Assembly: GCF_020510445.1 (NCBI RefSeq)
Contig: NZ_JAHBAG010000001.1
Span: 1,464,501 to 1,528,500, forward strand
DNA: 64,000 nucleotides
DNA from: Hydrogenophaga taeniospiralis
Lineage (GTDB): Bacteria > Pseudomonadota > Gammaproteobacteria > Burkholderiales > Burkholderiaceae_C
Reading direction: 5' to 3'
Below, piece by piece: positions 1-64,000 of the stretch. The first letter of the stretch is position 1. Each line of letters starts with the position of its first letter. The position numbers and the translations under genes are program-made. The notes below the pieces were generated by a model. That model saw only the letters and a list, made by a program, of their open reading frames with translations, had not been told where the DNA came from and ran no database searches.

Positions 1-799
1 CATCGGCACCGGCCGGATCTCGATCGGCAGCAGGCTTTGAAGCTTGCTGGCGAGCCGCGAATGCACGGTGCCGATCAGGTCGGTGCCGACCACCAGGTAG
101 GGCATCACGCTGAAGCTGTAGGTGGTGAGGCCGATCTCGCGGGTCAGGCCATGGTCGTTCGCCAGCCAGGTGTCGAACACCGGCAGGCTGCCATCGGGTG
201 GGCGCATGGACACATGGCGTGCCTTCATGTAGCGCTCCATCGTCAGCTCGCCCTGCGCCAGCGGGCTGTCCCGCCACACCACGCACACAAAGCGGTCCTC
301 GAACAACTGATCCAGCGGATGGTCCGGTGAACAGAAGTTCTCCGGAATGATCAGCAGGTCGGTCTCGCCGCGCTCCAGGTGGCGGTAGGGCTGGTTCACC
401 TGGGGTTTGAGGTTGAAGCCCACCCGGCTGCCGCGCTGGTGGGCCAGTGCCAGCATGCCCGGGATCAGCACCTCCATCGAGTAGTCCGAAACGAACAGCG
501 TGAACTCGCGTTCCGATGCCATCGGGTCGAACGCGGGCCGCGCGGCCACCGTGGTGTCGATGCGCACCAGCACGTCGCGCACCGCCTCTTGCAACAGCTC
601 GGCCCGTGGCGTGAGTTCCATGCGGCCCCCCACCGTGACCAGCAGTTCGTCGTCGAAATACTGGCGCAGCCGCGAGAGCGCGTTGCTCATGGTGGACTGG
701 CTCAGGAACACGCGCTCGCCGGCCCGTGTGACGTTCTTTTCGGTCAGCAGGGCGTCCAGCGCGACGAGCAGGTTGAGGTCGAGTTTCTTGAATCGCATG
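1..799 (-). CDS. LysR-family transcriptional regulator (3' end outside window)
   Basis: The reverse strand reads open from an ATG at 799 to the window edge (266 codons), so the C-terminus is missing. The N-terminus (MRFKKLDLNLLVALDALL, then an S-Q-S-T-M-S-N-A-L-S-R-L-R recognition helix) is the winged helix-turn-helix of the NodD/NahR-like branch of LysR regulators. The rest fits the periplasmic-binding-protein-like effector domain. It is transcribed divergently from the catabolic cluster beginning at 1022, across a 222-bp gap, which is the classic position of a LysR activator of an aromatic-degradation operon. No clear Shine-Dalgarno is visible, so the start is supported mainly by family alignment. 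The effector is unknown. Confidence 0.88.
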
Positions 800-961
800 G
801 CGGGGGTTGTGCAGAGCATCCCCAGTGTGCATCAGCCCTGAGTGCGCGGCGGGCCGTGCGCGCAGGGGTCTAGGGTTTGCCCTGATATTTCAGAAACCGA
901 TGGAAAGGATTCGCACAACCCATTTCCCAGGGGCTGCCCTTCTCCCTAAAGTCGCGACTCG

Positions 962-975
962 TTTGATCTGGATCA
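962..975. promoter_or_regulatory. Perfect FNR/Anr-type box
   Basis: TTGATCTGGATCAA is a perfect match to the FNR/Anr consensus TTGAT-N4-ATCAA and is fully palindromic. It lies 46 bp before the ATG at 1022, in the gap between the divergent LysR gene and the DUF1302 gene. A Crp/Fnr-class protein could bind here; whether it activates or represses cannot be told without the transcription start. Confidence 0.55.
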
Positions 976-1021
976 AGTGGTCCGGATCGACGAGGACCCC
1001 ACACCTACAAGGAGACAAGCC

Positions 1022-2686
1022 ATGCCCGTTCGAGCACATGCCCGAAAAGCCCCTGCGCGCAGGTCCGCCGCACGTCCCGCGTTTTCCTGCCTCTTTCTGG
1101 CGCTGTTGACGGCCCAGTCGGCCTCGGCGATCGAGATCGACACCGGCAACCCCGACTGGACCCTGCGGTGGGACAACACCGTGAAGGTCAGCCTGATGCA
1201 GCGCCTGAAGGACGCTTCGCCCACGCTCTCGGCGCAGGTGCCGTTGACGGTCAATCAGGACGATGGCGACAACAATTTCAAGAAGGGCCTGGTGTCCAAC
1301 CGCCTGGATCTGCTGACCGAGCTGGACCTCGCCGGCCCGGGTTATGGCGCCCGGATCAGCGGCGCCACCTGGTACGACAGCGTCTACAACGGCAAGACCG
1401 ACAACACGGGCTTCACCGCCAACCACCGGCCGGGCAGCGCATTCGCCACGGAAACCCGCGACCTGATGGGTCGCAAGGCCGAGCTGCTCGATGCCTTCGT
1501 CTATGGCAAGTTCGACCTGGGTGAGCGCCCAGCCTCGGCCCGCCTGGGCCGCCACACCCTGCTCTGGGGCGAGAGCCTGTTCTTCGGCGCCAACGGCATC
1601 GCGGGCGGCCAGGCGCCGCTGGACCTGATCAAGCTGCTCTCGGTGCCCAACGCGACCTTCAAGGAAGTCGCCATGCCCACCGGCAAGCTCTCGGGCCAGG
1701 TGCAGCTCACGCCCGAGGTCTCGCTGGGGGCCTACCTGGCTTATGAGTGGGAGAAGACCCGGCTGATGCCGGCGGGCGCCTACCTCTCCAGCAGCGACTC
1801 GCTGGGCCCGGGTGCCGAACGCATCCTGGCCGGGCCCACCGCCGCTTTCGAGCGCCAGCCCGATCTGGACGCCAAGGACAGCGGGCAGGGCGGTGTGCAG
1901 CTGCGTTTCCGTGCGCCGTCCATCGACACCGACTTCGGCCTCTACGCCATCCGCTACCACGCCACCACGCCGAGCAACATCAACACCGTGCTCACGGGTG
2001 TGCCGCCCGCCGTGGCACCCAGCAGCTACCGCTGGATGTACCACGAGGGCGTGCGCGCCTTCGGCGCCAGCTTCGCCAAGTCGGTCGGCGAATGGGGCTG
2101 GGCCGGCGAGGTCTCGCTGCGCCAGAACACGCCGCTGGCCAGCTCGGGGCAGTCCACGCTCTCGACCATCGGTGTCAACGCCGGCCTGAACAACAACAGC
2201 AACCCTGGCTACGCCGTGGGTGAGACGGCGCATGCGCAGGTCTCGTGGATCGCCTCGCTCGGGCCGTCCTTCCTCGCCAGAGAGTCGTCGTTCGTGGGCG
2301 AAGTGGCGTGGAACACGCGGCTGAAAGTCACCCGCAATCAACACATGCTCAACCCCAACGCGGACAAATCGGCGGTGGGCACGCGCATGGTGTTCTCGCC
2401 CAGCTACCGCCAGGTGCTGCCGGGCCTGGACCTCTCGCCCAGCATCGGCCTGGGCTACACCAAGGGCAAGTCCTCGGCCGTCGGGCCGGGCTTCGGCGTC
2501 GACAGTGGCGGCGACATCAGCCTGGGCCTGAACGCGGTCTACCTCGGGTCGTGGAACCTGGGCGTGAACGTCGTGCACTTCCTGGGCAAGGCCGCGCCCA
2601 CGCTCGACGCCAACAACAACGCCGTGTACCAGCAGGCGCTGAAAGACCGGAACTACCTGACCGTGTCGCTGCGCACCACCTTCTGA
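1022..2686 (+). CDS. DUF1302 family outer-membrane-type protein
   Basis: A 554-aa exported protein of the DUF1302 family, which is found in proteobacterial clusters degrading steroids, phenols and other hydrophobic compounds and is thought to form an outer-membrane beta-barrel. The signal peptide has a basic n-region, a hydrophobic stretch (SCLFLALL) and an A-S-A cleavage site near residue 37. The mature part is rich in G, S, aromatic residues and alternating strands and ends in Phe (S-L-R-T-T-F), typical of barrel proteins. I chose ATG 1022 because AAGGAGACA precedes it by six bases; an upstream GTG at 977 is in frame but has no such site. It is followed after 14 bp by a DUF1329 gene, its usual partner. 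Substrate unknown. Confidence 0.85.
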   Translation: MPVRAHARKAPARRSAARPAFSCLFLALLTAQSASAIEIDTGNPDWTLRWDNTVKVSLMQRLKDASPTLSAQVPLTVNQDDGDNNFKKGLVSNRLDLLTELDLAGPGYGARISGATWYDSVYNGKTDNTGFTANHRPGSAFATETRDLMGRKAELLDAFVYGKFDLGERPASARLGRHTLLWGESLFFGANGIAGGQAPLDLIKLLSVPNATFKEVAMPTGKLSGQVQLTPEVSLGAYLAYEWEKTRLMPAGAYLSSSDSLGPGAERILAGPTAAFERQPDLDAKDSGQGGVQLRFRAPSIDTDFGLYAIRYHATTPSNINTVLTGVPPAVAPSSYRWMYHEGVRAFGASFAKSVGEWGWAGEVSLRQNTPLASSGQSTLSTIGVNAGLNNNSNPGYAVGETAHAQVSWIASLGPSFLARESSFVGEVAWNTRLKVTRNQHMLNPNADKSAVGTRMVFSPSYRQVLPGLDLSPSIGLGYTKGKSSAVGPGFGVDSGGDISLGLNAVYLGSWNLGVNVVHFLGKAAPTLDANNNAVYQQALKDRNYLTVSLRTTF

Positions 2687-2700
2687 TCGAGGAGACATTC

Positions 2701-4053
2701 ATGAAACCCATTTCCCATTGGGCCCCGGCGCTGTTGTGCGCCCTGGTGGCCACGACCGCGGCACACGCTGGCGTCACCGCGCAAGAGGCCGCGCGCCTCA
2801 AGACCGAGCTCACCCCGCTGGGTGGCGAGCGCGCCGGCAACAAGGACGGCAGCATCCCGGCCTGGACCGGTGGCTACACCACGCCCATTCCCGGCTTCAA
2901 GAACGGTGGCCGCCGGGGCGACCCGTTCGCCAACGAGAAGCCGCTGTACAGCATCATCGCCGACAACCTGGCGCAGCACGCCGACAAGCTGAGCGACGGC
3001 ACCCAGGCGATGTTCAAGAAGTACCCCAAGACCTTCCGCGTCGACGTCTACAAGACCCACCGCACCGCGGCTGCGCCGCAATGGGTCTACGACAACACGC
3101 TCAAGAACGCCACCAGCGCCAAGATCGAAGGCGGGGTCGTCACCGGCGCCTTCGGTGGCATTCCGTTCCCGATCCCCAAGACCGGTGAAGAGGTGATCGC
3201 GAACCACATGCTGCGCTGGCGCGGCGAGGCCTGGCAGGCCGACTTCGAGGGCTACCTGACCACCGCCAATGGGCAGAGGGTGCTGACGGTGAAAGCCACT
3301 GGCGACTTTCAGATGCCCTACTACGCCGAGAACGAGCGCGACAAGTTCCAGGGGGACTACTGGCTGACCCGCATTGTCAATTCGGGCCCTCCGGTGCGCG
3401 CGGGCGAGGCGATCACGGGGCGAGAGAACCTGGACCCGTCGCGGACGTCCGCCTGGGTGTACCTGACCGGCCAACGCCGCGTGCGCAAGCTGCCCAACGC
3501 CTGCTGCGACACCCCCACGCCAGCGACCAGTGGCGTGATGAGCTTTGACGAGATCGATGTCTTTGGCGGTCGCACAGACCGCTTTGACTGGAAGCTGGTG
3601 GGCAAGCAGGAGATGCTGATCCCCTACAACACCAACCGCCTGCACACCCCCAAGAATGTCGGCGACGTGTTGCTGGCCAACCACCTCAACCCCGATCACG
3701 TGCGCTGGGAATTGCACCGCGTCTACGTGGTCGAGGCCACGCTGAAAGCCGGGCAGCGCCACCAGGCGCCCAAGAGCCGCTACTACGTGGACGAGGACAC
3801 CTGGGTGGCTGTGCTGGGCGACCGCTGGGACGCCAACGGGCAGCTCTGGAAGACGCTGTGGTCCCACCCTGTCGCCATGCCGGATCTGCCGGCCACCACG
3901 CCTCAGCAGCAGTTCGGCTTCAACGACCTGATCTCGGGCGCCTGGTATGCCAACGGCGTGGTCAACGAGCGCAACCAGCACTACAAGATCGTGCCGCGCC
4001 GCCCGGACAGCTTCTTCACCCCCGACGCCATGGCCGGCGACGGCGTGCGCTGA
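2701..4053 (+). CDS. DUF1329 family exported protein
   Basis: A 450-aa protein with a clear signal peptide (hydrophobic core ALLCALVATTAAHA, cleavage near residue 24) and the DUF1329 start pattern T-A-Q-E-A-A-R-L, E-R-A-G-N-K-D-G-S-I-P-A-W-T-G-G. DUF1329 proteins are LolB/outer-membrane-lipoprotein-fold relatives that co-occur with DUF1302 proteins, as here. A GAGGAGACATTC ribosome-binding site precedes the ATG. The pair probably handles a hydrophobic substrate or product at the outer membrane, together with the downstream YCF48-like and MMPL proteins; this is inferred from context. Confidence 0.85.
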   Translation: MKPISHWAPALLCALVATTAAHAGVTAQEAARLKTELTPLGGERAGNKDGSIPAWTGGYTTPIPGFKNGGRRGDPFANEKPLYSIIADNLAQHADKLSDGTQAMFKKYPKTFRVDVYKTHRTAAAPQWVYDNTLKNATSAKIEGGVVTGAFGGIPFPIPKTGEEVIANHMLRWRGEAWQADFEGYLTTANGQRVLTVKATGDFQMPYYAENERDKFQGDYWLTRIVNSGPPVRAGEAITGRENLDPSRTSAWVYLTGQRRVRKLPNACCDTPTPATSGVMSFDEIDVFGGRTDRFDWKLVGKQEMLIPYNTNRLHTPKNVGDVLLANHLNPDHVRWELHRVYVVEATLKAGQRHQAPKSRYYVDEDTWVAVLGDRWDANGQLWKTLWSHPVAMPDLPATTPQQQFGFNDLISGAWYANGVVNERNQHYKIVPRRPDSFFTPDAMAGDGVR

Positions 4054-4065
4054 GCGGGTCGCACC

Positions 4066-5103
4066 ATGCGTCTGTCACTTCTCCTGGCCGTGGTGTGCGC
4101 GGCAGCCGGCGCGGGCCCCGCGCTGGCCCGCTCGCCGGTGGTCGATGCGCTGCAACGTCCTGCCCTGGTGGTGAAGGCGCCGCAGCGGGCCGTGCTGCTC
4201 GCGGCGGCCCAGGCCGGTGCGCGCCTCGTGGCGGTGGGCGAGCGCGGCATCGTGGCCCTGAGCGACGACCGCGGCGCCACCTGGCGCCAGGCGCCCAGCC
4301 CGGTGAGCGTGACACTGACCATGGTGCGTTTCGCCGACGACCAACACGGCGTGGCCGTGGGGCACGGTGGCACGGTGCTGACCACCGAAGACGCGGGTGC
4401 CAGCTGGCGTCTGCGCCTCGATGGCCGGCGCCTGGCCGAACTGGCCAAGGTCGCCGCCACCACACCCGAGGCCCAGCGGGACGCCGAACGGCTGCTCGCC
4501 GACGGACCCGACAAGCCCTTCCTCGACGTGCTGCAGTGGGACGCCAAGCGCCTGCTCGCGGTGGGCGCCTATGGGCTCGCCTTCTACAGCGCCGACGGTG
4601 GTGAGACCTGGGGCCCCTGGATGGACCGTCTGCCCAACCCCAGGGCTCTGCACTGGTACGTGGCGCGGCGCGCGGGCAACACCTTGCTGCTGGCCGGCGA
4701 GCAGGGCCTGCTGGCCCGTTCGCTCGACGGCGGCCAGAGCTTTCAAACGATGAACTCACCTTACAAAGGCAGCTGGTTCGCTGGTGAGATCCGCCCCGAC
4801 GGGCAGACCGTGCTGGCCGGGCTGCGCGGCAATGTGTGGCGCTCCACCGATGGCGGCGCCCAGTGGACACAGCTGGCCTCGCCGGTGCCGGCCACCATCA
4901 CCGCCATGGCGGTCGACGCCGAGGGCGGGCTGCTGCTCGCCAGCCAGGCCGGCGTGGTGCTGCGCCTGCAGGGCGATGCCCTGGTGCCGCTGAAGGCGCC
5001 CCCGGCGCCCATGCCCTCGGCCCTGCTGCCGCTGCAGGGCGGCCCGCTGCTCACGCTCGGTGTGGCCGGTGTGGTTCCGGTCGACGCAGGAGCGCGCCAA
5101 TGA
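4066..5103 (+). CDS. YCF48-like beta-propeller protein, exported
   Basis: A 345-aa protein with a signal peptide (MRLSLLLAVVCAAAGAGPALA) followed by repeated blades carrying BNR/Asp-box patterns such as S-D-D-R-G-A-T-W, T-E-D-A-G-A-S-W, S-A-D-G-G-E-T-W, S-L-D-G-G-Q-S-F and S-T-D-G-G-A-Q-W. This is the layout of YCF48/Hcf136-type propellers. Outside photosynthetic organisms such proteins are regularly encoded beside MMPL/RND permeases. Here the stop codon overlaps the start of the RND gene (ATGA), implying translational coupling and probably a shared periplasmic complex. Not a photosystem factor in this setting. Confidence 0.82.
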   Translation: MRLSLLLAVVCAAAGAGPALARSPVVDALQRPALVVKAPQRAVLLAAAQAGARLVAVGERGIVALSDDRGATWRQAPSPVSVTLTMVRFADDQHGVAVGHGGTVLTTEDAGASWRLRLDGRRLAELAKVAATTPEAQRDAERLLADGPDKPFLDVLQWDAKRLLAVGAYGLAFYSADGGETWGPWMDRLPNPRALHWYVARRAGNTLLLAGEQGLLARSLDGGQSFQTMNSPYKGSWFAGEIRPDGQTVLAGLRGNVWRSTDGGAQWTQLASPVPATITAMAVDAEGGLLLASQAGVVLRLQGDALVPLKAPPAPMPSALLPLQGGPLLTLGVAGVVPVDAGARQ

Positions 5104-7520
5104 ACGCATCCGCATTCGATCCCCGCTCGGGTTCGCTGGTCGAGCGCGCGCTGTTCAACCACCGCGCCGTCGTGGTGCTGCTGTGCGCGCTGGTCACGCT
5201 GCTGCTGGGCTGGCAGGCCACGCGCCTGCAGCTCAACGCCAGCTTTGAAAAGACCATTCCGACCAGCCACCCCTACATCCAGAACTTCCTGGCGCACCAG
5301 AGCGAGCTGAGTGGCCTGGGCAACGCGGTGCGCATCGCCGTGGCGAAACCCGAAGGGAGCATCTACGACGCGAAATACCTCGACACCCTGCGGCGCCTGT
5401 CCGACGAAGTGTTCCTGCTGCCCGGTGTGGACCGGTTGCGCATGAAATCGCTGTGGACACCGAGCACGCGCTGGGTCGGCGTGACCGAAGACGGCCTGGA
5501 AGGCGGGCCGGTGATCCCCGATGGCTTCGACGACTCGCCAGCCAAGCTGCAGCAGCTCGCCGCCAACGTGGCGCGCTCGGGCGAGATCGGCCAGACCGTG
5601 GCGCGCGATGCGAAGTCTTCGGTGATCTTCTTGCCGCTGCTCGCCAAGGACGCCGAGGGCCAGGCCATCGACTACGCCCGGCTCTCCAACGAGCTCGACG
5701 CGCTGCGCACCAAGTACGAGGCCGAAGGCGTCACGGTGCACGTCACCGGCTTCGCCAAGATCGTGGGCGACCTGATCGACGGCGTGCGGGCGGTGCTGGT
5801 GTTCTTCGCCATCGCCGTGGCCATCGCCACCGCCATGGTGTTCTGGTACACGCGCTGCGTGCGCTCCACGCTGCTGGTGGTGCTGGCCTCGCTGATCGCG
5901 GTGGTCTGGCAGCTGGGCCTGCTGCCGCTGCTGGGCTACGCGCTGGACCCGTACTCCATCCTCGTGCCCTTCCTCGTGTTCGCCATCGGCATGAGCCACG
6001 GCGCGCAGAAGATGAACGGCATCATGCAGGACGTGGGGCGCGGCGTGGACCAGCTGGTGGCCGCGCGCTTCACCTTCCGCCGCCTGTTCCTCGCCGGGCT
6101 CACCGCGCTGCTGGCCGATGCGGTGGGCTTCGCGGTGCTGCTGGTGATCGACATCCAGGTGATCCGCGAGCTGGCGATTGCGGCCTCCATCGGCGTGGCG
6201 GTGCTGATCTTCACCAACCTGATCCTGCTGCCCATCGGGCTGAGCTACACCGGCGTCAGCGCCAGCGCCGCCGCGCGCAGCCTGCGCGCCGAGCAGGCCG
6301 ATGCCACCGGCGCGGCCAAACACCCCATGTGGGCCCTGCTCGACCGCTTCACCCAGCGCCCCTGGGCCACGGTGGCGGTGGCCGGGGGCCTGCTGATGGG
6401 CGCGGGTGGCTTCGTCGCCAGCACCCAGCTCAAGATCGGCGACCTCGACCCCGGAGCGCCCGAACTTCGGGCCGACAGCCGCTACAACCGCGACGTGACC
6501 TTCATGAACGCGGCCTACGGCGCGGGCAGCGACGTGCTGGCGGTGATGGTGAAGACGCCCGACGGACAGTGTTCGGCCTACGACACCTTGAACAAGATCG
6601 ACGCGCTCGAATGGGAGCTGCGCCAGATCGACGGCGTGGAAAACACCAACACGCTGGCGCTGCTGAACCGCCGCGTGCTCTCCGGCCTGAACGAAGGCAA
6701 CCCGCGCTGGTACGAGTTCCTGCCCAACCAGGACATGCTCAACACCGTGACCGCCAGCGCGCCGCGCGGCCTCTACAACGACGCCTGCGGCCTGCTGACC
6801 CTCTACGTCTTCTTGCGCGACCACAAGGCCGACACGCTCTCCCGCGTGGTGGACCACGTCGAGGCCTTCGCCCGGATCAACAACACCGCCGACACACAGT
6901 TCCTGCTGGCCGCCGGTTCGGCCGGCATCGAGGCCGCGACCAACATCGTGGTGAAGGACGCCTGGCGCACCATGCTGCTCATGGTCTACGGCGCCGTGGT
7001 GCTGCTGTGCTTCGTCACCTTCCGCTCCTGGCGCGCGGTGGTCGTGGCGGTGCTGCCGCTGGTGGTGACCTCGTTCCTGGCCGAGGCGCTGATGGTGGCG
7101 CTGGGCATGGGCGTGAAGGTGGCCACGCTGCCGGTGATCGCGCTGGGTGTGGGCATCGGCGTGGACTACGCGCTCTACATCCTGTCCATCACCCTGGCCC
7201 AGCTGCGCGAAGGCAAGAGCCTGTCCGAGGCCTATTACCGCGCCCTGCTGTTCACCGGCAAGGTGGTGATGCTGACCGGCGTCACGCTGGCCGTGGGCGT
7301 GATCACCTGGGTCGCCAGCCCGATCAAGTTCCAGGCCGACATGGGCCTGCTGCTGGCCTTCATGTTCCTCTGGAACATGCTCGGCGCCCTCGTGCTGCTG
7401 CCCGCGCTCGCGCACTTCCTGCTGCCGGCATCGTTGTTCCGCGTCACCGCATCGTCGGTCCAGCCCCCAGCCAGCGCGGGTGCGGCAGCGCCGGTCGGCT
7501 TGCGGGCAGGGGCGCGTTGA
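5100..7520 (+). CDS. MMPL/RND-superfamily transporter
   Basis: An 806-aa inner-membrane protein with the RND/MMPL duplication: TM1 near residues 20-40, a large periplasmic loop, a block of about five TM segments (about 230-390), a second TM near 430 and loop, then a final block (about 620-780). The second block contains G-V-G-I-G-V-D-Y-A-L-Y, the conserved TM4-like motif with its charged residue in the membrane. It is shorter than HAE-type efflux pumps and matches the MMPL class that moves lipids and other hydrophobic molecules. Start ATG 5100 overlaps the preceding stop by four bases. With the DUF1302, DUF1329 and YCF48-like genes it forms an envelope module; import versus export is not evident. 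Confidence 0.87.
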   Translation: MNASAFDPRSGSLVERALFNHRAVVVLLCALVTLLLGWQATRLQLNASFEKTIPTSHPYIQNFLAHQSELSGLGNAVRIAVAKPEGSIYDAKYLDTLRRLSDEVFLLPGVDRLRMKSLWTPSTRWVGVTEDGLEGGPVIPDGFDDSPAKLQQLAANVARSGEIGQTVARDAKSSVIFLPLLAKDAEGQAIDYARLSNELDALRTKYEAEGVTVHVTGFAKIVGDLIDGVRAVLVFFAIAVAIATAMVFWYTRCVRSTLLVVLASLIAVVWQLGLLPLLGYALDPYSILVPFLVFAIGMSHGAQKMNGIMQDVGRGVDQLVAARFTFRRLFLAGLTALLADAVGFAVLLVIDIQVIRELAIAASIGVAVLIFTNLILLPIGLSYTGVSASAAARSLRAEQADATGAAKHPMWALLDRFTQRPWATVAVAGGLLMGAGGFVASTQLKIGDLDPGAPELRADSRYNRDVTFMNAAYGAGSDVLAVMVKTPDGQCSAYDTLNKIDALEWELRQIDGVENTNTLALLNRRVLSGLNEGNPRWYEFLPNQDMLNTVTASAPRGLYNDACGLLTLYVFLRDHKADTLSRVVDHVEAFARINNTADTQFLLAAGSAGIEAATNIVVKDAWRTMLLMVYGAVVLLCFVTFRSWRAVVVAVLPLVVTSFLAEALMVALGMGVKVATLPVIALGVGIGVDYALYILSITLAQLREGKSLSEAYYRALLFTGKVVMLTGVTLAVGVITWVASPIKFQADMGLLLAFMFLWNMLGALVLLPALAHFLLPASLFRVTASSVQPPASAGAAAPVGLRAGAR

Positions 7521-7535
7521 ACCCCAAAAGCAATC

Positions 7536-8798
7536 ATGGAGAACCTCTTGAACAACCCCTCCGCACATACAAGCCCTGCGCCCCGACGCCGCGTGGCCGT
7601 CATTGGCGCGGGCCCGGGCGGCCTGTCGACCGCGCTGGCGTTTCACCGCGCCGGCCATGACGTCCGGCTGTTCGAGCGCCAGGACGCCGTGCGTCCCATC
7701 GGCGGTGCGGTGCTGCTGTCCCTGCCGGTGCTGTCCATCCTGCGCGACATGGGGGTGGACATTCATCGGTTGGGCGCCTACGCGGTCACCGAGTTTCGCA
7801 ACCACCGGGGCAGGCTGCGCACGCGCCTGCCGTTCAACAAGAAGGCCGAAGCACGCGCCGGTATTCCGGGATGGCACTACGGCATGCTGCGTTCTGCAGC
7901 GCTGGAGCGCATGCTGGACGTGATCCCTCCCGAGCTGATCCAGCCCAACAAGCGGTTCCTGCGCTACGAGGAGTCGGCCCAGGCGGTCACGGTTCACTTC
8001 GAGGACGGCAGCCAATGGGAGGCCGATCTGCTGGTCGGCGCCGACGGCATCCGTTCGCAGGTCGCACAGCAGACGTTTGGAGACCTTGGCCTGTTCCACT
8101 GCGGCATCCAGGTCTGGCTGGCCTGGTGCCATTGCGAGAACATGCCCCCCGACGTTGGGTGGATCTCGCATTCGCGCACCGTGCAGGCCAGCTTTTTCCC
8201 GATCCTGCACGAGGGAAAGCCCGCAGTCGAATGGTGGGTTGTGGAGCCCTGGAACGAGGGCCAGACACCGCCCAGCGACACCAAGGCCCATCTGCTCAAG
8301 CACCTGGACGGCTGGGCCGATCCGCTGCCACGGCTGGCGGCCGCCACCGATTTCGAGCGCAACTGCTTTCGCTGGGAGATCTACAACCGCCCGGCCCTGA
8401 AAAGCTGGTCGCGTGGTCGCGTGTCCTTCGTTGGGGATGCTGTGCATCCGGTGTCGCCGTATGCCGCCTATGGCATGGGCATGGCCATCGAGGATGGCTG
8501 GTGGCTCGCCAAGTGCCTCGAAGGGGTGGATCTGGCCGAGCCCGCGGCGCTCGCCAAGGGTCTGGCGAGCTACGACCGCCAGCGCGTGGCCTTCACCAAC
8601 AAGAACGCTGCGATGGCGCGCTACATGGGCTACCTGTTTCACCGCACGCCCTGGCCGTTGACGGTGCTGCGCGACGTGGTGTTCGACCACACGGGATTTC
8701 TGGAAAAGGCCCTGACCGAGCAGTACCTCAAGGACGCGGAGCTGCAGATGGAATCCCTTCCCATTCAAACACCGTCCCTCCTGAGGGCCTCGATATGA
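7536..8798 (+). CDS. FAD-dependent aromatic monooxygenase (salicylate-hydroxylase-like)
   Basis: A 420-aa group A flavoprotein monooxygenase. The dinucleotide-binding motif V-I-G-A-G-P-G-G-L-S-T-A-L-A lies near residues 20-35, the D-G motif in L-L-V-G-A-D-G-I-R-S near 165, and the G-D motif in V-S-F-V-G-D-A-V-H-P near 300. These enzymes hydroxylate or decarboxylatively hydroxylate aromatic rings with NAD(P)H and O2. The first ATG (7536) has no good ribosome site; a TTG at 7548, preceded by GGAG within the same sequence, is a plausible alternative that removes four residues. It opens the enzymatic part of the cluster. The ring substrate cannot be named. Confidence 0.85.
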   Translation: MENLLNNPSAHTSPAPRRRVAVIGAGPGGLSTALAFHRAGHDVRLFERQDAVRPIGGAVLLSLPVLSILRDMGVDIHRLGAYAVTEFRNHRGRLRTRLPFNKKAEARAGIPGWHYGMLRSAALERMLDVIPPELIQPNKRFLRYEESAQAVTVHFEDGSQWEADLLVGADGIRSQVAQQTFGDLGLFHCGIQVWLAWCHCENMPPDVGWISHSRTVQASFFPILHEGKPAVEWWVVEPWNEGQTPPSDTKAHLLKHLDGWADPLPRLAAATDFERNCFRWEIYNRPALKSWSRGRVSFVGDAVHPVSPYAAYGMGMAIEDGWWLAKCLEGVDLAEPAALAKGLASYDRQRVAFTNKNAAMARYMGYLFHRTPWPLTVLRDVVFDHTGFLEKALTEQYLKDAELQMESLPIQTPSLLRASI

Positions 8799-9295
8799 AC
8801 CACGCCTGGTTGTACCGTTTCCTGTTGTCCCCCTCCCTGGTCATGTGCGTGGTGTCCACCGCCCTCGCCGCAGAGTCGCCCGACGCCGTGTTCGACCGCT
8901 ACGTCGCCGCCGTGCACGCGGGCGACATGGCAACGGTGCGCGCCCTGATCGCGCCCGACGTCGAGCGCTCCGACTACGTCGGGTGCCGCCCGGAGATGGA
9001 CAACCCGGCGTGCCTGGCGCACTACGTCGAGACCACCGTCGTGCAGCCGAAGGCGCGGTTCACCGTCCTGCGCCGCCAGCTCGATGGCGACACCGTCAGC
9101 GCCAGGCTGGAGGTGCGCAGCCCCTGGCATTCCAAGGCCGGCATCGAGCGCATCGTGGGCACCGACATCGTGCGCGTGCGCAACGGCCTGATCCACGGCT
9201 TCCGCTTTGTGCCCGACTTCGGCGACGAGTCCACCGCCATCTTCTTCGGCTCGCTGGGCATCGGCCCGCGCGCCGCCAAAACCCCTTCCAAGTGA
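8795..9295 (+). CDS. Exported NTF2/SnoaL-like fold protein
   Basis: A 166-aa protein whose start overlaps the preceding stop (ATGA). It has an N-terminal signal-like segment (FLLSPSLVMCVVSTALA) and then the SnoaL/NTF2 pattern: a helix with V-F-D-R-Y-V-A-A-V-H-A-G-D-M, a region around L-I-A-P-D-V-E, and a C-terminal strand with G-L-I-H-G-F-R-F-V-P-D-F. Such small cone-shaped domains act as isomerases, hydratases or binding proteins. The predicted export is unusual for a gene inside a degradation operon and may mean it binds the substrate in the periplasm. Function otherwise unassigned. Confidence 0.7.
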   Translation: MNHAWLYRFLLSPSLVMCVVSTALAAESPDAVFDRYVAAVHAGDMATVRALIAPDVERSDYVGCRPEMDNPACLAHYVETTVVQPKARFTVLRRQLDGDTVSARLEVRSPWHSKAGIERIVGTDIVRVRNGLIHGFRFVPDFGDESTAIFFGSLGIGPRAAKTPSK

Positions 9296-9300
9296 GCACC

Positions 9301-10476
9301 ATGTTCAAGTACTTTCCCACCAACTACGTCTGGAACCTCTCGGTCGATCTCGCGATCGAGATGGGCGCGCGCATCGGCGAGATCGAGCAGATGTGTGCCC
9401 CCTTGCAGGAGGCCGCCAAGGCGCCCGACGCTGCGGGCACCGCGGCCTTCCGCGAGACCTGGGTGAGCATGGCCGACCGGCTCTGCGGCCTGGCCGAAGA
9501 GGACGAGGCCAAGGGCCGTTTGTTGTCCGCTGGCGAAAAATACCGCCGCGCGGCCAGCTACCTGATCACCGCCGAGCGCCTGCAGGCGCACAACGCACCC
9601 GGCCGCATGGCGATCTACCGCCGCGAACTCGACCTGTTCCTCAAAGGTTCCCAGCTGATGGGCGACCCGGTCCAGCGGGTCGAGATCCCGTATGAGGGTC
9701 AGCACCTCTCGGCCCTCTACACCCCCGCTGACAACCTCCAGCCCGGCGAACGCGCTCCGGTCCTGGTGCAGCTCAACGGCCTCGATTCGACCAAGGAGAT
9801 GAAGCACCTGGTCGGCCTGCCGCTGTGGCTGGCCAAGCGCGGCATCTCGTCGCTGGTGGTGGACCAGCCCGGCACCGGCGAGGCGCTGCGCCTGCAGGGA
9901 CTGACCGCGCGCTTCGACACCGAACACTGGGCCAGCCGCGTGGTCGACTGGCTGGAGCAGCACCCCGCCGTGGACCCCAAGCGCATCGGCTGCGAAGGCG
10001 TGTCGCTGGGCGGCTACTACTGCCCACGCGCCGTGGCCATGGAGCCGCGTTTTGCCTGCGGCGTGGCCTGGGGCGCCAACCACGACTGGCGCGACGTGCA
10101 GAAGCGCCGGCTGGAGAAAGAGGGCGACTTCCCGGTGCCGCATTACTGGGCCCACGTGTGCTGGGTCTGGGGCGCCAAGGACGTGGACGATTTCATGCGC
10201 ATCGCCGAAGACGTGCACCTGGACGGCATGGTCGAAAAGATCAAGGTGCCGTTCCTGGTGACGCACGGTGAGAAGGACTCGCAGATCCCGCTGAAGTGGG
10301 CGCACCGCACCTACGAGCAACTGGTCAACAGCCCGAAGCGCGAACTCAAGGTCTTCACCGAGCGCGAAGGTGGCGCGCAGCACGCCAGCTTCGACAACAG
10401 CATCAACGCCGGCCACTACATCGCCGACTGGGTGGCCGAAGCCCTGGGCGGCCGCACGGCCTGCAACACGGTATGA
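9301..10476 (+). CDS. Alpha/beta hydrolase of the FrsA / 2,6-dihydroxypseudooxynicotine hydrolase type
   Basis: A 391-aa hydrolase with an N-terminal helical region (about 1-125) and an alpha/beta core. A complete triad is visible: Ser235 in G-V-S-L-G-G, Asp326 in H-G-E-K-D-S-Q-I-P and His361 in A-Q-H-A-S-F. The helical N-terminus plus the G-x-S-x-G-G elbow fits the FrsA-like family that includes 2,6-dihydroxypseudooxynicotine hydrolase, which cleaves C-C bonds beta to a keto group in nicotine breakdown. Next to ring monooxygenases and a dioxygenase-like protein, C-C or ester hydrolysis of an oxidised intermediate is likely. It starts 5 bp after the previous stop. Confidence 0.82.
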   Translation: MFKYFPTNYVWNLSVDLAIEMGARIGEIEQMCAPLQEAAKAPDAAGTAAFRETWVSMADRLCGLAEEDEAKGRLLSAGEKYRRAASYLITAERLQAHNAPGRMAIYRRELDLFLKGSQLMGDPVQRVEIPYEGQHLSALYTPADNLQPGERAPVLVQLNGLDSTKEMKHLVGLPLWLAKRGISSLVVDQPGTGEALRLQGLTARFDTEHWASRVVDWLEQHPAVDPKRIGCEGVSLGGYYCPRAVAMEPRFACGVAWGANHDWRDVQKRRLEKEGDFPVPHYWAHVCWVWGAKDVDDFMRIAEDVHLDGMVEKIKVPFLVTHGEKDSQIPLKWAHRTYEQLVNSPKRELKVFTEREGGAQHASFDNSINAGHYIADWVAEALGGRTACNTV

Positions 10477-10505
10477 ACCATCACACAGCAAGAAGGGAAA
10501 CCCAC

Positions 10506-11456
10506 ATGAACATCATCGGACTCGACGCCCTGGTCTTTGGCGTGGACGATCTCGCCGCCTGCCGCCAGTACCTCATCGACTACGGCCTGCGCGATGCCGG
10601 CCACGGCCGCTTCGAAGCCCTCGACGGCACAGCCGTGGTCATCCGCGCCAAGGACGACCCGACCCTGCCGCCCAGCCTGGGCACCGCCAGCCTGCTGCGC
10701 GAAACCGTCTACGGCGTGGCCGATGAGGCCACGCTGCAGGCAATCGCCACCGAGCTGTCGCGCGACCGCGCGGTGATGCACGAGGACGGTGTGGTGCGCT
10801 CGCACGACGACATGGGCTTTGCGCTGGCCTTTCAGGTCAGCGTGCGCCGCCCGCTGGACCTGCCCGCCGAAACCGTGAACGCGCCGGGGGCACCGGTGCA
10901 GCGGCCGGCCAACGCCGTCGGCGTGGACCCCAACGCGCCTGCCCTGCCGCGCACGCTGTCGCACGTGGTCTATTTCGTGCCGGACGTGGCCCAGGCGGAA
11001 GCGTTCTACGTCAAGCGCCTGGGCTTCGTCTGCACCGACCGCTTCACCGGCGTCGGCCCCTTCCTGCGCCCCGCCGGCACGCTGGAACACCACACCTTCT
11101 TCATGATCCAGACCCCGCCCTTCATGAAAGGCTGCGAACACTTCACCTTCCACATGGGCGGCCCCACCGAGCTGATGCTGGCCGGCGCGCGTTTCGTCGA
11201 GAAGGGTTACCAGAGCTTCTGGGGGCCGGGGCGCCACAAGTTCGGCAGCAACTGGTTCTGGTACTTCAACTCGCCGCTGGGCTGCCACATCGAGTACGAC
11301 GCCGACATGGATCTGCACGACGACAGCTGGGCCGAACGCGAAGTGCCCATGAGCGCCGACGCCTCGCAGCTGTTCCTGTTCCAGCACCGCGAAAACTGGG
11401 CGCCGTCGGGCCCGCCGCCTGGTGTTGGCAAGCCCGCGGTCGGCGCGGAGCACTGA
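10506..11456 (+). CDS. Two-domain VOC protein, extradiol-dioxygenase-like
   Basis: A 316-aa protein made of two vicinal-oxygen-chelate modules (about 1-115 and 145-275). The second holds candidate metal ligands in the order seen in type I extradiol dioxygenases: His153 (L-S-H-V-V-Y-F), His195/196 (E-H-H-T-F-F-M) and Glu263 (C-H-I-E-Y-D). Ring cleavage of a catechol-like product of the neighbouring flavoprotein hydroxylases would be the natural role, but VOC proteins also include isomerases and hydrolases, so the reaction is inferred. Start chosen at ATG 10506 after GAAGGGAAA. The C-terminal tail is Pro/Gly-rich. Confidence 0.8.
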   Translation: MNIIGLDALVFGVDDLAACRQYLIDYGLRDAGHGRFEALDGTAVVIRAKDDPTLPPSLGTASLLRETVYGVADEATLQAIATELSRDRAVMHEDGVVRSHDDMGFALAFQVSVRRPLDLPAETVNAPGAPVQRPANAVGVDPNAPALPRTLSHVVYFVPDVAQAEAFYVKRLGFVCTDRFTGVGPFLRPAGTLEHHTFFMIQTPPFMKGCEHFTFHMGGPTELMLAGARFVEKGYQSFWGPGRHKFGSNWFWYFNSPLGCHIEYDADMDLHDDSWAEREVPMSADASQLFLFQHRENWAPSGPPPGVGKPAVGAEH

Positions 11457-11460
11457 GGCG

Positions 11461-11820
11461 ATGGCCACCATGCGGCTGTGCCACCTGAGCGAGCTGCCCG
11501 AGGGCGCGGCGCGGGGCTTTGACCCGCAGCGCAGCGGGCAGGACTCGCTGTTCATCGTGCGCCAGGGCGAACGGCTGTTCGCCTGGGCCGACCGCTGCCC
11601 GCACCACGGCACGCACATGGCCTGGCGCAAGGACGCCTACCTCAACGCCGCGGGCGACCGCATCGTCTGTGGCGCGCACGGCGCGCAATTTGCCATCGAC
11701 ACCGGACTGTGCACACTGGGTCCCTGCCTGGGGGATTCGCTCACGCCGGCCCCTTTGCTGATTCACAACAACGGCGAGGTGCACCTCGCCCACAACCCCC
11801 GTCAGGAGACAACAACATGA
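11461..11820 (+). CDS. Small Rieske [2Fe-2S] ferredoxin
   Basis: A 119-aa single-domain Rieske protein. The cluster ligands are Cys46-x-His48 (R-C-P-H-H-G-T-H) and Cys70-x2-His73 (V-C-G-A-H-G-A-Q-F). It resembles NirD/Rieske ferredoxins more than a terminal oxygenase, since no catalytic mononuclear-iron domain follows. It would carry electrons, but no matching oxygenase large subunit is present in the window, so its partner is unclear; either of the two flanking oxygenase-type proteins is possible. Its stop overlaps the next start (ATGA at 11817), indicating coupling with the second FAD monooxygenase. Confidence 0.85.
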   Translation: MATMRLCHLSELPEGAARGFDPQRSGQDSLFIVRQGERLFAWADRCPHHGTHMAWRKDAYLNAAGDRIVCGAHGAQFAIDTGLCTLGPCLGDSLTPAPLLIHNNGEVHLAHNPRQETTT

Positions 11821-12941
11821 ACCCCTCGCGCATCCTCATCATCGGCGGCGGCTTTTCCGGCATGTCGGCCGCCATCCAGTTGCGCCGGCAAGGCCATGAG
11901 GTCGACCTCGTCGAGATCGATCCTGGCTGGCGCAGCTACGGCGCCGGCATCAGCCTGGGCGGCGCGACCCTGCGCGCCTTTCGCACGCTCGGCATCCTGG
12001 AAGCCTTCCTGGAGCAGGGCAGCGCCACCGACGGCGTGCACCTGTGCCTGCCCCACGGCCCCAAGGTGGCCGAGCTGCCCACGCCGCGCATCGCCGGGGC
12101 CGATGTGCCCGGTGGCGGTGGCATCATGCGGCCGGTGCTGGCGCGCATCCTGGCTGAGGCCACGCGGGCCTCGGGCGCGAATGTGTTTCTGGGTTGCAGC
12201 TTCACCACCATCGATCAGGACGCCGACGGTGTGGACGTCGGCTTCACCGACGGCCAGCGGCGCCGCTACGACCTGGTGATCGGTGCCGATGGCCTGTATT
12301 CGAAAGTGCGCGAGACCCTGTTCCCGCAGGCGCCCCAGCCGCGGTACAGCGGGCAGGCCGTGTGGCGCGCCGTGCTGCCGCGCCCGCCCGAAATCGAAAC
12401 CGCCACCATGTGGATGGGCCCGCGCATCAAACCCGGTGTGAACCCGGTGTCGAAGACGGAGATGTACCTCTTCGTCACCGAGCCGCGCCCCACCAACGAC
12501 CACGTCGACCCCGCCAGCTTCGCCGAGCACCTGCGCGGCCTGCTGGCCGACTTCCCCGCGCCCGTGCTGCAGGCCATTCGCGAGCAGATCGGCCCCGACT
12601 CGCAGATCGTCTACCGCCCGCTCGAAGGCCTGCTGATGCCGCGCCCCTGGTTCAGCGGCCGCGTGGTGCTGATCGGCGACACGGTGCACGCCACCACGCC
12701 CCACCTGGCCTCGGGCGCCTGCATCGGCATCGAAGACGCGCTGGTGCTGGCCGAAGAGCTGGGCCGGGCAGCCGAGGTGGGCGAGGCCCTGGCCGCGTTC
12801 GAGGCCCGGCGCTGGGAGCGCTGCCGCATGGTGGTGCAGAACTCGGCCCGCCTGGGCGAGATCGAGGTCGCCGGTGGCGACAAGGAAGAACACGCCCGCA
12901 TCATGCGCGAGTCGCTGATGGCGCTGGCGCAACCCATCTGA
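11817..12941 (+). CDS. FAD-dependent monooxygenase (UbiH/PHBH superfamily)
   Basis: A 374-aa flavoprotein hydroxylase with I-I-G-G-G-F-S-G-M-S near residue 10, I-G-A-D-G-L-Y-S-K near 155 and V-L-I-G-D-T-V-H-A-T-T-P-H near 285, the three signatures of group A monooxygenases. It is clearly different from the first monooxygenase at 7536, suggesting two successive hydroxylations in the pathway. Its start codon lies inside the end of the Rieske gene, so the two products are probably made in equal amounts. It is followed after 12 bp by an MFS gene. Substrate unknown. Confidence 0.85.
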   Translation: MNPSRILIIGGGFSGMSAAIQLRRQGHEVDLVEIDPGWRSYGAGISLGGATLRAFRTLGILEAFLEQGSATDGVHLCLPHGPKVAELPTPRIAGADVPGGGGIMRPVLARILAEATRASGANVFLGCSFTTIDQDADGVDVGFTDGQRRRYDLVIGADGLYSKVRETLFPQAPQPRYSGQAVWRAVLPRPPEIETATMWMGPRIKPGVNPVSKTEMYLFVTEPRPTNDHVDPASFAEHLRGLLADFPAPVLQAIREQIGPDSQIVYRPLEGLLMPRPWFSGRVVLIGDTVHATTPHLASGACIGIEDALVLAEELGRAAEVGEALAAFEARRWERCRMVVQNSARLGEIEVAGGDKEEHARIMRESLMALAQPI

Positions 12942-12953
12942 CCAGGAGATGCC

Positions 12954-14108
12954 ATGAACCCCCGTTCCACAAGCACGTTCGGCCATGTGGCCCTGATCGT
13001 GGCGCACTGTGCCGGCATGGTCGATCTGGTGGCGCTGCCGGTCTGGGTCGGCACACTCATCCAGCACTACCAGCTCGACCCGCAGCAGGCCGGCGGCCTG
13101 GCCACGCTGTTCCTGATCGGCGCGGTGGTATCCAGCGTCTTCCTGGCCTCGCGTTTCCAGCGCGTGAAGGGGCGCTGGGTGGCGGCCGGCGGTTATGCGC
13201 TGGCGGCCGCCTGCTTCGGCACGCTGTCGCAGCCGCAGGACACCACCACCATGGCGGTGTTGCACGCGGTCGGTGGCCTGGCCGCCGGGGCCGCGCTGAG
13301 CGTCACCCACGGCACCATCGCGCGCAGTGTCAACCCACACCTGAAGTTCGCCATCGTGGGCATCGGCCTGGGGGTGTTCGCGGTGCTGTTCCTCGGCGCC
13401 TCACCCAAGGTGATCGAGGCGGCCGGTGGCTTCATGCTGTTCGCCATCTTTGGTGCGGTGATGCTGCTGGCTTCGTTGGTCTGCGCGGCAGGCTTTCCCG
13501 AGCCCGAGCGCGAGGCCACGGCGGTGGACGCACCGGTCGCGCACATTCCCCGCGCGGTCTGGTTCGGCATCGTGGGCATCAGCGCCATGGCCCTGGTGCA
13601 GTCGATGACCTTCAGTTTCCTGGAGCGTGTCGGGTCGGACCGTGGCTACAGCCTGACCCTGATCACGGGCGTGCTGGTGGTGTTGGGCATGGTCAACCTG
13701 CTGCCCGCGGCGCTGGCGGCGATGCTGGAAAAACGCTGGCATGCGCGCCGCGTGCTGCTGGCCGGCCCGGTGATCCAGGCGCTGCTGGCGGCGGTGATCA
13801 TGAACGCGCCCAGCTTCTACGCCTACGCCGCATCGGCCTCGGTGTTCGCCGCCGTGATGATCTTCACCCACACCTTCGCCTTCGGCCTGATGGCGCGGCT
13901 CGAACCCAGTGGGCGCGCGATGGCCGCCACGCCCGCGATGCTGATGGTCGGCGCGGCCATCGGGCCGGTGCTGGGGGGCACGCTGGTGAAGTCGGCCGGC
14001 TACGGCAGCCTGGGTCTGGCGGCGGTGTTGATTGGTGGTCTGGCCGTTTACTGCATGTCCCGCCTGCCGGGGCAGGCACCTGCGGTCCTGACCGGGGCTG
14101 CCGCATGA
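12954..14108 (+). CDS. MFS transporter
   Basis: A 384-aa very hydrophobic protein with about twelve predicted membrane helices and the small size of a compact major-facilitator permease. Recognisable features are the early helix around A-L-P-V-W-V-G-T-L, a loop with basic residues after TM2 (S-R-F-Q-R-V-K-G-R) resembling the MFS motif A position, and a central break near residues 190-205. Embedded in the catabolic operon, it most likely imports the substrate or exports an intermediate. AGGAG lies 7 bp before the ATG. The end overlaps the cyclase gene by four bases. Confidence 0.82.
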   Translation: MNPRSTSTFGHVALIVAHCAGMVDLVALPVWVGTLIQHYQLDPQQAGGLATLFLIGAVVSSVFLASRFQRVKGRWVAAGGYALAAACFGTLSQPQDTTTMAVLHAVGGLAAGAALSVTHGTIARSVNPHLKFAIVGIGLGVFAVLFLGASPKVIEAAGGFMLFAIFGAVMLLASLVCAAGFPEPEREATAVDAPVAHIPRAVWFGIVGISAMALVQSMTFSFLERVGSDRGYSLTLITGVLVVLGMVNLLPAALAAMLEKRWHARRVLLAGPVIQALLAAVIMNAPSFYAYAASASVFAAVMIFTHTFAFGLMARLEPSGRAMAATPAMLMVGAAIGPVLGGTLVKSAGYGSLGLAAVLIGGLAVYCMSRLPGQAPAVLTGAAA

Positions 14109-14908
14109 AGCCGCAACGCCGTTTCGTCGACCTCTCCATCTACCTGGAGAACGACGTGCTGTCGGACCCGCCGCCGCTGGCGCCGAAGATCACCTACCAG
14201 AAGCACGCCGACACGTTGCCCGAGTTCATGGCCATGATCCCGGGCACCCAGCCCGAGGACTACCCCGATGGCGAGGCCGCGGCCGCCGAGTGGGTGACGC
14301 TCACCACACACAACGGCACCCACCTCGATGCGCCCTGGCACTTCCATTCCACGCAGGACGCGAAGAACGGCGGTGCGCGGCCCAGCATCACCATCGACGA
14401 AGTGCCGCTGGCGTGGTGCTTTCAGCCAGGTGTGAAGCTGGACTTTCGCCACTTCCCCGACGGCTACGTGGCCACCGCGGCCGACGTGGCCGCCGAACTG
14501 CAGCGCATCGGCCACACGCTGGAGCCGCTGGACATCGTGGTGGTCAACACCCGCGCCGGCAGCCGCTACGGCCACAGCGACTACCTGGGCGCCGGCTGCG
14601 GCATGGGCTACGAGGCCACCATGTACCTGCTGGAGCGCGGCGTGCGCCTGACCGGCACCGACGCCTGGAGCTGGGACGCGCCGTTCTCGTACACCGCCCA
14701 GCGCGTGGCCGAGACCGGCAACAAGGCCCTGATCTGGGAAGGCCACAAGGCGGGCCGCGACATCGGCTACTGCCATCTGGAGAAGCTGCACAACCTTGAA
14801 GCCTTGCCGGCCACGGGTTTCACCATCAGCTGTTTTCCACACAAGATCCGCGGCGCCTCGGCCGGCTGGACGCGTGCGGTCGCCATCTTTGAGGACGGAA
14901 CCCCATGA
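14105..14908 (+). CDS. Cyclase family metal-dependent hydrolase (kynurenine-formamidase-like)
   Basis: A 267-aa member of the cyclase/KynB superfamily. The metal-binding motif H-x-G-T-H-x-D is present as His69-N-G-T-His73-L-Asp75, followed by A-P-W-H-F. A second conserved stretch near residues 150-180 carries N-T-R-A-G-S-R-Y and the G-x-G-C-G region. Family members hydrolyse amides (N-formylkynurenine, isatin) or lactones/cyclic diketones. In this operon it could open a ring produced by oxidative attack. It starts within the MFS stop and its own stop overlaps the cupin start, so it lies in the middle of a coupled series. Confidence 0.83.
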   Translation: MKPQRRFVDLSIYLENDVLSDPPPLAPKITYQKHADTLPEFMAMIPGTQPEDYPDGEAAAAEWVTLTTHNGTHLDAPWHFHSTQDAKNGGARPSITIDEVPLAWCFQPGVKLDFRHFPDGYVATAADVAAELQRIGHTLEPLDIVVVNTRAGSRYGHSDYLGAGCGMGYEATMYLLERGVRLTGTDAWSWDAPFSYTAQRVAETGNKALIWEGHKAGRDIGYCHLEKLHNLEALPATGFTISCFPHKIRGASAGWTRAVAIFEDGTP

Positions 14909-15483
14909 GCTTTCCCCCGATCCACCGCGTCGTCACCGGCCACGATGCCGACGGCAAGGCCATCGTCGCGAGCAGCGGCCCGCTGCCCACCGTGGTCGAG
15001 ATCGCCGCGATCCCGGGCACGGTGTTCCACGAGGTCTGGAGCACCGCCGCCACCCCGGCCCCGGTGGACAACGGCGCCGACCCGACGTTGGGCCCGCTGA
15101 TGCTGCCGCCGCCCAAGCAAGGCACCCGCATGCGCTTCGTCGACATCCCGCCCGACACGGCCGAGTTCCTGGCACAGGGCGCCGGGAAGATGAAGGACGC
15201 CTTCAGCCAGATCGGCGACGAGAAAGCTTCGACCGTGAAGGCCCATTCGCCGCACCCGCTGATGCACCGCACCGAGAGCGTGGACTACGGCGTCGTGATC
15301 GAGGGCGAATTGACCCTGGTGCTCGACGACAGCGAAGTGCAGCTCAGGCCCGGCAGCGTGGTCGTGCAGCGCGGCAGCAACCACGCCTGGGCCAACCGCT
15401 CGGGCAAGCCCTGCCGCATGCTGTTCGTGTTGGTCGATGGCGCCTACGAGCCGTCCCTGGCCGCTGCGCTGGCCACGCGCTGA
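14905..15483 (+). CDS. Cupin-domain protein
   Basis: A 192-aa protein whose C-terminal half is a single cupin barrel: H-R-T-E-S-V-D-Y-G-V-V-I-E-G-E-L-T-L near residues 127-145 supplies a His and Glu typical of cupin motif 1, and P-G-S-V-V-V-Q-R-G-S-N-H-A-W near 152-165 is motif 2. Stand-alone cupins of this kind are regularly encoded beside FAH-family hydrolases in aromatic-degradation clusters and may be dioxygenases, isomerases or small-molecule sensors. Its ATG overlaps the preceding stop by four bases. The exact role is not determinable. Confidence 0.78.
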   Translation: MSFPPIHRVVTGHDADGKAIVASSGPLPTVVEIAAIPGTVFHEVWSTAATPAPVDNGADPTLGPLMLPPPKQGTRMRFVDIPPDTAEFLAQGAGKMKDAFSQIGDEKASTVKAHSPHPLMHRTESVDYGVVIEGELTLVLDDSEVQLRPGSVVVQRGSNHAWANRSGKPCRMLFVLVDGAYEPSLAAALATR

Positions 15484-15514
15484 CAGACCCTCCATTCCCG
15501 GGAACACCCCCCCC

Positions 15515-16516
15515 ATGAAATTCGCCACCCTCAAAGACGGCTCGCTGGACGGCCGCCTCGTCCTGGTCTCGCGCGACGGGCAGCGCGCCGTGCGCGCCGA
15601 CGCCGTCTCACCCAGCCTGATCGAAGCCCTGCGGCGCTGGGAACAAGTCCAGCAGCCGCTGTCCGATCTGTCCGAGTCGCTCAACGCCGGCAGCGCGCCC
15701 GGCGCTTTCGACTTCGACCCGGCCGCCTGCGCGGCACCCTTGCCGCGTTGCCCGCAGTGGCTCGACGCCTCGGCCTTCCTGAACCACGGCCGGCTGATGG
15801 AGCAGGCCTTCAACACGCCGCCCATCCCGCTGTTCGACAGCGTGCCGGTGATGTACCAGGGCGCCAGCGACGACTTCCTCGGGCCGATCGACGACGTGCC
15901 TTTGCCCAGCGAGGCCGACGGCATCGACTTCGAGGGTGAGTTCGGCGTGGTCACCGGGCCGGTGCCCATGGGTGTGTCGCCCGAGGCGGCGCTGGCCTGT
16001 GTGCGCCTGCTGGTGCAGATCAACGACTGGAGCCTGCGCGCGCTGGGCCCGCACGAAATGAAAACCGGCTTCGGCTTCCTGCAGGCCAAGCCCTCCACCG
16101 CCTTTGCGCCGGTGGCCGTCACGCCCGACGAACTGGGCAGCGCCTGGTGCGACGGCCGGGTGCAGATGCGGCTGCAGGTGCAATGGAACGGCGAGCGTTT
16201 TGGCGAGCCGCACGGCGGCGAGATGAATTTCCACTTCGGCCAGCTCATCGCCCACGCGGCGCGCACACGGCGGCTCACGGCCGGCAGCATCGTCGGCTCG
16301 GGCACGGTCTCCAACGTGTCGCGCGCGGCGGGTTCGGCCTGCATCGCGGAGCGGCGCGTGATCGAGAAGATCGACCAGGGCGAGATCCGCACCGGCTTCA
16401 TGCGCTTCGGCGACCGCGTGCGCATGCAGGCCCGCTTCGACGGTGGTGCGGACGGGCCGTTTGGCGTGATCGACCAGCGCGTGGTCGCGATGGCCGACGC
16501 TGCCCACCCTGCCTGA
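15515..16516 (+). CDS. Fumarylacetoacetate-hydrolase-family protein
   Basis: A 333-aa FAH-fold protein. The metal and active-site stretches are visible: D-F-E-G-E-F-G-V-V-T-G near residues 137-147 (acidic ligands), Q-I-N-D-W-S-L-R near 170-176, and K-P-S-T-A-F-A-P near 195. The C-terminal G-S-G-T-V-S-N region is also conserved. Members hydrolyse fumarylacetoacetate or fumarylpyruvate, or hydrate/decarboxylate ring-cleavage products. Following the hydroxylase and dioxygenase-like genes, it is a good candidate for the step releasing central metabolites. It lies 31 bp after the cupin gene, with a poor ribosome site (GGGAACACC). Confidence 0.85.
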   Translation: MKFATLKDGSLDGRLVLVSRDGQRAVRADAVSPSLIEALRRWEQVQQPLSDLSESLNAGSAPGAFDFDPAACAAPLPRCPQWLDASAFLNHGRLMEQAFNTPPIPLFDSVPVMYQGASDDFLGPIDDVPLPSEADGIDFEGEFGVVTGPVPMGVSPEAALACVRLLVQINDWSLRALGPHEMKTGFGFLQAKPSTAFAPVAVTPDELGSAWCDGRVQMRLQVQWNGERFGEPHGGEMNFHFGQLIAHAARTRRLTAGSIVGSGTVSNVSRAAGSACIAERRVIEKIDQGEIRTGFMRFGDRVRMQARFDGGADGPFGVIDQRVVAMADAAHPA

Positions 16517-16533
16517 GAACGGATGGGGACGCC

Positions 16534-17493
16534 ATGCACGTGCTGATCACCGGCGCGGCCGGTTTCCTGGGGCGCGCCCTGACGCAGCGCCTGATGCCGG
16601 GCAGCCCGTTGGGCGGGCGCACCGTCGGCCAGCTCACGCTGATGGACCAGGCCTTCGCGCGCGCGGCGGGCGAGGGCGTGCGCCAGCTGGCGCTCGACAT
16701 GGGTGACGCGACGGCGTTGCGTGCGGCGCTGGCCGAGCGGCCGCCCATCGACCTGCTGTTCCACCTCGCCAGCATTCCCGGTGGCACGGCCGAACAGCAC
16801 CACGAGCTGGCGCGCCGCGTCAACCTGGACGCCACCCAGACCCTGCTGGAACAGGGGCGGCAGCAGGTGGTGCGGGGCGGGGCGGCCCCGGTGTTCGTGT
16901 TCGCCAGCTCCATCGCCGTCTTCGGCACCCTGCCCGCCGAGGTGGACGACGACACACCCGCGCGGCCACAGCTGAGCTACGGGGCGCACAAACTGGTGGG
17001 AGAGGTGCTGATCAACGACTTCAGCCGCCGCGGCTGGGTGGACGGGCGCGCCCTGCGCATCCCCGGCGTGCTGGCCCGCCCACCCGAACGCACCGGACAG
17101 CTCTCGGCCTTCCTGAGCGACCTGATCCGCGAGCTGGCAGCGGGCCGTCCCTTCGTCTGTCCCACCTCGCCCGGGGCCACCACCTGGGCCTCCTCGCTGC
17201 CTTGCGTGGTGGAACAGCTGCTGCACGCCGCCCGCTTCGACCCGGCCCTGACCGGCGGCGAGCGCGTGCTGACCCTGCCCACGCTGCGTTTTGCCATGGC
17301 CGAACTGGCGCAGGCGGTCGGCCGCGTGCACGGCACGCCCGCGGACGATCTTGTGCGCTGGGCGCCCGATGCCCGCATCGAGGCCCTGTTCGGCCGCTTT
17401 CCCCCGCTGCGCACGGCCCGCGCGGATGCCGCGGGCTTCCGCCGCGATGCCGACCTGGAGGCGCTGGTGCGTGGAGCGCTGGTTTCGGCCTGA
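16534..17493 (+). CDS. NAD-dependent epimerase/dehydratase (DenD / D-erythronate-dehydrogenase-like)
   Basis: A 319-aa extended short-chain dehydrogenase. The N-terminal nucleotide-binding motif is I-T-G-A-A-G-F-L-G (residues 4-12), with S-S-I-A-V-F-G near 127 and the catalytic Y-G-A-H-K (YxxxK) near 149. The remaining sequence (D-L-I-R-E-L-A-A-G-R, W-A-S-S-L-P) agrees with the DenD group, which oxidises D-erythronate, though in this operon the substrate may be another hydroxy acid. It closes the + strand cluster and converges with the RidA gene only 3 bp away; no clear terminator lies between them. Confidence 0.78.
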   Translation: MHVLITGAAGFLGRALTQRLMPGSPLGGRTVGQLTLMDQAFARAAGEGVRQLALDMGDATALRAALAERPPIDLLFHLASIPGGTAEQHHELARRVNLDATQTLLEQGRQQVVRGGAAPVFVFASSIAVFGTLPAEVDDDTPARPQLSYGAHKLVGEVLINDFSRRGWVDGRALRIPGVLARPPERTGQLSAFLSDLIRELAAGRPFVCPTSPGATTWASSLPCVVEQLLHAARFDPALTGGERVLTLPTLRFAMAELAQAVGRVHGTPADDLVRWAPDARIEALFGRFPPLRTARADAAGFRRDADLEALVRGALVSA

Positions 17494-17496
17494 TCC

Positions 17497-17889
17497 TCAG
17501 TCCGGCAGCACGGCCGTGACCTCGATCTCCACCTGGGCCCGCGCTTCCACCAGGGCCGCGACCTGCACGCAGGTCATGGCCGGGAAGTGTTTGCCCATCA
17601 CCTCGCGGTACACGCCGCCGAGTTCGCGCAGCCGTGCGTTGTATTCGACCCGGTCCACGATGTACCAGGTCATGCGCACCATGTGCTCGGGGCCGGCGCC
17701 AGCGCAGGCCAGCACCTCGCGGATGTTGAGCAGGGTCTGGCGGGTCTGTGCGATGAAGTCGTCGCTCTCGAACTGCTGGGCGCCGTTCCAGCCGATCTGG
17801 CCACCGACGAAGACCATCGTGCCGCGCGCGGCGACGCCGTTGGCGTAACCCTTGGGGGTGGCCCAGCCGGGAGGTTGCAGGTGTTTCAT
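17497..17889 (-). CDS. RidA family enamine/imine deaminase
   Basis: A 130-aa RidA/YjgF-family protein (usual length about 130). Visible hallmarks include the G-W-A-T-P-K-G-Y-A-N-G-V N-terminal pattern, V-F-V-G-G-Q-I-G-W, Q-T-R-Q-T-L-L-N-I-R-E-V-L, and the C-terminal A-Q-V-E-I-E-V-T-A. The usual catalytic Arg near position 105 is not obvious (the local sequence is C-V-Q-V-A-A-L-V), so it may belong to a RidA subgroup with different activity. As the last gene of the 2-aminobenzoyl-CoA set, it could hydrolyse an enamine/imine intermediate and release ammonia; this is inference. Start taken at the Met-Lys-His ATG (17889). Confidence 0.85.
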   Translation of the reverse strand: MKHLQPPGWATPKGYANGVAARGTMVFVGGQIGWNGAQQFESDDFIAQTRQTLLNIREVLACAGAGPEHMVRMTWYIVDRVEYNARLRELGGVYREVMGKHFPAMTCVQVAALVEARAQVEIEVTAVLPD

Positions 17890-17957
17890 GTGAGAGTCGT
17901 CATTAAAAAAAAGCAAGGGTAGTGGCTTCCGCCAGCCAACCCGCGAGCGCCACAGCC

Positions 17958-18062
17958 CAATCCAGGGACGCCGAGGGTCCGGCTCCGCCGGCCCCAGGTG
18001 TCGCCCCCCTCCAAGCCGAAGGCGCCAGAGAGGGGGGTGGCGCCGTGAGGCGACGCGGGGGG
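17958..18062. repeat. Intergenic GC-rich palindromic repeat, copy 1
   Basis: Between the RidA and ligase genes lies a stretch with GGCTCCGCCGGCC, then CCCCCCTCC...GAGAGGGGGG, then a GCGCC/GGCGC-rich tail. It has the same order of elements as the copies at 19.8, 25.7, 28.2, 29.2 and 32.8 kb, though this copy is diverged. Probably a dispersed intergenic element of this lineage. Confidence 0.55.
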
Positions 18063-18064
18063 TG

Positions 18065-19708
18065 TCATGTACTGGCTTGCTGGCGCAGCGCGAAGCGCTG
18101 CAGCTTGCCGGTTTCCGTGCGCGGCAGCTTGTCCACGAAGACCACGTCGCGCGGGTACTTGTAGGGCGCCAGGGTGTGTTTCACATGGTCCTGCAGGGCC
18201 TTGACCTGGGCGGCGTCGGCGGCCTCGCCGGGCTTGAGCACCACGTAGGCCACGATGACCATGCCGCGTTCGTCGTCCGGGCGGCCGACCACGCCGCACT
18301 CGGCCACCGCCGGGTGTAGCAGCAGCGAGGCTTCCACCTCCGGGCCGGCCACGTTGTAGCCGGCGGTGATGATCATGTCGTCGGTGCGCGCTTGGTAGAA
18401 GAAGTAGCCGTCGGCGTCCTGGCTGAAGGCGTCGCCGGGGAAGTTCCAGCCGTCCTTCACGTACTGCGCCTGGCGCGCGTCGTCCAGGTATTTGCAGCCG
18501 GTGGGACCGACCACGGCGAGCCGCCCGACCTGGCCCGGTGCAAGCGTCTGCCCGTTCTCGTCCACGATCTTCGCCCGGTAGCCGGGCACCACCTGGCCGA
18601 TCGCACCGCGGCGCACCGCCTCGGGCGGCGAGGAGATGAAGATGTGGAACATCTCGGTGGCGCCGATGCCGTCGAGCATCTCCAGCCCGCTGGCCTCTTT
18701 CCAGAGCTGGCGGGTGGCGTCGGGCAGGCCCTCGCCCGCGCTCACGCTGATGCGCAGTTTCCCGACGCCGTGCTGCTTCGCGAACGCGGCCATCTGGCGG
18801 TAGAAGGTGGGCGCGGTGTAACAGATGGTGGCGCCCACCTGGCCAATGAGCTTGACCATGGCTTCGGGCGTGTAGGGAATGCTCGGGAAATACACCGAGG
18901 CCCCTGCCCACATGGGGAACACCAGCAGGCCGCCCAGGCCGAAGGTGAAGGCCAGCGGGGGTGAGCCCATCACGATGTCGTCCGGCGTGGCGCGCAGCAC
19001 GTGGCGCGGCCAGGTCTCGCAGGCGGCGAGCACGTCGCGGTGGGTGTGCACGGCGGCCTTCGGGCGGCCGGTGGTGCCCGAGGTGAAGGCCAGCAGGGCG
19101 ATGTCGTCGGCGCTGGTGGGGCAGGGCGTGGCCTGGTCGCTGGCGTGTTTGGCGAGTGCTTCGAGCGAGTCGGTGATCACCACAGCCGCGTCGCCGGTGT
19201 TGAACAGCCGCAGCGGCAGCCTTGCCGTTTCCGGACGCTGTGCCAGGGCCGCCTTGAGTTCGTCCTGCAGCTTCACGTCGCACAGCGCGGCGGAGGGGAG
19301 GGCTTTGTCGATGACGGCCTTGAGCTCGGTGGCGCGCAGCAACGGCATGGTGGCCACCGCGATCAGACCGCTTTGCACCACGGCCAGCCAGGCCAGCGCC
19401 ATGGCGATGGAGTTGCCGCCGCGCAGCAGCACCCGGTTGCCGGGCACCAGACCCATGTCGCGCGTGAGCACGTTGGCGATACGGTTGACCTCGGCCCGGG
19501 CCTGCGCGTAGTTCAGCGTGCGCTCGTCGCTGCGCAGGAACGGCCGGTCGGCGTGGCCGCGGGTCACCGCGCGATCGAACAGCGCCTGCACCACGTTGAG
19601 CTGCGCGGGGATCTGTTGCAGCTCAGGCAGGTTGTAGCGCAGCTCGGGCCACTGTTCGGGTGGCGGCAAGCGGTCGTGGACGAACCGATCAAGTTGAGCG
19701 GATGGCAT
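18065..19708 (-). CDS. 2-aminobenzoate/benzoate-CoA ligase family enzyme
   Basis: A 547-aa adenylate-forming ligase of the benzoate-CoA ligase family. The phosphate-binding motif is F-T-S-G-T-T-G-R-P-K (residues about 209-218), the A5-like motif is D-G-I-G-A-T-E-M near 334, and the C-terminal catalytic lysine sits in P-R-T-E-T-G-K-L-Q near 535. Its length and closeness to 2-aminobenzoyl-CoA monooxygenase/reductase, hydratase and acyl-CoA dehydrogenase genes fit activation of anthranilate to 2-aminobenzoyl-CoA with ATP and CoA. Benzoate or salicylate remain possible substrates. AAGGAG precedes the ATG on the reverse strand (19713-19718). Confidence 0.83.
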   Translation of the reverse strand: MPSAQLDRFVHDRLPPPEQWPELRYNLPELQQIPAQLNVVQALFDRAVTRGHADRPFLRSDERTLNYAQARAEVNRIANVLTRDMGLVPGNRVLLRGGNSIAMALAWLAVVQSGLIAVATMPLLRATELKAVIDKALPSAALCDVKLQDELKAALAQRPETARLPLRLFNTGDAAVVITDSLEALAKHASDQATPCPTSADDIALLAFTSGTTGRPKAAVHTHRDVLAACETWPRHVLRATPDDIVMGSPPLAFTFGLGGLLVFPMWAGASVYFPSIPYTPEAMVKLIGQVGATICYTAPTFYRQMAAFAKQHGVGKLRISVSAGEGLPDATRQLWKEASGLEMLDGIGATEMFHIFISSPPEAVRRGAIGQVVPGYRAKIVDENGQTLAPGQVGRLAVVGPTGCKYLDDARQAQYVKDGWNFPGDAFSQDADGYFFYQARTDDMIITAGYNVAGPEVEASLLLHPAVAECGVVGRPDDERGMVIVAYVVLKPGEAADAAQVKALQDHVKHTLAPYKYPRDVVFVDKLPRTETGKLQRFALRQQAST

Positions 19709-19775
19709 GGGGAACTCCTTCTCTCTCAGTCTGCATGGACGACCGGCGCGACATGCCCAAACCCGGGAATGCCAC

Positions 19776-19856
19776 GGAACCGCCCTTCGACAAGCTCAGG
19801 ACGGGCCGTAGGCATTGCCCCCTTGAGGGGGTCGCGCGCAGCGCGGCGGGGGTGTT
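19776..19856. repeat. Intergenic repeat, copy 2, joined to a TTCGACAAGCTCAGGAC element
   Basis: The gap holds CCCTTCGACAAGCTCAGGAC (19783-19802), a sequence that recurs between genes in many betaproteobacteria, then TTGCCCCCTTGAGGGGGT with its perfect CCCCCTTGAGGGGG-type palindrome, a GCGCGCAGCGCGGC arm and the terminal GGGGGTG. It sits immediately 3' of the acyl-CoA dehydrogenase gene. Confidence 0.7.
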
Positions 19857-21059
<1,203 letters not shown>

Positions 21060-21060
21060 T

Positions 21061-21146
21061 CAGGACTCCCGCCGGGCCGTCCCAAGGGAGGCCAGCGCCC
21101 CCTTGGGGGGCAGTGAGTACACGAAGTGATGAGCGTGGGGGTACAT
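21061..21146. repeat. Intergenic repeat, copy 3 (diverged)
   Basis: CGCCGGGCCG followed by CGCCCCCTTGGGGGGC and a degenerate tail ending GTGGGGGT fill the gap between the acyl-CoA dehydrogenase and hydratase genes. The order of elements matches the better-preserved copies. Confidence 0.5.
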
Positions 21147-21149
21147 GGT

Positions 21150-22004
21150 TCAATCCCCTTCAAAGGCCGGGCGCTGCTTGGCCGCAAACGCCTCGTACGC
21201 GCGCCGGAAGTCCTGCGTCTGCATGCAGATGGCCTGGGCCTGGGCTTCGGCTTCGATGGCCTGGTCCAGCGTCATGGCCCATTCCTGGTGCAGCATGGTC
21301 TTGGTCATGCCGTGCGCGAAGGTGGGGCCTTGCGCGAGCTGGGCCGCGAGCTTGTGGGCCGCGGGCAGCAGCGTGGCGCTTTCGTGCAGCGCGTTGAAGA
21401 AGCCCCAGGCCTGCCCCTCTTGCGCCGTCATGGCGCGGCCGGTGAACAGCAGTTCGCTCGCGCGGCCCTGGCCGATCATGCGCGGCAGCAGGGCGCAGGC
21501 GCCCATGTCGGCACCGGCCAGGCCGACGCGGGTGAACAGGAAGGCCACGGTGGCGGCGGGTGTGCCCAGGCGCAGGTCCGAGGCCAGCGCCATCATGGCG
21601 CCGGCCCCCGCGCACACGCCGTCGAGCGCGGCCACGATGGGCTGCGGGCAGGCACGCATGGCGCTGACCAGCGCGCCCGTCATGCGGGTGAAGGCCAGCA
21701 GCTCGGGCATGCTCATCTTCGTGAGCGGCCCGATGATCTCGTGCACGTCACCGCCCGAGCAGAAGTTGTCGCCCGCGCCGGTGAGCACCACGGCCTTGAT
21801 GTCGGTGGCGCGTTGCAGGGCCAGGAACCAGTCGCGCAGCTCGGCGTAGGAATCAAACGTCAGCGGGTTCTTGCGCTCGGGCCGGTTGAGCGTGACGGTG
21901 GCCACGCCGTCGGAAACGCTGAGGGCAAAGTGCTTGGGCGGGTTGCCGGCCATGGCGGCGTACTGGCCGCGCATGGGGTTGTGGTCGGGGATGGGGTGTT
22001 TCAT
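21150..22004 (-). CDS. Enoyl-CoA hydratase/isomerase family protein
   Basis: A 284-aa crotonase-fold protein. The two oxyanion-hole segments are visible: N-F-C-S-G-G-D-V-H near residue 75 and G-A-G-A-M-M near 124. The second conserved region reads [11 protein letters not shown] near 147, where the usual catalytic Glu of hydratases is not obvious, so isomerase, ring hydrolase or hydratase activity all remain open. In the neighbourhood it would act on an alicyclic enoyl-CoA derived from 2-aminobenzoyl-CoA. It is separated by 5 bp from the MarR gene and probably cotranscribed. Confidence 0.87.
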
Positions 22005-22009
22005 GGTCT

Positions 22010-22510
22010 TTACTCGCTGGTTTCATCCACGCGTTGATTGATGTCGAGCTGGTGTTGTTTGACCTTGCCCAGCAATTTGTGCAACTGATCGAGATCGCGC
22101 GGCGAGAGGCCTTCAAAGGCCTCCACAATCCACTGCTCGTGCTGCGTGGCCATGTGCTCGAACGCACTGCGCCCCTCGGGCGTGAGCCGCACCAGGAAGG
22201 CGCGGCGGTCGCCTTCGACGCCGACGCGCTCCACCAGGCCCTCGGCCACCAGCTGGTCGGTGATGCCGGTGACGTTGCCGCCCGTGACCATGAGCCGGTG
22301 CGACAGCTCCTTCATCTTCAGGCCCTCGGGGTGGCGCTCCAGCTGGGCCATGAGGTCGAAGCGCGGCAGCGTGGTGTCGAACTGCTCGCGCAGCCCGGCG
22401 CGCACGCGCTTTTCGATCAGTTGCGAACAGGTCAGCAGCCGCAACCACAGGCGCAGCGACTGCGCGTGTTCGCTGTGGGCGCGGGCTTCGAGGTCGAGCG
22501 GAATGTTCAT
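22010..22510 (-). CDS. MarR family transcriptional regulator
   Basis: A 166-aa winged-helix regulator. The helix-turn-helix region [22 protein letters not shown] lies near residues 65-86 and the wing [12 protein letters not shown] near 98-110. MarR proteins commonly regulate aromatic acyl-CoA pathways and release DNA on binding the CoA thioester. Its start overlaps the stop of the monooxygenase/reductase gene by four bases, so it is encoded inside the operon it probably represses. The likely site is the palindrome at 25012-25034. Confidence 0.9.
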
Positions 22511-25014
22511 GCGGTTTCCTCGGGGGCGGCCTGGGCCACGGGGTTGGCCGCCTGCAGGCTTTGCTGGCGCGCGATCTCACGGTAGAGCTGGTCGCGCCCG
22601 CTTTCGTAGGGGCGCGGCCATTCGATGGCGCGGGTCTGCAGCTTGGCCGCTTCGTGCAGCGTCCAGGCCGGGTCGGCCAGGTGGGCCCGGGCCACGGCGC
22701 AGAGGTCGGCGCGGCCGGCGCCGATGATGCTGTTGGCGTGGTCTGCCTCGGTGATGGCGCCCACGGCCATGGTCAGGATGCCGGCCTCGTTGCGCACACG
22801 GTCGGCGAACGGCGTCTGGTACATGCGGCCGTAGACCGGCTTGGCCTGGCGCGTGGTCTGGCCCGAGGACACGTCGATCACGTCGCAGCCGGCGGCTTTG
22901 AACAGCCGCGCGATGGCCACGGCGTCGTCGGGCGTATTGCCTCCGGGCGCCCAGTCGTGTGCCGAGATGCGCACGCTCATGGGTTTGTCGGCGGGCCACG
23001 CGGCGCGCACGGCGCTGAACACTTCGAGTGGGTAGCGGCAGCGGTTGTCCAGCGAGCCGCCGTAGTCGTCGGTGCGCTGGTTGGTGAGCGGGCAGATGAA
23101 GGCCGAGAGCAGGTAGCCGTGCGCGCAGTGCAGCTCGAGCCAGTCGAAACCCACGGCGGCGGCGCGCCGGGTGGACTCGACGAAGGCCGCCGTCATGGCG
23201 TCCATGTCGGCGCGGGTCATGGCGCGCGGCACCTGGTTCTGTGGCCCGTAGGGCAGGGCGCTGGCCGAGAGCAGCGGCCAGTTGGGCGAGCTGTCGGGCC
23301 GCCCGCCGGGCGAGGGCAGCGGCTCGTCGATCTGATCCCAGCCGAGTTGCGTGGAGCCCTTGGGGCCGCTGTGGCCGAGCTGCAGGCCGATCCTGGCGCT
23401 GCTGCGGGTGTGCACGAAATCGACGATGCGGCGCAGCGCGGCCTCCTGCGCGTCGTTCCACAGGCCGGTGCAGCCCGGGGTGATGCGGCCTTCGGGCGTG
23501 GGGCTGGTCATCTCCACCATCACCAGCGCCGCGCCGCCCAGGGCGCGCGCGCCCAGATGCACCAGGTGGTAGTCGCCCGCCACACCGTCGGTGGCGCTGT
23601 ACTGCGCCATGGGCGAGACGACGATGCGGTTCTTCAGCGTGAGGCCGCGCACGGTCAGCGGCAGCAGCATGGGTGGTGTAGGGTGCCGTGCCGCGCGATC
23701 CGGCGCCGGGCCGCCCCTGGCCGGACCAGTCCCCGGGACCGGCAAGGACAGGGTCCCTTCCCCGTCCTGGGGCAGCGACCCGCGCAGCGGCGGAGCGTGG
23801 GGGGTATGAGCCTCCAGCCAGGCCTCGTAACCTTCCAGCCACTGCGGGTCGCGCAGGCGCAGGTTTTCGTGGCTGATGCGCTGGCTTCGGGTGAGCAGCG
23901 AGTAGGCGAACTGCTGAATGTCCATGCCGGTGTAGCGGTCCACGTTCTCGAACCACTCGGTGGAGTTGCGCGCCGCGTTCTGGATCTTCAGCACCTCCAC
24001 GCTGCGACGCGCTTCGTAGCCCCGCAGCACCTCGGCCATGTCGGCGTTGGCGTGGCGCGTGAATTCGTCGGCCAGGTCGATCGCGTCTTCCAGCGCGAGC
24101 TTGGTGCCGCTGCCGATGGAGAAGTGGGCCGTGTGGGCCGCGTCGCCCATCAGAACGATGGGCGTGAGCTTGCCTGAGATGTCTTGCCAATGCACCCATG
24201 TGTTGCAGATCACGCGCGGGAAGCGGATCCAGTTGGCCGAGCCGCGCAGGTGTTTGGCGTTGCTGATGAGCGCGTTGCCATCGAGGTATTTCGCGAACAG
24301 CTTTTCGCAAAAGGCCACGCCGTCTTCCTGGCTCATCTGTTCGATGCCGTGGGCCTGCCACACGTCCTCCGGGGTCTCGACGATGAAGGTCGAGGTTTCA
24401 CCATCGAACTTGTAGGCGTGCGCCTGGAACCAGCCGTGTTCGGTCTGTTCGAAGGCGAAGGTGAAGGCGTCAAAGGTCTTCTGGGTGCCGAGCCAGACGA
24501 AGCGGCACTTGCGGGTGTCGATGTCGGGCTGGTAGGTGGCCTCGTAGCGCGTGCGAATGCGGCTGTTCAGGCCGTCGCTGGCGATCACCAGGTCGGCGTT
24601 GTACTGTGCGGCAAGCGCCTGGTCGTCGGTCACGTCGGTCTCGAACACCAGGTCCACGCCCAGCGCCAGGCAGCGCTCCTGCAGGATGTTGAGCAGGCGC
24701 TTGCGGCCGATGCCGATGAAGCCGTGGCCGCTGGAGCGCACGCGCCCGCCCTTGTAGAAGACCTCGATGTCGTCCCAGTGGTTGAAGGCGTCGGCCATCT
24801 GCCGGGCCGATTCCGGGTCGGCCACTTTCAGGTTCTGCAGCGTCTGGTCGGAGAACACCACGCCCCAGCCGAAGGTGTCGAACGGTCGGTTGCGCTCGAC
24901 CACCGTGACGGTGAGCGAGGGGTCGCGCCGCTTCATGAGCAGGGCGAAATACAGGCCCGCGGGGCCACCACCGATGCACAGGATGCGCCGCAGCGCGGGA
25001 ATGGAGGTGTTCAT
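22507..25014 (-). CDS. Fused 2-aminobenzoyl-CoA monooxygenase/reductase (or salicylyl-CoA 5-hydroxylase/oxidoreductase)
   Basis: An 835-aa two-domain flavoprotein. Residues about 1-395 are a group A FAD monooxygenase ([12 protein letters not shown] near 12-23, V-L-M-G-D-A-A-H near 290). Residues about 445-800 are an Old Yellow Enzyme-like reductase ([13 protein letters not shown], then L-H-C-A-H-G-Y-L and R-T-D-D-Y-G-G-S). This exact fusion is the 2-aminobenzoyl-CoA monooxygenase/reductase known from Azoarcus evansii, which hydroxylates and then reduces the ring; close relatives are salicylyl-CoA 5-hydroxylases. The linker (about residues 400-444) is Pro/Gly/Arg-rich and its DNA resembles the intergenic repeats. 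First gene of its operon; no Shine-Dalgarno is visible at the start. Confidence 0.88.
23690..23812. repeat. Repeat-like DNA forming the inter-domain linker of the fusion enzyme
   Basis: Inside the monooxygenase/reductase gene, this stretch carries GGCGCCGGGCCGC, a GGGACCGG...CCCGTCCTGGGGC portion and a GCGCAGCGGCGGAGCGTGGGG tail in the order of the intergenic repeats. It encodes the low-complexity linker between the two catalytic domains without breaking the reading frame. The match is degenerate and was judged by eye. Confidence 0.45.
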
Positions 25015-25034
25015 GTCTAATTAGTTTAGACATG
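25012..25034. promoter_or_regulatory. MarR-type operator overlapping the start codon
   Basis: A perfect inverted repeat with 9-bp arms, CATGTCTAA and TTAGACATG, separated by TTAGT. The CAT at 25012-25014 is the start codon of the fusion enzyme on the reverse strand. Just upstream on that strand TATATT could serve as a -10 element, putting the transcription start inside the palindrome. Occupancy would block both initiation and translation. The MarR protein of this operon is the natural candidate. Confidence 0.7.
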
Positions 25035-25202
25035 AAATATATCGCGCCAACCGGGAAAACCCGTAGTCCGTTGCCCGGCGGTTTCGCTACAACCGAGGTG
25101 TGAGCACCGGCCCCGGGACCCCGCGCACGGGCTGGTGGTTCTACCGGATGCGGCGGCGGGGGTTTGGTGGAGAATGGGTTCACTGACACCAAGGAGAGCA
25201 TC

Positions 25203-25529
25203 ATGTCCCTGTACCGATTCAAATCCCGGGAAACCGGCGACCTGGTGATGCTGCAGCCGCACGGCAAGCGCATGCTCGAAATCCTGGGCAAGGACCCGGG
25301 CAACCCGGGCATCGTGTCGCCCGAGCAGATGTCGGGGGCCGTGCAGGCGCTGCGCGACGCCGTGGCGCACGAAGAGTCCGAACACAAGCGCCTGATCGAA
25401 GAGGCCGCGGCCCGGGGCGAGCCGCCCCCCGAATTCGACCCGGTGAGCCTGCGCATGCGCAGCGCGCCTTTCATCGAGATGCTGCAGCGCTGCGAGAAGG
25501 CGGGTGTCGAGGTGGTCTGGGGCGTCTGA
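25203..25529 (+). CDS. DUF1840 domain protein
   Basis: A 108-aa cytoplasmic protein of the DUF1840 family, widespread in Burkholderiales and without known function. It begins M-S-L-Y-R-F-K-S-R-E-T-G-D-L-V-M-L and is predicted largely helical with a charged middle (A-H-E-E-S-E-H-K-R-L-I-E-E-A). ATG 25203 is preceded by AAGGAG at ideal spacing; an upstream start at 25164 is in frame but unsupported. It stands alone on the + strand between two reverse-strand operons, so it is probably a core gene rather than part of either pathway. Confidence 0.85.
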   Translation: MSLYRFKSRETGDLVMLQPHGKRMLEILGKDPGNPGIVSPEQMSGAVQALRDAVAHEESEHKRLIEEAAARGEPPPEFDPVSLRMRSAPFIEMLQRCEKAGVEVVWGV

Positions 25530-25549
25530 GCGCCGGCACACAGGCCGAG

Positions 25550-25641
25550 TTCAAACCCCCGTGTGAACCGCTCAAAGCAATGCAGTCCGCGTCGGCGGGC
25601 TGCAGTTCGGTGATGGAATCCACCACCCGGATCGGGATCAT
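25550..25641 (-). pseudogene. Possible truncated gene remnant (N-terminal fragment only)
   Basis: On the reverse strand an ATG at 25641 opens a short coding-like stretch (MIPIRVVDSITELQPADAD, then S-G-S-H-G-G). It resembles the N-terminus of a small uncharacterised protein family in which V-D-S-I-T and A/S-S-H-G-G are conserved. The similarity stops after about 30 codons, where the sequence runs into the 3' end of the DUF1840 gene. It may be the leftover of a gene once linked to the Bug receptor. Family recognition is from memory and weak. Confidence 0.3.
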
Positions 25642-25677
25642 GTCGCCCCTCGCCTCACCGGCGCGCGGGCCTTGACC

Positions 25678-25765
25678 CAGTGGATACCGTGGAACCGGCT
25701 CCGCCGGGCCACTGGCATCGTCCCCTTGAGGGGACGGCGCAGAGCGCCGCAAGGGTGGGTCGCGT
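25678..25765. repeat. Intergenic repeat, copy 4
   Basis: Well-preserved copy: GTGGAACCGGCTCCGCCGGG, CCACTGGCATCG, TCCCCTTGAGGGGA palindrome, GGCGCAGAGCGCCG arm, then AAGGGTGGGTC. It lies 3' of the Bug receptor gene. A hairpin is possible but no T-run follows, so a role as intrinsic terminator is doubtful. Confidence 0.75.
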
Positions 25766-26749
25766 TCAGTCCGCGAACTGGCCGGCCGCCTCGATGGCGG
25801 TCTTGAGCTTGGTGATCTCGCCGGCCACGTAGGCCTTGTGACCGGCCGGGGTCACCCGGTTGTCGTTCACCACCATGGCGCCCAGCGCTTCCTGGCGCTT
25901 GATGAACTCGGGGTCCTTCAGCGCGACGATCAGGGCGTCGTTGAGCTTCTTGGTCACGTCGGCCGGCGTGCCCTTGGGGGCGTACATGGCGTGCCAGATG
26001 GTCAGGTTGAAGCCCTTCAGGCCCATTTCCTGCAGCGAGGGGTAGTCCTTGAGCAGCTTGTGGTTGGACAGGGGCTTGGCCGTGGTCACGGCGAAGGCCT
26101 TGACGCGGCCGGCTTCGATCTGGCTGGTGGTGTTGGTGGTCTGGTCGCACATCACGTCCACCTGGCCGCCGATCAGGTCGTTCATGGCCGGGCCCGTGCC
26201 ACGGTAGGCGATGGTGGTCATGGACTTGTCCAGCTTCACGGCCGACTGCCACATCAGCCCGCACAGGTGCGAAGCGGAACCCAGACCAGCGTGCGCCAGG
26301 TTGAGCTTGCCGCCGTTGGCGCGGATGTAGTTCTCGAAGTCGCGGTAGGTCTTGGCCGGCAGCTTGGGCGCGCCCAGCAGGGTCATGGGCACGTCGTTGA
26401 TCATGCCCAGGTACTCGAAGTCTTCCAGCGGCTTGAACTGCTGCTTGCGGTACAGGCTGGTGGTGGCGGCCATGCCGATGTGCCAAACGAGCAGGGTGTG
26501 GCCGTCGGGCGTGGCGCGCGCGACCTTGGTGGCGCCGATGGTGCCGCCGGCACCGGCGGCGTTTTCCACCACCACGGTGGCGCCGCCCAGGGGCTTGCGC
26601 ATGGCTTCGGCGAGCTGGCGGGCGACCAGATCGGTGGGACCGCCGGCAGCGAAGGGCACCACCAGGGTGATGGGCTTGCTGGGGAAGTCCTGGGCGAAGG
26701 CGCCCGACGAGACGGCAGCGGTCAAGGCAAAGGCCAGGATCTTGTTCAT
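25766..26749 (-). CDS. Tripartite tricarboxylate transporter substrate-binding protein (Bug family)
   Basis: A 327-aa periplasmic binding protein. It has a signal peptide (M-N-K-I-L-A-F-A-L-T-A-A, cleavage at A-F-A near residue 20) followed by the family signature P-S-K-P-I-T-L-V-V-P-F-A-A-G-G-P-T-D. Further conserved parts are G-A-G-G-T-I-G and A-G-L-G-S-A-S-H-L. Bug proteins bind carboxylates and other small acids; many are orphans without adjacent TctA/TctB, as here. ATG 26749 has AGGAG seven bases upstream on the reverse strand. It lies 134 bp after the PaaK-like gene in the same direction and may be cotranscribed with the transport/activation operon. Confidence 0.9.
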   Translation of the reverse strand: MNKILAFALTAAVSSGAFAQDFPSKPITLVVPFAAGGPTDLVARQLAEAMRKPLGGATVVVENAAGAGGTIGATKVARATPDGHTLLVWHIGMAATTSLYRKQQFKPLEDFEYLGMINDVPMTLLGAPKLPAKTYRDFENYIRANGGKLNLAHAGLGSASHLCGLMWQSAVKLDKSMTTIAYRGTGPAMNDLIGGQVDVMCDQTTNTTSQIEAGRVKAFAVTTAKPLSNHKLLKDYPSLQEMGLKGFNLTIWHAMYAPKGTPADVTKKLNDALIVALKDPEFIKRQEALGAMVVNDNRVTPAGHKAYVAGEITKLKTAIEAAGQFAD

Positions 26750-26883
26750 GCAAATGCTCCTATGGGTTGAATATTCGACGCTGAATCGTAGTCCCTGGGC
26801 GCGGGGCAGAAATCGCGGGAAGTACGTATCCAGCACTCGGGGGAAACCCTGTGTTTGAGCGATGTCATGGCCGGTCAGGCGGA

Positions 26884-28137
26884 CTACCGATAACTGCGCG
26901 CGTCCTCGATCACCTTGCCATCGTTGGGCAGGCTGCCCGGGCTCACCACCTGGATCTCACCGCGCAGCTTGGTGACGTCGCGCACCACCGCTTCCAGCTG
27001 CTCCCGCAGACCGTCGGTGCTGTCCGTGGTCTCGACCAGCAGGCTCATCCGGTCGTTGGCCATTTCGCCGCTGACCACCAGCCGGGCTTTGCCCACCTGG
27101 GGGAAACGACGCACGATCTCGGCCACCTGCGAAGGGTGCACGAACATGCCCTTGATCTTGGTGGTCTGGTCGGCGCGCCCCATCCAGCCCTTGATGCGCG
27201 GCGCGGTGCGCCCGGTGGGGCAGGTGCCGCTCAAGATCGCGGACAGGTCGCCGGTGCCGAAGCGGATCAGCGGGTAGGCCGGGTTCAGGCTGGTGACCAC
27301 GAGCTCGCCCACCTCGCCCTCGGGCACCGGGTCGCCCGTGCCCGGGCGCACGATCTCGACGATCACGCCTTCTTCCAGCACCAGGCCCTGGCGCGCGCTG
27401 GTCTCGTAGGCCACCAGGCCGAGGTCGGCGGTGGCGTAGGTCTGGTACACGTCCACACCCTGTTCCTTGAACCAGGCCGTCAGGCTCGGCGGGCAGGCCT
27501 CGCCACCGACCGAGGCCTTGTTCAGGCTGCGGATGTCGGCGCCGCTTTCGGCCGCTTTCTCCAGCAGGATGCGCAGGAAGCTGGGCGTGCCGGTGTAGCC
27601 GTCGGGCTTGAGCGCCAGCATGGCGTCGAGCTGCTGTTCGGTCTGGCCGGTGCCGGCCGGGAACACGGTGCAGCCCACCGCGTGCGCGCCCGACTCCAGG
27701 ATGAAGGCGCCGGGCGTCATGTGGTAGCTGAAGCTGTTGTGCACCAACTCGCCCGCGCGAAAGCCGGCGGCAAACAGGGCGCGGCCGGCGCGCCAGTAGT
27801 CCTTGGTGGCGCCTTCGGGTTCGTAGATCGGGCCCGGCGAGGCAAACACCCGCGGCATCGCGGGGCCACGCAGCAGGGTCGAAAACCCCCCAAAGGCATC
27901 GCCGCCCGCGGCGCGCGATGCCTTTTGCATGTCCAGCAGTTCGTGCTTGCGGGTCACCGGCAGGCGCGCAAGCGCTTCCCGGCTGTTCACGCCGGCCGTG
28001 TCCACCCCCTTCAGCAGCTCGGCAAACGCGGTGCTGTTCGCCTGCGCATGCGCGACCTGCACCGGCAGCGCCGCCATCTGCGCCGCCTCACGCTCGTCGG
28101 GGGAGCGGGTTTCCAGAGCATCGAAGAATTTGGACAT
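26884..28137 (-). CDS. Phenylacetate-CoA-ligase-like adenylating enzyme (PaaK family)
   Basis: A 417-aa protein of the PaaK-like ligase family, near the usual 415-440 aa. It shows Y-T-G-T-P-S-F-L near residue 178, G-E-A-C-P-P-S near 212, Y-A-T-A-D-L-G near 233, and the distal hinge region G-D-L-S-A-I-L with R-I-K-G-W-M-G-R-A-D-Q-T-T-K-I-K-G-M-F-V. The usual glycine-rich loop (S-S-G-T-T-G) is replaced by F-A-S-P-G-P-I-Y near 100, so this is a divergent member and may not use phenylacetate. Together with the Liv-type transporter genes upstream it suggests uptake and CoA activation of an aromatic acid. Confidence 0.8.
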   Translation of the reverse strand: MSKFFDALETRSPDEREAAQMAALPVQVAHAQANSTAFAELLKGVDTAGVNSREALARLPVTRKHELLDMQKASRAAGGDAFGGFSTLLRGPAMPRVFASPGPIYEPEGATKDYWRAGRALFAAGFRAGELVHNSFSYHMTPGAFILESGAHAVGCTVFPAGTGQTEQQLDAMLALKPDGYTGTPSFLRILLEKAAESGADIRSLNKASVGGEACPPSLTAWFKEQGVDVYQTYATADLGLVAYETSARQGLVLEEGVIVEIVRPGTGDPVPEGEVGELVVTSLNPAYPLIRFGTGDLSAILSGTCPTGRTAPRIKGWMGRADQTTKIKGMFVHPSQVAEIVRRFPQVGKARLVVSGEMANDRMSLLVETTDSTDGLREQLEAVVRDVTKLRGEIQVVSPGSLPNDGKVIEDARSYR

Positions 28138-28183
28138 GGCAGTAGCGACAAAAGTTGGAGGGAGGTGTCTTCAATCGAGAACG

Positions 28184-28260
28184 CGGTGGAACCGGCTTCG
28201 CCGGGCCACTCGCGTTGCCCCCTTGAGGGGGTGACGCCGAAGGCGGCGCGGGGGTGCTCG
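28184..28260. repeat. Intergenic repeat, copy 5
   Basis: GTGGAACCGGCTTCGCCGGG, CCACTCGCG, TTGCCCCCTTGAGGGGGTGA, then CGCCGAAGGCGGCG and GGGGGTG. It lies between the LivF-type and PaaK-like genes and closely matches the copy at 25678. Confidence 0.75.
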
Positions 28261-29073
28261 CTACGCGAGCCACCTTTTTCTGCGCTTGTAGCTCTTCACA
28301 TCCTTGAACGACTTGCGCTCGCCGCCGCCCATGCCGAGGTAGAACTCTTTCACGTCTTCGTTGTTGCGCAGGTCGGCCGCGGCGCCGTCCATCACGATGC
28401 GGCCCGATTCCATGATGTAGCCGTAGTCGGCGTAGCGCAGCGCCATGTTGGTGTTCTGCTCGGCCAGCAGGAAGGTGACCTTCTCCTTGGTGTTGAGGTC
28501 TTTCACGATCTCGAACACCTCTTCCACGATCTGCGGCGCCAGGCCCATCGAGGGCTCGTCGAGCAGCATCACGCTGGGGTTGGTCATGAGCGCGCGGCCG
28601 ATGGCGCACATCTGCTGCTCGCCGCCCGAGGTGTAGGCCGCCTGCGATGTGCGGCGCGTTTTCAGGCGCGGGAAGTAGTTGTAGACCTTCTCCAGGTTCG
28701 CCGCGATCTCGCCCTTGTCGGTGCGGGTGTAGGAGCCGGTGAGCAGGTTTTCCTCGATGGTCAGGTGGGCAAAACAATGCCGCCCCTCCATCACCTGCAC
28801 CACGCCGCGGTTCACCAGATCGGCCGGCGTGAGGTTTTCGATGCGGTCGCCGCGCAGCTCGATGCTGCCCTTGGTGACCTCGCCGCGCTCGGCCTTGAGC
28901 AGGTTGGAGATGGCGCGCAGCGTGGTCGTCTTGCCCGCGCCGTTGCCACCCAGCACGGCGGCGATCTTGCCTTCGGGCACGTTGAGCGAAACGCCCTTCA
29001 GCACCAGGATCACATGGTTGTAGATGACCTCGATGCCGTTGACGTTGAGAACGATGTTGGGAGTGGTGCTCAT
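28261..29073 (-). CDS. ABC transporter ATP-binding protein, LivF type
   Basis: A 270-aa ATPase. Walker A is G-G-N-G-A-G-K-T-T near residues 40-48, the signature region is Y-T-S-G-G-E-Q-Q-M near 146 (with T-S-G-G-E in place of L-S-G-G-E), Walker B is V-M-L-L-D-E-P-S-M-G near 167, and the switch His is replaced by Gln (L-L-A-E-Q-N). Size and the final tail match LivF proteins of hydrophobic-amino-acid/aromatic-acid transporters. Start ATG 29073 is chosen because GAGGAA lies upstream; an ATG seven codons earlier is less likely. Last component of the Liv set. Confidence 0.9.
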   Translation of the reverse strand: MSTTPNIVLNVNGIEVIYNHVILVLKGVSLNVPEGKIAAVLGGNGAGKTTTLRAISNLLKAERGEVTKGSIELRGDRIENLTPADLVNRGVVQVMEGRHCFAHLTIEENLLTGSYTRTDKGEIAANLEKVYNYFPRLKTRRTSQAAYTSGGEQQMCAIGRALMTNPSVMLLDEPSMGLAPQIVEEVFEIVKDLNTKEKVTFLLAEQNTNMALRYADYGYIMESGRIVMDGAAADLRNNEDVKEFYLGMGGGERKSFKDVKSYKRRKRWLA

Positions 29074-29187
29074 GGTGTGTTCCTCGTGAACCATTCACAA
29101 GACGCGGCGTGCCGGTCTTGTGGATGGCGGCTGGCGAACCAGCCGCGATCACTTTTCAACCTATCCGCCGCGAGTGAGGTGACCCAT

Positions 29188-29275
29188 CCGAGGATGCCGC
29201 CGGGCCGGCTTTGCCGGACGGCTGGCATCGCCCCCTTGAGGGGGGCGCGCGAAGCGCGGCGAGGGTGGGTCAATT
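29188..29275. repeat. Intergenic repeat, copy 6
   Basis: GCCGGGCCGGCTTTGCCGG, CTGGCATCG, CCCCCTTGAGGGGGG, CGCGCGAAGCGCGGC and AGGGTGGGTC, in the gap between the substrate-binding protein and the LivF-type ATPase genes. Confidence 0.75.
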
Positions 29276-29293
29276 CATGCGGCGGGGGTGGGC

Positions 29294-30631
29294 TTAGCTC
29301 TGGCAGTCCTGACCCGTCCTGCGGGTCAGCTTCTTCTCGGCCGCGTACTTGTCGGCCGCGGCCTTGACCATGGGCTTGATGATCTGTTCATCGGCCTGGT
29401 ACCAGTCGCTGCTGAACGCCCACTTGCTGCCGTCCCAGGTGTGGATGCGGGCCCAGGCCGCGCCCATGTGGTCCTGGCAGCTGGTGGAGATCGGGCGCAT
29501 CACGCCCTTGAAGCCCAGCGCGTCGAGCTTGGCCTGCGTGAGGTTGAGGTTTTCATAGCCCCAGCGCGCCTGTTCGCCCGTCATCACCTTGCCCTTGCCA
29601 TACTTCTCCTGCGCAGCACGAACACCCTCCACCGCGAACATGGCGCTCATGAGACCGCGCATGTAGAGCACCTGGCCCACTTCGTCCTTGGGCCCCGTGC
29701 CCTGGCCCTTGGCGTGCACCTTTTCCAGGATCTCCTTGACCACGGCCGAGCCGGTTTCGGTGCCGTGCTGCATGGTGATGGCGTTGTAGCCCTTGGCGCC
29801 CGCGCCCACGTCCTTCACGTCGGGCTCGGCGCCGGCCCACCACACGCCGTACATCTTCTCGCGCGGGTAGCCGGTGGCCTGCGCTTCCTTCAGCGCGGTG
29901 GAGTTCATCACGCCCCAGCCCCAGTTGAGCACGTAGTCGGGGCGGTTCTGGCGGATCTGCAGCCAGGTGGCCTTCTGTTCCACACCGGGGTGGGTCACGG
30001 GCAGCAGGCTCAGCGAAAAGCCGTGCATGGCGGCGCGTTCCTGCAGCAACGGGATCGGCTCCTTGCCGTAGGGGCTGTCGTGGTAGACCAGCGCGATCTT
30101 CTTGCCCTTGAGCTTGTCGTAGCCGCCTTCCTTCTTGGCGATGTGCTGGATCAGCACGTCGGCCGCCACCCAGTAGGTGCCGGCAATCGGGAAGTTCCAC
30201 TTGAACACGCCGCCGTCGGCCGACTCGCTGCGGCCATAGCCGGCGGTGATCAGCGGGATCTTGTCGCTCGGGGCCTTTTCGGTCAGGGCAAAGGTGATGC
30301 CGGTGGACAGCGGCTGGAACACCGTGGCGCCGCCGTTCTTGCCCTTCAGGCGCTCGTAGCATTCCACGCCGCGGTCGGTGGCGTAGCCGGTTTCGCACTC
30401 CTCGAACGAGACCTTCACCCCGTTGACGCCGCCGCGGGCGTTGGTGAGCTTGAGGTAGTCGGCGTAGCCGTTGGCGAAGGGCACGCCGTTGGGCGCGTAG
30501 GCGCCGGTGCGGTACACCAGTGAGGGAAAGAACTGCTCCTTGGCCTGGGCCATGGCAGCCGTCGGGACCACGGCACCCGACAGGGCGGCACAGGCCAGTG
30601 ACACGGAGAGAACCAGATTACGCATTTTCAT
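29294..30631 (-). CDS. ABC transporter substrate-binding protein, LivK type
   Basis: A 445-aa periplasmic receptor, longer than classical LivK (about 370) and like those of aromatic-acid transporters. It has a signal peptide (V-L-S-V-S-L-A-C-A-A-L-S-G-A, cleavage at A-M-A near residue 28) and a type I periplasmic-binding fold: Y-R-T-G-A-Y-A-P-N-G near 40, F-E-E-C-E-T-G-Y near 75, I-P-L-I-T-A-G-Y-G near 125. Start taken at ATG 30631, which has AGGAGACA seven bases before it. It lies between the permease and LivF-type genes in a complete Liv operon. Confidence 0.9.
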   Translation of the reverse strand: MKMRNLVLSVSLACAALSGAVVPTAAMAQAKEQFFPSLVYRTGAYAPNGVPFANGYADYLKLTNARGGVNGVKVSFEECETGYATDRGVECYERLKGKNGGATVFQPLSTGITFALTEKAPSDKIPLITAGYGRSESADGGVFKWNFPIAGTYWVAADVLIQHIAKKEGGYDKLKGKKIALVYHDSPYGKEPIPLLQERAAMHGFSLSLLPVTHPGVEQKATWLQIRQNRPDYVLNWGWGVMNSTALKEAQATGYPREKMYGVWWAGAEPDVKDVGAGAKGYNAITMQHGTETGSAVVKEILEKVHAKGQGTGPKDEVGQVLYMRGLMSAMFAVEGVRAAQEKYGKGKVMTGEQARWGYENLNLTQAKLDALGFKGVMRPISTSCQDHMGAAWARIHTWDGSKWAFSSDWYQADEQIIKPMVKAAADKYAAEKKLTRRTGQDCQS

Positions 30632-30706
30632 CACTTGTCTCCTATAGGAACGTTCAAACACACACTGAAAAACCAACCGAAAAACAACCGCACCGCCGGA
30701 GCGCGT

Positions 30707-31783
30707 CTAGTGCGGGAAGGGCCAGAGGCGAAGTTTCTGTTTGCCGATGCTCCAGAGCTTGGCCAGCCCGTGCGGCTCCACGATCAGGAACCACACGATC
30801 AGGGCGCCGAACACCATGAACTCCGTGTGGGACACGGCGGCGGTGGAAATCTCCACGCCGAGCAGCGCGCCCAGGGCGGGCAGGAACTGGTTCAAGAAAA
30901 TGGGCAGCACCACGATGAAGGCCGCGCCGAAGAAGCTGCCCATGATGGAACCCATGCCGCCGATGATCACCATGAAGAGCAGCTGGAACGAGCGGTCGAT
31001 GGAGAAGGCCGCGGGCTCCCACGAGCCCAGGTGCACGAAGCCCCACAGGCCGCCGGCCACGCCCACGATGAACGAGCTGACCGCGAAGGCGCTGAGCTTG
31101 GCGTACATGGGGCGGATGCCGATCACCGCGGCGGCCACGTCCATGTCGCGGATCGCCATCCACTCGCGGCCGATGGCCGAGCGCACCAGGTTTTTCGCCA
31201 GCAGCGCGAACACCACCAGGAAGGCCAGGCAGAACAGGTACTTCTGCAGCGGCGTTTCGATGGACAGGCCGAACACCTGCAGGTTGGACACCGAGACCGA
31301 GCCCGAGGCGTTGTTGTTGGTGAACCAGCCGATGCGCAGGAACGCCCAGTCGCAGAAGAACTGCGCCGCCAGCGTGGCCACCGCGAGGTACAGCCCCTTC
31401 ACCCGCAGGCTGGGGATGCCGAAGAACATGCCCACCAGCGTGGCGAAGAAACCGCCCGAGAGCAGGGCGATGATCAGTGGCATGCCCTCGATGCGGATGT
31501 AGGTGTTGTAGGCCATGTAGGCGCCCACCGCCATGAAGGCACCCGAGCCCAGCGAGATCTGCCCGCAGTAGCCCACCAGGATGTTCACGCCCAGCGCGGC
31601 CAGCGCCAGGATCAGGAACGGGATCAGGATGGCGCGGAACAGGTACTCGTCGGCCAGCATCGGCACGCCGATGAAGGCGAAGGCGATCAGCACGAGGATG
31701 GCCCAGCGGTCCTGCGCGATCGGGAAGATCTGCTGGTCGGCGCGGTAGGAGGTCTTGAATTGACCGTTTTCACGATAGAACAT
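30707..31783 (-). CDS. ABC transporter permease, LivM type
   Basis: A 358-aa integral membrane protein with about ten hydrophobic segments. The LivM signature appears in the first third (L-G-V-N-I-L-V-G-Y-C-G-Q-I-S-L-G-S-G-A-F), and the EAA-like loop R-S-A-I-G-R-E-W-M-A-I-R-D-M-D-V-A-A lies near residues 207-225. It pairs with the LivH-type permease encoded 33 bp upstream to form the inner-membrane channel of the transporter. Confidence 0.92.
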   Translation of the reverse strand: MFYRENGQFKTSYRADQQIFPIAQDRWAILVLIAFAFIGVPMLADEYLFRAILIPFLILALAALGVNILVGYCGQISLGSGAFMAVGAYMAYNTYIRIEGMPLIIALLSGGFFATLVGMFFGIPSLRVKGLYLAVATLAAQFFCDWAFLRIGWFTNNNASGSVSVSNLQVFGLSIETPLQKYLFCLAFLVVFALLAKNLVRSAIGREWMAIRDMDVAAAVIGIRPMYAKLSAFAVSSFIVGVAGGLWGFVHLGSWEPAAFSIDRSFQLLFMVIIGGMGSIMGSFFGAAFIVVLPIFLNQFLPALGALLGVEISTAAVSHTEFMVFGALIVWFLIVEPHGLAKLWSIGKQKLRLWPFPH

Positions 31784-31816
31784 GGTGCGAGCCCTTTCTT
31801 TGTTTTCGTTGTGCGG

Positions 31817-32746
31817 TCACACGCGGTCAATAATTTTTTCGCCGAACAAGCCTTGCGGCCGGAACAGCAGGAACACCAGCGCCAGCACGTACGCAAACCA
31901 GATCTCGATGCCGCCGCCCACGTAGGGGCCGAGGTAGACCTCGGAGAGCTTCTCGCCCACGCCGATGATCAGGCCGCCGATGATGGCGCCGGGTACCGAG
32001 GTGAGGCCGCCCAGGATGATCACGGGCAGGGCGCGCAGCGCCACCGTGGTCAGCGAAAACTGCACACCCAGCTTGGAGCCCCAGATGATCCCGGCCACCA
32101 GCGCGGTGATGCCGGCCACGAACCACACGATCACCCAGATGCGGTTGAGCGGGATGCCGATGGACTGCGCCGCCTGGTGGTCGTCGGCCACCGCGCGCAG
32201 GGCGCGGCCGGTGCCGGTCTTCTGGAAGAACAGCGAGAGCACGGCCACCAGCAGCGCGGCCACGCAGGCGGCGTACACGTCCTCCAGGTTGACCAGCACG
32301 CCGCCTTCGAAGGTGCCCTCGAACAGGAACACCGGGTCCTTGGGCATGCCCACGTCGATCTGGTAGATGTCCGAGCCGAAGAGCGTCTGGCCCAGGCCGT
32401 CGATGAAGTAGGTGATGCCCAGCGTGGCCATGAGCAGGGTCACACCCTCCTGGTTCACCAGATGGCGCAACACCAGGCGCTCGATCAGCCAGGCCAGCGC
32501 GAACATGAGCACCGCCGCCAGCGCGAAGGCCAGCACGTTGCCGATCAGCTTGCTCTCCAGGCCCAGCCACTGCGGGATCCAGGCGGAGAAGCGGGCCATG
32601 GCCAGCGCCGCGAACAGCACCATCGCGCCTTGGGCGAAGTTGAACACGCCCGAGGCCTTGAAGATCAGTACGAAGCCCAGCGCCACCAGCGAATACAGCA
32701 TGCCGGCCATGAGGCCGCCCAGCAATGTTTCAAGAAAAAAAGCCAT
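31817..32746 (-). CDS. ABC transporter permease, LivH type
   Basis: A 309-aa permease with eight or more membrane segments. It has the LivH start (L-L-G-G-L-M-A-G-M-L-Y-S-L-V-A-L-G-F-V-L-I-F-K near residues 8-30, followed by N-F-A-Q-G) and the cytoplasmic loop G-R-A-L-R-A-V-A-D-D-H-Q-A-A near 176-190. It is separated from the LivG-type gene by 155 bp that contain a repeat element in reverse orientation. Confidence 0.92.
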   Translation of the reverse strand: MAFFLETLLGGLMAGMLYSLVALGFVLIFKASGVFNFAQGAMVLFAALAMARFSAWIPQWLGLESKLIGNVLAFALAAVLMFALAWLIERLVLRHLVNQEGVTLLMATLGITYFIDGLGQTLFGSDIYQIDVGMPKDPVFLFEGTFEGGVLVNLEDVYAACVAALLVAVLSLFFQKTGTGRALRAVADDHQAAQSIGIPLNRIWVIVWFVAGITALVAGIIWGSKLGVQFSLTTVALRALPVIILGGLTSVPGAIIGGLIIGVGEKLSEVYLGPYVGGGIEIWFAYVLALVFLLFRPQGLFGEKIIDRV

Positions 32747-32759
32747 GGCTTATCTCTCC

Positions 32760-32860
32760 CCCGTTGCTTGCTCGCTGCGCGTAGCCGCATCCCCCCTCAA
32801 GGGGGCGGCGCTGGCAGCCCGGCAGAGCCGGTTCTGCGGCGCCCTGGGTTGGCGCTCCTT
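32760..32860. repeat. Intergenic repeat, copy 7 (opposite orientation)
   Basis: The same elements as in the copies at 25.7-29.2 kb appear reversed: CTCGCTGCGCGTAGC, ATCCCCCCTCAAGGGGGCGG, then GCCCGGCAGAGCCGGTTC. It lies in the gap between the LivG-type and LivH-type genes. Confidence 0.65.
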
Positions 32861-32901
32861 CACATGGACTGGTGTGTTGTTCTGATACATGGTCTGTCCC
32901 A

Positions 32902-33684
32902 TCAATGTGATGTGCCGAGGTACGCGCTGATGACTTCTTCGTTGTTGCGCACCTCGTCGGGTGTGCCGTCGCCGATCTTCTTGCCGTAGTCGAGCACCAC
33001 CACGCGGTCGCTGATGTCCATCACCACGCCCATGTCGTGTTCGATCAGCACGATGGTGGTGCCGAACTCGTCGTTCACGTCGAGGATGAAGCGGCTCATG
33101 TCCTGCTTCTCTTCCAGGTTCATGCCGGCCATGGGTTCGTCCAGCAGCAGCACCTGCGGCTCCATCGCCAGCGCGCGGCCCAGGTCCACGCGCTTTTGCA
33201 GGCCGTAGGGCAACTGGCCCACGGGTGTCTTGCGGTGCGCCTGGATTTCCAGGAAGTCGATGATGTGTTCGACGAACTCGCGGTGCTGCTCTTCTTCGCG
33301 CTGGGCCGGCCCCAGGCGCAGCGCCTGCAGGAAGAGGTTGCTCTTGATGCGCAGGTTGCGCCCGGTCATGATGTTGTCGATCACGCTCATGCCCTTGAAC
33401 AGCGCCAGGTTCTGGAAGGTGCGGGCGATGCCCATCTCGGCGACCTGGCGGCTGTTCATGTGCTTGAAGGTCTGGCCGCGAAAGCTGATGCTGCCGTCCT
33501 GCGGCTGGTACACGCCGTTGATGCAGTTGAGCATGGAGCTCTTGCCCGCGCCGTTGGGGCCGATGATGGCGCGCACCTCGTGCTCCTTCACGTTGAAGGA
33601 GATGTCGGTGAGGGCCTTCACGCCGCCAAAGCGCAGGCTGATGTTTTGCACGTCGAGGATGACGTCGCCAATCTTTTTGGTCAT
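32902..33684 (-). CDS. ABC transporter ATP-binding protein, LivG type
   Basis: A 260-aa ATPase with Walker A G-P-N-G-A-G-K-S-S near residues 41-49, Walker B V-L-L-L-D-E-P-M-A-G-M-N near 165, and the switch histidine in V-L-I-E-H-D-M. The D-loop and C-terminal region match LivG. The canonical signature L-S-G-G-Q is replaced by Q-L-P-Y-G-L-Q-K-R-V near 143, a known variant in LivG-like subunits. The ATG overlaps the stop of the upstream acyl-CoA synthetase gene by four bases, linking transport and activation in one transcript. Confidence 0.9.
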   Translation of the reverse strand: MTKKIGDVILDVQNISLRFGGVKALTDISFNVKEHEVRAIIGPNGAGKSSMLNCINGVYQPQDGSISFRGQTFKHMNSRQVAEMGIARTFQNLALFKGMSVIDNIMTGRNLRIKSNLFLQALRLGPAQREEEQHREFVEHIIDFLEIQAHRKTPVGQLPYGLQKRVDLGRALAMEPQVLLLDEPMAGMNLEEKQDMSRFILDVNDEFGTTIVLIEHDMGVVMDISDRVVVLDYGKKIGDGTPDEVRNNEEVISAYLGTSH

Positions 33685-35627
33685 GCCGCAGCTTTCACGG
33701 GTGCAAAGGTCCTGGCGTCGTCCACCTTCAGCGTGGCGCTCACGCTGCCGGTGCGGCCGTCTTCGAACTTCACCTGGGTTTCAATGAACTGCTCGGTCTT
33801 GCCGCTGTACAGGGCGTCGACCAGCACGCTGTATTTGTCGGCGATGAAGCCGCGGCGGACCTTGTTGGTGCGCGTGAGTTCGCCGTCGTCGGCGTCCAGT
33901 TCCTTGTGCAGCACCAGGAAGCGGCTGATCTGGCTGCCGGCCAGCAGCTCGTCGCGGCTCAGGTCGGCGTTGACCTTCTCCACGCACTCGCGGATCAGCT
34001 CGTAGACCTCGGGCTTCTGCGCCAGGTCGGTGTAGCCGGCGTAGGGCAGGTTGCGGCGCTCGGCCCAGTTGCCCACGGCCTCGAAGTCGATGTTGATCAT
34101 CGCGCAGACCTTCTCGCGCTGGTCGCCGTAGGCCACGGCTTCCTTGATGTGCGAGAAGAACTTGAGCTTGTTCTCCACGTACTTGGGCGCGAACATGGCG
34201 CCGTCGTTGGCACCGCCCTTGATGCGGCCCACGTCTTTCACGCGGTCGATGATCTTCAGGTGGCCCGAGGCGTCGATGAAGCCCGCATCGCTGGTGTGGT
34301 ACCAGCCGTCGGCCGTCAACACCTCGGCCGTGGCCTCGGGGTTCTTGTAGTAGCCCTTGAGCAGGCCGGGCGATTTCACCAGGATCTCGCCGGTCTCGCT
34401 CAGCTTGATCTCCACGCCCTCGCAGGGAACGCCCACGGTGTCGGCGCGCGCTTCGTTGTCGGGCTGCAGGCAGACGAACACGGCCGTCTCGGTCGAGCCG
34501 TAGAGCTGCTTGAGGTTGATGCCGATGGAGCGGTAGAAACTGAACAGATCAGGCCCGATGGCCTCGCCCGCGGTATAGGCCACACGCACGCGGGAGAGCC
34601 CCAGGCTGTTGCGCAGCGGGCCATAGACGAACACATTGCCCAGCGCGTACTTGATCGAGTCCAGCAGGCCCACCGGCTTGCCGTCAAGCTTGTCCGGGCC
34701 GACGCGTCGCGCCACGTCCATGAAGCCGTGGAACATCTTGCGCTTGATCGCGCCCGCGTCTTCCATGCGGATCATCACCGTGGTGAGCAGGCCCTCGAAC
34801 ACGCGCGGCGGCGCGAAGTAATAGGTGGGCCCGACTTCCTTCAGGTCGATGGTGACGGTGGCGCCCGACTCCGGGCAGTTCACCACGTAGCCGGCCACCA
34901 GCCACTGCGCGTAGCTGAAGATGTTCTGCCCGATCCAGGCGGGCGGCAGGTAGGCCAGCACCTCGTCGTTTTCGGTCAGCTTGTCAAAGCGCGCGCCCAC
35001 GGCCGCGCGGTCGATCAGCGTGTTGTGCGTGTGCACCACGCCCTTGGGGTTGCCGGTGGTGCCGCTGGTGAAGAACATCGCGGCCACGTCGTCGGGCTGG
35101 GCCATGTCCACCTGCTGCTGGAACAGCTGGGTGTGGATCTTCGCGAAGGCCTGGCCAGCGCCGATCAGTTCTTCCAGCGCGCCCAGGCCGGGTTGGTCGT
35201 AGTTGCGCAGGCCGCGCGGGTCGTCGTAGTAGATGTGCAAGAGCTGCGGGCAGCGGTCGCGGATTTCGAGCATCTTGTCCACCTGCTCCTGGTCTTCCAC
35301 CACCGCGAAACGCACCTCGGCGTTGTTGATCGGGAACACGCATTCGGCGCCCACCGCGTCCTGGTACAGCGGCACGGGAATGGCGCCCAGCGACTGCGCG
35401 GCCAGCATGGTGGCGTACAGGCGGGGCCGGTTGGCGCCGATCACCACCATGTGTTCACCGCGCTGCAGGCCGGCCTGGTGCAGGCCGCAGGCGATCGCCT
35501 CGACCAGCTGCGCCATGGCGGCCCAGGTGGTGGTCTGCCAGATGCCGTATTCCTTTTCACGCATCGCCGCCGCGCCCGGGCGGCGTTTCGCGTGGTCCAG
35601 CAAGAGCCGGGGGAAAGTGTTTTGCAT
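33681..35627 (-). CDS. AMP-dependent acyl-CoA synthetase (long-chain type), first gene of the Liv operon
   Basis: A 648-aa adenylate-forming enzyme of the long-chain acyl-CoA synthetase (FAA1-like) family. The phosphate-binding motif F-F-T-S-G-T-T-G-N-P-K-G lies near residues 183-194, Y-G-S-T-E-T-A near 375, and Y-H-T-S-D-A-G-F near 443. Members of this type head Liv-type transporter operons in many betaproteobacteria and are thought to activate aromatic or fatty acids as they enter. The motif TTGTCG-N6-CGACAA lies 110 bp upstream and may control the whole operon (synthetase, LivG, H, M, K, F, PaaK-like). True substrate unknown. Confidence 0.85.
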   Translation of the reverse strand: MQNTFPRLLLDHAKRRPGAAAMREKEYGIWQTTTWAAMAQLVEAIACGLHQAGLQRGEHMVVIGANRPRLYATMLAAQSLGAIPVPLYQDAVGAECVFPINNAEVRFAVVEDQEQVDKMLEIRDRCPQLLHIYYDDPRGLRNYDQPGLGALEELIGAGQAFAKIHTQLFQQQVDMAQPDDVAAMFFTSGTTGNPKGVVHTHNTLIDRAAVGARFDKLTENDEVLAYLPPAWIGQNIFSYAQWLVAGYVVNCPESGATVTIDLKEVGPTYYFAPPRVFEGLLTTVMIRMEDAGAIKRKMFHGFMDVARRVGPDKLDGKPVGLLDSIKYALGNVFVYGPLRNSLGLSRVRVAYTAGEAIGPDLFSFYRSIGINLKQLYGSTETAVFVCLQPDNEARADTVGVPCEGVEIKLSETGEILVKSPGLLKGYYKNPEATAEVLTADGWYHTSDAGFIDASGHLKIIDRVKDVGRIKGGANDGAMFAPKYVENKLKFFSHIKEAVAYGDQREKVCAMINIDFEAVGNWAERRNLPYAGYTDLAQKPEVYELIRECVEKVNADLSRDELLAGSQISRFLVLHKELDADDGELTRTNKVRRGFIADKYSVLVDALYSGKTEQFIETQVKFEDGRTGSVSATLKVDDARTFAPVKAAA

Positions 35628-35737
35628 TGCCGAAGTCTCCTGAGTCCGAGGGTCGTGGCAGACCGCTTCCGGGGTCTGTGGGCACCCCAGGTTTGAATCA
35701 TTCTGGGCGCGATGTTAGGCAGATGTTTGACGTTGTG

Positions 35738-35755
35738 TTGTCGGTACGACGACAA
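35738..35755. promoter_or_regulatory. Palindromic operator candidate TTGTCG-N6-CGACAA, copy 1
   Basis: TTGTCGGTACGACGACAA is an 18-bp inverted repeat with 6-bp perfect arms. It lies 110 bp before the synthetase start and 70 bp before the divergent gene at 35825. The same arms and spacing recur at 42336-42353. The size is like that of Crp/Fnr-family sites, and a gene for such a regulator lies between the two copies. Confidence 0.6.
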
Positions 35756-35824
35756 TTGAAGGGTCTGCCCTCCTAGGACTTTCCCTAGGGAAGTCCCACA
35801 AAAACCGCCTCCCGAAGGGCATGC

Positions 35825-38800
35825 ATGCTGTTTTTCCTCTCTCTGCTGTTGACGGTCTGGGTCTCGCTGCGCTGGGCCTCGTGCTTCGCCCGTTCACCGG
35901 CCGACGGCTATTGGATCTTTGTCGCCAGCGTGATGCTGCAGGTCGGTGCGATCACCAGCCTGACTTCATTGGTTCACCAGTTGACCCCGTCGATGTGGGT
36001 GCTGGTTCAGGTGCTCGTTGGCGCCGTCACGGTGCTGTTGACGGGCGGTCCGCGCCGGCCAACGGGGATGGCGTGGAGCCGGTGGTATTCAAGACTCGCA
36101 GCGTTCGTGTCGGGGCTCTCGCTCTGGGGGGGCTTGGCGCTGAGTGCCATCTGCGGTATGTCGCTGGTGTCGATGGTGGTGCAGGTGGCGACCCCCCTTC
36201 AGGGTTACGACGAGAGGATGTACCACGCCTCACGGGTCATCTACTGGATTCAGCACCAGACGGTCTTTCCCTTTGACACGCACAACATCCGGCAAACGAT
36301 CGTTCCTTTCGGAAGTGAACTGTTCTTCTTGTGGCCGGTGCTGCTGACGAAAACCGAGGCAGTGGGCCGTCTGGTCTTCTGGTTGGCGCTCCCGTTGGCA
36401 TCGGTCGGCCAGTACGTTCTCTTGCGCACGCTGAAGCTGAGCCAGACGGTGGCCCTGGTCGGTGTGCTGATCCTGATCTCGACCCCTCTCATTGCGTCCA
36501 GTACGGTGGGACTCAAGCCGGAAATCTGGTCCATCGTTGCCTTGCTGGGGCTTGCCTATTGGGCCGTTTCCATTGGCGCGGGAGCTGAGGAGGCAAAGGC
36601 GAAATTTTTCTTTCTGGGGGTGTTCGCGGTCCTGAGCATCAACGTCAGGTCCTTTCCCCTGTCGCTGCTTCCCAGCCTGTTGCTGATCGTGTGGTGGGCG
36701 CCCGGTCCGTTTTCGTTCGCCACGCGGTTGAAACCTTTCGCTGCCGGTCTGGTGGGCGCGGGTCTTTTGAGTTCGCTGCTCATTCCACTGGCATTCAACA
36801 CCGCCCTCTACCACCACCCGCTGGGGCCGGGTGAGGTTCGGCGCATCATCCAGGCCGATGTCTCGCCAAGGGTGATGTACACGCACGCCGTCCGCTTTGC
36901 ATCCTTGCTGTGGGAGCTGCCCGACGTGCCTGCTTCGGCCGAAACGCGAAGCCACTTCAGTGGCGCCGCCAACCGATTCATCTCGGCCATGGGCGCTGGC
37001 GTGCCCTTGGCCGACGAAAACGATCGCCCCTGGCCCGGCCGGTTCGCGTATTCATTGCCGGAGCATTCCACCCGGTTTTCACTGTGGGGGCTGCTGTGGA
37101 TTCCCGTGCTGTTGACGGCGGTGCCACTCTTGATCCGCAACGTGTTGACCACCTGGCCCCGGGTGAGGCTGACGGCTGTTTCGGCACACGCGTTGCTGGC
37201 CATTCCATTGCTGGGAGCCATCCTCTTCGGCGCGCGGTGGATGGTCCAGTCCGAGGTGCCGGGGCGGTTTCTCGTGGGGCCCTATGCCTTGGCGTTGCCC
37301 ATGGGCATCGCACTGATCGCGCCGTACCTCTCCAGCAGGAGAAAGCTCGCGCAGCTGCTCATCGCGGGGGTGGTCGCGTATGGCGTGTACCAGCCTATCC
37401 GGGGGCGGGCTGACGCTGCCGTGCAGGCCATTGCCGTGCCTGTTTCGGAAAGGGTGGTCAACGAACCCTTTGACGAAGTGGTGGGGGCGCTCATGCCACC
37501 CGGCTCTCGTGTGCTTTTTGTGGGGCATCAGCACGCCCGCGACTATCCGCTCTTCCTGCCCGAGGCCCACTATGCCAACGCCGTGATCCCCTGGGGCACA
37601 GGGTCTTTCGATCCGGCAAGAATGCGCCGGTTGATCGCATCGGAACAAGTGAGCCACGTGCTGATCCAGGACGAAAAGCGGGTGGTGTTCAAGTGGTTTC
37701 CCGCCCTCGATACCCGCGAAATGGTGACGTGGCTGACCGCGCAAGCAGGGCTGAAGGCCGTCCATCTCAAGACACCCCACATGCGACTGTTTGAGGTGAG
37801 TGGCGCCGCGGCAATGGATGAGTGGCCGTTCAGTACCACGGAAGCCCCGCCCGCTGCGCCCTTGATCAAAGTCGACGACACCCTCAAAACCCAGGTGGGC
37901 ATCGATCCGACCCTGCTGGAGACAGCTTGGCCGGTCGAGAACCCAGGGGGCAGCGAGGGCGGATACCTGTGGATGGGGCAGGGGTCTGCCGAAGGCCTGG
38001 GGTTCGCGCTGTGGTCGCGGCAGGATCGCGACGTGGACTTCCGGTTCCAGGTGTCCCCCGGCCCCGGGCTGGACGCGCCCGGCAGGAGGGTCATGGTGCT
38101 CCACGACGGCATACCCGTTGGGGACGAGCACCGCTTCCAGGGCGAGGCGGCCATCGTGTTGCGCACCCGTCTCCATGCGGGGCGAAACCTCATCGACCTC
38201 TTTGCCGTGGATGCCGCCACGATCCGTCCGCTGCCCAATGGCGACCCCAGGGGCCTGGTGGTCGGTCTTCACGAGGTTCGCATCGAAGCGGTGCCCGTGG
38301 CCGCGGTGGACGACATTCGCCCCGATTCGCCGGGCCAGGTCGGCGAAAACGCCCGCAGCACTGGGAGCGATGACCTGGCCCGCAGCGCACGCCAGGCGGT
38401 GGGCCTGATCAACCGCCGGCAGCAGGCCGATGGCTATTGGCTCACCTCGCACACCAGCGAGGCGCAGTTTGACGAGCCGACGGAGGAAATGAACACCTAC
38501 GTCACGTCGATGATGGTCGACCTGCTGGGATCCAGGCGTGACCCCGTGGGGCTTGGCGGAGGCCTGGAGCGGGCCCGCACCCATCTGCGCAGCCAGATCG
38601 AAGCCGGCGGACTCGTTCGATACCACGGCCGGCCAGGCACCCGTGCCATGGCCGCGCACGGGCTGTGCACGATCACGCCCGATGCCGACGACACCGCACT
38701 GGTCTGGCGGATCGCCCCCGGTGCCGATGCGTTGCGATCGCCGGCCTTGGAGACGCTGCGGCGGTACCGCACGGCCGAAGGCCTGTACAAGACCTGGCTG

Positions 38801-39403
38801 GGGCAGCGGCGTGAGTACCAATGCATCGACCCCGGTGCCAACCCGAATCCCACCGACGTGGGCATCCAGATGCATGTGCTCATGTGGCTGGCCCAGGCCG
38901 ACCCACCGGCGGCCCGTGCGCTCTGCACGGCGCTTCGCCAAACCATCGACCAGGACCGCCTCTGGGTCTACTACGACAGGGCGCCGCTGGTGCCCGTCAT
39001 GCGCCAGGCCGACCTGAAAGCCGCGGGCTGCGAGGTGCCACTGCCGCCATCGCGTTCACAAACGACCGTGGAAGGACAGGCGATCTGGTTGGCTGCGAGC
39101 CAGATGCTGCAGCAGCTGGAGGGCGGCCGGGACCACGCGCCCACCTCGGCGCAGGTGGTCCATCTGCTGCAAGCACTGTCGAGGGATGGCTTTGCGCCGG
39201 TGAGGCAGAACCCGCCCTTGCTGTACCACAACGATCTCACGGCCTCGGTGCGCAGGTTCTATTGGTCGGAAGACGTGGGCCATGCCCTCTGGTTGAGGCT
39301 GTATCTGGACAGCGTGCGTCTCGGCCTTCTGGCGGCCCCCGACAACGACAGCGACAAAGACCGTGTCGCCGACGGTGGTCGAATCCTTCGGAAATCACCA
39401 TGA
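35825..39403 (+). CDS. GT-C glycosyltransferase-like membrane protein fused to a DxDDTA terpene-cyclase-like toroid
   Basis: A 1192-aa protein I cannot assign to a named gene. Residues about 1-540 contain some ten membrane helices and, after the third, Y-D-E-R-M-Y-H (128-134) with the A-S-R-V-I-Y-W-I-Q stretch seen in the first luminal loop of GT-C (PMT/ArnT-like) glycosyltransferases, whose acidic pair binds metal/lipid-phosphate sugar. Residues about 540-850 look like a soluble region, including a possible beta-sandwich. Residues about 855-1180 resemble an alpha/alpha toroid with Q-Q-A-D-G-Y-W (866-872), a QW-type motif, and D-A-D-D-T-A (953-958), identical in pattern to the DxDDTA acid motif of squalene-hopene and other class II terpene cyclases. 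The start ATG follows GAAGGG. Overlaps the UbiA gene. Confidence 0.75.
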   Translation: MLFFLSLLLTVWVSLRWASCFARSPADGYWIFVASVMLQVGAITSLTSLVHQLTPSMWVLVQVLVGAVTVLLTGGPRRPTGMAWSRWYSRLAAFVSGLSLWGGLALSAICGMSLVSMVVQVATPLQGYDERMYHASRVIYWIQHQTVFPFDTHNIRQTIVPFGSELFFLWPVLLTKTEAVGRLVFWLALPLASVGQYVLLRTLKLSQTVALVGVLILISTPLIASSTVGLKPEIWSIVALLGLAYWAVSIGAGAEEAKAKFFFLGVFAVLSINVRSFPLSLLPSLLLIVWWAPGPFSFATRLKPFAAGLVGAGLLSSLLIPLAFNTALYHHPLGPGEVRRIIQADVSPRVMYTHAVRFASLLWELPDVPASAETRSHFSGAANRFISAMGAGVPLADENDRPWPGRFAYSLPEHSTRFSLWGLLWIPVLLTAVPLLIRNVLTTWPRVRLTAVSAHALLAIPLLGAILFGARWMVQSEVPGRFLVGPYALALPMGIALIAPYLSSRRKLAQLLIAGVVAYGVYQPIRGRADAAVQAIAVPVSERVVNEPFDEVVGALMPPGSRVLFVGHQHARDYPLFLPEAHYANAVIPWGTGSFDPARMRRLIASEQVSHVLIQDEKRVVFKWFPALDTREMVTWLTAQAGLKAVHLKTPHMRLFEVSGAAAMDEWPFSTTEAPPAAPLIKVDDTLKTQVGIDPTLLETAWPVENPGGSEGGYLWMGQGSAEGLGFALWSRQDRDVDFRFQVSPGPGLDAPGRRVMVLHDGIPVGDEHRFQGEAAIVLRTRLHAGRNLIDLFAVDAATIRPLPNGDPRGLVVGLHEVRIEAVPVAAVDDIRPDSPGQVGENARSTGSDDLARSARQAVGLINRRQQADGYWLTSHTSEAQFDEPTEEMNTYVTSMMVDLLGSRRDPVGLGGGLERARTHLRSQIEAGGLVRYHGRPGTRAMAAHGLCTITPDADDTALVWRIAPGADALRSPALETLRRYRTAEGLYKTWLGQRREYQCIDPGANPNPTDVGIQMHVLMWLAQADPPAARALCTALRQTIDQDRLWVYYDRAPLVPVMRQADLKAAGCEVPLPPSRSQTTVEGQAIWLAASQMLQQLEGGRDHAPTSAQVVHLLQALSRDGFAPVRQNPPLLYHNDLTASVRRFYWSEDVGHALWLRLYLDSVRLGLLAAPDNDSDKDRVADGGRILRKSP

Positions 39404-40290
39404 CGGATCGTCCCAAAGGCGCCCGGTGGCTGCTGCGTCTGTTGTCGTGCATCCGGTTCGACGAGGTCCTGGTTCTTCAGGGCACGCCCCTGCTGGGCGC
39501 GGTGTTTGCGATGAACCACCTCACGATGCAGAGCGCCGCGGCGCTGTTGCTGCTGGCGGTGGGAAACGCCTTTCTGGTGGCCCACGTCTTTTTGCTCAAC
39601 GATTGGGCCGGCATCCACCAGGATCTCCGTGATCCCGCCCGATCGGCCGGCGTGTTCCTGAACCGCGGCGTTCGGCGCCAAGAGATCGCGGCTTTGCTGC
39701 TGATCCTGCTGCTGCTGAGCCTGGTGGCTTTCGGCCAGCTGGGTCCGGCGACGCTGGGCATCGGTCTGATGATCGCCGTCGCGAGTGCCCTCTACTCCGT
39801 CCCGCATGTGTACATGAAGGGTGTCCCGCTGGCCAGCTCACTGCTGCATCTGGTCAGTGGGGTGCTGCACTTCTTGCTGGGCTATTCGGTGTTTCAAAGT
39901 CCCGACGTCCATGGCTTGCAGATTGGGCTGTTCTTTGCCGTGATCTTCGGCGCGGGGCACCTGACACAGGAGGTTCGCGATTGCGAGGCCGACCAGGCCA
40001 ACGGCATTCAAACCAATGCCGTGACATTCGGCAAGAGGCGGAGCTTCATCGCCGGTTTCGTGCTCTTCACGTTCGCCGACGCCCTGTTGATCGTGCTGGC
40101 CATGGGCGGAGCCGTGCCGCAAGAGCTGGCCTTTTTCGTCGCCGCGCTCTACCCGTTGCATTTCCATTGGACGCTGCAGGCGATGCGTGAGGGCCTGCCG
40201 TTCGAGAGCGTGCGCCGGCTGCAGATACGGTACCGCGCCTTGTATGCGGGCATTGGCGCCGTCATGATCGTTTCCGTGCTTTTGACGTGA
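39400..40290 (+). CDS. UbiA-family prenyltransferase
   Basis: A 296-aa integral membrane protein with about eight helices and both Asp-rich regions of the UbiA superfamily: L-N-D-W-A-G-I-H-Q-D near residues 66-75 and R-D-C-E-A-D near 196-201. The first motif is N-D-x-x-G-x-x-x-D rather than N-D-x-x-D, so one metal-binding Asp is missing. Family members transfer prenyl chains to aromatic or other acceptors. The ATG overlaps the stop of the GT-C/toroid gene, which strongly suggests a joint function, perhaps making or modifying a prenyl-linked lipid. Not the housekeeping UbiA by sequence. Confidence 0.82.
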   Translation: MTDRPKGARWLLRLLSCIRFDEVLVLQGTPLLGAVFAMNHLTMQSAAALLLLAVGNAFLVAHVFLLNDWAGIHQDLRDPARSAGVFLNRGVRRQEIAALLLILLLLSLVAFGQLGPATLGIGLMIAVASALYSVPHVYMKGVPLASSLLHLVSGVLHFLLGYSVFQSPDVHGLQIGLFFAVIFGAGHLTQEVRDCEADQANGIQTNAVTFGKRRSFIAGFVLFTFADALLIVLAMGGAVPQELAFFVAALYPLHFHWTLQAMREGLPFESVRRLQIRYRALYAGIGAVMIVSVLLT

Positions 40291-40330
40291 AACCGCCGAC
40301 ATTGAAACCACGAGTGACAGGATCCCTGCC

Positions 40331-41056
40331 ATGGCTCCACTGACCCCCCTGCGCCCCGGCTCCGCGTTGCGCGAACGCGCCCGCCCACCCACCGCCCAGG
40401 AGCTGGCGGAAATCCCCTGGCTGCACAGCCTCACCGCGAGCGAGAGCGAGCGCGCGCGTGCTGCGCTGGTGGTCAGCGAAGTGCTGGCCGGCGAATACAT
40501 CTGCCGCATCGGGCGGCCCGTCACCTACTGGTTTGGTCTGGTCGATGGCCTGCTCAAGATGAGCAACGACGACTCCATGGGGCCGGTCATCACCTTCACC
40601 GGCGTGGCGCCCGGCGGCTGGTTCGGCGAAGGCACCGTGCTCAAGCACGAGCACTACCGCTACAACATCCAGGCGCTGCGCAAGAGCCGTGTGGCCGGCC
40701 TGCCGGTGGACACCTTCGACTGGCTGCTCGACCACTCGCTCGGCTTCAACCGCTTCGTCATGCACCAGCTCAACGAACGGCTGGGTCAGTTCATCGCCGC
40801 GCGCGAGATCGACCGCATCAACAACCCCGACCTGCGCGTGGCGCGCAACCTCGCCGCCCTGTTCCACCCGCTGCTTTCGCCCAACGTGGGCGACATCCTG
40901 CGCATCACCCAGCAGGAGCTGGCCTACCTGGTGGGGCTGTCGCGCCAGCGGGTGAACGAGGCGCTGTCCACGCTGTCGGACAAAGGCTGGATACGGGTGG
41001 AATACGGCGGCCTGCGCGTGCTCGATCTGCCAGCGCTGCGCAGCGGCGAGTTATGA
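40331..41056 (+). CDS. Crp/Fnr family transcriptional regulator
   Basis: A 241-aa regulator with an N-terminal cyclic-nucleotide-binding-like beta-roll (about 30-150) and a C-terminal winged helix (I-T-Q-Q-E-L-A-Y-L-V-G-L-S-R-Q-R-V-N-E-A-L near 195-215). It has none of the clustered cysteines needed for an FNR-type iron-sulfur centre, so it is not an FNR-type oxygen sensor; its effector may be a small molecule. It lies between two copies of TTGTCG-N6-CGACAA (35738 and 42336), each upstream of a transport or activation gene, and is the obvious candidate to bind them. It starts 40 bp after the UbiA gene. Confidence 0.87.
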   Translation: MAPLTPLRPGSALRERARPPTAQELAEIPWLHSLTASESERARAALVVSEVLAGEYICRIGRPVTYWFGLVDGLLKMSNDDSMGPVITFTGVAPGGWFGEGTVLKHEHYRYNIQALRKSRVAGLPVDTFDWLLDHSLGFNRFVMHQLNERLGQFIAAREIDRINNPDLRVARNLAALFHPLLSPNVGDILRITQQELAYLVGLSRQRVNEALSTLSDKGWIRVEYGGLRVLDLPALRSGEL

Positions 41057-41115
41057 GGCTCTGTGCCTCGGTTCTCCGTGGCGCCGCGGGCCACCCGCAT
41101 CGGGGTGTTTCCTCA

Positions 41116-42264
41116 TCAGCGGATGAAGCGCCCGTTGCGCCCCACCAGTGTCAGTTCCACGAAACGCGAGGCGTTGCGTTCGGGCGTGCTGGCGTTGATC
41201 TCGAAGCCACCCAGGTCCCACTTCTTGAGGTTCCAGGTCGCGTCGATGAAGGCCGCGCGCGTGGGGTTGCGCCCGGCGCGCGCCAGGGCCTCGGCGAACA
41301 CGCGGGCGTTGATGTAGCCCTCCAGCGCCAGGTGCGAGGGCTCCGCCGAAGCGCCCGATGCTTTCCAGTCGGCCTGGAAGTCGCGCACCACCGGCATGAC
41401 CGCATTGGTGGGCAGGGGCACCACCTGCGAGATCGCCATGCCCGTGGCGTCGGCGCCCAGCGCCTTCACGGTGGCGGATGAGCCCATCACCGACAGCGCA
41501 TACAGCGTCACGCCGCGCTGGAGCGCTCGGAAGGCCTTGACGAACTCCAGCGTGGGCTTGCCCGCCAGGCCGATCACGATGGCATCCAGGTTGCCCTGCG
41601 CGAGCTTGTCGGCGGCGGCGCCCGCGTCCGAGGCGTTGTTCTCCACCGTGACGGAAATGGCCTCGGGCAACTGGAGCTGGCCCATGGACTGCCTGGCGGC
41701 GTTGAACACCTCTTTGCCGAACGCATTGTTCTGGTAGACGACACCCAGGCGCCGGATGCCGATGGTGGACAGGTGCTGCACCAGCTTCTCGGTCTCGTCG
41801 GCATAGCTGGCGCGGATGTTGAACACGTTGCGGGCGGTTTTCACGCGGCTGAGCTGCGCGCCCGTGAACGGTGCGAAGAAGGGAATGCCGCTGTCGATCA
41901 CCTTGGGCAGCATGGCCTCGATCATGGGCGTGCCCATGCAGTTGAACAGGGCGAAGGTGTCGCGCTCGGCCAGGAAACGATCCACGTTGGCCAGGGCCTT
42001 GGGCGTGTCGTAGGCGTCGTCCTGCGTGACCAGTTCGATGGCGCGGCCGTGCACGCCGCCGCGCGCATTGAGGGCCCCGAACGCGGCCTTGGCGCCCAAG
42101 TGCATGGCCGAGCCCAGATCGCCCAGCGGACCGGTGAGCGCGATGGACTGCGCGATCCTGAGCGCGCCTTCCTGTGCCTGGGCGTGGCCGATGCCCAACC
42201 AGGGCAGGCCGACGGCGGCGGCCAGGAGCTGGCGCCGGGCGATGCGGGATGGGGGGTGTTGCAT
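41116..42264 (-). CDS. ABC transporter substrate-binding protein, LivK type, with Tat-like signal
   Basis: A 382-aa type I periplasmic-binding protein ([15 protein letters not shown] near residue 37, [11 protein letters not shown] near 66). The signal region [11 protein letters not shown] contains two adjacent arginines and may be read by the Tat pathway. No ATPase or permease genes are adjacent, so it may supply an alternative receptor to the Liv transporter at 28.3-33.7 kb. A TTGTCG-N6-CGACAA palindrome 71 bp upstream, shared with that operon, supports this. It converges with the Crp/Fnr gene. Confidence 0.88.
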
Positions 42265-42335
42265 GTTGTCTCCTCGATGGCTGGAGGCCGTGGGGCCCAG
42301 GGAGGCCGCATCATCCCGTATTAATTGGCGTTATT

Positions 42336-42353
42336 TTGTCGTTCTGACGACAA
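42336..42353. promoter_or_regulatory. Palindromic operator candidate TTGTCG-N6-CGACAA, copy 2
   Basis: TTGTCGTTCTGACGACAA has the same 6-bp arms and spacer length as the copy at 35738, followed in both cases by TTG-A/G-AG. It lies 71 bp upstream of the reverse-strand substrate-binding-protein gene and 89 bp before the pseudouridine synthase gene on the other strand. Confidence 0.6.
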
Positions 42354-42442
42354 TTGGAGTCGTGGTATTCCCGCATTCGCGCTCGGCTCGCCGCCTGGCG
42401 CCGAGCCTGCGGACACCGGAGTCAATCTGGGATGATCCCCCC

Positions 42443-43705
42443 ATGACCACCGACAAAAAGCCCAGCACGCTCAAGCTCAACCCGGGCGCTGCGAAGAAGA
42501 CCCCGGCCGACCCCTTCGCGCCGCGCCGCGCGCCCGTGCGCCCGCCCGGCCCGGCCCGTGCCAAATCGGTTTCCGCCTCCGCGCCCAAGCCGCCGCGTGA
42601 GCCCTCGCCGGGCTTCGGCGCCAAGCGCGCCGGCACCGAAAGCGAGCGCAACGAGCGCCCGCGCTATGGCGCAGACCGCCCGGGCAGCGACCGGCCCGCT
42701 GGCCCGCGCCCCACCGGCGACCGCCCGCGTTCCGGCCCAGCCGCCGGCCCGCGCGGCGACGACCGCGGCTGGAGCGAGCGCCCGGCCCCGCGCCGCACCG
42801 ACCCGCGCGACCCACAACCCCATGGGGCGGGAGACCGTCCGCAGCGCGGCCCGTCCGCTGCACCGCGCTTGCCGCAGCCCCACCGGCCCGATCTCGCCCG
42901 CGTCGGCAACGTGCGCGGCGAGATCCGCCTCAACAAACGCATGGCCGACCTCGGCCTGTGTTCGCGCCGCGAGGCCGACGAATGGATCGCGCGCGGCTGG
43001 GTGCTGGTCAACGGCGAACCCGCCGTCATGGGCATGCCCGTGGCGCCCGACGCCCAGGTGGAGGTGCTGCCCCAGGCGCGCCACCAGCAGGCCGGGCAGG
43101 TCACCATCCTGCTGCACAAGCCCATGGGTTACGTGAGCGGCCAGCCCGAAGACGGCCACGAAGCCGCCGCCACGCTGATCGGCGCGCCCAGCCAGTGGCG
43201 GGGCGACGCCCGCCACCCGGCCGATGGCCGCCGTTTCGCCCCCGAACACACCCGCGGCCTCGCGCCCTGCGGCCGGCTCGACATCGACTCCGTCGGCCTG
43301 CTCGTGCTCACGCAAGACGGCCGCATCGCGCGCCAGCTCATCGGCGAGAGCAGCGGCATCGAAAAGGAATACCTGGTGCGCGTGCACTACGCACCCAACG
43401 GCCCGCAAGGCGCAGGCGTGGTCACGCAGAACGTGCAGGCCGTCTTCCCCGCCGACAAGCTGGCCCTGCTGCGCCACGGCCTGAGCCTGGACGAGCAGCC
43501 ATTGAAGCCTGCGCAGGTCGACTGGATGAACCCCGAGCAATTGCGGTTCATATTGAAGGAAGGCAAGAAGCGCCAGATCCGCCGCATGTGCGAACAGGTG
43601 GGTCTGCACGTGGTGGGCTTGAAGCGCATCCGCATCGGCAACGTGGTGCTGGGCAATCTGCCGGTGGGGCAGTGGCGGTATCTGGGGGCGGGGGAGAGTT
43701 TTTGA
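42443..43705 (+). CDS. RsuA/RluB/RluF-type rRNA pseudouridine synthase
   Basis: A 420-aa enzyme. Residues about 1-150 form a Pro/Arg/Gly-rich disordered extension. An S4 RNA-binding domain follows ([18 protein letters not shown] near 158-175), then the catalytic domain with Asp280 in [14 protein letters not shown] and the C-terminal K-K-R-Q-I-R-R-M-C motif. This layout fits RluF/RluB-type enzymes acting on 23S rRNA, though RsuA cannot be excluded. The N-terminal tail is common in high-GC betaproteobacteria. A housekeeping gene at the boundary of the catabolic regions. Confidence 0.88.
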
Positions 43706-43788
43706 TCGCTTTCAAACAATGGCTCCGATTCGATCAAGGTACTTGACTCATCTGACGACCACCGGCGACTTCATCGTTCATCCAAAGA

Positions 43789-44571
43789 ATGCCACCACGC
43801 CACCGCATCTTTGTCCGCTCCCACGCCATCCAGCAAGCCCAACGCAAACTGGAGGCTGAGTCCTACCCTCGTTTGCAGATGACCTTGATCGCGACATTGA
43901 CAGGTGCTTTCGGGTTGCTCTCGTCTTTCCTGCTGTTGCGTCAAGGCGTGGAGAGCATGGCCATTCGATATCCGACGGCGGTACTGTCGGCCTACGTCAT
44001 GTTTCTGTTCCTGATCTGGTTGTGGCTCAGGACCAATCGTGATGACTACGTCGATGTCCCGGACTTTTCGTCTCCGTCTGGTTCGGGCTCGGGATGCGGC
44101 AGTGGTGCGGAGTCCGCCGCACCGATCCGAAGTGGAAGCGGTGGCGATTTTGGCGGTGGCGGTGCGAATGCCAGCTTTGATGGAGCCGGCTCCTCGGTGG
44201 ACGACGGCCCAGGTCTGGGGTCGGAGATGGGCGATGCGGCTGGGGCCATCGCGGAAGCCGACGAGCTGGCGATTCCGCTGCTGGCGGTTGTGATGGCGGT
44301 GGGGCTGGCCTTCGCCTCGCTGTACGTGATCTACATTGCGCCGACGCTGCTGGCCGAGGTACTGGTGGACGGTGCGCTGTCGTATGCCTTGTACCGCTAC
44401 GTTCGTGGGGACGATTCAGAACACTGGTTGCCCACAGCTGTGCGGCGCACGGTGCTTCCTTTCCTCGCCACCGCGATTTTCCTGGCAGCTGCGGGAGCGG
44501 GCATGGCAGCTTACGCGCCGGGCGCGCGTTCTATTGGCGAGGTGGTGCGAAGCGGGGTTTCCGCGCCATAG
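43789..44571 (+). CDS. Hypothetical membrane protein with Gly/Ser-rich central linker
   Basis: A 260-aa protein of unknown function. Two hydrophobic helices lie near residues 30-50 and 63-80, then a Ser/Gly/Asp-rich flexible segment (about 92-150), then three more helices (about 160-185, 190-205 and 220-245). The N-terminus is basic and amphipathic. No catalytic motif is seen. The glycine-rich middle would separate two membrane hairpins. It is not close enough to either neighbour to suggest an operon. Confidence 0.65.
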   Translation: MPPRHRIFVRSHAIQQAQRKLEAESYPRLQMTLIATLTGAFGLLSSFLLLRQGVESMAIRYPTAVLSAYVMFLFLIWLWLRTNRDDYVDVPDFSSPSGSGSGCGSGAESAAPIRSGSGGDFGGGGANASFDGAGSSVDDGPGLGSEMGDAAGAIAEADELAIPLLAVVMAVGLAFASLYVIYIAPTLLAEVLVDGALSYALYRYVRGDDSEHWLPTAVRRTVLPFLATAIFLAAAGAGMAAYAPGARSIGEVVRSGVSAP

Positions 44572-44809
44572 GCTTGCAGGCGACGCTAGGCGTGCTCAAC
44601 GTCATCGATAGGGTGGGCCAGTCGGTGCGGCGGCCTGGGTTCACGCATGCGCAGAAGCCATAAGTTGTAGTTTCGGCATTGTGTAACAAGGCTGGCAGGA
44701 GGATACTGCGACTGTAAAAAAATGAAACGGTGTGCATCAGCGCCGCCCAGGTGAGGACCCGAGCTTTTTCCAGGTGGATGCCGACCCAACCGTACCGAGG
44801 AGACCGATC

Positions 44810-47287
44810 GTGCTTGAGATGAAGGCACTCCTGCTCGTGAAGGGCCTCGCCAAGAATGACAAACGAATGATCGAACGCCTGGCGCGTGGTACCGACGGCT
44901 TGTCCGGCCCGGGGGTGTCCAGACGTGGTGCGCGCGCGGCGGTTGCGGTCGTTTTGACGCCGGGCTTGTTGCTGTGGCCGCTGCCAGATGCCATGGCGAC
45001 CAGCGCCGTCCGGCTCGCATCGGCGGGGAGCCCGGCGATGGACGTGGCCGGCATGGACATCGGGGAGCTGGTCAACGTCAGGGTTTCACCCTTCGAGGTT
45101 TCCACGCATCTGGACCAAGGCTACCGGGCCTCGAATTCGGTGTCCGGTTCGCGTTTCGACGCGCCGATCCGGGACCTGCCGTTCGCCATCCAGGCGTTCA
45201 CCGAGTCCTTCATTCAGGACCAGAATCCGCAAAACCTCTTCGACATCGCGCGCTATTCGCCGGGCGTGACGTACCGCAGCAACGACTTCAACGAGGGCAA
45301 CGCCAACCTCGCCATCCGCGGCTTCGCCGTCAGTGCCACGCCCGGCAACGTTCAGGTGTTGCGCGACGGCTTCCACGGTCCTTCGATCTTCGACTTCACC
45401 AACATCTCGCGCGTGGAAGTGGTCAAGGGCCCATCCTCGTTTCTCTACGGGCAAGTGGCTCCCGGCGGCATCGTCAACGTCATCACCAAGACCCCGCAGC
45501 CGACGTTCGCCGCCACCGCCGATGCGCGCTACGGCTCCTATGGCCAGTACCGATTCGATGCCGACGTGACCGGGCCGGCGTCGAAAACGCTTTTCTACCG
45601 GATCGCGGCTTCCCACGACCAGGACATGCACTACTGGAAGCCCTACGACGCCCATTCCCGGAACATCTCGCCCTCCCTGCTCTGGCAGCCCAACGACCGC
45701 GTCAGTGTATCGGTCAAGTACGAGCACTTCCTCAAGGTCGAGAGTCCGCAGGTCATGCAGAAGCCCGGCTACAACACCCAGGCCGGCATCGTGCCGACCG
45801 CCTCCGACCCCAACCGTTCCGGCGTCGACGTGCCCGGCCTGCCGGACAACTGGAACAGCATGTCCAACGCGGACCATCGCCGCAGCGAAACCAACGGCCT
45901 GAGCACATGGATCGATGTCAAGGCCAACGATCACTGGAACCTGCGCGCGGGCTACGCCCGCCAGTCCTACGAGGTTGACGCGCTGTTCTCCGGCAACCTC
46001 GGCATGGCCAACAACGCCACCCTCATGCAGGGTCGCCGCGTCAGGTTCCAGACGTACACCAACCTCGACGACACCTACGAGGCCCAGGCCGTCGGCAAAT
46101 ACACCTTCGGCGACACCAGCCTGCGCCTGCTGGTCGGCACGCAGTACAGCCGCCGCCGTTTCGACAACCGGGCCGCGCAGGCGCCCAACGACCCGGCGCT
46201 CGGCAGCGATCCCACCGCGTCGCCGCTGCCGCTCTGGGACTTGAGCAACCCCGCCACCTGGAACCGCGATGGCGCGATTCCACTCTCCGCGCTGACGGCA
46301 AACGCGACCGACACGACCACCGACTATGTCGACAAGTCGGTCCATGGCGGTTCGACCTTCGGCTTCTTCGGCGACCGCTTGCTCGTGCTCGCGGGCTGGC
46401 GCAAGACCGCGACGGAAAGCCAGCTGGTCAACCACCTGACCGGTCTGTCCCAGGCCAAGATCACCGCCAGCGCGGTCACGCCCCAGTACGGCGTGCTGTA
46501 CAAGTTCACCCCCGGGCTCTCCGCATTCGCCTCCTACGCCGAGTCCTTCGTTCCCGGCACGCAAATCCTCCGCAACCCCGACGGAACGAGTCGAGCGGCC
46601 GAACCCACCCGGGGGCGCGGCCACGACATCGGTCTCAAGGCCGACCTGTTGGACGGCCGACTCTCCGGCACGCTCACGTTCTTCGACATCCGCAACAAGA
46701 ACATCGTCAACGATCTGGCCGTCACGGATGCACAAGGCAACGTGGCCATCTACAACGTGCAAAGCGGCGAACAGCGTTCGCGCGGTTTCGAGCTGGACAC
46801 GACGGCCGCGCTGACCGACAACTGGCAGCTGTATGTTTCCTACAGCCGCATGAACGCCCGCATCACCGAGTTCAGCGGCCACGACGCCGCCATCCTCGCC
46901 CAGGACCCGGCGACGCTCGACGCCTCCGGGCTGGCGAACTACAAGAACGTGCTGCGCTTCCACAACGCGCCCTTGCAGATGAGCGCGCCCCACCTCGCCA
47001 ACCTCTGGACGCGCTACAACTTCACACAGAGCGGACTGCAGGGGCTCTACGTCGTCGGCGGCGCCAACTTCGTGCGCGACCAGACCATCCTGCCCGACGG
47101 GCCGGCGTCGGCACGCCAGACCTACACGCTCGTCAACGCCGGCATCGGTTATGGGTGGCAATCCAACGGCCGGCGGATGAGCATTGATCTCATGGGCAAA
47201 AACCTCACCAACGAAAAGTACCGGCCTTCGCAGAGCACGCGCGGACGCCCTCGGGAGTTCCAGCTTACCTACGTGGCCAGGTTCTGA
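44810..47287 (+). CDS. TonB-dependent (siderophore-type) outer-membrane receptor
   Basis: An 825-aa receptor. After a long signal region (hydrophobic A-V-A-V-V-L-T-P-G-L-L-L-W-P-L) comes a plug domain with P-F-A-I-Q-A-F-T, I-R-G-F-A-V and the conserved V-E-V-V-K-G-P-S-S-F-L-Y-G-Q-V-A-P-G-G-I-V-N segment, then a 22-strand-type barrel ending in Phe (V-A-R-F). Start: GTG 44810 has GGAGA six bases upstream, better than ATG 44819 or the open upstream frame. The last codon overlaps the YfiR gene. No Fur box was found, so an iron ligand is not certain. Confidence 0.85.
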   Translation: MLEMKALLLVKGLAKNDKRMIERLARGTDGLSGPGVSRRGARAAVAVVLTPGLLLWPLPDAMATSAVRLASAGSPAMDVAGMDIGELVNVRVSPFEVSTHLDQGYRASNSVSGSRFDAPIRDLPFAIQAFTESFIQDQNPQNLFDIARYSPGVTYRSNDFNEGNANLAIRGFAVSATPGNVQVLRDGFHGPSIFDFTNISRVEVVKGPSSFLYGQVAPGGIVNVITKTPQPTFAATADARYGSYGQYRFDADVTGPASKTLFYRIAASHDQDMHYWKPYDAHSRNISPSLLWQPNDRVSVSVKYEHFLKVESPQVMQKPGYNTQAGIVPTASDPNRSGVDVPGLPDNWNSMSNADHRRSETNGLSTWIDVKANDHWNLRAGYARQSYEVDALFSGNLGMANNATLMQGRRVRFQTYTNLDDTYEAQAVGKYTFGDTSLRLLVGTQYSRRRFDNRAAQAPNDPALGSDPTASPLPLWDLSNPATWNRDGAIPLSALTANATDTTTDYVDKSVHGGSTFGFFGDRLLVLAGWRKTATESQLVNHLTGLSQAKITASAVTPQYGVLYKFTPGLSAFASYAESFVPGTQILRNPDGTSRAAEPTRGRGHDIGLKADLLDGRLSGTLTFFDIRNKNIVNDLAVTDAQGNVAIYNVQSGEQRSRGFELDTTAALTDNWQLYVSYSRMNARITEFSGHDAAILAQDPATLDASGLANYKNVLRFHNAPLQMSAPHLANLWTRYNFTQSGLQGLYVVGGANFVRDQTILPDGPASARQTYTLVNAGIGYGWQSNGRRMSIDLMGKNLTNEKYRPSQSTRGRPREFQLTYVARF

Positions 47288-47871
47288 TGCCGACCAAATC
47301 CATGAGAACCGTTCTCAAACTGTGGGTCATCGCACTGCTGTGGATGCTGCATCTGCCGGGTCTGGTCGCCAGCCAGGAACTGGCGCTGGCCAACCCGAAC
47401 CGGGTCAAGGCCGCCTTCCTGCGCAATTTCGCCCACTACGTTGGTTGGCCGGCCGATGCGTTTCCCAACAGCAGCACGCCCTGGCACATCTGCGTCCTGG
47501 GGCCGGATCCTTTTGGCGACATTCTGGAAACGAGCTTGAAGGGGCGCACGGAGCAGGGGCGCTCATTCGAGGTCTTCCGCGCCGAGACGCTGGACCAATT
47601 GCCGTCGTGCCAGATGGTTTTTCTCGCCTACAAAGACGACACCCGGCGCCGTGCCGTGCTCGACAAGTTGAAGAACAAGCCGGTGCTGACCGTCGGCGAC
47701 GCGCCGGAATTCCTGCGCGAAGGGGGAACCATCCGTTTTGAGGTCGATGACCGGGTGCGCCTGAGCATCAACCTGGACCAGGCCCGGATCGCGGCGCTGA
47801 CCATCCAGACCCGCATGCTGGAGGTCTCCAGCGAGGTGCTCGACAACGGCGTGGTCCGGCGGATGAGGTAG
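47287..47871 (+). CDS. YfiR family (DUF4154) periplasmic protein
   Basis: A 194-aa exported protein with a signal peptide (L-W-V-I-A-L-L-W-M-L-H-L-P-G-L-V-A-S) and the DUF4154 core: K-A-A-F-L-R-N-F-A-H-Y-V-G-W-P near residues 40-55, I-C-V-L-G-P-D-P-F-G near 74, G-D-A-P-E-F-L-R-E-G-G-T-I-R-F near 138. YfiR in Pseudomonas is a redox-responsive repressor of a membrane diguanylate cyclase. The ATG lies within the stop codon region of the TonB receptor gene, and a sensor kinase follows 3 bp after its end. It probably passes an envelope signal to that kinase. Confidence 0.85.
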   Translation: MPTKSMRTVLKLWVIALLWMLHLPGLVASQELALANPNRVKAAFLRNFAHYVGWPADAFPNSSTPWHICVLGPDPFGDILETSLKGRTEQGRSFEVFRAETLDQLPSCQMVFLAYKDDTRRRAVLDKLKNKPVLTVGDAPEFLREGGTIRFEVDDRVRLSINLDQARIAALTIQTRMLEVSSEVLDNGVVRRMR

Positions 47872-47874
47872 CCC

Positions 47875-49839
47875 ATGTTCGGCCACCTGAGCATCCACAA
47901 GCGGCTCACGCTGGTCCTCTGGGGGACGGCCCTGTTGGCGTTCGTCGCGGCGGGCGCCGGGTTGCTGCTCTACCAGGCCCTGACCCTGGAGTCTCGCGCC
48001 CGGCAGATCATGGAGCCCTATGCGCAAATGGTCGCCGTCGGCACCGACGCGGCCGTGGCCTTCGCCGACCCCGTTCGGGCGCAGGAGATTCTCGACACCC
48101 TGCGAACGAACCCACAGATCCGGGAGGCGGAAATCGTCCTGGACGACGGGCGTCGCCTGGCCGGCTTCAGCAGCACGCCGGACGCCATGCTGCGGTCGCT
48201 GCCAGACAAGCCGGACGGCATCTACCTCGGCTCCGATGCCGCGCAACTGCTGCAAGGTCTGCCGAAAGGAGGGCGCCTGCGCATCAGCATGGGGCTGGAG
48301 CAACTCAGCGAGCAGACGCATCAGGCCATGTGGATCTTTGGCGCCGGCATGCTCGTGCTGCTGGCCGCCACGCTGGTCCAGATGGCGGTGCTGCGCCGAA
48401 CGATTGTGCGGCCCATCGCTTCGCTGACCGAAGCGACCGAACGGGTTCGCGCCGGGGCGGACTACACGCACCGCATCCCGGTCTCCGGTGCCGACGAGCT
48501 GGCCCGGCTCGGCCAGAGCTACAACGCCATGCTCGATGGCATCCAGCAGCGGGAAGACGACCTGCGCCGGCTGGCGGCCTTCCAGCGCGCGATTCTGGCC
48601 AACGCGGCCTACGGCATCATCTCGGTCACGCCCGAGGGAACCGTCACTAGCTTCAACCCGGCCGCCGAGCGCCTGCTGGGTTACACCGCCGACGAGGTCG
48701 CCGGAAAGCACACGCCCGCGCTTTGGCACGACCCCCAAGAGGTGGCGCAGCATGCCCGGTACCTGTCCTCGGATCTGGGCGAGACGATCGCGCCGGGATT
48801 CGAGGCGTTCGCGGCCCGCCCGCGCCACGGCCTGCCCGAGGAAAGGGAATGGACCGTCACCCGCAAGGACGGGGCCCGCGTACCGGCGAATCTGTCCGTC
48901 ACCGCCTTGCGGGACGAGGGCGGCGGCATCACCGGATTCGTGGGTTTGATCTACGACCTCACCGAGCGCAAACAGGTGGAAGCAGAAATCCACCAGCTCA
49001 ACCTGGAACTTGAACAGCGCGTCGCCGAACGCACCGCCCAGCTGACCGAGGCCAACAAGGAGCTGGAAGCCTTCGCCTACTCCGTTTCGCACGATCTGCG
49101 CTCGCCGCTGCGGCACATCGACGGATTTCTCGGCCTGCTCAAGGAGGAGTTGGCCGCCACACTCGATGCGCAGAGCCAGCACTACATGGACACCATCTCC
49201 CGGGCGGTCAAACGCATGGGGACGTTGATCGACGACCTGCTGTCCTTCTCGCGCATGGGCCGCCAGGAAATGACCAAAGGGCCGGTCGATCTGGGTGCCC
49301 TGGTGAAGGACGTCATCCACGAGTTCGAGCCGGAGGCCAAGGACCGGACCATCCACTGGCGCATCGGGGAGCTGCCGGTGGTCGTCGGCGACCGCGCCAT
49401 GCTGCGGGTCGTGCTGGCCAATCTGATTTCAAACGCCCTGAAATTCACCCAGACGCGCGAGCAGACGGCCATCGAGATCGGTTGTCTGCCCGACCAGTCC
49501 GGCCACGAGAACGAAACGGTCGTCTTTGTGCGCGACAACGGCGTCGGCTTCGACATGCGGTACGCCAACAAACTGTTCGGCGTCTTCGAACGCCTGCACA
49601 GCTTCAAGGAATTCGAAGGCACGGGGATCGGCCTGGCCAACGTGCACCGCGTCGTTTCCCGGAACGGCGGCACGACCTGGGCCGAAGGCAAGGTGGACGT
49701 CGGCGCGACCTTCTTCTTCTCGCTCCCGCGGGAAAAACCGATGGCGGCCGCACCGATCGCGCCGAGCAAGGCGGCGGTGTCACAACCCTGTCCCACGCGC
49801 GAGGGCCTGATGGCACCCGTCGAAAGCGAGACCAGATGA
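47875..49839 (+). CDS. HAMP-PAS hybrid-layout sensor histidine kinase
   Basis: A 654-aa inner-membrane kinase. TM1 spans about residues 15-37, a periplasmic sensor follows, TM2 lies about 157-177, HAMP about 178-230, PAS about 235-370 (F-Q-R-A-I-L-A-N-A-A-Y-G-I-I-S-V), a short coiled coil, then HisKA with His406 in S-V-S-H-D-L-R-S-P-L-R-H and a HATPase domain (N-L-I-S-N-A-L-K-F, D-N-G-V-G-F-D, G-T-G-I-G-L-A). No response regulator gene is adjacent, so its output is unknown. Tight linkage to YfiR and a TonB receptor suggests a three-part cell-surface signalling route. Confidence 0.88.
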   Translation: MFGHLSIHKRLTLVLWGTALLAFVAAGAGLLLYQALTLESRARQIMEPYAQMVAVGTDAAVAFADPVRAQEILDTLRTNPQIREAEIVLDDGRRLAGFSSTPDAMLRSLPDKPDGIYLGSDAAQLLQGLPKGGRLRISMGLEQLSEQTHQAMWIFGAGMLVLLAATLVQMAVLRRTIVRPIASLTEATERVRAGADYTHRIPVSGADELARLGQSYNAMLDGIQQREDDLRRLAAFQRAILANAAYGIISVTPEGTVTSFNPAAERLLGYTADEVAGKHTPALWHDPQEVAQHARYLSSDLGETIAPGFEAFAARPRHGLPEEREWTVTRKDGARVPANLSVTALRDEGGGITGFVGLIYDLTERKQVEAEIHQLNLELEQRVAERTAQLTEANKELEAFAYSVSHDLRSPLRHIDGFLGLLKEELAATLDAQSQHYMDTISRAVKRMGTLIDDLLSFSRMGRQEMTKGPVDLGALVKDVIHEFEPEAKDRTIHWRIGELPVVVGDRAMLRVVLANLISNALKFTQTREQTAIEIGCLPDQSGHENETVVFVRDNGVGFDMRYANKLFGVFERLHSFKEFEGTGIGLANVHRVVSRNGGTTWAEGKVDVGATFFFSLPREKPMAAAPIAPSKAAVSQPCPTREGLMAPVESETR

Positions 49840-51104
49840 CCGCTCTCACCCCACCCGACACCCCCAAACGCGCCGTGCTGCGCCACATCCGCCCGTCCGA
49901 CCTGAAGGCCGCGGTGCAGCTGGCCGCGCAGGCGGCGCAGGGTGTGATCAACATGGCCGAGGGGGTGCACCAGTCGGTGCGCCATCGCCTGGGCTTGGCC
50001 AGCGGGGCGGAGCCAGAGCAGACCGGGGGGGTGACCGGGCGCGTGTACCAGGGCGTGCGCGGTGCGACGCGGTTGGTGGGCCACGCCACCGACGCGTTGT
50101 TGGGCGCGCTGCTGCCGCTGCTGGACGACCCGGCCACGCACCCCGAGGCCTCGCCCCAGCGCGAGGCGGTGCTGGCGGCGTTGAATGGGGTGCTGGGCGA
50201 CAGGTTGCAGGCCGCGCACAACCCGCTGGCCTGGCCCATGGCGCTGCGCCGGGGCGGCGAGACGCTGGCGCTGGACCCGTCGGCGGTGCTGGCGGCGCAG
50301 CTCGGCACCCACGCGAGCCCGCACCTCGTGCTGCTGATCCACGGCCTGTGCATGAACGACACGCAGTGGCGCCGCGCCGGGCACGACCACGGTGAACATC
50401 TGGCTCAGGCGCTGGGCTGCACCCCGGTTTACCTGCGCTACAACAGCGGTCTGCACACCTCGGTCAACGGGCGCGAACTGGCGCTGATGCTGGAGCAACT
50501 GGTGGCGGCCTGGCCGGTGCCGCTGCAGCGCATCACCCTCCTGGGCCACAGCATGGGGGGGCTGGTGGCGCGGTCCGCGGTGCAGGTGGCGCGCAGGGCG
50601 GGCCTGCACTGGCCGGGGCTGTTGCGTGAGCTGGTGTTCCTGGGCACGCCGCACCACGGCGCGCCGCTGGAGCGCGCGGGCCATGGGGTGGACCTGCTGC
50701 TGGCCGCCACGCCGTTCACCGCGCCCTTTGCCCGGCTGGGCAAATTGCGCAGCGCCGGCATTACCGATCTGCGGCACGGCCACGTGCAGGACGCCGACTG
50801 GCAGGGGCGCGACCGCTTTGCTTCGCCGGAGGACCACCGCCTTGTGTTGCCACTGCCCGAAGGCGTGGCCTGCTTCGCCGTCGCGGCGACCCTGGCCGGC
50901 CAGCGTGGGCTGCTCGCGGACCGGCTGACCGGCGACGGGCTGGTGCCCTTGCGCAGCGCGCTGGGCCAGCACGACGATCCGGCGCGCCGGCTGGTGTTTG
51001 CGAAGGACAGCCAGCGCATCGTCTACCGCACCGGCCACCTGGATCTGCTTTCCAGCCCGGCGGTGGCGCAGCAGCTCCTGCACTGGCTGGTACCCACGGC
51101 CTGA
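49836..51104 (+). CDS. Lipase-like alpha/beta hydrolase (PGAP1-type)
   Basis: A 422-aa hydrolase. An N-terminal amphipathic region (about 1-150) precedes an alpha/beta core with L-L-I-H-G-L-C-M-N near residue 167 (oxyanion region) and nucleophile Ser239 in G-H-S-M-G-G-L-V-A-R. The second conserved stretch F-L-G-T-P-H-H-G near 269 is typical of PGAP1/lipase relatives. A histidine near the C-terminus (T-G-H-L-D-L-L) completes a plausible triad. No signal peptide. Its ATG overlaps the kinase stop by four bases, yet a functional link to the sensor is not obvious. Confidence 0.82.
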   Translation: MTALTPPDTPKRAVLRHIRPSDLKAAVQLAAQAAQGVINMAEGVHQSVRHRLGLASGAEPEQTGGVTGRVYQGVRGATRLVGHATDALLGALLPLLDDPATHPEASPQREAVLAALNGVLGDRLQAAHNPLAWPMALRRGGETLALDPSAVLAAQLGTHASPHLVLLIHGLCMNDTQWRRAGHDHGEHLAQALGCTPVYLRYNSGLHTSVNGRELALMLEQLVAAWPVPLQRITLLGHSMGGLVARSAVQVARRAGLHWPGLLRELVFLGTPHHGAPLERAGHGVDLLLAATPFTAPFARLGKLRSAGITDLRHGHVQDADWQGRDRFASPEDHRLVLPLPEGVACFAVAATLAGQRGLLADRLTGDGLVPLRSALGQHDDPARRLVFAKDSQRIVYRTGHLDLLSSPAVAQQLLHWLVPTA

Positions 51105-51110
51105 GAGGCT

Positions 51111-51203
51111 GAGTTTTTCCCGGCGAAGTTGGCACGGGACTGGCTTTGGTGTGTGCATGGACCAGAGTCATCAAATGTCAGTGCAACGGGATCAGCAACT
51201 GTT
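51111..51203. repeat. 93-bp direct repeat, copy A
   Basis: This stretch, starting GAGTTTTTCCCGGCGAAGTT and ending ATCAGCAACTGTT, is repeated at 52563-52655 with two mismatches. It sits 7 bp after the PGAP1-like gene. The rest of the 315-bp gap before the next gene shows no convincing gene or terminator. Short reading frames shared by the two copies diverge immediately after the repeat and are not counted as genes. Confidence 0.85.
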
Positions 51204-51419
51204 CGAGGATTTGGTGCGGCCCTGCACCGAGATCGATGCGGCAACGGCAGGCCGGCCCGCGTGCAGCAGGCCAGTCGATTGCAGGTGGGTTTGTCACGTG
51301 TTGAAAGATCGGCCGCTGGGCTCGTCCTCGTCGGGGCGTGACAACATTTCCCACTCGCGTGCCCAGGTGCCGTATGAACGCCTGGAGTTGGCCAAGTTTC
51401 TGAACTATCCTCCCCAGAC

Positions 51420-52421
51420 ATGATCAAGGTCGCCCTGCTGTTGATGTCTGCCTGCCTGTTGGTCGGCTGTGCGTCTTACGACCCCCTCGTCGCGCGTGAC
51501 CTGGAACCGGGTCGCCTACCGCCGCCCGACGTCACGCTCAGCATTGCCGGCCTGGGCCCCTGCACCGACAACCCGGACCGCCGCCTGCACCTGAAAGCGG
51601 GCGAGCCGGTCACCGTGCTGGTCCACGGCTGTTTCGGATCTTCGGGCCAGTTCCGCGCGCTGGCACAGGTGCTGGCCTTCCAGGGCCAGCAATCGGCCTG
51701 CTTCACCTACGACGACCGCGCGGCGCTCGACGACAGCGCGGGTGCCCTGCGCAGCGCCGCCACGCAACTCGCCGCGCTGTCTGGCGGCCCACCCGTCACC
51801 ATCGTCGGTCACAGCCAGGGCGCACTGATCGCGCGCAGAGCGCTGACCGATGCACTGGAGCCGGCACCGTCATTGCCAGCCCCCCAGGCTGTGAACTGGC
51901 GGCTGGTGACCATCTCCGGTCCGTTCTCCGGCATCGACGCGGCCAGCACCTGTGGCAAGAACTGGCTCTACCCTCTGACGCTGGGCCTGTTGCCGCTAAG
52001 CTGCCACATCTTCACCGGCCCAAAGTGGAAAGACATCACGTTTTCGTCAGACTTCATCACCGAGCCCGGCCAGCTGCTGGCGGGGGTCAACTACCTGAAG
52101 ATAGACACCGATGAAGAGGGCACTTGCCGCCGAGAAGCCGACGGCCGTTGCCTGGAAAGCGATGATATTTTTTCGTTGACCGAGCAACGCAATGCACGGG
52201 TCGAAACCGGCGCCGCAGTGGACCGCGTGCAGGTGCAGGCCGGCCATGTGGAGATCGTGGGCGACAAGCTGCAGGCGCCGACCAAGCTGATCACGGTGCT
52301 GCAAGACAAGGGGGTGCTACGCCCCCTGGCCGCCAGCCGCCGGGCTGCGTTTGAGCGGATGTTGGCGGTGGCGTATGGCCTGCAGTCGGACGCCTTGCGC
52401 AGGCCGGCGGTCTCCCGTTGA
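51420..52421 (+). CDS. Lipoprotein alpha/beta hydrolase (lipase-like)
   Basis: A 333-aa predicted lipoprotein: the signal peptide ends in L-V-G-C with Cys17 as the lipidation site. The alpha/beta core shows V-L-V-H-G-C-F-G-S near residue 61 (oxyanion region) and nucleophile Ser132 in V-G-H-S-Q-G-A-L. Likely anchored in the outer or inner membrane facing the periplasm, with esterase or lipase activity; substrate unknown. The gene lies exactly between the two 93-bp direct repeats, suggesting gain or duplication by recombination. No operon partner. Confidence 0.82.
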   Translation: MIKVALLLMSACLLVGCASYDPLVARDLEPGRLPPPDVTLSIAGLGPCTDNPDRRLHLKAGEPVTVLVHGCFGSSGQFRALAQVLAFQGQQSACFTYDDRAALDDSAGALRSAATQLAALSGGPPVTIVGHSQGALIARRALTDALEPAPSLPAPQAVNWRLVTISGPFSGIDAASTCGKNWLYPLTLGLLPLSCHIFTGPKWKDITFSSDFITEPGQLLAGVNYLKIDTDEEGTCRREADGRCLESDDIFSLTEQRNARVETGAAVDRVQVQAGHVEIVGDKLQAPTKLITVLQDKGVLRPLAASRRAAFERMLAVAYGLQSDALRRPAVSR

Positions 52422-52807
52422 CACTCTGTTGGCAAAGCATGGGCTGCCGCGCCGCACCGATCCATTCGTTGTTGACCTGAACCACGGGCTTGCTGCGCAT
52501 CGGAATTTCAATCCCCTTGGACCCGGCCAGGCACGGCCGGGGAACAATCTGCCGTAGGCTGAGAGTTTTTCCCGGCGAAGTTGGCACGGGACTGGCTTTG
52601 GTGTGTGCATGGACCAGAGTCGTCAAACGTCAGTGCAACGGGATCAGCAACTGTTAGGCGCGCGGCTCGGCCCCCGGGCGCCGGCAGATCGACGCAGTGG
52701 CGGACAAGACCTGTATGCGCTGGCGCTAGAAAAGCGAAAACTCCTCAGCCTCTGAGCGCTGGCCGGGTGGGGGCGGGCTGAAAAGCCCGGCGCCCGAGCC
52801 CGCCGCC
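52422..52807. other. 386-bp gap holding the second 93-bp repeat
   Basis: Apart from the repeat at 52563-52655, this convergent gap shows CCCGGCCAGGCACGGCCGGGG near 52522-52542, a possible hairpin without a T-run. The part after the repeat (52656-52800) has no coding signal I trust. Confidence 0.5.
52563..52655. repeat. 93-bp direct repeat, copy B
   Basis: Same orientation as copy A at 51111-51203, differing at two positions (CATCAAATG versus CGTCAAACG). It is followed by AGGCGCGCGGC instead of the CGAGGATTTGG after copy A. The reverse strand of both copies contains the same small open frame, but each continues into unrelated sequence. Confidence 0.85.
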
Positions 52808-53821
52808 TCAGAACGTGACCACCACCTTGCCGAAGGCGCCACGGGCCAGGTGGTCCAGCGCGGCGGGCAGATCGCTGGCCACGTAGCTGGCGGCGATGGT
52901 GGGCGTGAGCCTGTTCACGTCGATGGCGCGCACCAGGTCTTCCAGGGCCCGGCGGTGCCCCACGCCGATGCCCTGCAGCACGGCCTTCTGGCGGATGACG
53001 GGGTAGGCCGATGTGGAGATCCGGTCGCCGTCGAGCACGCCGATGACCGACAGCCGCCCGCCCGGCGCCAGGGCCTGCAGCGAGCGTTCCATGTTGGCAC
53101 CGCCCACCAGCTCCAGCACGTGGTCGGCGCCGTGGCCCTGGGTCAGCGCGTGCAGCTCGGCCACCCAGTCGGCATCGCGCGCCAGCGCGTGCGTGGCGCC
53201 CATCGCCAGCACCTGCGCGCGCTTGGCCGGGTCGCCCGAGACCACCACCGTGCGCGCCCCGTGCAGTCGCGCCAGTTGCAGGCCGAACAGCGCGACACCG
53301 CCGGTGCCGTGGATCAGCACGGTCTGGCCAGCGCGCAGTGCGCCCTGTTCGATCAGCGCAAACCAGGCCGTCAGCGCCGCGCAGGGCAGGGTGCTGGCCT
53401 GGGCGGGGCTCAGGGTGGCGGGCGCGGCCGCGACCCATTGGGCGTCGAGCAGCACGTGCGTGGCCAGCATGCCCGGGCCGGGGCCGCCCAGCGGGAAGAC
53501 CTCGGGCGTGGGCCTGCCGTCGAGCCAGCCCGCATAAAAAGTGCTGATCACTTCGTCGCCCGCTTGCCAGCGCGTGACGCCGTCGCCCACGGCCAGCACG
53601 CGGCCGGCCATGTCGGAGCCCGGTGTCCAGGGGGCGGTGAAGGGCGTGCCCATGCCGTTGTCGATCATCAGCAGATCGCGGTAGTTGAGCGACGCGGCGG
53701 CCACCCGCACCAGGATCTGGCCCGGCCCGGGGGTGGGCATGGGCGCTTCGACGCAGCTGAGGTGCTGGCGGCCGTAGGCGCCGAGTTGCCAGCGGGAAAG
53801 GGTGGGGGGTGCATCGGTCAT
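52808..53821 (-). CDS. Zinc-independent MDR-family NAD(P)H oxidoreductase (quinone-reductase-like)
   Basis: A 337-aa medium-chain reductase. The N-terminal GroES-like part carries A-A-A-S-L-N-Y-R-D-L-L, and the nucleotide-binding motif is H-G-T-G-G-V-A-L-F-G near residues 170-179. The cysteines of the structural zinc lobe are absent, so a zinc-free quinone oxidoreductase or alkenal/enone reductase is more likely than an alcohol dehydrogenase. It is transcribed divergently from the LysR gene at 53928, which probably controls it; the 106-bp gap is AT-rich compared with its surroundings (GATAATTTTCAACATAC). Confidence 0.85.
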   Translation of the reverse strand: MTDAPPTLSRWQLGAYGRQHLSCVEAPMPTPGPGQILVRVAAASLNYRDLLMIDNGMGTPFTAPWTPGSDMAGRVLAVGDGVTRWQAGDEVISTFYAGWLDGRPTPEVFPLGGPGPGMLATHVLLDAQWVAAAPATLSPAQASTLPCAALTAWFALIEQGALRAGQTVLIHGTGGVALFGLQLARLHGARTVVVSGDPAKRAQVLAMGATHALARDADWVAELHALTQGHGADHVLELVGGANMERSLQALAPGGRLSVIGVLDGDRISTSAYPVIRQKAVLQGIGVGHRRALEDLVRAIDVNRLTPTIAASYVASDLPAALDHLARGAFGKVVVTF

Positions 53822-53927
53822 GGCTGTGATTTCGGAGGGAGGGTTGGAGAGAGCGACCGATGCTATTGGTTCCTTGGTTGATCGTGTGGTGGATAATTTT
53901 CAACATACTGGTGATCTGGAGTCGTCA

Positions 53928-54851
53928 ATGAGCGAGCGTTTTCGGGGGGTGGAGGAGTTCGTGGCGGCGGTGGAGGCCGGCAGCTTTGCCCAGGCGGCGC
54001 AGCGCCTGCACATCACGCGTTCGGCGGTGGCCAAGAGCATCGCGTTGATGGAGTCGCGCCTGGGCGTGCGGCTGTTCCACCGCACCACGCGCAGCCAGAG
54101 CCTGACCGACGAAGGCGCCGCCTGCTACGAACGCTGCCGCCGCGCGCTGCAGGAACTGGAGGCCGCGCGGCAGGAGATCGACGCGGGCCGGCTGGTGCCC
54201 ACCGGGCGGGTGCGCGTGTCCCTGCCCGACGTGGTGGGGCGCCGCTGCGTGGTGCCTTTGCTGCTGGAGCTGGCGCAGCAGCACCCCGAGCTGGTGCTGG
54301 AGGTGTCGCTGAACGACCGGCGCGTCGATCTGGTGGAAGACGGGGTGGACGTGGCGCTGCGCAGCGGCGCGCTGCCCGACAGCGCGGTGCTGTCGGCGCG
54401 CCCGGTGGGCCACCAGTGGATGGGGCTGTACGCCGCGCCGGCCTACCTGGCGGCCCGGGGCCGGCCCACTGGCCTGGCCGACCTGCGCGCCCACCAGGCG
54501 GCGCACCGCTTCATCGTCTATGGCCGTGCCGGGGCCTCCGGCCTGTGGCGGTTCGGTCAGGGCGAGCGGCCCGAAGACACCCTGCCCATTCCCGCGCCGG
54601 CGCTGGTGTTTGACAGCATCGAAGCCATGAGCGCCGCGGCCGTAGCCGGGCTGGGCCTGGTGCGGCTGCCGAAGTGGCTGGTGGCGCCGGCCGTGGCCGC
54701 CGGGGAGTTGGTGCCGGTGTTCGACGAGCCGGTGCCGTTCGGCTTCCCCATGCACCTGCTGTGGCCGCACAGCCGGCGCCTGCCCCTGAAGACCCGGGTG
54801 GTGCTGGACCTGCTCGGGCAACGGCTGCCCGGTCTGTTGGCGGCCTCTTGA
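53928..54851 (+). CDS. LysR family transcriptional regulator
   Basis: A 307-aa LysR protein of standard length. The recognition helix region F-A-Q-A-A-Q-R-L-H-I-T-R-S-A-V-A-K-S-I lies near residues 20-38, followed by the R-L-F-H-R-T-T-R pattern and the effector domain (G-R-V-R-V-S-L-P near 90). This is the AaeR/DmlR-like branch. I chose ATG 53928 because family alignment starts at S-E-R-F-R-G-V-E-E; an open upstream extension to 53802 overlaps the divergent gene. It most likely regulates the adjacent MDR reductase. Just downstream begins the IS-flanked island. Confidence 0.87.
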   Translation: MSERFRGVEEFVAAVEAGSFAQAAQRLHITRSAVAKSIALMESRLGVRLFHRTTRSQSLTDEGAACYERCRRALQELEAARQEIDAGRLVPTGRVRVSLPDVVGRRCVVPLLLELAQQHPELVLEVSLNDRRVDLVEDGVDVALRSGALPDSAVLSARPVGHQWMGLYAAPAYLAARGRPTGLADLRAHQAAHRFIVYGRAGASGLWRFGQGERPEDTLPIPAPALVFDSIEAMSAAAVAGLGLVRLPKWLVAPAVAAGELVPVFDEPVPFGFPMHLLWPHSRRLPLKTRVVLDLLGQRLPGLLAAS

Positions 54852-54881
54852 AACCGCGCCGGCCACCCCGGAGATTTCAGA

Positions 54882-55147
54882 ATGTCCGGGTCAGTACACC
54901 AGCGAGCACCTCCAGAAGCTGCTGGACGAACAAGGCATCACATGCAGCATGAGCAGGACTGGCGAGGGTTGGGACAACTCGGCAATGGGGAGCTTCTTCA
55001 GTTCGCTCAAGACCGAACACACGGCCAGGAAGGTGTACCGACTCAGACGTGTTCGACGACATCGAGTGCTTCTACAACCCAATGCGCGCGCATTCGACGC
55101 TCAGCTATCTCAGTCCCGTGCAGTTCGAGCAAGCTCAAGAAGCTTAG
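54882..55147 (+). pseudogene. IS3-family transposase (OrfB) C-terminal remnant, frameshifted
   Basis: Only the last quarter of an IS3 OrfB integrase remains: Q-Y-T-S-E-H-L-Q-K-L-L-D near 54892, S-M-S-R-T-G-E-G-W-D-N-S-A-M, F-F-S-S-L-K-T-E-H. Then a frame change near 55040 leads to D-V-F-D-D-I-E-C-F-Y-N-P-M-R-A-H-S-T-L-S-Y and a stop at 55145. After it GGTGTCAACGGAACCGGCAG (55151-55170) resembles the right end of IS3-type elements. The following 150 bp contain ATTCCGG (55276) and CCGGAAT (55309) as an inverted pair, possibly part of another insertion element, with no gene. Confidence 0.82.
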
Positions 55148-55334
55148 GTCGGTGTCAACGGAACCGGCAGCAGCCCATTCCAGGCAAAGCCCGCGAGGCT
55201 ACCCACATCGGGTGGATGAATTTGCGCAACACCGCCAAGGTGGCACACGGCATCGTTCCGGCATCGTGAGCGCTCATTCCGGTCACCCCGCAAATCGGTC
55301 ACGTTGCTCCGGAATATCCTGCTGTTTTCCCGGC

Positions 55335-55745
55335 TTAGCCAAAGAAGTCCTGACCGAGTGTTCCTGCGAGCCGCTCCTTGAGGCCCGATGAGAACTCACG
55401 AACGACGGGAAACGGGCTTTGGAAGAGCTTGATGTTGTTGATGAGGCCAGACTCATTCCGAGTGAGGATGGTGACGCCGGCGATCGGCTTGCCACCGTGG
55501 ACGCCACCCCACTCAAGGTACGTCTTCGCACCGTCAACAGTCTCCGCAGTGAACACGAAGTCTTCGTACATCGTGCTCGTCGCGGCAAAGAACGCCCCGA
55601 TGAGTGTCGGGCCGATCACGGCCTTGCTGAGGGCTGAGGTCTGAAGGCTGACGTCAGCGGTGAACGCCGCCGCAAAGTCGCTCGTTCCCTTCTTCTTGAC
55701 GATTTGCATCCATGCCGTTCCCGGTGGGTTGGTGCCAGTAGTCAT
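55335..55745 (-). CDS. Small NTF2/SnoaL-like fold protein
   Basis: A 136-aa protein without signal peptide, starting M-T-T-G-T-N-P-P-G-T-A-W-M-Q-I. The pattern (N-terminal helices, F-A-A-A-F-T-A-D-V near residue 24, a central aromatic W-G-G, and C-terminal strands ending S-G-L-I-N-N-I-K-L-F) is that of the SnoaL/NTF2 fold. ATG 55745 has GGGAGATAAC upstream. It lies 124 bp after the metallo-hydrolase gene in the same direction, so the two may be cotranscribed under the HxlR regulator. Function unknown. Confidence 0.72.
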   Translation of the reverse strand: MTTGTNPPGTAWMQIVKKKGTSDFAAAFTADVSLQTSALSKAVIGPTLIGAFFAATSTMYEDFVFTAETVDGAKTYLEWGGVHGGKPIAGVTILTRNESGLINNIKLFQSPFPVVREFSSGLKERLAGTLGQDFFG

Positions 55746-55869
55746 TGTTATCTCCCAGCTCGTGTCTGCGTCTTCGCAGAGGGGTGCGCCCGTTGGCGCG
55801 GACTGAAAAGCGCTGCTGCGCTTTGTCGGATGTGCGCGGTAGTCGCTACCGCGCAAGTGATGCTTCAGC

Positions 55870-56853
55870 TCACTTCAGGTTGACGAAGGTCGCTGGCACC
55901 CAGTCGTACCCAGTGCCGGCGTCGGCCTTGCGAACACGGCCCAGGCCAGGGAACGGCATGTGGGCGGCGGCGATCATCGTCTTGTCCGCAGCGAGCTTCA
56001 CCAGAAGGTCTTCACGCGTCTTGATGGCCATCTCGCCGTCTGAGTCGAAGGCGATGCCGATTTCCGGGTGCGGCATCTGGACGGCGATGACGTGAGTGAC
56101 GTCGCCCCAGGCCAGCAGCGACTGACCCTTGGAGGAAATCATGTAGCCGGTGTGACCGGGCGTATGGCCGGGAATGGCATAGGGAGCAATGCCGGGGACG
56201 ATTTCGCTCATGCCTTCGAACGGCTTCCATTTGCCGGCAGCGATGTAAGGCGCGGCGCCATCCTGTGCCATCTTGAAGAAGATTTTTGCTTCTTCCGGGG
56301 CCTTGGCGGCGATGTCCTTCGACAGCCAGAAGTCGGCGTCGGCCTTCTTCATCACCACGGTCGCGTTCGGGAAGACGCGTTTCCCGTTCTTGTAGATCCC
56401 ACCAACATGGTCAGAGTGAAGATGTGTCAGCAACACCTGATCAACCTGCTCCGGCTTGTAGCCGGAGGCCTTCAAGTTCTGCACGAGCTTGCCCAGCGTG
56501 GGGCCACCCCAGTGGCCGCCTGCACCCGTATCGATGAGAACGAGCTTGGAGCCGGTGTTGACGAGGTAGCCTTGGACGGTGGCCGGGACATTCTTGGGAT
56601 CGTTCTGGAAGGAGCGCGCCAGAAGGGACTGGATGAGCGCTGGATCGCCATGCAGGAGGCTGGAGTCGATGGCGCCGCCGCCGTCAAGGAGCGCGGTGAC
56701 TTCATAGTCGCCAATCATCGTGCGATAGAAGCCCGCAACCTGCTTGTGCTGCATCGGCGCTTCAGCTTGGGCCGGTGCGACAGCAACGAAGGTGCTGGCG
56801 AATGCCAACGATACCGCGAGCACGGTGCGCGAAGTGAAATTGGAGAGTTTCAT
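55870..56853 (-). CDS. Periplasmic metallo-beta-lactamase-fold hydrolase
   Basis: A 327-aa hydrolase with a signal peptide (V-L-A-V-S-L-A-F-A-S-T-F-V-A-V-A, cleavage at A-Q-A near residue 30). The metal motif is intact: His144-x-His146-x-Asp148-His149 in L-T-H-L-H-S-D-H-V-G-G, followed by P-G-H-T-P-G-H near 230, an Asp in A-W-G-D-V near 250 and a C-terminal A-A-H-M near 300. Such proteins include lactonases, thiol hydrolases and alkylsulfatase relatives; export argues against glyoxalase II. It is divergent from the HxlR gene at 57116. Base composition looks lower in GC than the surrounding genes. Confidence 0.85.
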   Translation of the reverse strand: MKLSNFTSRTVLAVSLAFASTFVAVAPAQAEAPMQHKQVAGFYRTMIGDYEVTALLDGGGAIDSSLLHGDPALIQSLLARSFQNDPKNVPATVQGYLVNTGSKLVLIDTGAGGHWGGPTLGKLVQNLKASGYKPEQVDQVLLTHLHSDHVGGIYKNGKRVFPNATVVMKKADADFWLSKDIAAKAPEEAKIFFKMAQDGAAPYIAAGKWKPFEGMSEIVPGIAPYAIPGHTPGHTGYMISSKGQSLLAWGDVTHVIAVQMPHPEIGIAFDSDGEMAIKTREDLLVKLAADKTMIAAAHMPFPGLGRVRKADAGTGYDWVPATFVNLK

Positions 56854-57042
56854 AGTGTTTCCTATCCGTTGGATGTGGTGGGGTACGTACGCAATGATCT
56901 TCAGCGGACCGCCAGCGCGTCGTGCCATGTCGTTGTTGCCATCTCTTTGGTCGCCCGCACGACCGAGTCGCCGCTGTAACCAGAGATGAAAGCCGCGCGC
57001 ATGTTCGATTCCTCTGTCGATTTGCCAAGACCTCTTTTGTGA

Positions 57043-57092
57043 TTGCATTATGCAAGTGGTCGAATGATATTCGAACATCTTGCATAATGCAA
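57043..57092. promoter_or_regulatory. Triple palindrome in the metallo-hydrolase/HxlR divergent promoter
   Basis: Three perfect short palindromes stand in a row: TTGCATTATGCAA (57043-57055), TCGAATGATATTCGA (57060-57074) and TTGCATAATGCAA (57080-57092, extendable by C/G to 15 bp). The outer two differ only in the central base; their centres are 37 bp apart, about three and a half helical turns. Likely operators for the adjacent HxlR regulator controlling both directions. Confidence 0.7.
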
Positions 57093-57115
57093 GTAGAAAT
57101 TCAAGGAGAGTGGCT

Positions 57116-57601
57116 GTGCCGCAAACAAGACGATCGGGCTGCCCGATCAACCTGACGCTTGAGCAGATCGGCGACCGCTGGAGCCTGATCGTTATCCGCG
57201 ATGTCATGTTCGAGAACAGGCGCAGCTATGGCGCCCTGCTGGAGCAAAACGAGGAAGGCATCGCCTCGAACATCCTCGCAAGCCGGCTCAAGCACTTGAT
57301 CGCCTCTGGCCTGCTGACACGAAGTCCGGATCCGAATCATCAGCAGAAGGGGATCTACAGCCTCACGGAAGCGGCCATACAGCTTGTACCTCTGCTGGCC
57401 CATGTGGCTGCGTGGGGCATTCGGCATACGCATCCGAGCAAGGAGGCGTCTTTGCGCTCGCAGCGGCTGGAAAAGGGCGGCCCATCGCTATGGAGCGCCC
57501 TTATGGATGAACTGCGTTACCTGCATCTCGGTGCACCGCGTCCGGCGCGCTCAGTATTGGGCGAGCTCGGGGCCGACAGCGAGAAGGAAATGGCTAACTA
57601 G
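57116..57601 (+). CDS. HxlR family winged-helix regulator
   Basis: A 161-aa regulator of the HxlR/DUF24 family. The core begins with G-C-P-I-N-L-T-L-E-Q-I-G-D-R-W-S-L-I-V-I-R-D (residues about 7-28; Cys near position 8 is conserved in redox- or aldehyde-sensing members) and includes I-A-S-N-I-L-A-S-R-L-K-H-L as recognition helix near 55. The C-terminal 50 residues exceed the usual length. Start GTG 57116 is chosen because AGGAG lies eight bases upstream. It is divergent from the metallo-hydrolase and probably responds to that enzyme's substrate. Confidence 0.83.
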   Translation: MPQTRRSGCPINLTLEQIGDRWSLIVIRDVMFENRRSYGALLEQNEEGIASNILASRLKHLIASGLLTRSPDPNHQQKGIYSLTEAAIQLVPLLAHVAAWGIRHTHPSKEASLRSQRLEKGGPSLWSALMDELRYLHLGAPRPARSVLGELGADSEKEMAN

Positions 57602-57627
57602 CTGCATGCAGGGTTAAACAAGGGCGA

Positions 57628-57646
57628 GGCCCGCAATGCGCGGGCC
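57628..57646. terminator. Hairpin after the HxlR gene
   Basis: GGCCCGC-AATGC-GCGGGCC forms a perfect 7-bp stem 26 bp after the HxlR stop. No T-run follows, so it is at best a weak or Rho-assisted terminator. Confidence 0.35.
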
Positions 57647-57709
57647 AGTGTGAACCTATACCCGATTCAGTACCGCCCTGAAGTAGAAACTGCCGGCTCC
57701 TCTGATATC

Positions 57710-57737
57710 GCTGTTGCTGCCTGCAGGCAGCAACAGC
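57710..57737. repeat. Perfect 28-bp palindrome
   Basis: Two 14-base halves, GCTGTTGCTGCCTG and CAGGCAGCAACAGC, meet without a spacer. It lies just before the IS3 remnant in otherwise non-coding DNA. It may be a recombination scar joining inverted copies of an element end, or a protein-binding site. Confidence 0.7.
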
Positions 57738-57757
57738 GCGCGAATTCGGCAGGTGTC

Positions 57758-57872
57758 GCCCACTCCAGCGCCGACAAGTTCTGGAAGCAGCTCAACCGCG
57801 AAGGCCTTGCCATTGCCCGCTGCACGGTCGAGCGGCCAATGTGGCGCCTGGGTTTGCAGGGCCTGCGCCGTG
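57758..57872 (+). pseudogene. IS3-family OrfB fragment
   Basis: About 38 codons encode D-K-F-W-K-Q-L-N-R-E-G, then A-R-C-T-V-E-R-P-M and G-L-Q-G-L-R-R-G, the N-terminal DNA-binding part of IS3 OrfB transposases (usual form V-W-x-Q-L-x-R-E-G, then A-R-C-T-V-E-R-L-M). Both ends are missing. It is open in frame with the IS30 remnant that follows, an accident of rearrangement. Confidence 0.8.
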
Positions 57873-57925
57873 GCACTCCCCGAACGAAGAACGGTCCTGC
57901 CCTGGCGGGTTACGGAGCCATCACC

Positions 57926-58247
57926 ATGGCCAACGCACTCAAGAAAACAGCGATGAAGCTACCTACCCAGCTATGGCAGTCATTGACTTGGGGTCGTGGC
58001 AAGGAGCTGTTCGGCCATGCACGGTTCACCATCGAGTCCGGGGTCAAGGTCCTCTTTGCCGATCCTCGCAGTCCATGGCAGCGCTGTACGAGCGAGAACA
58101 CGAATGGGCTGCTGCGCCAATACTTCCCCAACGGCACCGACCTTGAATAACAGGGGGCGCAAGACGTTGGGTTGGAAGACACCGGCTGAAGCGCGGAATG
58201 ACTACCTAAAATCCGCTGAACACCCCGGTGTTGCGACGGCCGGTTGA
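57926..58247 (+). pseudogene. IS30-family transposase C-terminal remnant with internal deletion
   Basis: The sequence encodes W-Q-S-L-T-W-G-R-G-K-E-L, F-T-I-E-S-G-V-K-V and D-P-R-S-P-W-Q-R-C-T-S-E-N-T-N-G-L-L-R-Q, the catalytic C-terminal part of IS30 transposases (E in the S-E-N region). A stop at 58147-58149 follows Y-F-P-N-G-T-D-L-E. In another frame the family's last segment, R-K-T-L-G-W-K-T-P-A-E, continues to 58247, so roughly 20 codons have been lost and the frame shifted. The N-terminal half is absent. It ends 95 bp before htpG. Confidence 0.85.
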
Positions 58248-58342
58248 ATCCACCCTGCGTGCCAGTGCCAGAATGCCGGTCCGCGCGATGCGCTATTCGA
58301 TCCGGTGTCCCCCGGTCGGTCGTTTTCCAGCCAATTCACATC

Positions 58343-60292
58343 ATGAGCAAACAAACCCTGTCGTTTCAGGCCGAGGTGGCGCAACTGCTGCACCTCGTCA
58401 CCCATTCGCTGTATTCCAACCCCGAGATCTTCCTGCGCGAGCTGGTGTCCAACGCGTCGGACGCCTGCGACAAGCTGCGTTTTGAAGGCCTGAACAATGC
58501 CGCGCTGTTTGAGGATGCGCCCAACCTCGACGTGCGCGTGGCCTTCGACAAGGACGCCAAGACCATCACCATCACCGACAACGGCATCGGCATGAGCCAG
58601 GCCGAAGCGGTGGAGCACCTGGGCACCATCGCCAAGAGCGGCACCAAGGACTTCATGAGCCACCTGAGCGGTGACCAGAAGAAAGACGCTCAGCTGATCG
58701 GCCAGTTCGGCGTGGGCTTCTACTCGGGCTTCATCGTGGCCGACAAAATCACGGTCGAATCGCGTCGCGCTGGCCTGCCGGCGGCCGAGGGCGTGCGCTG
58801 GACCAGCGGTGGAACCGGCGACTTCGAGGTGGAGGCCATCGAACGCGCCGCGCGCGGCACCACCATCACCCTGCATGTGCGCGAGGACAAGACCGAGTTC
58901 CTGAGCCACTGGAAGCTCAAGTCGCTGATCACCAAGTACTCCGACCACATCAGCCTGCCGATCCTGATGCAGAAGGAAGAGTGGGACGCCGAGAAGAGCG
59001 AGTACGTGCAGCAGGACGCGTGGGAGGCGGTGAACTCGGCCAACGCACTGTGGGCCCGCAGCAAGAAGGAGATCTCCGACGAGCAGTACGCCGAGTTCTA
59101 CAAGAACCTCAGCTACGACCAGGAGGCGCCGCTGGCCTGGAGCCACAACCGGGTGGAAGGCAGCACCGAATACACGCAGCTGCTCTACATCCCGGCCAAG
59201 GCGCCGATGGACCTGTGGAACCGCGACCGCAAGGCCGGCATCAAGCTCTACGTCAAACGCGTCTTCATCATGGACGAGGCCGAGGCGCTGATGCCTTCGT
59301 TCCTGCGCTGGGTCAAGGGCGTGGTCGATTCGGCCGACCTGCCGCTCAACGTGAGCCGCGAACTGCTGCAGGAAAGCCGCGACGTCAAGGCGATCCGCGA
59401 AGGCAACACCCGCCGCGTGCTGGCCATGCTGGAAGACCTGGCGAAGAAGGACGTGGCGCCCAAGGCCGAGGAGGGCGTGGACGGTGTGACCGACGTGGTC
59501 AGCGCCGAGGACAAGGCCGCGGCCGAGAAGGACGTGGGCAAGTACTCGGCCTTCTACGCCGAGTTCGGCTCGGTGCTGAAGGAAGGCCTGGGCGAAGACT
59601 TTGCCAACCGCGAGAAGATCGCCAAGCTGCTGCGCTTTGCCTCGACCACCACCGACATGGTGAGCGTGAGCCTGGCGGACTACAAGGCGCGCATGAAAGA
59701 AGGCCAGGCCGCCATCTACTACATCACCGCCGACAGCCTCGCCGCCGCCAAGAACAGCCCGCAGCTCGAGGTGTTCAAGAAGAAGGGCATCGAGGTGCTG
59801 CTGATGGCCGACCGCGTGGACGAGTGGGCCGTGTCGCACCTGCACGAGTTCGACGGCACGCCGCTGCAGAGCGTGGCCAAGGGCGCGGTCGATCTGGGCA
59901 CTTTGCAGGACGAAGAAGAAAAGAAAGCCGCCGAGGCCGCGGCCGAGAGCTTCAAGCCGGTGCTGGACAAGCTCAAGGAAGCGCTCAAGGACAAGGCGCA
60001 GGACGTGCGCGTGACCACCCGTCTGGTGGATTCGGCGGCCTGTCTGGTGGTGGGCGAGGGCGACCTCTCCAACCAGCTCGCCCGCATGCTCAAGGCCGCC
60101 GGCCAGCAGGCGCCCGCCAGCAAGCCCATCCTGGAGGTGAACGCCGAGCACCCGCTGGTGAAGAAGCTGGACGGCAGCGCGCATTTCGACGACCTGGCGC
60201 ACATCCTGTTTGACCAGGCGCTGCTGGCCGAAGGCGGCCTGCCGGACGACCCGGCCGCCTACGTCAAGCGCGTCAACGCCCTGCTGGTGTGA
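58343..60292 (+). CDS. htpG: Chaperone protein HtpG (bacterial Hsp90)
   Basis: A 649-aa Hsp90 homologue of standard bacterial length. The N-terminal ATP-binding (GHKL) domain is complete: [11 protein letters not shown] near residues 28-38, I-T-D-N-G-I-G-M near 80, G-T-I-A-K-S-G-T near 94, and G-Q-F-G-V-G-F-Y-S near 115-123. The middle domain has the catalytic R-E-L-L-Q-E-S-R region near 335. The C-terminus has no MEEVD, as expected in bacteria. ATG 58343 fits family alignment. It refolds or remodels client proteins using ATP. A strong terminator follows. Confidence 0.97.
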
Positions 60293-60315
60293 CGCTGGTC
60301 GGCAACGGATGATCC

Positions 60316-60343
60316 AGAGGCACTTCGGTGCCTCTTGTCTTTT
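60316..60343 (+). terminator. Rho-independent terminator of htpG
   Basis: AGAGGCAC-TTCG-GTGCCTCT forms a perfect 8-bp stem with a stable UUCG loop, followed by TGTCTTTT. It lies 23 bp after the htpG stop. Confidence 0.9.
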
Positions 60344-60507
60344 GGGGCCATGGCGGATCGGGCGTGCCAGGCGGCGGTGACCGGTCGCTTACCATCGGCA
60401 GGCCGGCGGCGCAGAGGCCCTTGCGTCTGGCTGGCGCCCGGCACCCCGGCACGCGATCCGCGCCCGGTGGGCTCCCGTTTCCCGATCATCTGACCGAAAC
60501 CCCGCGA

Positions 60508-61467
60508 ATGAAGCACGCAAAAACACTGTTCAAGGCACTCATGTACGCGGCCGTGCTGGCCTCGTGCGTGTATTTCGTGCTGGCCATCAAGACCCATGTC
60601 GCGAACCTGCCGCCCATCGCGTTCAACGTCCAGACCCTGGCCGTGACCGTGCTGAGCACGGTGGCGGTGGTGGTGACGCACTTTCTGGGCACCCACGTCT
60701 GGCGCCTGCTGATGTCCGACCAGGGCTACCGGGTTCCCATGCGGCTGGCGGTGCAGGTGTTCTTCATTTCGCAGCTGGGCAAGTACCTGCCGGGCAACGT
60801 CGGCCAGTTTCTGGGGCGCGGCGTGCTGGCCAAGTCCACCGGGATTCCGGTCGGGGTGGCGGTGGGCACGGCGGTGTTCGAAGGCATCTGGAACCTGGTG
60901 ATCAGCCTGTCGCTGGCCTTGCTGTCGACCTGGGTGCTGTGGGACCTGGTCACCGTGCATTCGGTGAACCCCCGGTTTGGCCAGCAGGCCGGCTGGCTGC
61001 TCCTGCTGGCGCTGGTGCTGCCCTGGCTGAGCATCAAGGTCCTGAACGCCGTGTTGCCGCAGTTGAGCCGCAAGGTCGGCGGCGGGCAACTGCTGCGGCC
61101 ACCCCGCCTGAAAACCTCCCTCCTGGTGTCCTTGCTGATCCTGGTCAACTTCATGCTGCTCGGGTACGTGCTGAAACTGCAGTCGGAAGTGTTCTTTTCC
61201 ACGCCGCCGGTGGAGTGGCTCAGCATCACCTTGCTGTTCAGCAGCGCCTGGGTGGCCGGGTACGTCGTGCCCGGCGCGCCCGGTGGCCTGGGGGTGCGCG
61301 AGGCCATGATGGTGGTCCTGCTCACCCCGCTCACGGGCGCCCCCGTGGCGACGGGGCTGGCGGTCAGCATGCGGCTCACCTCGCTGCTGGGCGATGGTCT
61401 GACCGTGCTGGTCGGGGTCCTGGGGCGTTACATGCGGGGCCAGGCCGAAGTCAGCCGGCTGACCTGA
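60508..61467 (+). CDS. UPF0104 / lysylphosphatidylglycerol-synthase-like membrane protein
   Basis: A 319-aa protein with about eight membrane helices, matching the flippase-like UPF0104/AglD domain related to the N-terminal part of MprF. Typical features are G-K-Y-L-P-G-N-V-G-Q-F near residues 91-101, and V-P-G-A-P-G-G-L-G-V-R-E near 255-266. The C-terminal aminoacyl-transferase domain of true LPG synthases is absent, so a lipid-translocation role is more likely than lysyl transfer. Start ATG 60508 is the family start; longer open frame upstream is unsupported. Its stop codon sits inside a GACCT tandem repeat. Confidence 0.83.
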   Translation: MKHAKTLFKALMYAAVLASCVYFVLAIKTHVANLPPIAFNVQTLAVTVLSTVAVVVTHFLGTHVWRLLMSDQGYRVPMRLAVQVFFISQLGKYLPGNVGQFLGRGVLAKSTGIPVGVAVGTAVFEGIWNLVISLSLALLSTWVLWDLVTVHSVNPRFGQQAGWLLLLALVLPWLSIKVLNAVLPQLSRKVGGGQLLRPPRLKTSLLVSLLILVNFMLLGYVLKLQSEVFFSTPPVEWLSITLLFSSAWVAGYVVPGAPGGLGVREAMMVVLLTPLTGAPVATGLAVSMRLTSLLGDGLTVLVGVLGRYMRGQAEVSRLT

Positions 61468-61495
61468 CCTGACCTGACCTGACCTGACCTGACCT
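61461..61495. repeat. Seven tandem copies of GACCT at the gene end
   Basis: GACCT is repeated seven times without interruption, beginning at the next-to-last sense codon of the UPF0104 gene and running 28 bp beyond its stop. The unit contains TGA, so any change in copy number still meets a stop within 15 bases and alters only the last few residues. Confidence 0.9.
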
Positions 61496-61534
61496 GATAG
61501 GTCGAGCGCCGGCTGACAGCGGCGCGGCTCCATG

Positions 61535-61570
61535 CCCATGCATGCCCCAGGCGGGCTGCATGGGTTTTTT
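61535..61570 (+). terminator. Rho-independent terminator of the UPF0104 gene
   Basis: CCCATGCA-T-GCCC (left arm, one bulged T), loop CAGGC, then GGGC-TGCATGGG (right arm) form a 12-bp stem followed directly by TTTTTT. It lies 68 bp after the UPF0104 stop. Confidence 0.9.
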
Positions 61571-61741
61571 CATGGGATCGAAGGGGTTGGCGCGGTGGCG
61601 CGCGGCATGTCCGGGCCCATCGGTGGCCATTGGAGGGGGGTAACACATAGCGTCGTGTGAGATGACTACACTGGGCATCGGGGAGTCCTTTCAGGGACGG
61701 GGTTCCGGCGCCGTCTCTCCACCTGATCAAACGGTCTCAAC

Positions 61742-63145
61742 GTGTACCTACAGCGCCCCTTCGATAACGTCGTCACCTTCCGCAACAGCCAGGGCGAGAG
61801 CGCGCGCGGTTCCCTGACCAGCCTGCAGCGGCGTTCGCTGGTGATGGAGATCTACAACCCTTACTCCATCGTGCAGGTCAGTGAGGTGTTGTCGGCACTG
61901 ACCATCCGGTCGGGTGAACGCATCATTTACGACGGCAAGGCGGTCGTGGTCAGCCTGCTCAACACCGGTCTGATGGCGGTGGTGTCGGTGGCGTTGATCG
62001 ATGAATGGTCCGACCTCAACGCCATTCGCGGCGACATTCACCAAGTGCGCGGCGAGGCGGAGCGTTTCGTGTCCGACTGGGAGGGACGCTTCAGGATCAG
62101 GCAGAGCTACCAGGTCATGATCAGCGAATTTCGTGCCTTTCTGGCTGACACCGCACGCTGGGCGGATCAGGCCGACTTGTCATCCTTCCTGCCCCGCGAG
62201 GCCGATGGCCGTATCCGCGCGGATGTGTTCGACGAGCTGTCCGCGCCCATCATGGAGAAGAGCGCGGAGTACCTGGTCTGGCTCGAAGACGAAGGCCCGC
62301 GCGTGCCACTGGAGGACTCCGTGGCACACCGCAACTTCGCACAGACCTCGCTGCACCCCTTGATGCTGCGTGCGCCCTTCGTCTACCGCACCTTCACCAA
62401 GCCGCTGGGTTATGCGGGCGACTACGAAATGGTCAATCAGATCCTGGGTGACCCGCGCCAGGGCCCCAACACCTACTTCCAGATCGTCAACGCCGCATTT
62501 CTAAAGGCAGGTGTCGCCCAGGCACATCGCAACCGCATCGATATTCTGGTCGAGTCGCTGTTGCGAGTCGCCCAGCAAGCGCGGCGCGAAGGCCGCCAGG
62601 CACGCGTGCTGAATGTGGGTTGCGGCCCGGCCGTGGAGATTCGACGCTTCATCGCCCAGGACGAAAATCCGGACAGCATTGCCTTCACGCTGATGGACTT
62701 CAGCGAACCGACGATCGAGTACACGCGGAGCAAGATCGCCGAGGCTGCTCGCGAGACTGGCCGACGGGTGCAGGTCGAGTTCGTCAAAGAGTCCGTGCAC
62801 GACCTGCTGAAGCGCACCAGCCGGCAGGCGCCTGTTCCCGAAAGCGAATCCCTCGATTTCGTGTACTGCGCGGGCCTGTTTGACTATCTTTCGGACAAGG
62901 TCTGCTCTCGACTGCTGCGGTATTTCGTTTCGCGCGCGCAAGCCGGAGGGCGGGTTCTCGTGACCAACGTGCATTCGAACAATTTGCAGAAGACTCTCAT
63001 GGAGCATCTGCTGGAATGGCACTTGATCTACCGCGACGAGGTGGGGCTGGAGTCTGTCCTGCCGCCGGAGCGGCAGGACACTTCGATCTACACAGACGCC
63101 ACGGGTCTCAACGTCTTCGCCGAGTTCCGCGTCCCAACGATATGA
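61742..63145 (+). CDS. SAM-dependent methyltransferase, PhcB-like (3-OH-PAME synthase family)
   Basis: A 467-aa protein. Residues about 1-90 form a beta-rich N-terminal domain, followed by a helical region. The class I methyltransferase fold starts near residue 290 with V-L-N-V-G-C-G-P-A-V-E (SAM-binding), then L-M-D-F-S-E-P-T near 317 and Y-C-A-G-L-F-D-Y-L-S-D near 375-385. The whole pattern, including K-P-L-G-Y-A-G-D-Y-E-M-V-N near 220, fits the family of Ralstonia PhcB, which makes the 3-hydroxypalmitate methyl ester cell-density signal. The start is a GTG without a clear ribosome site. A PhcS-like kinase gene follows within 8 bp. Confidence 0.8.
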   Translation: MYLQRPFDNVVTFRNSQGESARGSLTSLQRRSLVMEIYNPYSIVQVSEVLSALTIRSGERIIYDGKAVVVSLLNTGLMAVVSVALIDEWSDLNAIRGDIHQVRGEAERFVSDWEGRFRIRQSYQVMISEFRAFLADTARWADQADLSSFLPREADGRIRADVFDELSAPIMEKSAEYLVWLEDEGPRVPLEDSVAHRNFAQTSLHPLMLRAPFVYRTFTKPLGYAGDYEMVNQILGDPRQGPNTYFQIVNAAFLKAGVAQAHRNRIDILVESLLRVAQQARREGRQARVLNVGCGPAVEIRRFIAQDENPDSIAFTLMDFSEPTIEYTRSKIAEAARETGRRVQVEFVKESVHDLLKRTSRQAPVPESESLDFVYCAGLFDYLSDKVCSRLLRYFVSRAQAGGRVLVTNVHSNNLQKTLMEHLLEWHLIYRDEVGLESVLPPERQDTSIYTDATGLNVFAEFRVPTI

Positions 63146-63152
63146 GGGCCCG

Positions 63153-64000
63153 ATGATGCTCAGCTTTTCGCAGTTCCAGGTACCTGGATTGTCGCCCTAC
63201 CACGCGGAGCAAAACGAGTATCGTCGGGCGTATTCCAAGGGCACCGCGCTGGTGGCCTCGCTGCTGATCGTGCTCGGCTTGGGACTCGATTTCTCGCTAT
63301 ACAACGAGTTATTTGTGGTGCTGGCGCCGGTGCGTATCGGGACTGCGCTGGCAATCCTTCTAGTCTACTTGGTATTGCGGTCGCGCGTAGGCGCTGCCTG
63401 GGTCAGTCCGCTCACAATGCTCTGGCTTTCGATGCCGCAGTTGATGATCAGCTGGATGATCTGGCGCACGGAAGGTGATCGGTCGATCTACTTCGTGGGT
63501 CTGCACCTGGCGCTCTATGCCACAGGCATCATCCTGCCAGTGCGTTTTTTCGAAAGCCTGGCTTTCGGACTTGGCACGCTGGCGATATACGTTGCCGCCT
63601 GCGTGTTGCATCCGGGCGGCATCCAGGACGCATACCGATTTATCGGTTACTCGTTGTTTCTCCTCACAGCGGCTGTCCTGAGTTCCTTCTGCACGTATTT
63701 CAACGAGCGCGGTCGATTCAGCCTGTTCGCGCTGCGCCGCGAGGTCGCCGACCAGAACAAGGTCTTGATGGAGACCAATCGCACCTTGGCCGAACTCAAG
63801 GGCCAGTTGATCCAGCGCGAAAAAATGGCCGCCATCGGCACGCTCTCGGCCGGTCTGCTGCACGAGCTGAACAACCCGGTGAACTACAGCCTCATGGCGA
63901 TCAACATGGGGCTGGCCATGCCGGTCGCCGCCGCCGATGCCATGCTCAAGGAAAGCTTGCAGGACGCCCGCGAGGGCATGCAGCGCATCCAGAACATCGT
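63153..64000 (+). CDS. PhcS-like sensor histidine kinase (3' end outside window)
   Basis: The frame opens at ATG 63153 (a second ATG follows at 63156) and remains open to the window end (282 codons). Some six hydrophobic helices fill residues about 28-190 in three hairpins, with little periplasmic sequence. A short coiled coil (about 195-225) leads to the HisKA motif G-T-L-S-A-G-L-L-H-E-L-N-N-P-V-N-Y with phospho-acceptor His237. The membrane sensor plus H-E-L-N-N-P box fits PhcS-type kinases, which sense a fatty-acid methyl ester. The ATPase domain lies beyond the window. Closely linked to the methyltransferase gene. Confidence 0.82.
   Translation, partial: MMLSFSQFQVPGLSPYHAEQNEYRRAYSKGTALVASLLIVLGLGLDFSLYNELFVVLAPVRIGTALAILLVYLVLRSRVGAAWVSPLTMLWLSMPQLMISWMIWRTEGDRSIYFVGLHLALYATGIILPVRFFESLAFGLGTLAIYVAACVLHPGGIQDAYRFIGYSLFLLTAAVLSSFCTYFNERGRFSLFALRREVADQNKVLMETNRTLAELKGQLIQREKMAAIGTLSAGLLHELNNPVNYSLMAINMGLAMPVAAADAMLKESLQDAREGMQRIQNI

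Follow-up and report, generated by a model that had tools for sequence, protein, structure and literature searches.

In the window, that is, the whole 64,000-nucleotide stretch of Hydrogenophaga taeniospiralis DNA analysed here, one ORF encodes a fusion protein of 1192 aa, and its stop codon and the start codon of the following UbiA-family gene share the bases ATGA at 39400-39403 (Table 1). The first-pass annotation had described a large fusion ORF with three motifs, YDERMYH (residues 128-134), QQADGYW and DADDTA, and each of these does occur once in the protein, with DADDTA also being its single D.DD site. The four-base overlap with a UbiA-family gene, which the annotation had also described, is seen in the window and at 16/16 loci found to carry the gene for the toroid-like domain (hereafter, the toroid). 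The start codon used is ATG at 12 of these loci, GTG at 2 and TTG at 2, although the script behind this count took whichever in-frame start lay closest to the end of the toroid gene and was thus biased towards overlaps.

Table 1. Features of the two-gene unit, with positions in the window.
Feature	Position	Strand	Basis
1192-aa fusion: polytopic GT-C-like membrane domain, beta-rich domain and all-helical toroid-like domain	35825..39403	+	ORF, full-length relatives
Polytopic membrane part, residues ~1-525, putatively GT-C-like	35825..37399	+	Hydrophobic segments
YDERMYH, GT-C-like acidic loop motif	36206..36226	+	Residue search, alignment
Beta-strand-rich domain, residues ~680-830, possibly carbohydrate-binding-like	37862..38314	+	Poor AF2 model
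Toroid-like helical domain, residues ~846-1170	38360..39334	+	Alignment of relatives; low-confidence helical model
QQADGYW, QW-like turn, residues 866-872	38420..38440	+	Q866, G870, W872 invariant 14/14
DADDTA, residues 953-958, candidate general-acid motif	38681..38698	+	DxDD 16/16
Cys948	38666..38668	+	Invariant 14/14
Cys1000	38822..38824	+	Invariant 14/14
Cys1034	38924..38926	+	Invariant 14/14
Cys1069	39029..39031	+	Invariant 14/14
UbiA-family membrane prenyltransferase, 296 aa	39400..40290	+	Pfam UbiA 5.2e-20; 16/16 loci
UbiA motif 1, NDWAGIHQDLRD	39598..39633	+	N67, D68, D75, D78 invariant 11/11
UbiA motif 2, EVRDCEADQANGIQTNAVTFG	39970..40032	+	Alignment

The pair of genes is real and conserved. 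A genome-neighbourhood search, proposed earlier as a check on the pairing, found one distinct UbiA subfamily directly downstream of the toroid gene at 16/16 loci. In one bacterial family, toroid carriers make up 5 of 78 genomes, and this UbiA is found at E ≤ 1e-20 in the same 5; in a sample of 150 genomes, it is found at E ≤ 1e-30 in 4, all of them toroid carriers. Two of the P0001 genome searches, one of which identified these four carriers, scored no more than the two top-ranking first-look candidates of each genome, and misses are possible. Full-length relatives of the 1192-aa protein are found at L001-L004, in G646 (on a contig shared with L004) and as a frame-broken copy in G371, while a relative of the stand-alone type (L025), sought in 80 genomes of its own family, was found only in its own genome. 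Two weak matches were discarded, one with stops in its frame (G852) and one lying in the membrane region and also containing stops (G246). The carriers are some soil and water bacteria, with cultured environmental species such as Hydrogenophaga pseudoflava among them. A plasmid or viral origin of the pair was rejected, there being no match among plasmids or viral contigs. Two types of N-terminal membrane part (A, the type in the window, and B), with no detected similarity to one another, are attached to the same toroid. The toroid and UbiA form a fixed core, and the glycosyltransferase-like part is the exchangeable half.

The UbiA partner is a clear superfamily member (72.2 bits against a Pfam cut-off of 34.2), but its first motif departs from the canonical NDxxDxxxD and reads NDxx[GE]xxxD, where the N, the D and the ninth-position D are kept; at the fifth position, each of the 16 aligned rows, from 15 distinct loci, has G or E instead of Asp. 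That the partner is a UbiA prenyltransferase, as first proposed, is supported by its profile, which resembles prenyltransferases more than it does the phosphoribosyltransferases of the family. Among NCBIfam models, the best one for prenyltransferases matches 11/11 members (best 7.1e-15), whereas the model for decaprenyl-phosphate phosphoribosyltransferase (DPPRS) matches 2/11 (best 7.7e-4), and among solved structures the profile matches digeranylgeranylglyceryl phosphate synthase (DGGGPS; 1.1e-5) and the prenyltransferase 4tq3 (1.7e-5), with DPPRS absent from the five matches listed. An identity with the quinone or heme enzyme of the genome was rejected, as the genome holds four other UbiA-family genes, to which the partner gives a single blastp match at E ≤ 10 (E 1.9).

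The N-terminal membrane part, claimed at first to be a GT-C glycosyltransferase, is a candidate for this class by its motif and its segment map. D129 and M132-Y133-H134 of its acidic motif are invariant in 4/4 aligned sequences (window included), and D[ED][RK]MYH follows a hydrophobic segment, within one of the first loops of this polytopic part. In the averaged map of the four type A sequences, 14 hydrophobic segments (4 + 6 + 4) place the DERMYH loop, a long loop at 324-417 and the C-terminus on the same side, with the short loops rich in K/R opposite. Against the claim, the membrane part has no match in Pfam or NCBIfam at E ≤ 1 or in the PDB at E ≤ 10, and three type B N-termini have none in Pfam at E ≤ 0.1. 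An AF2 model of the N-terminal 837 aa, made from 4 sequences, is poor (pLDDT 37, pTM 0.26), although strands appear in the beta-rich domain and most 10-residue blocks at residues 731-800 reach pLDDT 65-80.

The four invariant cysteines of the toroid suggest disulfides and an extracytoplasmic site. The segment averages, made with a crude predictor and one threshold, set once, support an outside C-terminus for the type in the window, but not for type B, where the average of seven sequences gives 10 segments and puts the C-terminus opposite the large first loop, which would place the toroid inside. Segment counts from single sequences are inconsistent (12, 10, 12 and 10 for type A; 9, 9 and 8 for type B), and the even type A counts, in which the N-terminus faces the same way as the K/R-rich loops, would at face value also place the toroid inside. 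The invariant cysteines, together with the segment map for type A, make it probable that the toroid in the window sits outside the cytoplasm. UbiA active sites in general face the cytoplasm, and therefore the UbiA product would have to cross the membrane to reach an outside toroid.

The toroid is strongly conserved, with 79 positions invariant across 14 relatives of ~44-76% identity to the window copy. Trp (8.9% vs 2.4%) and Cys (5.1% vs 1.2%) are enriched among them, and polar residues are abundant (six Asp, four Arg and three His, next to one invariant Phe), a composition no less suited to binding a sugar or a phosphate. The DxDD residues, whose free variation among homologues had been named beforehand as a sign against a cyclase, are invariant at 16/16 loci, as DxDDTA in 15 and DxDDTS in 1 (DADDTS, in the frame-broken G371 copy). 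A distant relative of 291 aa (L036) keeps both PDADDTALAW and GVYRTWL, and is without the four cysteines at the aligned positions and without much of the C-terminal part. By chance, an isochorismatase with no relation to the toroid contains a similar string (TPDADDTVLVKW), so the DxDD motif alone proves little. The AF2 model of the toroid, from 5 sequences, shows 12 helices and no strand of at least 3 residues, at low confidence (mean pLDDT 46, pTM 0.51); it is too poor for placing D955 relative to a cavity. Both AF2 models are poor probably because their alignments lacked depth. Foldseek with the toroid model returned no match at E ≤ 0.001. Its 28 matches at E ≤ 10 include, at rank 9, the alpha/alpha toroid C3d, which was not counted as evidence.

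How far does the toroid resemble known terpene cyclases? Squalene-hopene cyclase (SHC) and copalyl diphosphate synthases (CPS) have in common with it a PDxDDTA[VL]-type acid motif and QW-like turns, but contain two toroids (beta + gamma) where the fusion protein has one. At E ≤ 1, SQHop, Prenyltrans and other terpene-cyclase Pfam models match 0/14 toroids, and the toroid of the window protein is unmatched in Pfam and NCBIfam; SQHop_cyclase_C has no match in the window genome. In PDB sequence searches (phmmer, hmmsearch), SHC came third of three (E 1.1) and was absent with a wider alignment, while the isochorismatase ranked first in both searches, ahead of SHC. Profiles anchored on DxDD were compared beyond the motif against 150 column shuffles, and the shuffles equalled or exceeded the observed score in 35/150 (SHC) and 26/150 (CPS) downstream, and in 67/150 (SHC) and 104/150 (CPS) upstream. 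With six proteobacterial SHCs and two CPS-like proteins as references, hhalign gave the toroid 3% probability against SHC (P 0.0045), in a register on the QW repeat and off DxDD, and 0.4% against CPS (P 0.17); L036 gave 1.7% against CPS (P 0.029), on DxDD, and 3.2% against SHC (P 0.014), off DxDD. A search of 142 genomes to enlarge the CPS set yielded, besides the query genome itself, seven weak matches (E 1e-4 to 8e-4). A likeness of invariant H1017 to an SHC histidine, which we take to be H451, was dropped, as the consensus of the six fetched SHCs has Arg there. Of the likeness to squalene-hopene cyclase first claimed, the conserved DxDD acid motif thus stands, whereas similarity beyond the motif does not rise above shuffles.

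The unit often has a third gene, for a GT2 enzyme resembling polyprenyl- or dolichyl-phosphate sugar synthases, which lies directly downstream in 9/16 loci. Several toroid loci, judged by eye, adjoin surface-polysaccharide genes. Pfam glycosyltransferases occur in loci L019, L022 and L035. The minority of neighbouring genes scanned included none recognised as a terpenoid gene.

We favour a reading in which the toroid is a single-domain class II cyclase-like module that acts on the UbiA product, combined with a glycosyl-transfer step, and put its probability at about 40%. In the pathway that we infer, from fold and location to each reaction and all substrates, the two genes would make up the constant core of an accessory pathway of the envelope. 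To judge from its family, the UbiA enzyme would take the isoprenoid chain of a prenyl diphosphate and join it to a membrane acceptor. The toroid would be a single alpha/alpha barrel that the membrane protein anchors outside the cytoplasm and two disulfides stabilise; in it, the middle Asp of D953-A-D955-D956 could protonate the terminal double bond of the isoprenoid product and start its cyclisation, as in monodomain class II cyclases. The GT-C-like domain with its beta-rich module would add a sugar to this product or to a neighbouring surface glycan, drawing on a polyprenyl-phosphate donor that the adjacent GT2 enzyme would supply in many relatives. The proposal in its full form, in which an extracytoplasmic class II-type cyclase with two disulfides, fused to an exchangeable GT-C-like glycosyltransferase, processes a dedicated UbiA product into a cyclised, glycosylated isoprenoid envelope lipid, is unlikely to be right in every part.

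Parts of this arrangement are known elsewhere. The cyanobacterial merosterol pathway, as described, uses a UbiA-like prenyltransferase and an SHC-like cyclase (PMC5618424), the latter being the monodomain class II cyclase MstE (PMC9401909), and so resembles the toroid/UbiA pair. In contrast to MstE, the toroid here is fused to a polytopic membrane protein, carries four invariant Cys and has no detected sequence relation to the cyclases compared (SHC and CPS); no oxidative tailoring genes came to notice beside the pair. The HAD-fused class II terpene cyclases AsDMS and AstC are described as carrying a lone beta domain C-terminal to an unrelated enzyme domain, as proposed for the toroid, with AstC forming an alpha6-alpha6 barrel and the middle Asp of the acid motif being essential in AsDMS (PMC9128629, PMC13244436). 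They differ in their partner, a HAD-like phosphatase domain, and in their motif, DxDTT or DxDT. The first-pass annotation knew of no named system with this architecture, and none was found in the literature searched, where the combination of an exterior cyclase with GT-C and UbiA is likewise absent.

A possible, if somewhat doubtful, alternative is extracytoplasmic glycosylation. Here, the GT-C-like domain would take a sugar from a polyprenyl-phosphate donor and put it on a surface glycan, the beta-rich domain would bind the glycan, and the toroid would be a carbohydrate-active or glycan-binding alpha/alpha barrel (of hydrolase, lyase or epimerase type) whose DxDD acts on sugar, while UbiA, for instance in the role of a phosphoribosyltransferase, would make or modify the lipid donor. 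The anatomy of the three-component pentofuranose system of Citrobacter youngae (GT136 GT-C, MATE flippase and PPPRS) argues for this, as its description gives a GT-C with a C-terminal beta-rich module and a UbiA-family partner (PMC11127046). GtrABC O-antigen glucosylation is similar in that a polyprenyl-P-sugar synthase adjoins a GT-C with an exchangeable specificity part; as described, it is without UbiA or toroid (PMC11127046), and the pentofuranose systems are described without a toroid. The nearby polysaccharide and glycosyltransferase genes and the frequent GT2 neighbour also speak for glycosylation, and exchange of the GT-C part on a constant core fits acceptor diversification. Against it, the UbiA partner prefers the prenyltransferase model over the DPPRS-type one and has DGGGPS and 4tq3 as its nearest solved matches. 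Moreover, where PPPRS has D251, a residue that it requires for full activity, the 16 rows (15 distinct loci) all have G or E, and the ORF15 D251A mutant is reported to show no activity in vitro and a severely reduced signal in vivo (PMC11127046). Membership of the PPPRS group was rejected on the missing D251 equivalent and the preference for prenyltransferase models. In addition, a second donor synthase would be superfluous wherever a locus already has the GT2 one. To our knowledge, DxDDTA is not a familiar motif of carbohydrate toroids, and we count this against the glycosylation alternative as well.

It is improbable that the toroid only binds or serves as a scaffold, without catalysis, its DxDD having a structural role such as capping an inner helix and the two genes merely coupling a glycosyltransferase to a prenyltransferase: like motif strings arising by chance in unrelated proteins (isochorismatase) and the absence of detected homology to any enzyme family would agree with this, but the invariant Asp, His and Arg among the 79 positions exceed what a scaffold usually keeps, and the strict pairing with UbiA also argues against it. 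Least probable is a toroid that binds the prenyl chain outside for the GT-C, with no cyclisation, after UbiA has prenylated a polyprenyl-phosphate or glycan acceptor, which would suit the strict pairing and the fusion to a membrane glycosyltransferase-like domain, but leaves unexplained why an acid motif, DxDD, rather than a greasy pocket is conserved.

If the cyclase reading is true, the toroid would represent a family of protein domains that has escaped recognition, within a strictly conserved gene pair linking isoprenoid and glycan chemistry at the bacterial envelope. Terpene cyclisation would then take place outside the cytoplasm, hinting at an unknown glycolipid or meroterpenoid; if glycosylation is the true role, the toroid would be a new module for extracytoplasmic glycosylation systems. 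The pair is small and present in cultured environmental species, where the two-gene unit may build an undescribed sugar-linked terpenoid lipid.

The pair lies in a 5.28 Mb genome assembly of 3 contigs. One flank is a group comprising an AMP-binding ligase and a branched-chain-type ABC transporter, the other a Crp-type regulator, and its flanks in Hydrogenophaga pseudoflava match these. A TonB-dependent receptor (44732-47287), downstream of the Crp-type regulator region, has no visible link to the pair. The first-pass annotation had placed three motifs in the fusion protein, YDERMYH (128-134) in the GT-C-like membrane domain, and QQADGYW (866-872) and DADDTA (953-958) in the C-terminal helical domain (the toroid), and a motif search finds them at exactly those positions, with D.DD at one site only in the whole protein. 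The UbiA-family gene that it placed next, overlapping by four bases, is borne out by Pfam and by the shared ATGA. The fusion protein has zero matches to Pfam and NCBIfam at E ≤ 1, a single PHROG match (E 0.1, to a PHROG without known function) and two meaningless matches to PDB sequences (E 0.24 and 0.82).

Coordinates of the paired genes in the window
Feature	Position	Strand	Basis
Fusion protein ORF, 1192 aa	35825-39403	+	ORF call
UbiA-family gene, 296 aa	39400-40290		Pfam UbiA, E 5.2e-20

The distribution of the toroid is sparse, with 7/399 genomes in the family of the window genome, 1/200 in an order-level sample (the single carrier being the window genome), 3/369 in a class sample (one a discarded weak match), 4/349 in a phylum sample (two weak matches) and 5/78 in the family of genome G367. 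Acidovorax radicis, two H. pseudoflava strains and a Comamonadaceae MAG have full-length relatives at about 60-71% identity, while a further full-length homologue in genome G371 (L018 9124-12692) carries DADDTS instead of DADDTA and a frame break inside the toroid, representing either a decaying gene or an assembly error; UbiA and a family 2 glycosyltransferase (GT2) are still present beside it. A second type (type B), found in an Acetobacteraceae MAG (L005) and in G367, G581, G386, G726, G453, G1333, G1282, G1284 and G1318, has the toroid alone in common with the window type (type A), at 46-53% identity, its polytopic N-terminus showing no blastp similarity to that of the first type at E ≤ 1e-3. 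Together with the window, the relatives of both types make up 16 distinct loci. The association of toroid gene and UbiA as a genome-neighbourhood pair, as first proposed from the window, recurs in all 16 loci, where a UbiA of the same subfamily lies downstream on the same strand, its start codon overlapping the toroid stop by four bases in 16/16 (taking the in-frame start nearest that stop; where alternatives exist, the true start may differ). Toroid and subfamily UbiA occupy the identical five genomes among the 78 of the G367 family, and all 4 genomes with the subfamily UbiA in a 150-genome sample carry the toroid. Because toroid and UbiA remain a pair although the membrane domain at the N-terminus differs between the two types, we infer that they form the functional core. 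A distant stand-alone relative of 291 aa in genome G1059 (L036 9213-10088; hhalign probability 96%) keeps PDADDTALAW and GVYRTWL. It lacks the four conserved Cys and most of the C-terminal region; there is a four-base overlap between its start and the stop of a 329-aa unknown-family protein (L025 2085-3074), and a 1197-aa unknown-family protein follows.

Across 14 aligned toroids 79 positions are invariant, including D953, D955, D956, T957, A958, R932, H934, H1017, H1135-N1136-D1137, R1144, Y1146-W1147-S1148 and seven Trp. By eye, the domain appears to be built from five or six repeats of the form helix - [Q]xxGx[W/Y] - helix, and the inner helix of the second repeat appears to start with DxDD, as in squalene-hopene cyclase. 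Exactly four Cys lie in the matched stretch at 15/16 loci (the frame-broken G371 copy has one in its short matched stretch and three more in a separately read frame), and the two others of the window protein, 20 and 110, lie within or beside hydrophobic segments; four conserved Cys with none spare suggest a disulfide-bonded extracytoplasmic domain. When hydrophobicity is averaged over four type A sequences, the segments fall into groups of 4 + 6 + 4. In this map the C-terminus shares a side with the DERMYH loop and the long 324-417 loop, and the short loops rich in K/R lie opposite, the arrangement of GT-C enzymes. An extracytoplasmic toroid is likely, although single-sequence segment counts and the type B average would place the C-terminus inside.

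Sequence and structure comparisons gave no support for kinship of the toroid to class II cyclases beyond DxDD. None of the 14 toroids matched cyclase family models, and Foldseek on the toroid model, which like that of the N-terminal part was poor (AF2), gave no significant match. A PDB sequence search placed isochorismatase (E 0.63) above squalene-hopene cyclase (E 1.1), and a second returned isochorismatase at E 0.028 with the cyclase absent; isochorismatase is an unrelated fold that carries TPDADDTVLVKW by chance. Profile alignments anchored on DxDD, with the motif itself excluded, did not rise above column shuffles against squalene-hopene cyclase or copalyl diphosphate synthase (CPS), the score being reached by 35/150 and 26/150 shuffles downstream of DxDD and by 67/150 and 104/150 upstream, respectively. 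What speaks for the putative cyclase assignment is thus the invariance of DxDD, the repeat-like arrangement of helices and the pairing with UbiA, rather than demonstrated homology. Separately, L043-L045 represent another unannotated toroid-like fusion, with a C-terminal helical domain weakly matching SQHop_cyclase_C and, by eye, a methyltransferase-like N-terminus in 2/3. Two phylum-sample genomes encode CPS-like class II cyclases with DADDTAV (L046 1222-2895, L047 1258-3054), the former matching an ent-CPS structure at 1.1e-35.

In 9/16 loci (L001, L005, L016, L018, L019, L032-L035) the gene immediately after UbiA, in the same orientation, encodes a GT2. L002 has one nearby on the opposite strand, L022 has a weak match only, to a different GT2 gene, and none was found at 1e-4 in the window, L003, L004, L020 or L021. 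For L001, L016, L018 and L034 the top NCBIfam model is AglJ, followed by PgaC/IcaA, PpgS and ArnC-type undecaprenyl-phosphate transferase, all below curated cut-offs; these matches suggest that the GT2 is likely a polyprenyl-phosphate-sugar synthase, making the donor type used by GT-C enzymes. Several toroid loci have surface-polysaccharide genes around them (by eye and Pfam). The main rival explanation, only a little less probable than the leading one, is that the toroid would act on sugars as part of a system that modifies glycans. Very long ORFs (1288-1660 aa) near the toroid in L016, L033, L034 and L035 are probably multi-domain glycan-building proteins; the one scanned, in L035, matches Pfam glycosyltransferase group 1, and those of L034 and L035 start, by eye, near a GMHRSGTS sulfotransferase-like motif.

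The UbiA partner is distinct from the four other UbiA-family genes of the window genome, none of which is close to it. Its motifs, NDW[AS][GE]xxxDxxDPxR and ExR[DG]xxxDxxNxIxTNAVxFG, are kept in 16 rows (15 distinct loci, G367 appearing twice and L004 left out), and core residues in the 11 members of alignment A5. The model of EboC, a UbiA-like protein encoded in the ebo cluster, also matches 4/11 of these members (best 1.8e-5). Among solved structures, the profile picks out digeranylgeranylglyceryl phosphate synthase and prenyltransferase 4tq3; the best prenyltransferase model matches 11/11 members and that of decaprenyl-phosphate phosphoribosyltransferase 2/11, weakly. In three-component pentofuranose systems the UbiA-family component acts as a polyprenyl phosphoribosyltransferase and needs Asp D251 (PMC11127046), whereas the equivalent position here is G or E, which, with the prenyltransferase-leaning matches, argues against this otherwise attractive analogy.

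Literature searches (full text, few subscription journals) on UbiA, terpene cyclase and GT-C combinations returned no title or abstract start describing this architecture, and no paper at all that joins GT-C, terpene cyclase, prenyltransferase and periplasm. The pairing of UbiA with a cyclase proposed here has a precedent in merosterol synthesis, which combines a UbiA-like prenyltransferase with a squalene-hopene cyclase-like enzyme (PMC5618424). The earlier doubt whether half a cyclase can suffice is answered by precedent, namely by MstE, reported to be the first class II cyclase with a single domain (PMC9401909), and by fusions of class II beta domains to enzymes of other kinds (PMC9128629, PMC13244436). 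The most likely reading of the whole, at a probability of roughly 0.4, is that UbiA would attach a prenyl group to an acceptor, the extracytoplasmic toroid would cyclise the isoprenoid with a proton from the middle Asp of DxDD, and the GT-C-like domain would add a sugar to the cyclised product or a nearby glycan.
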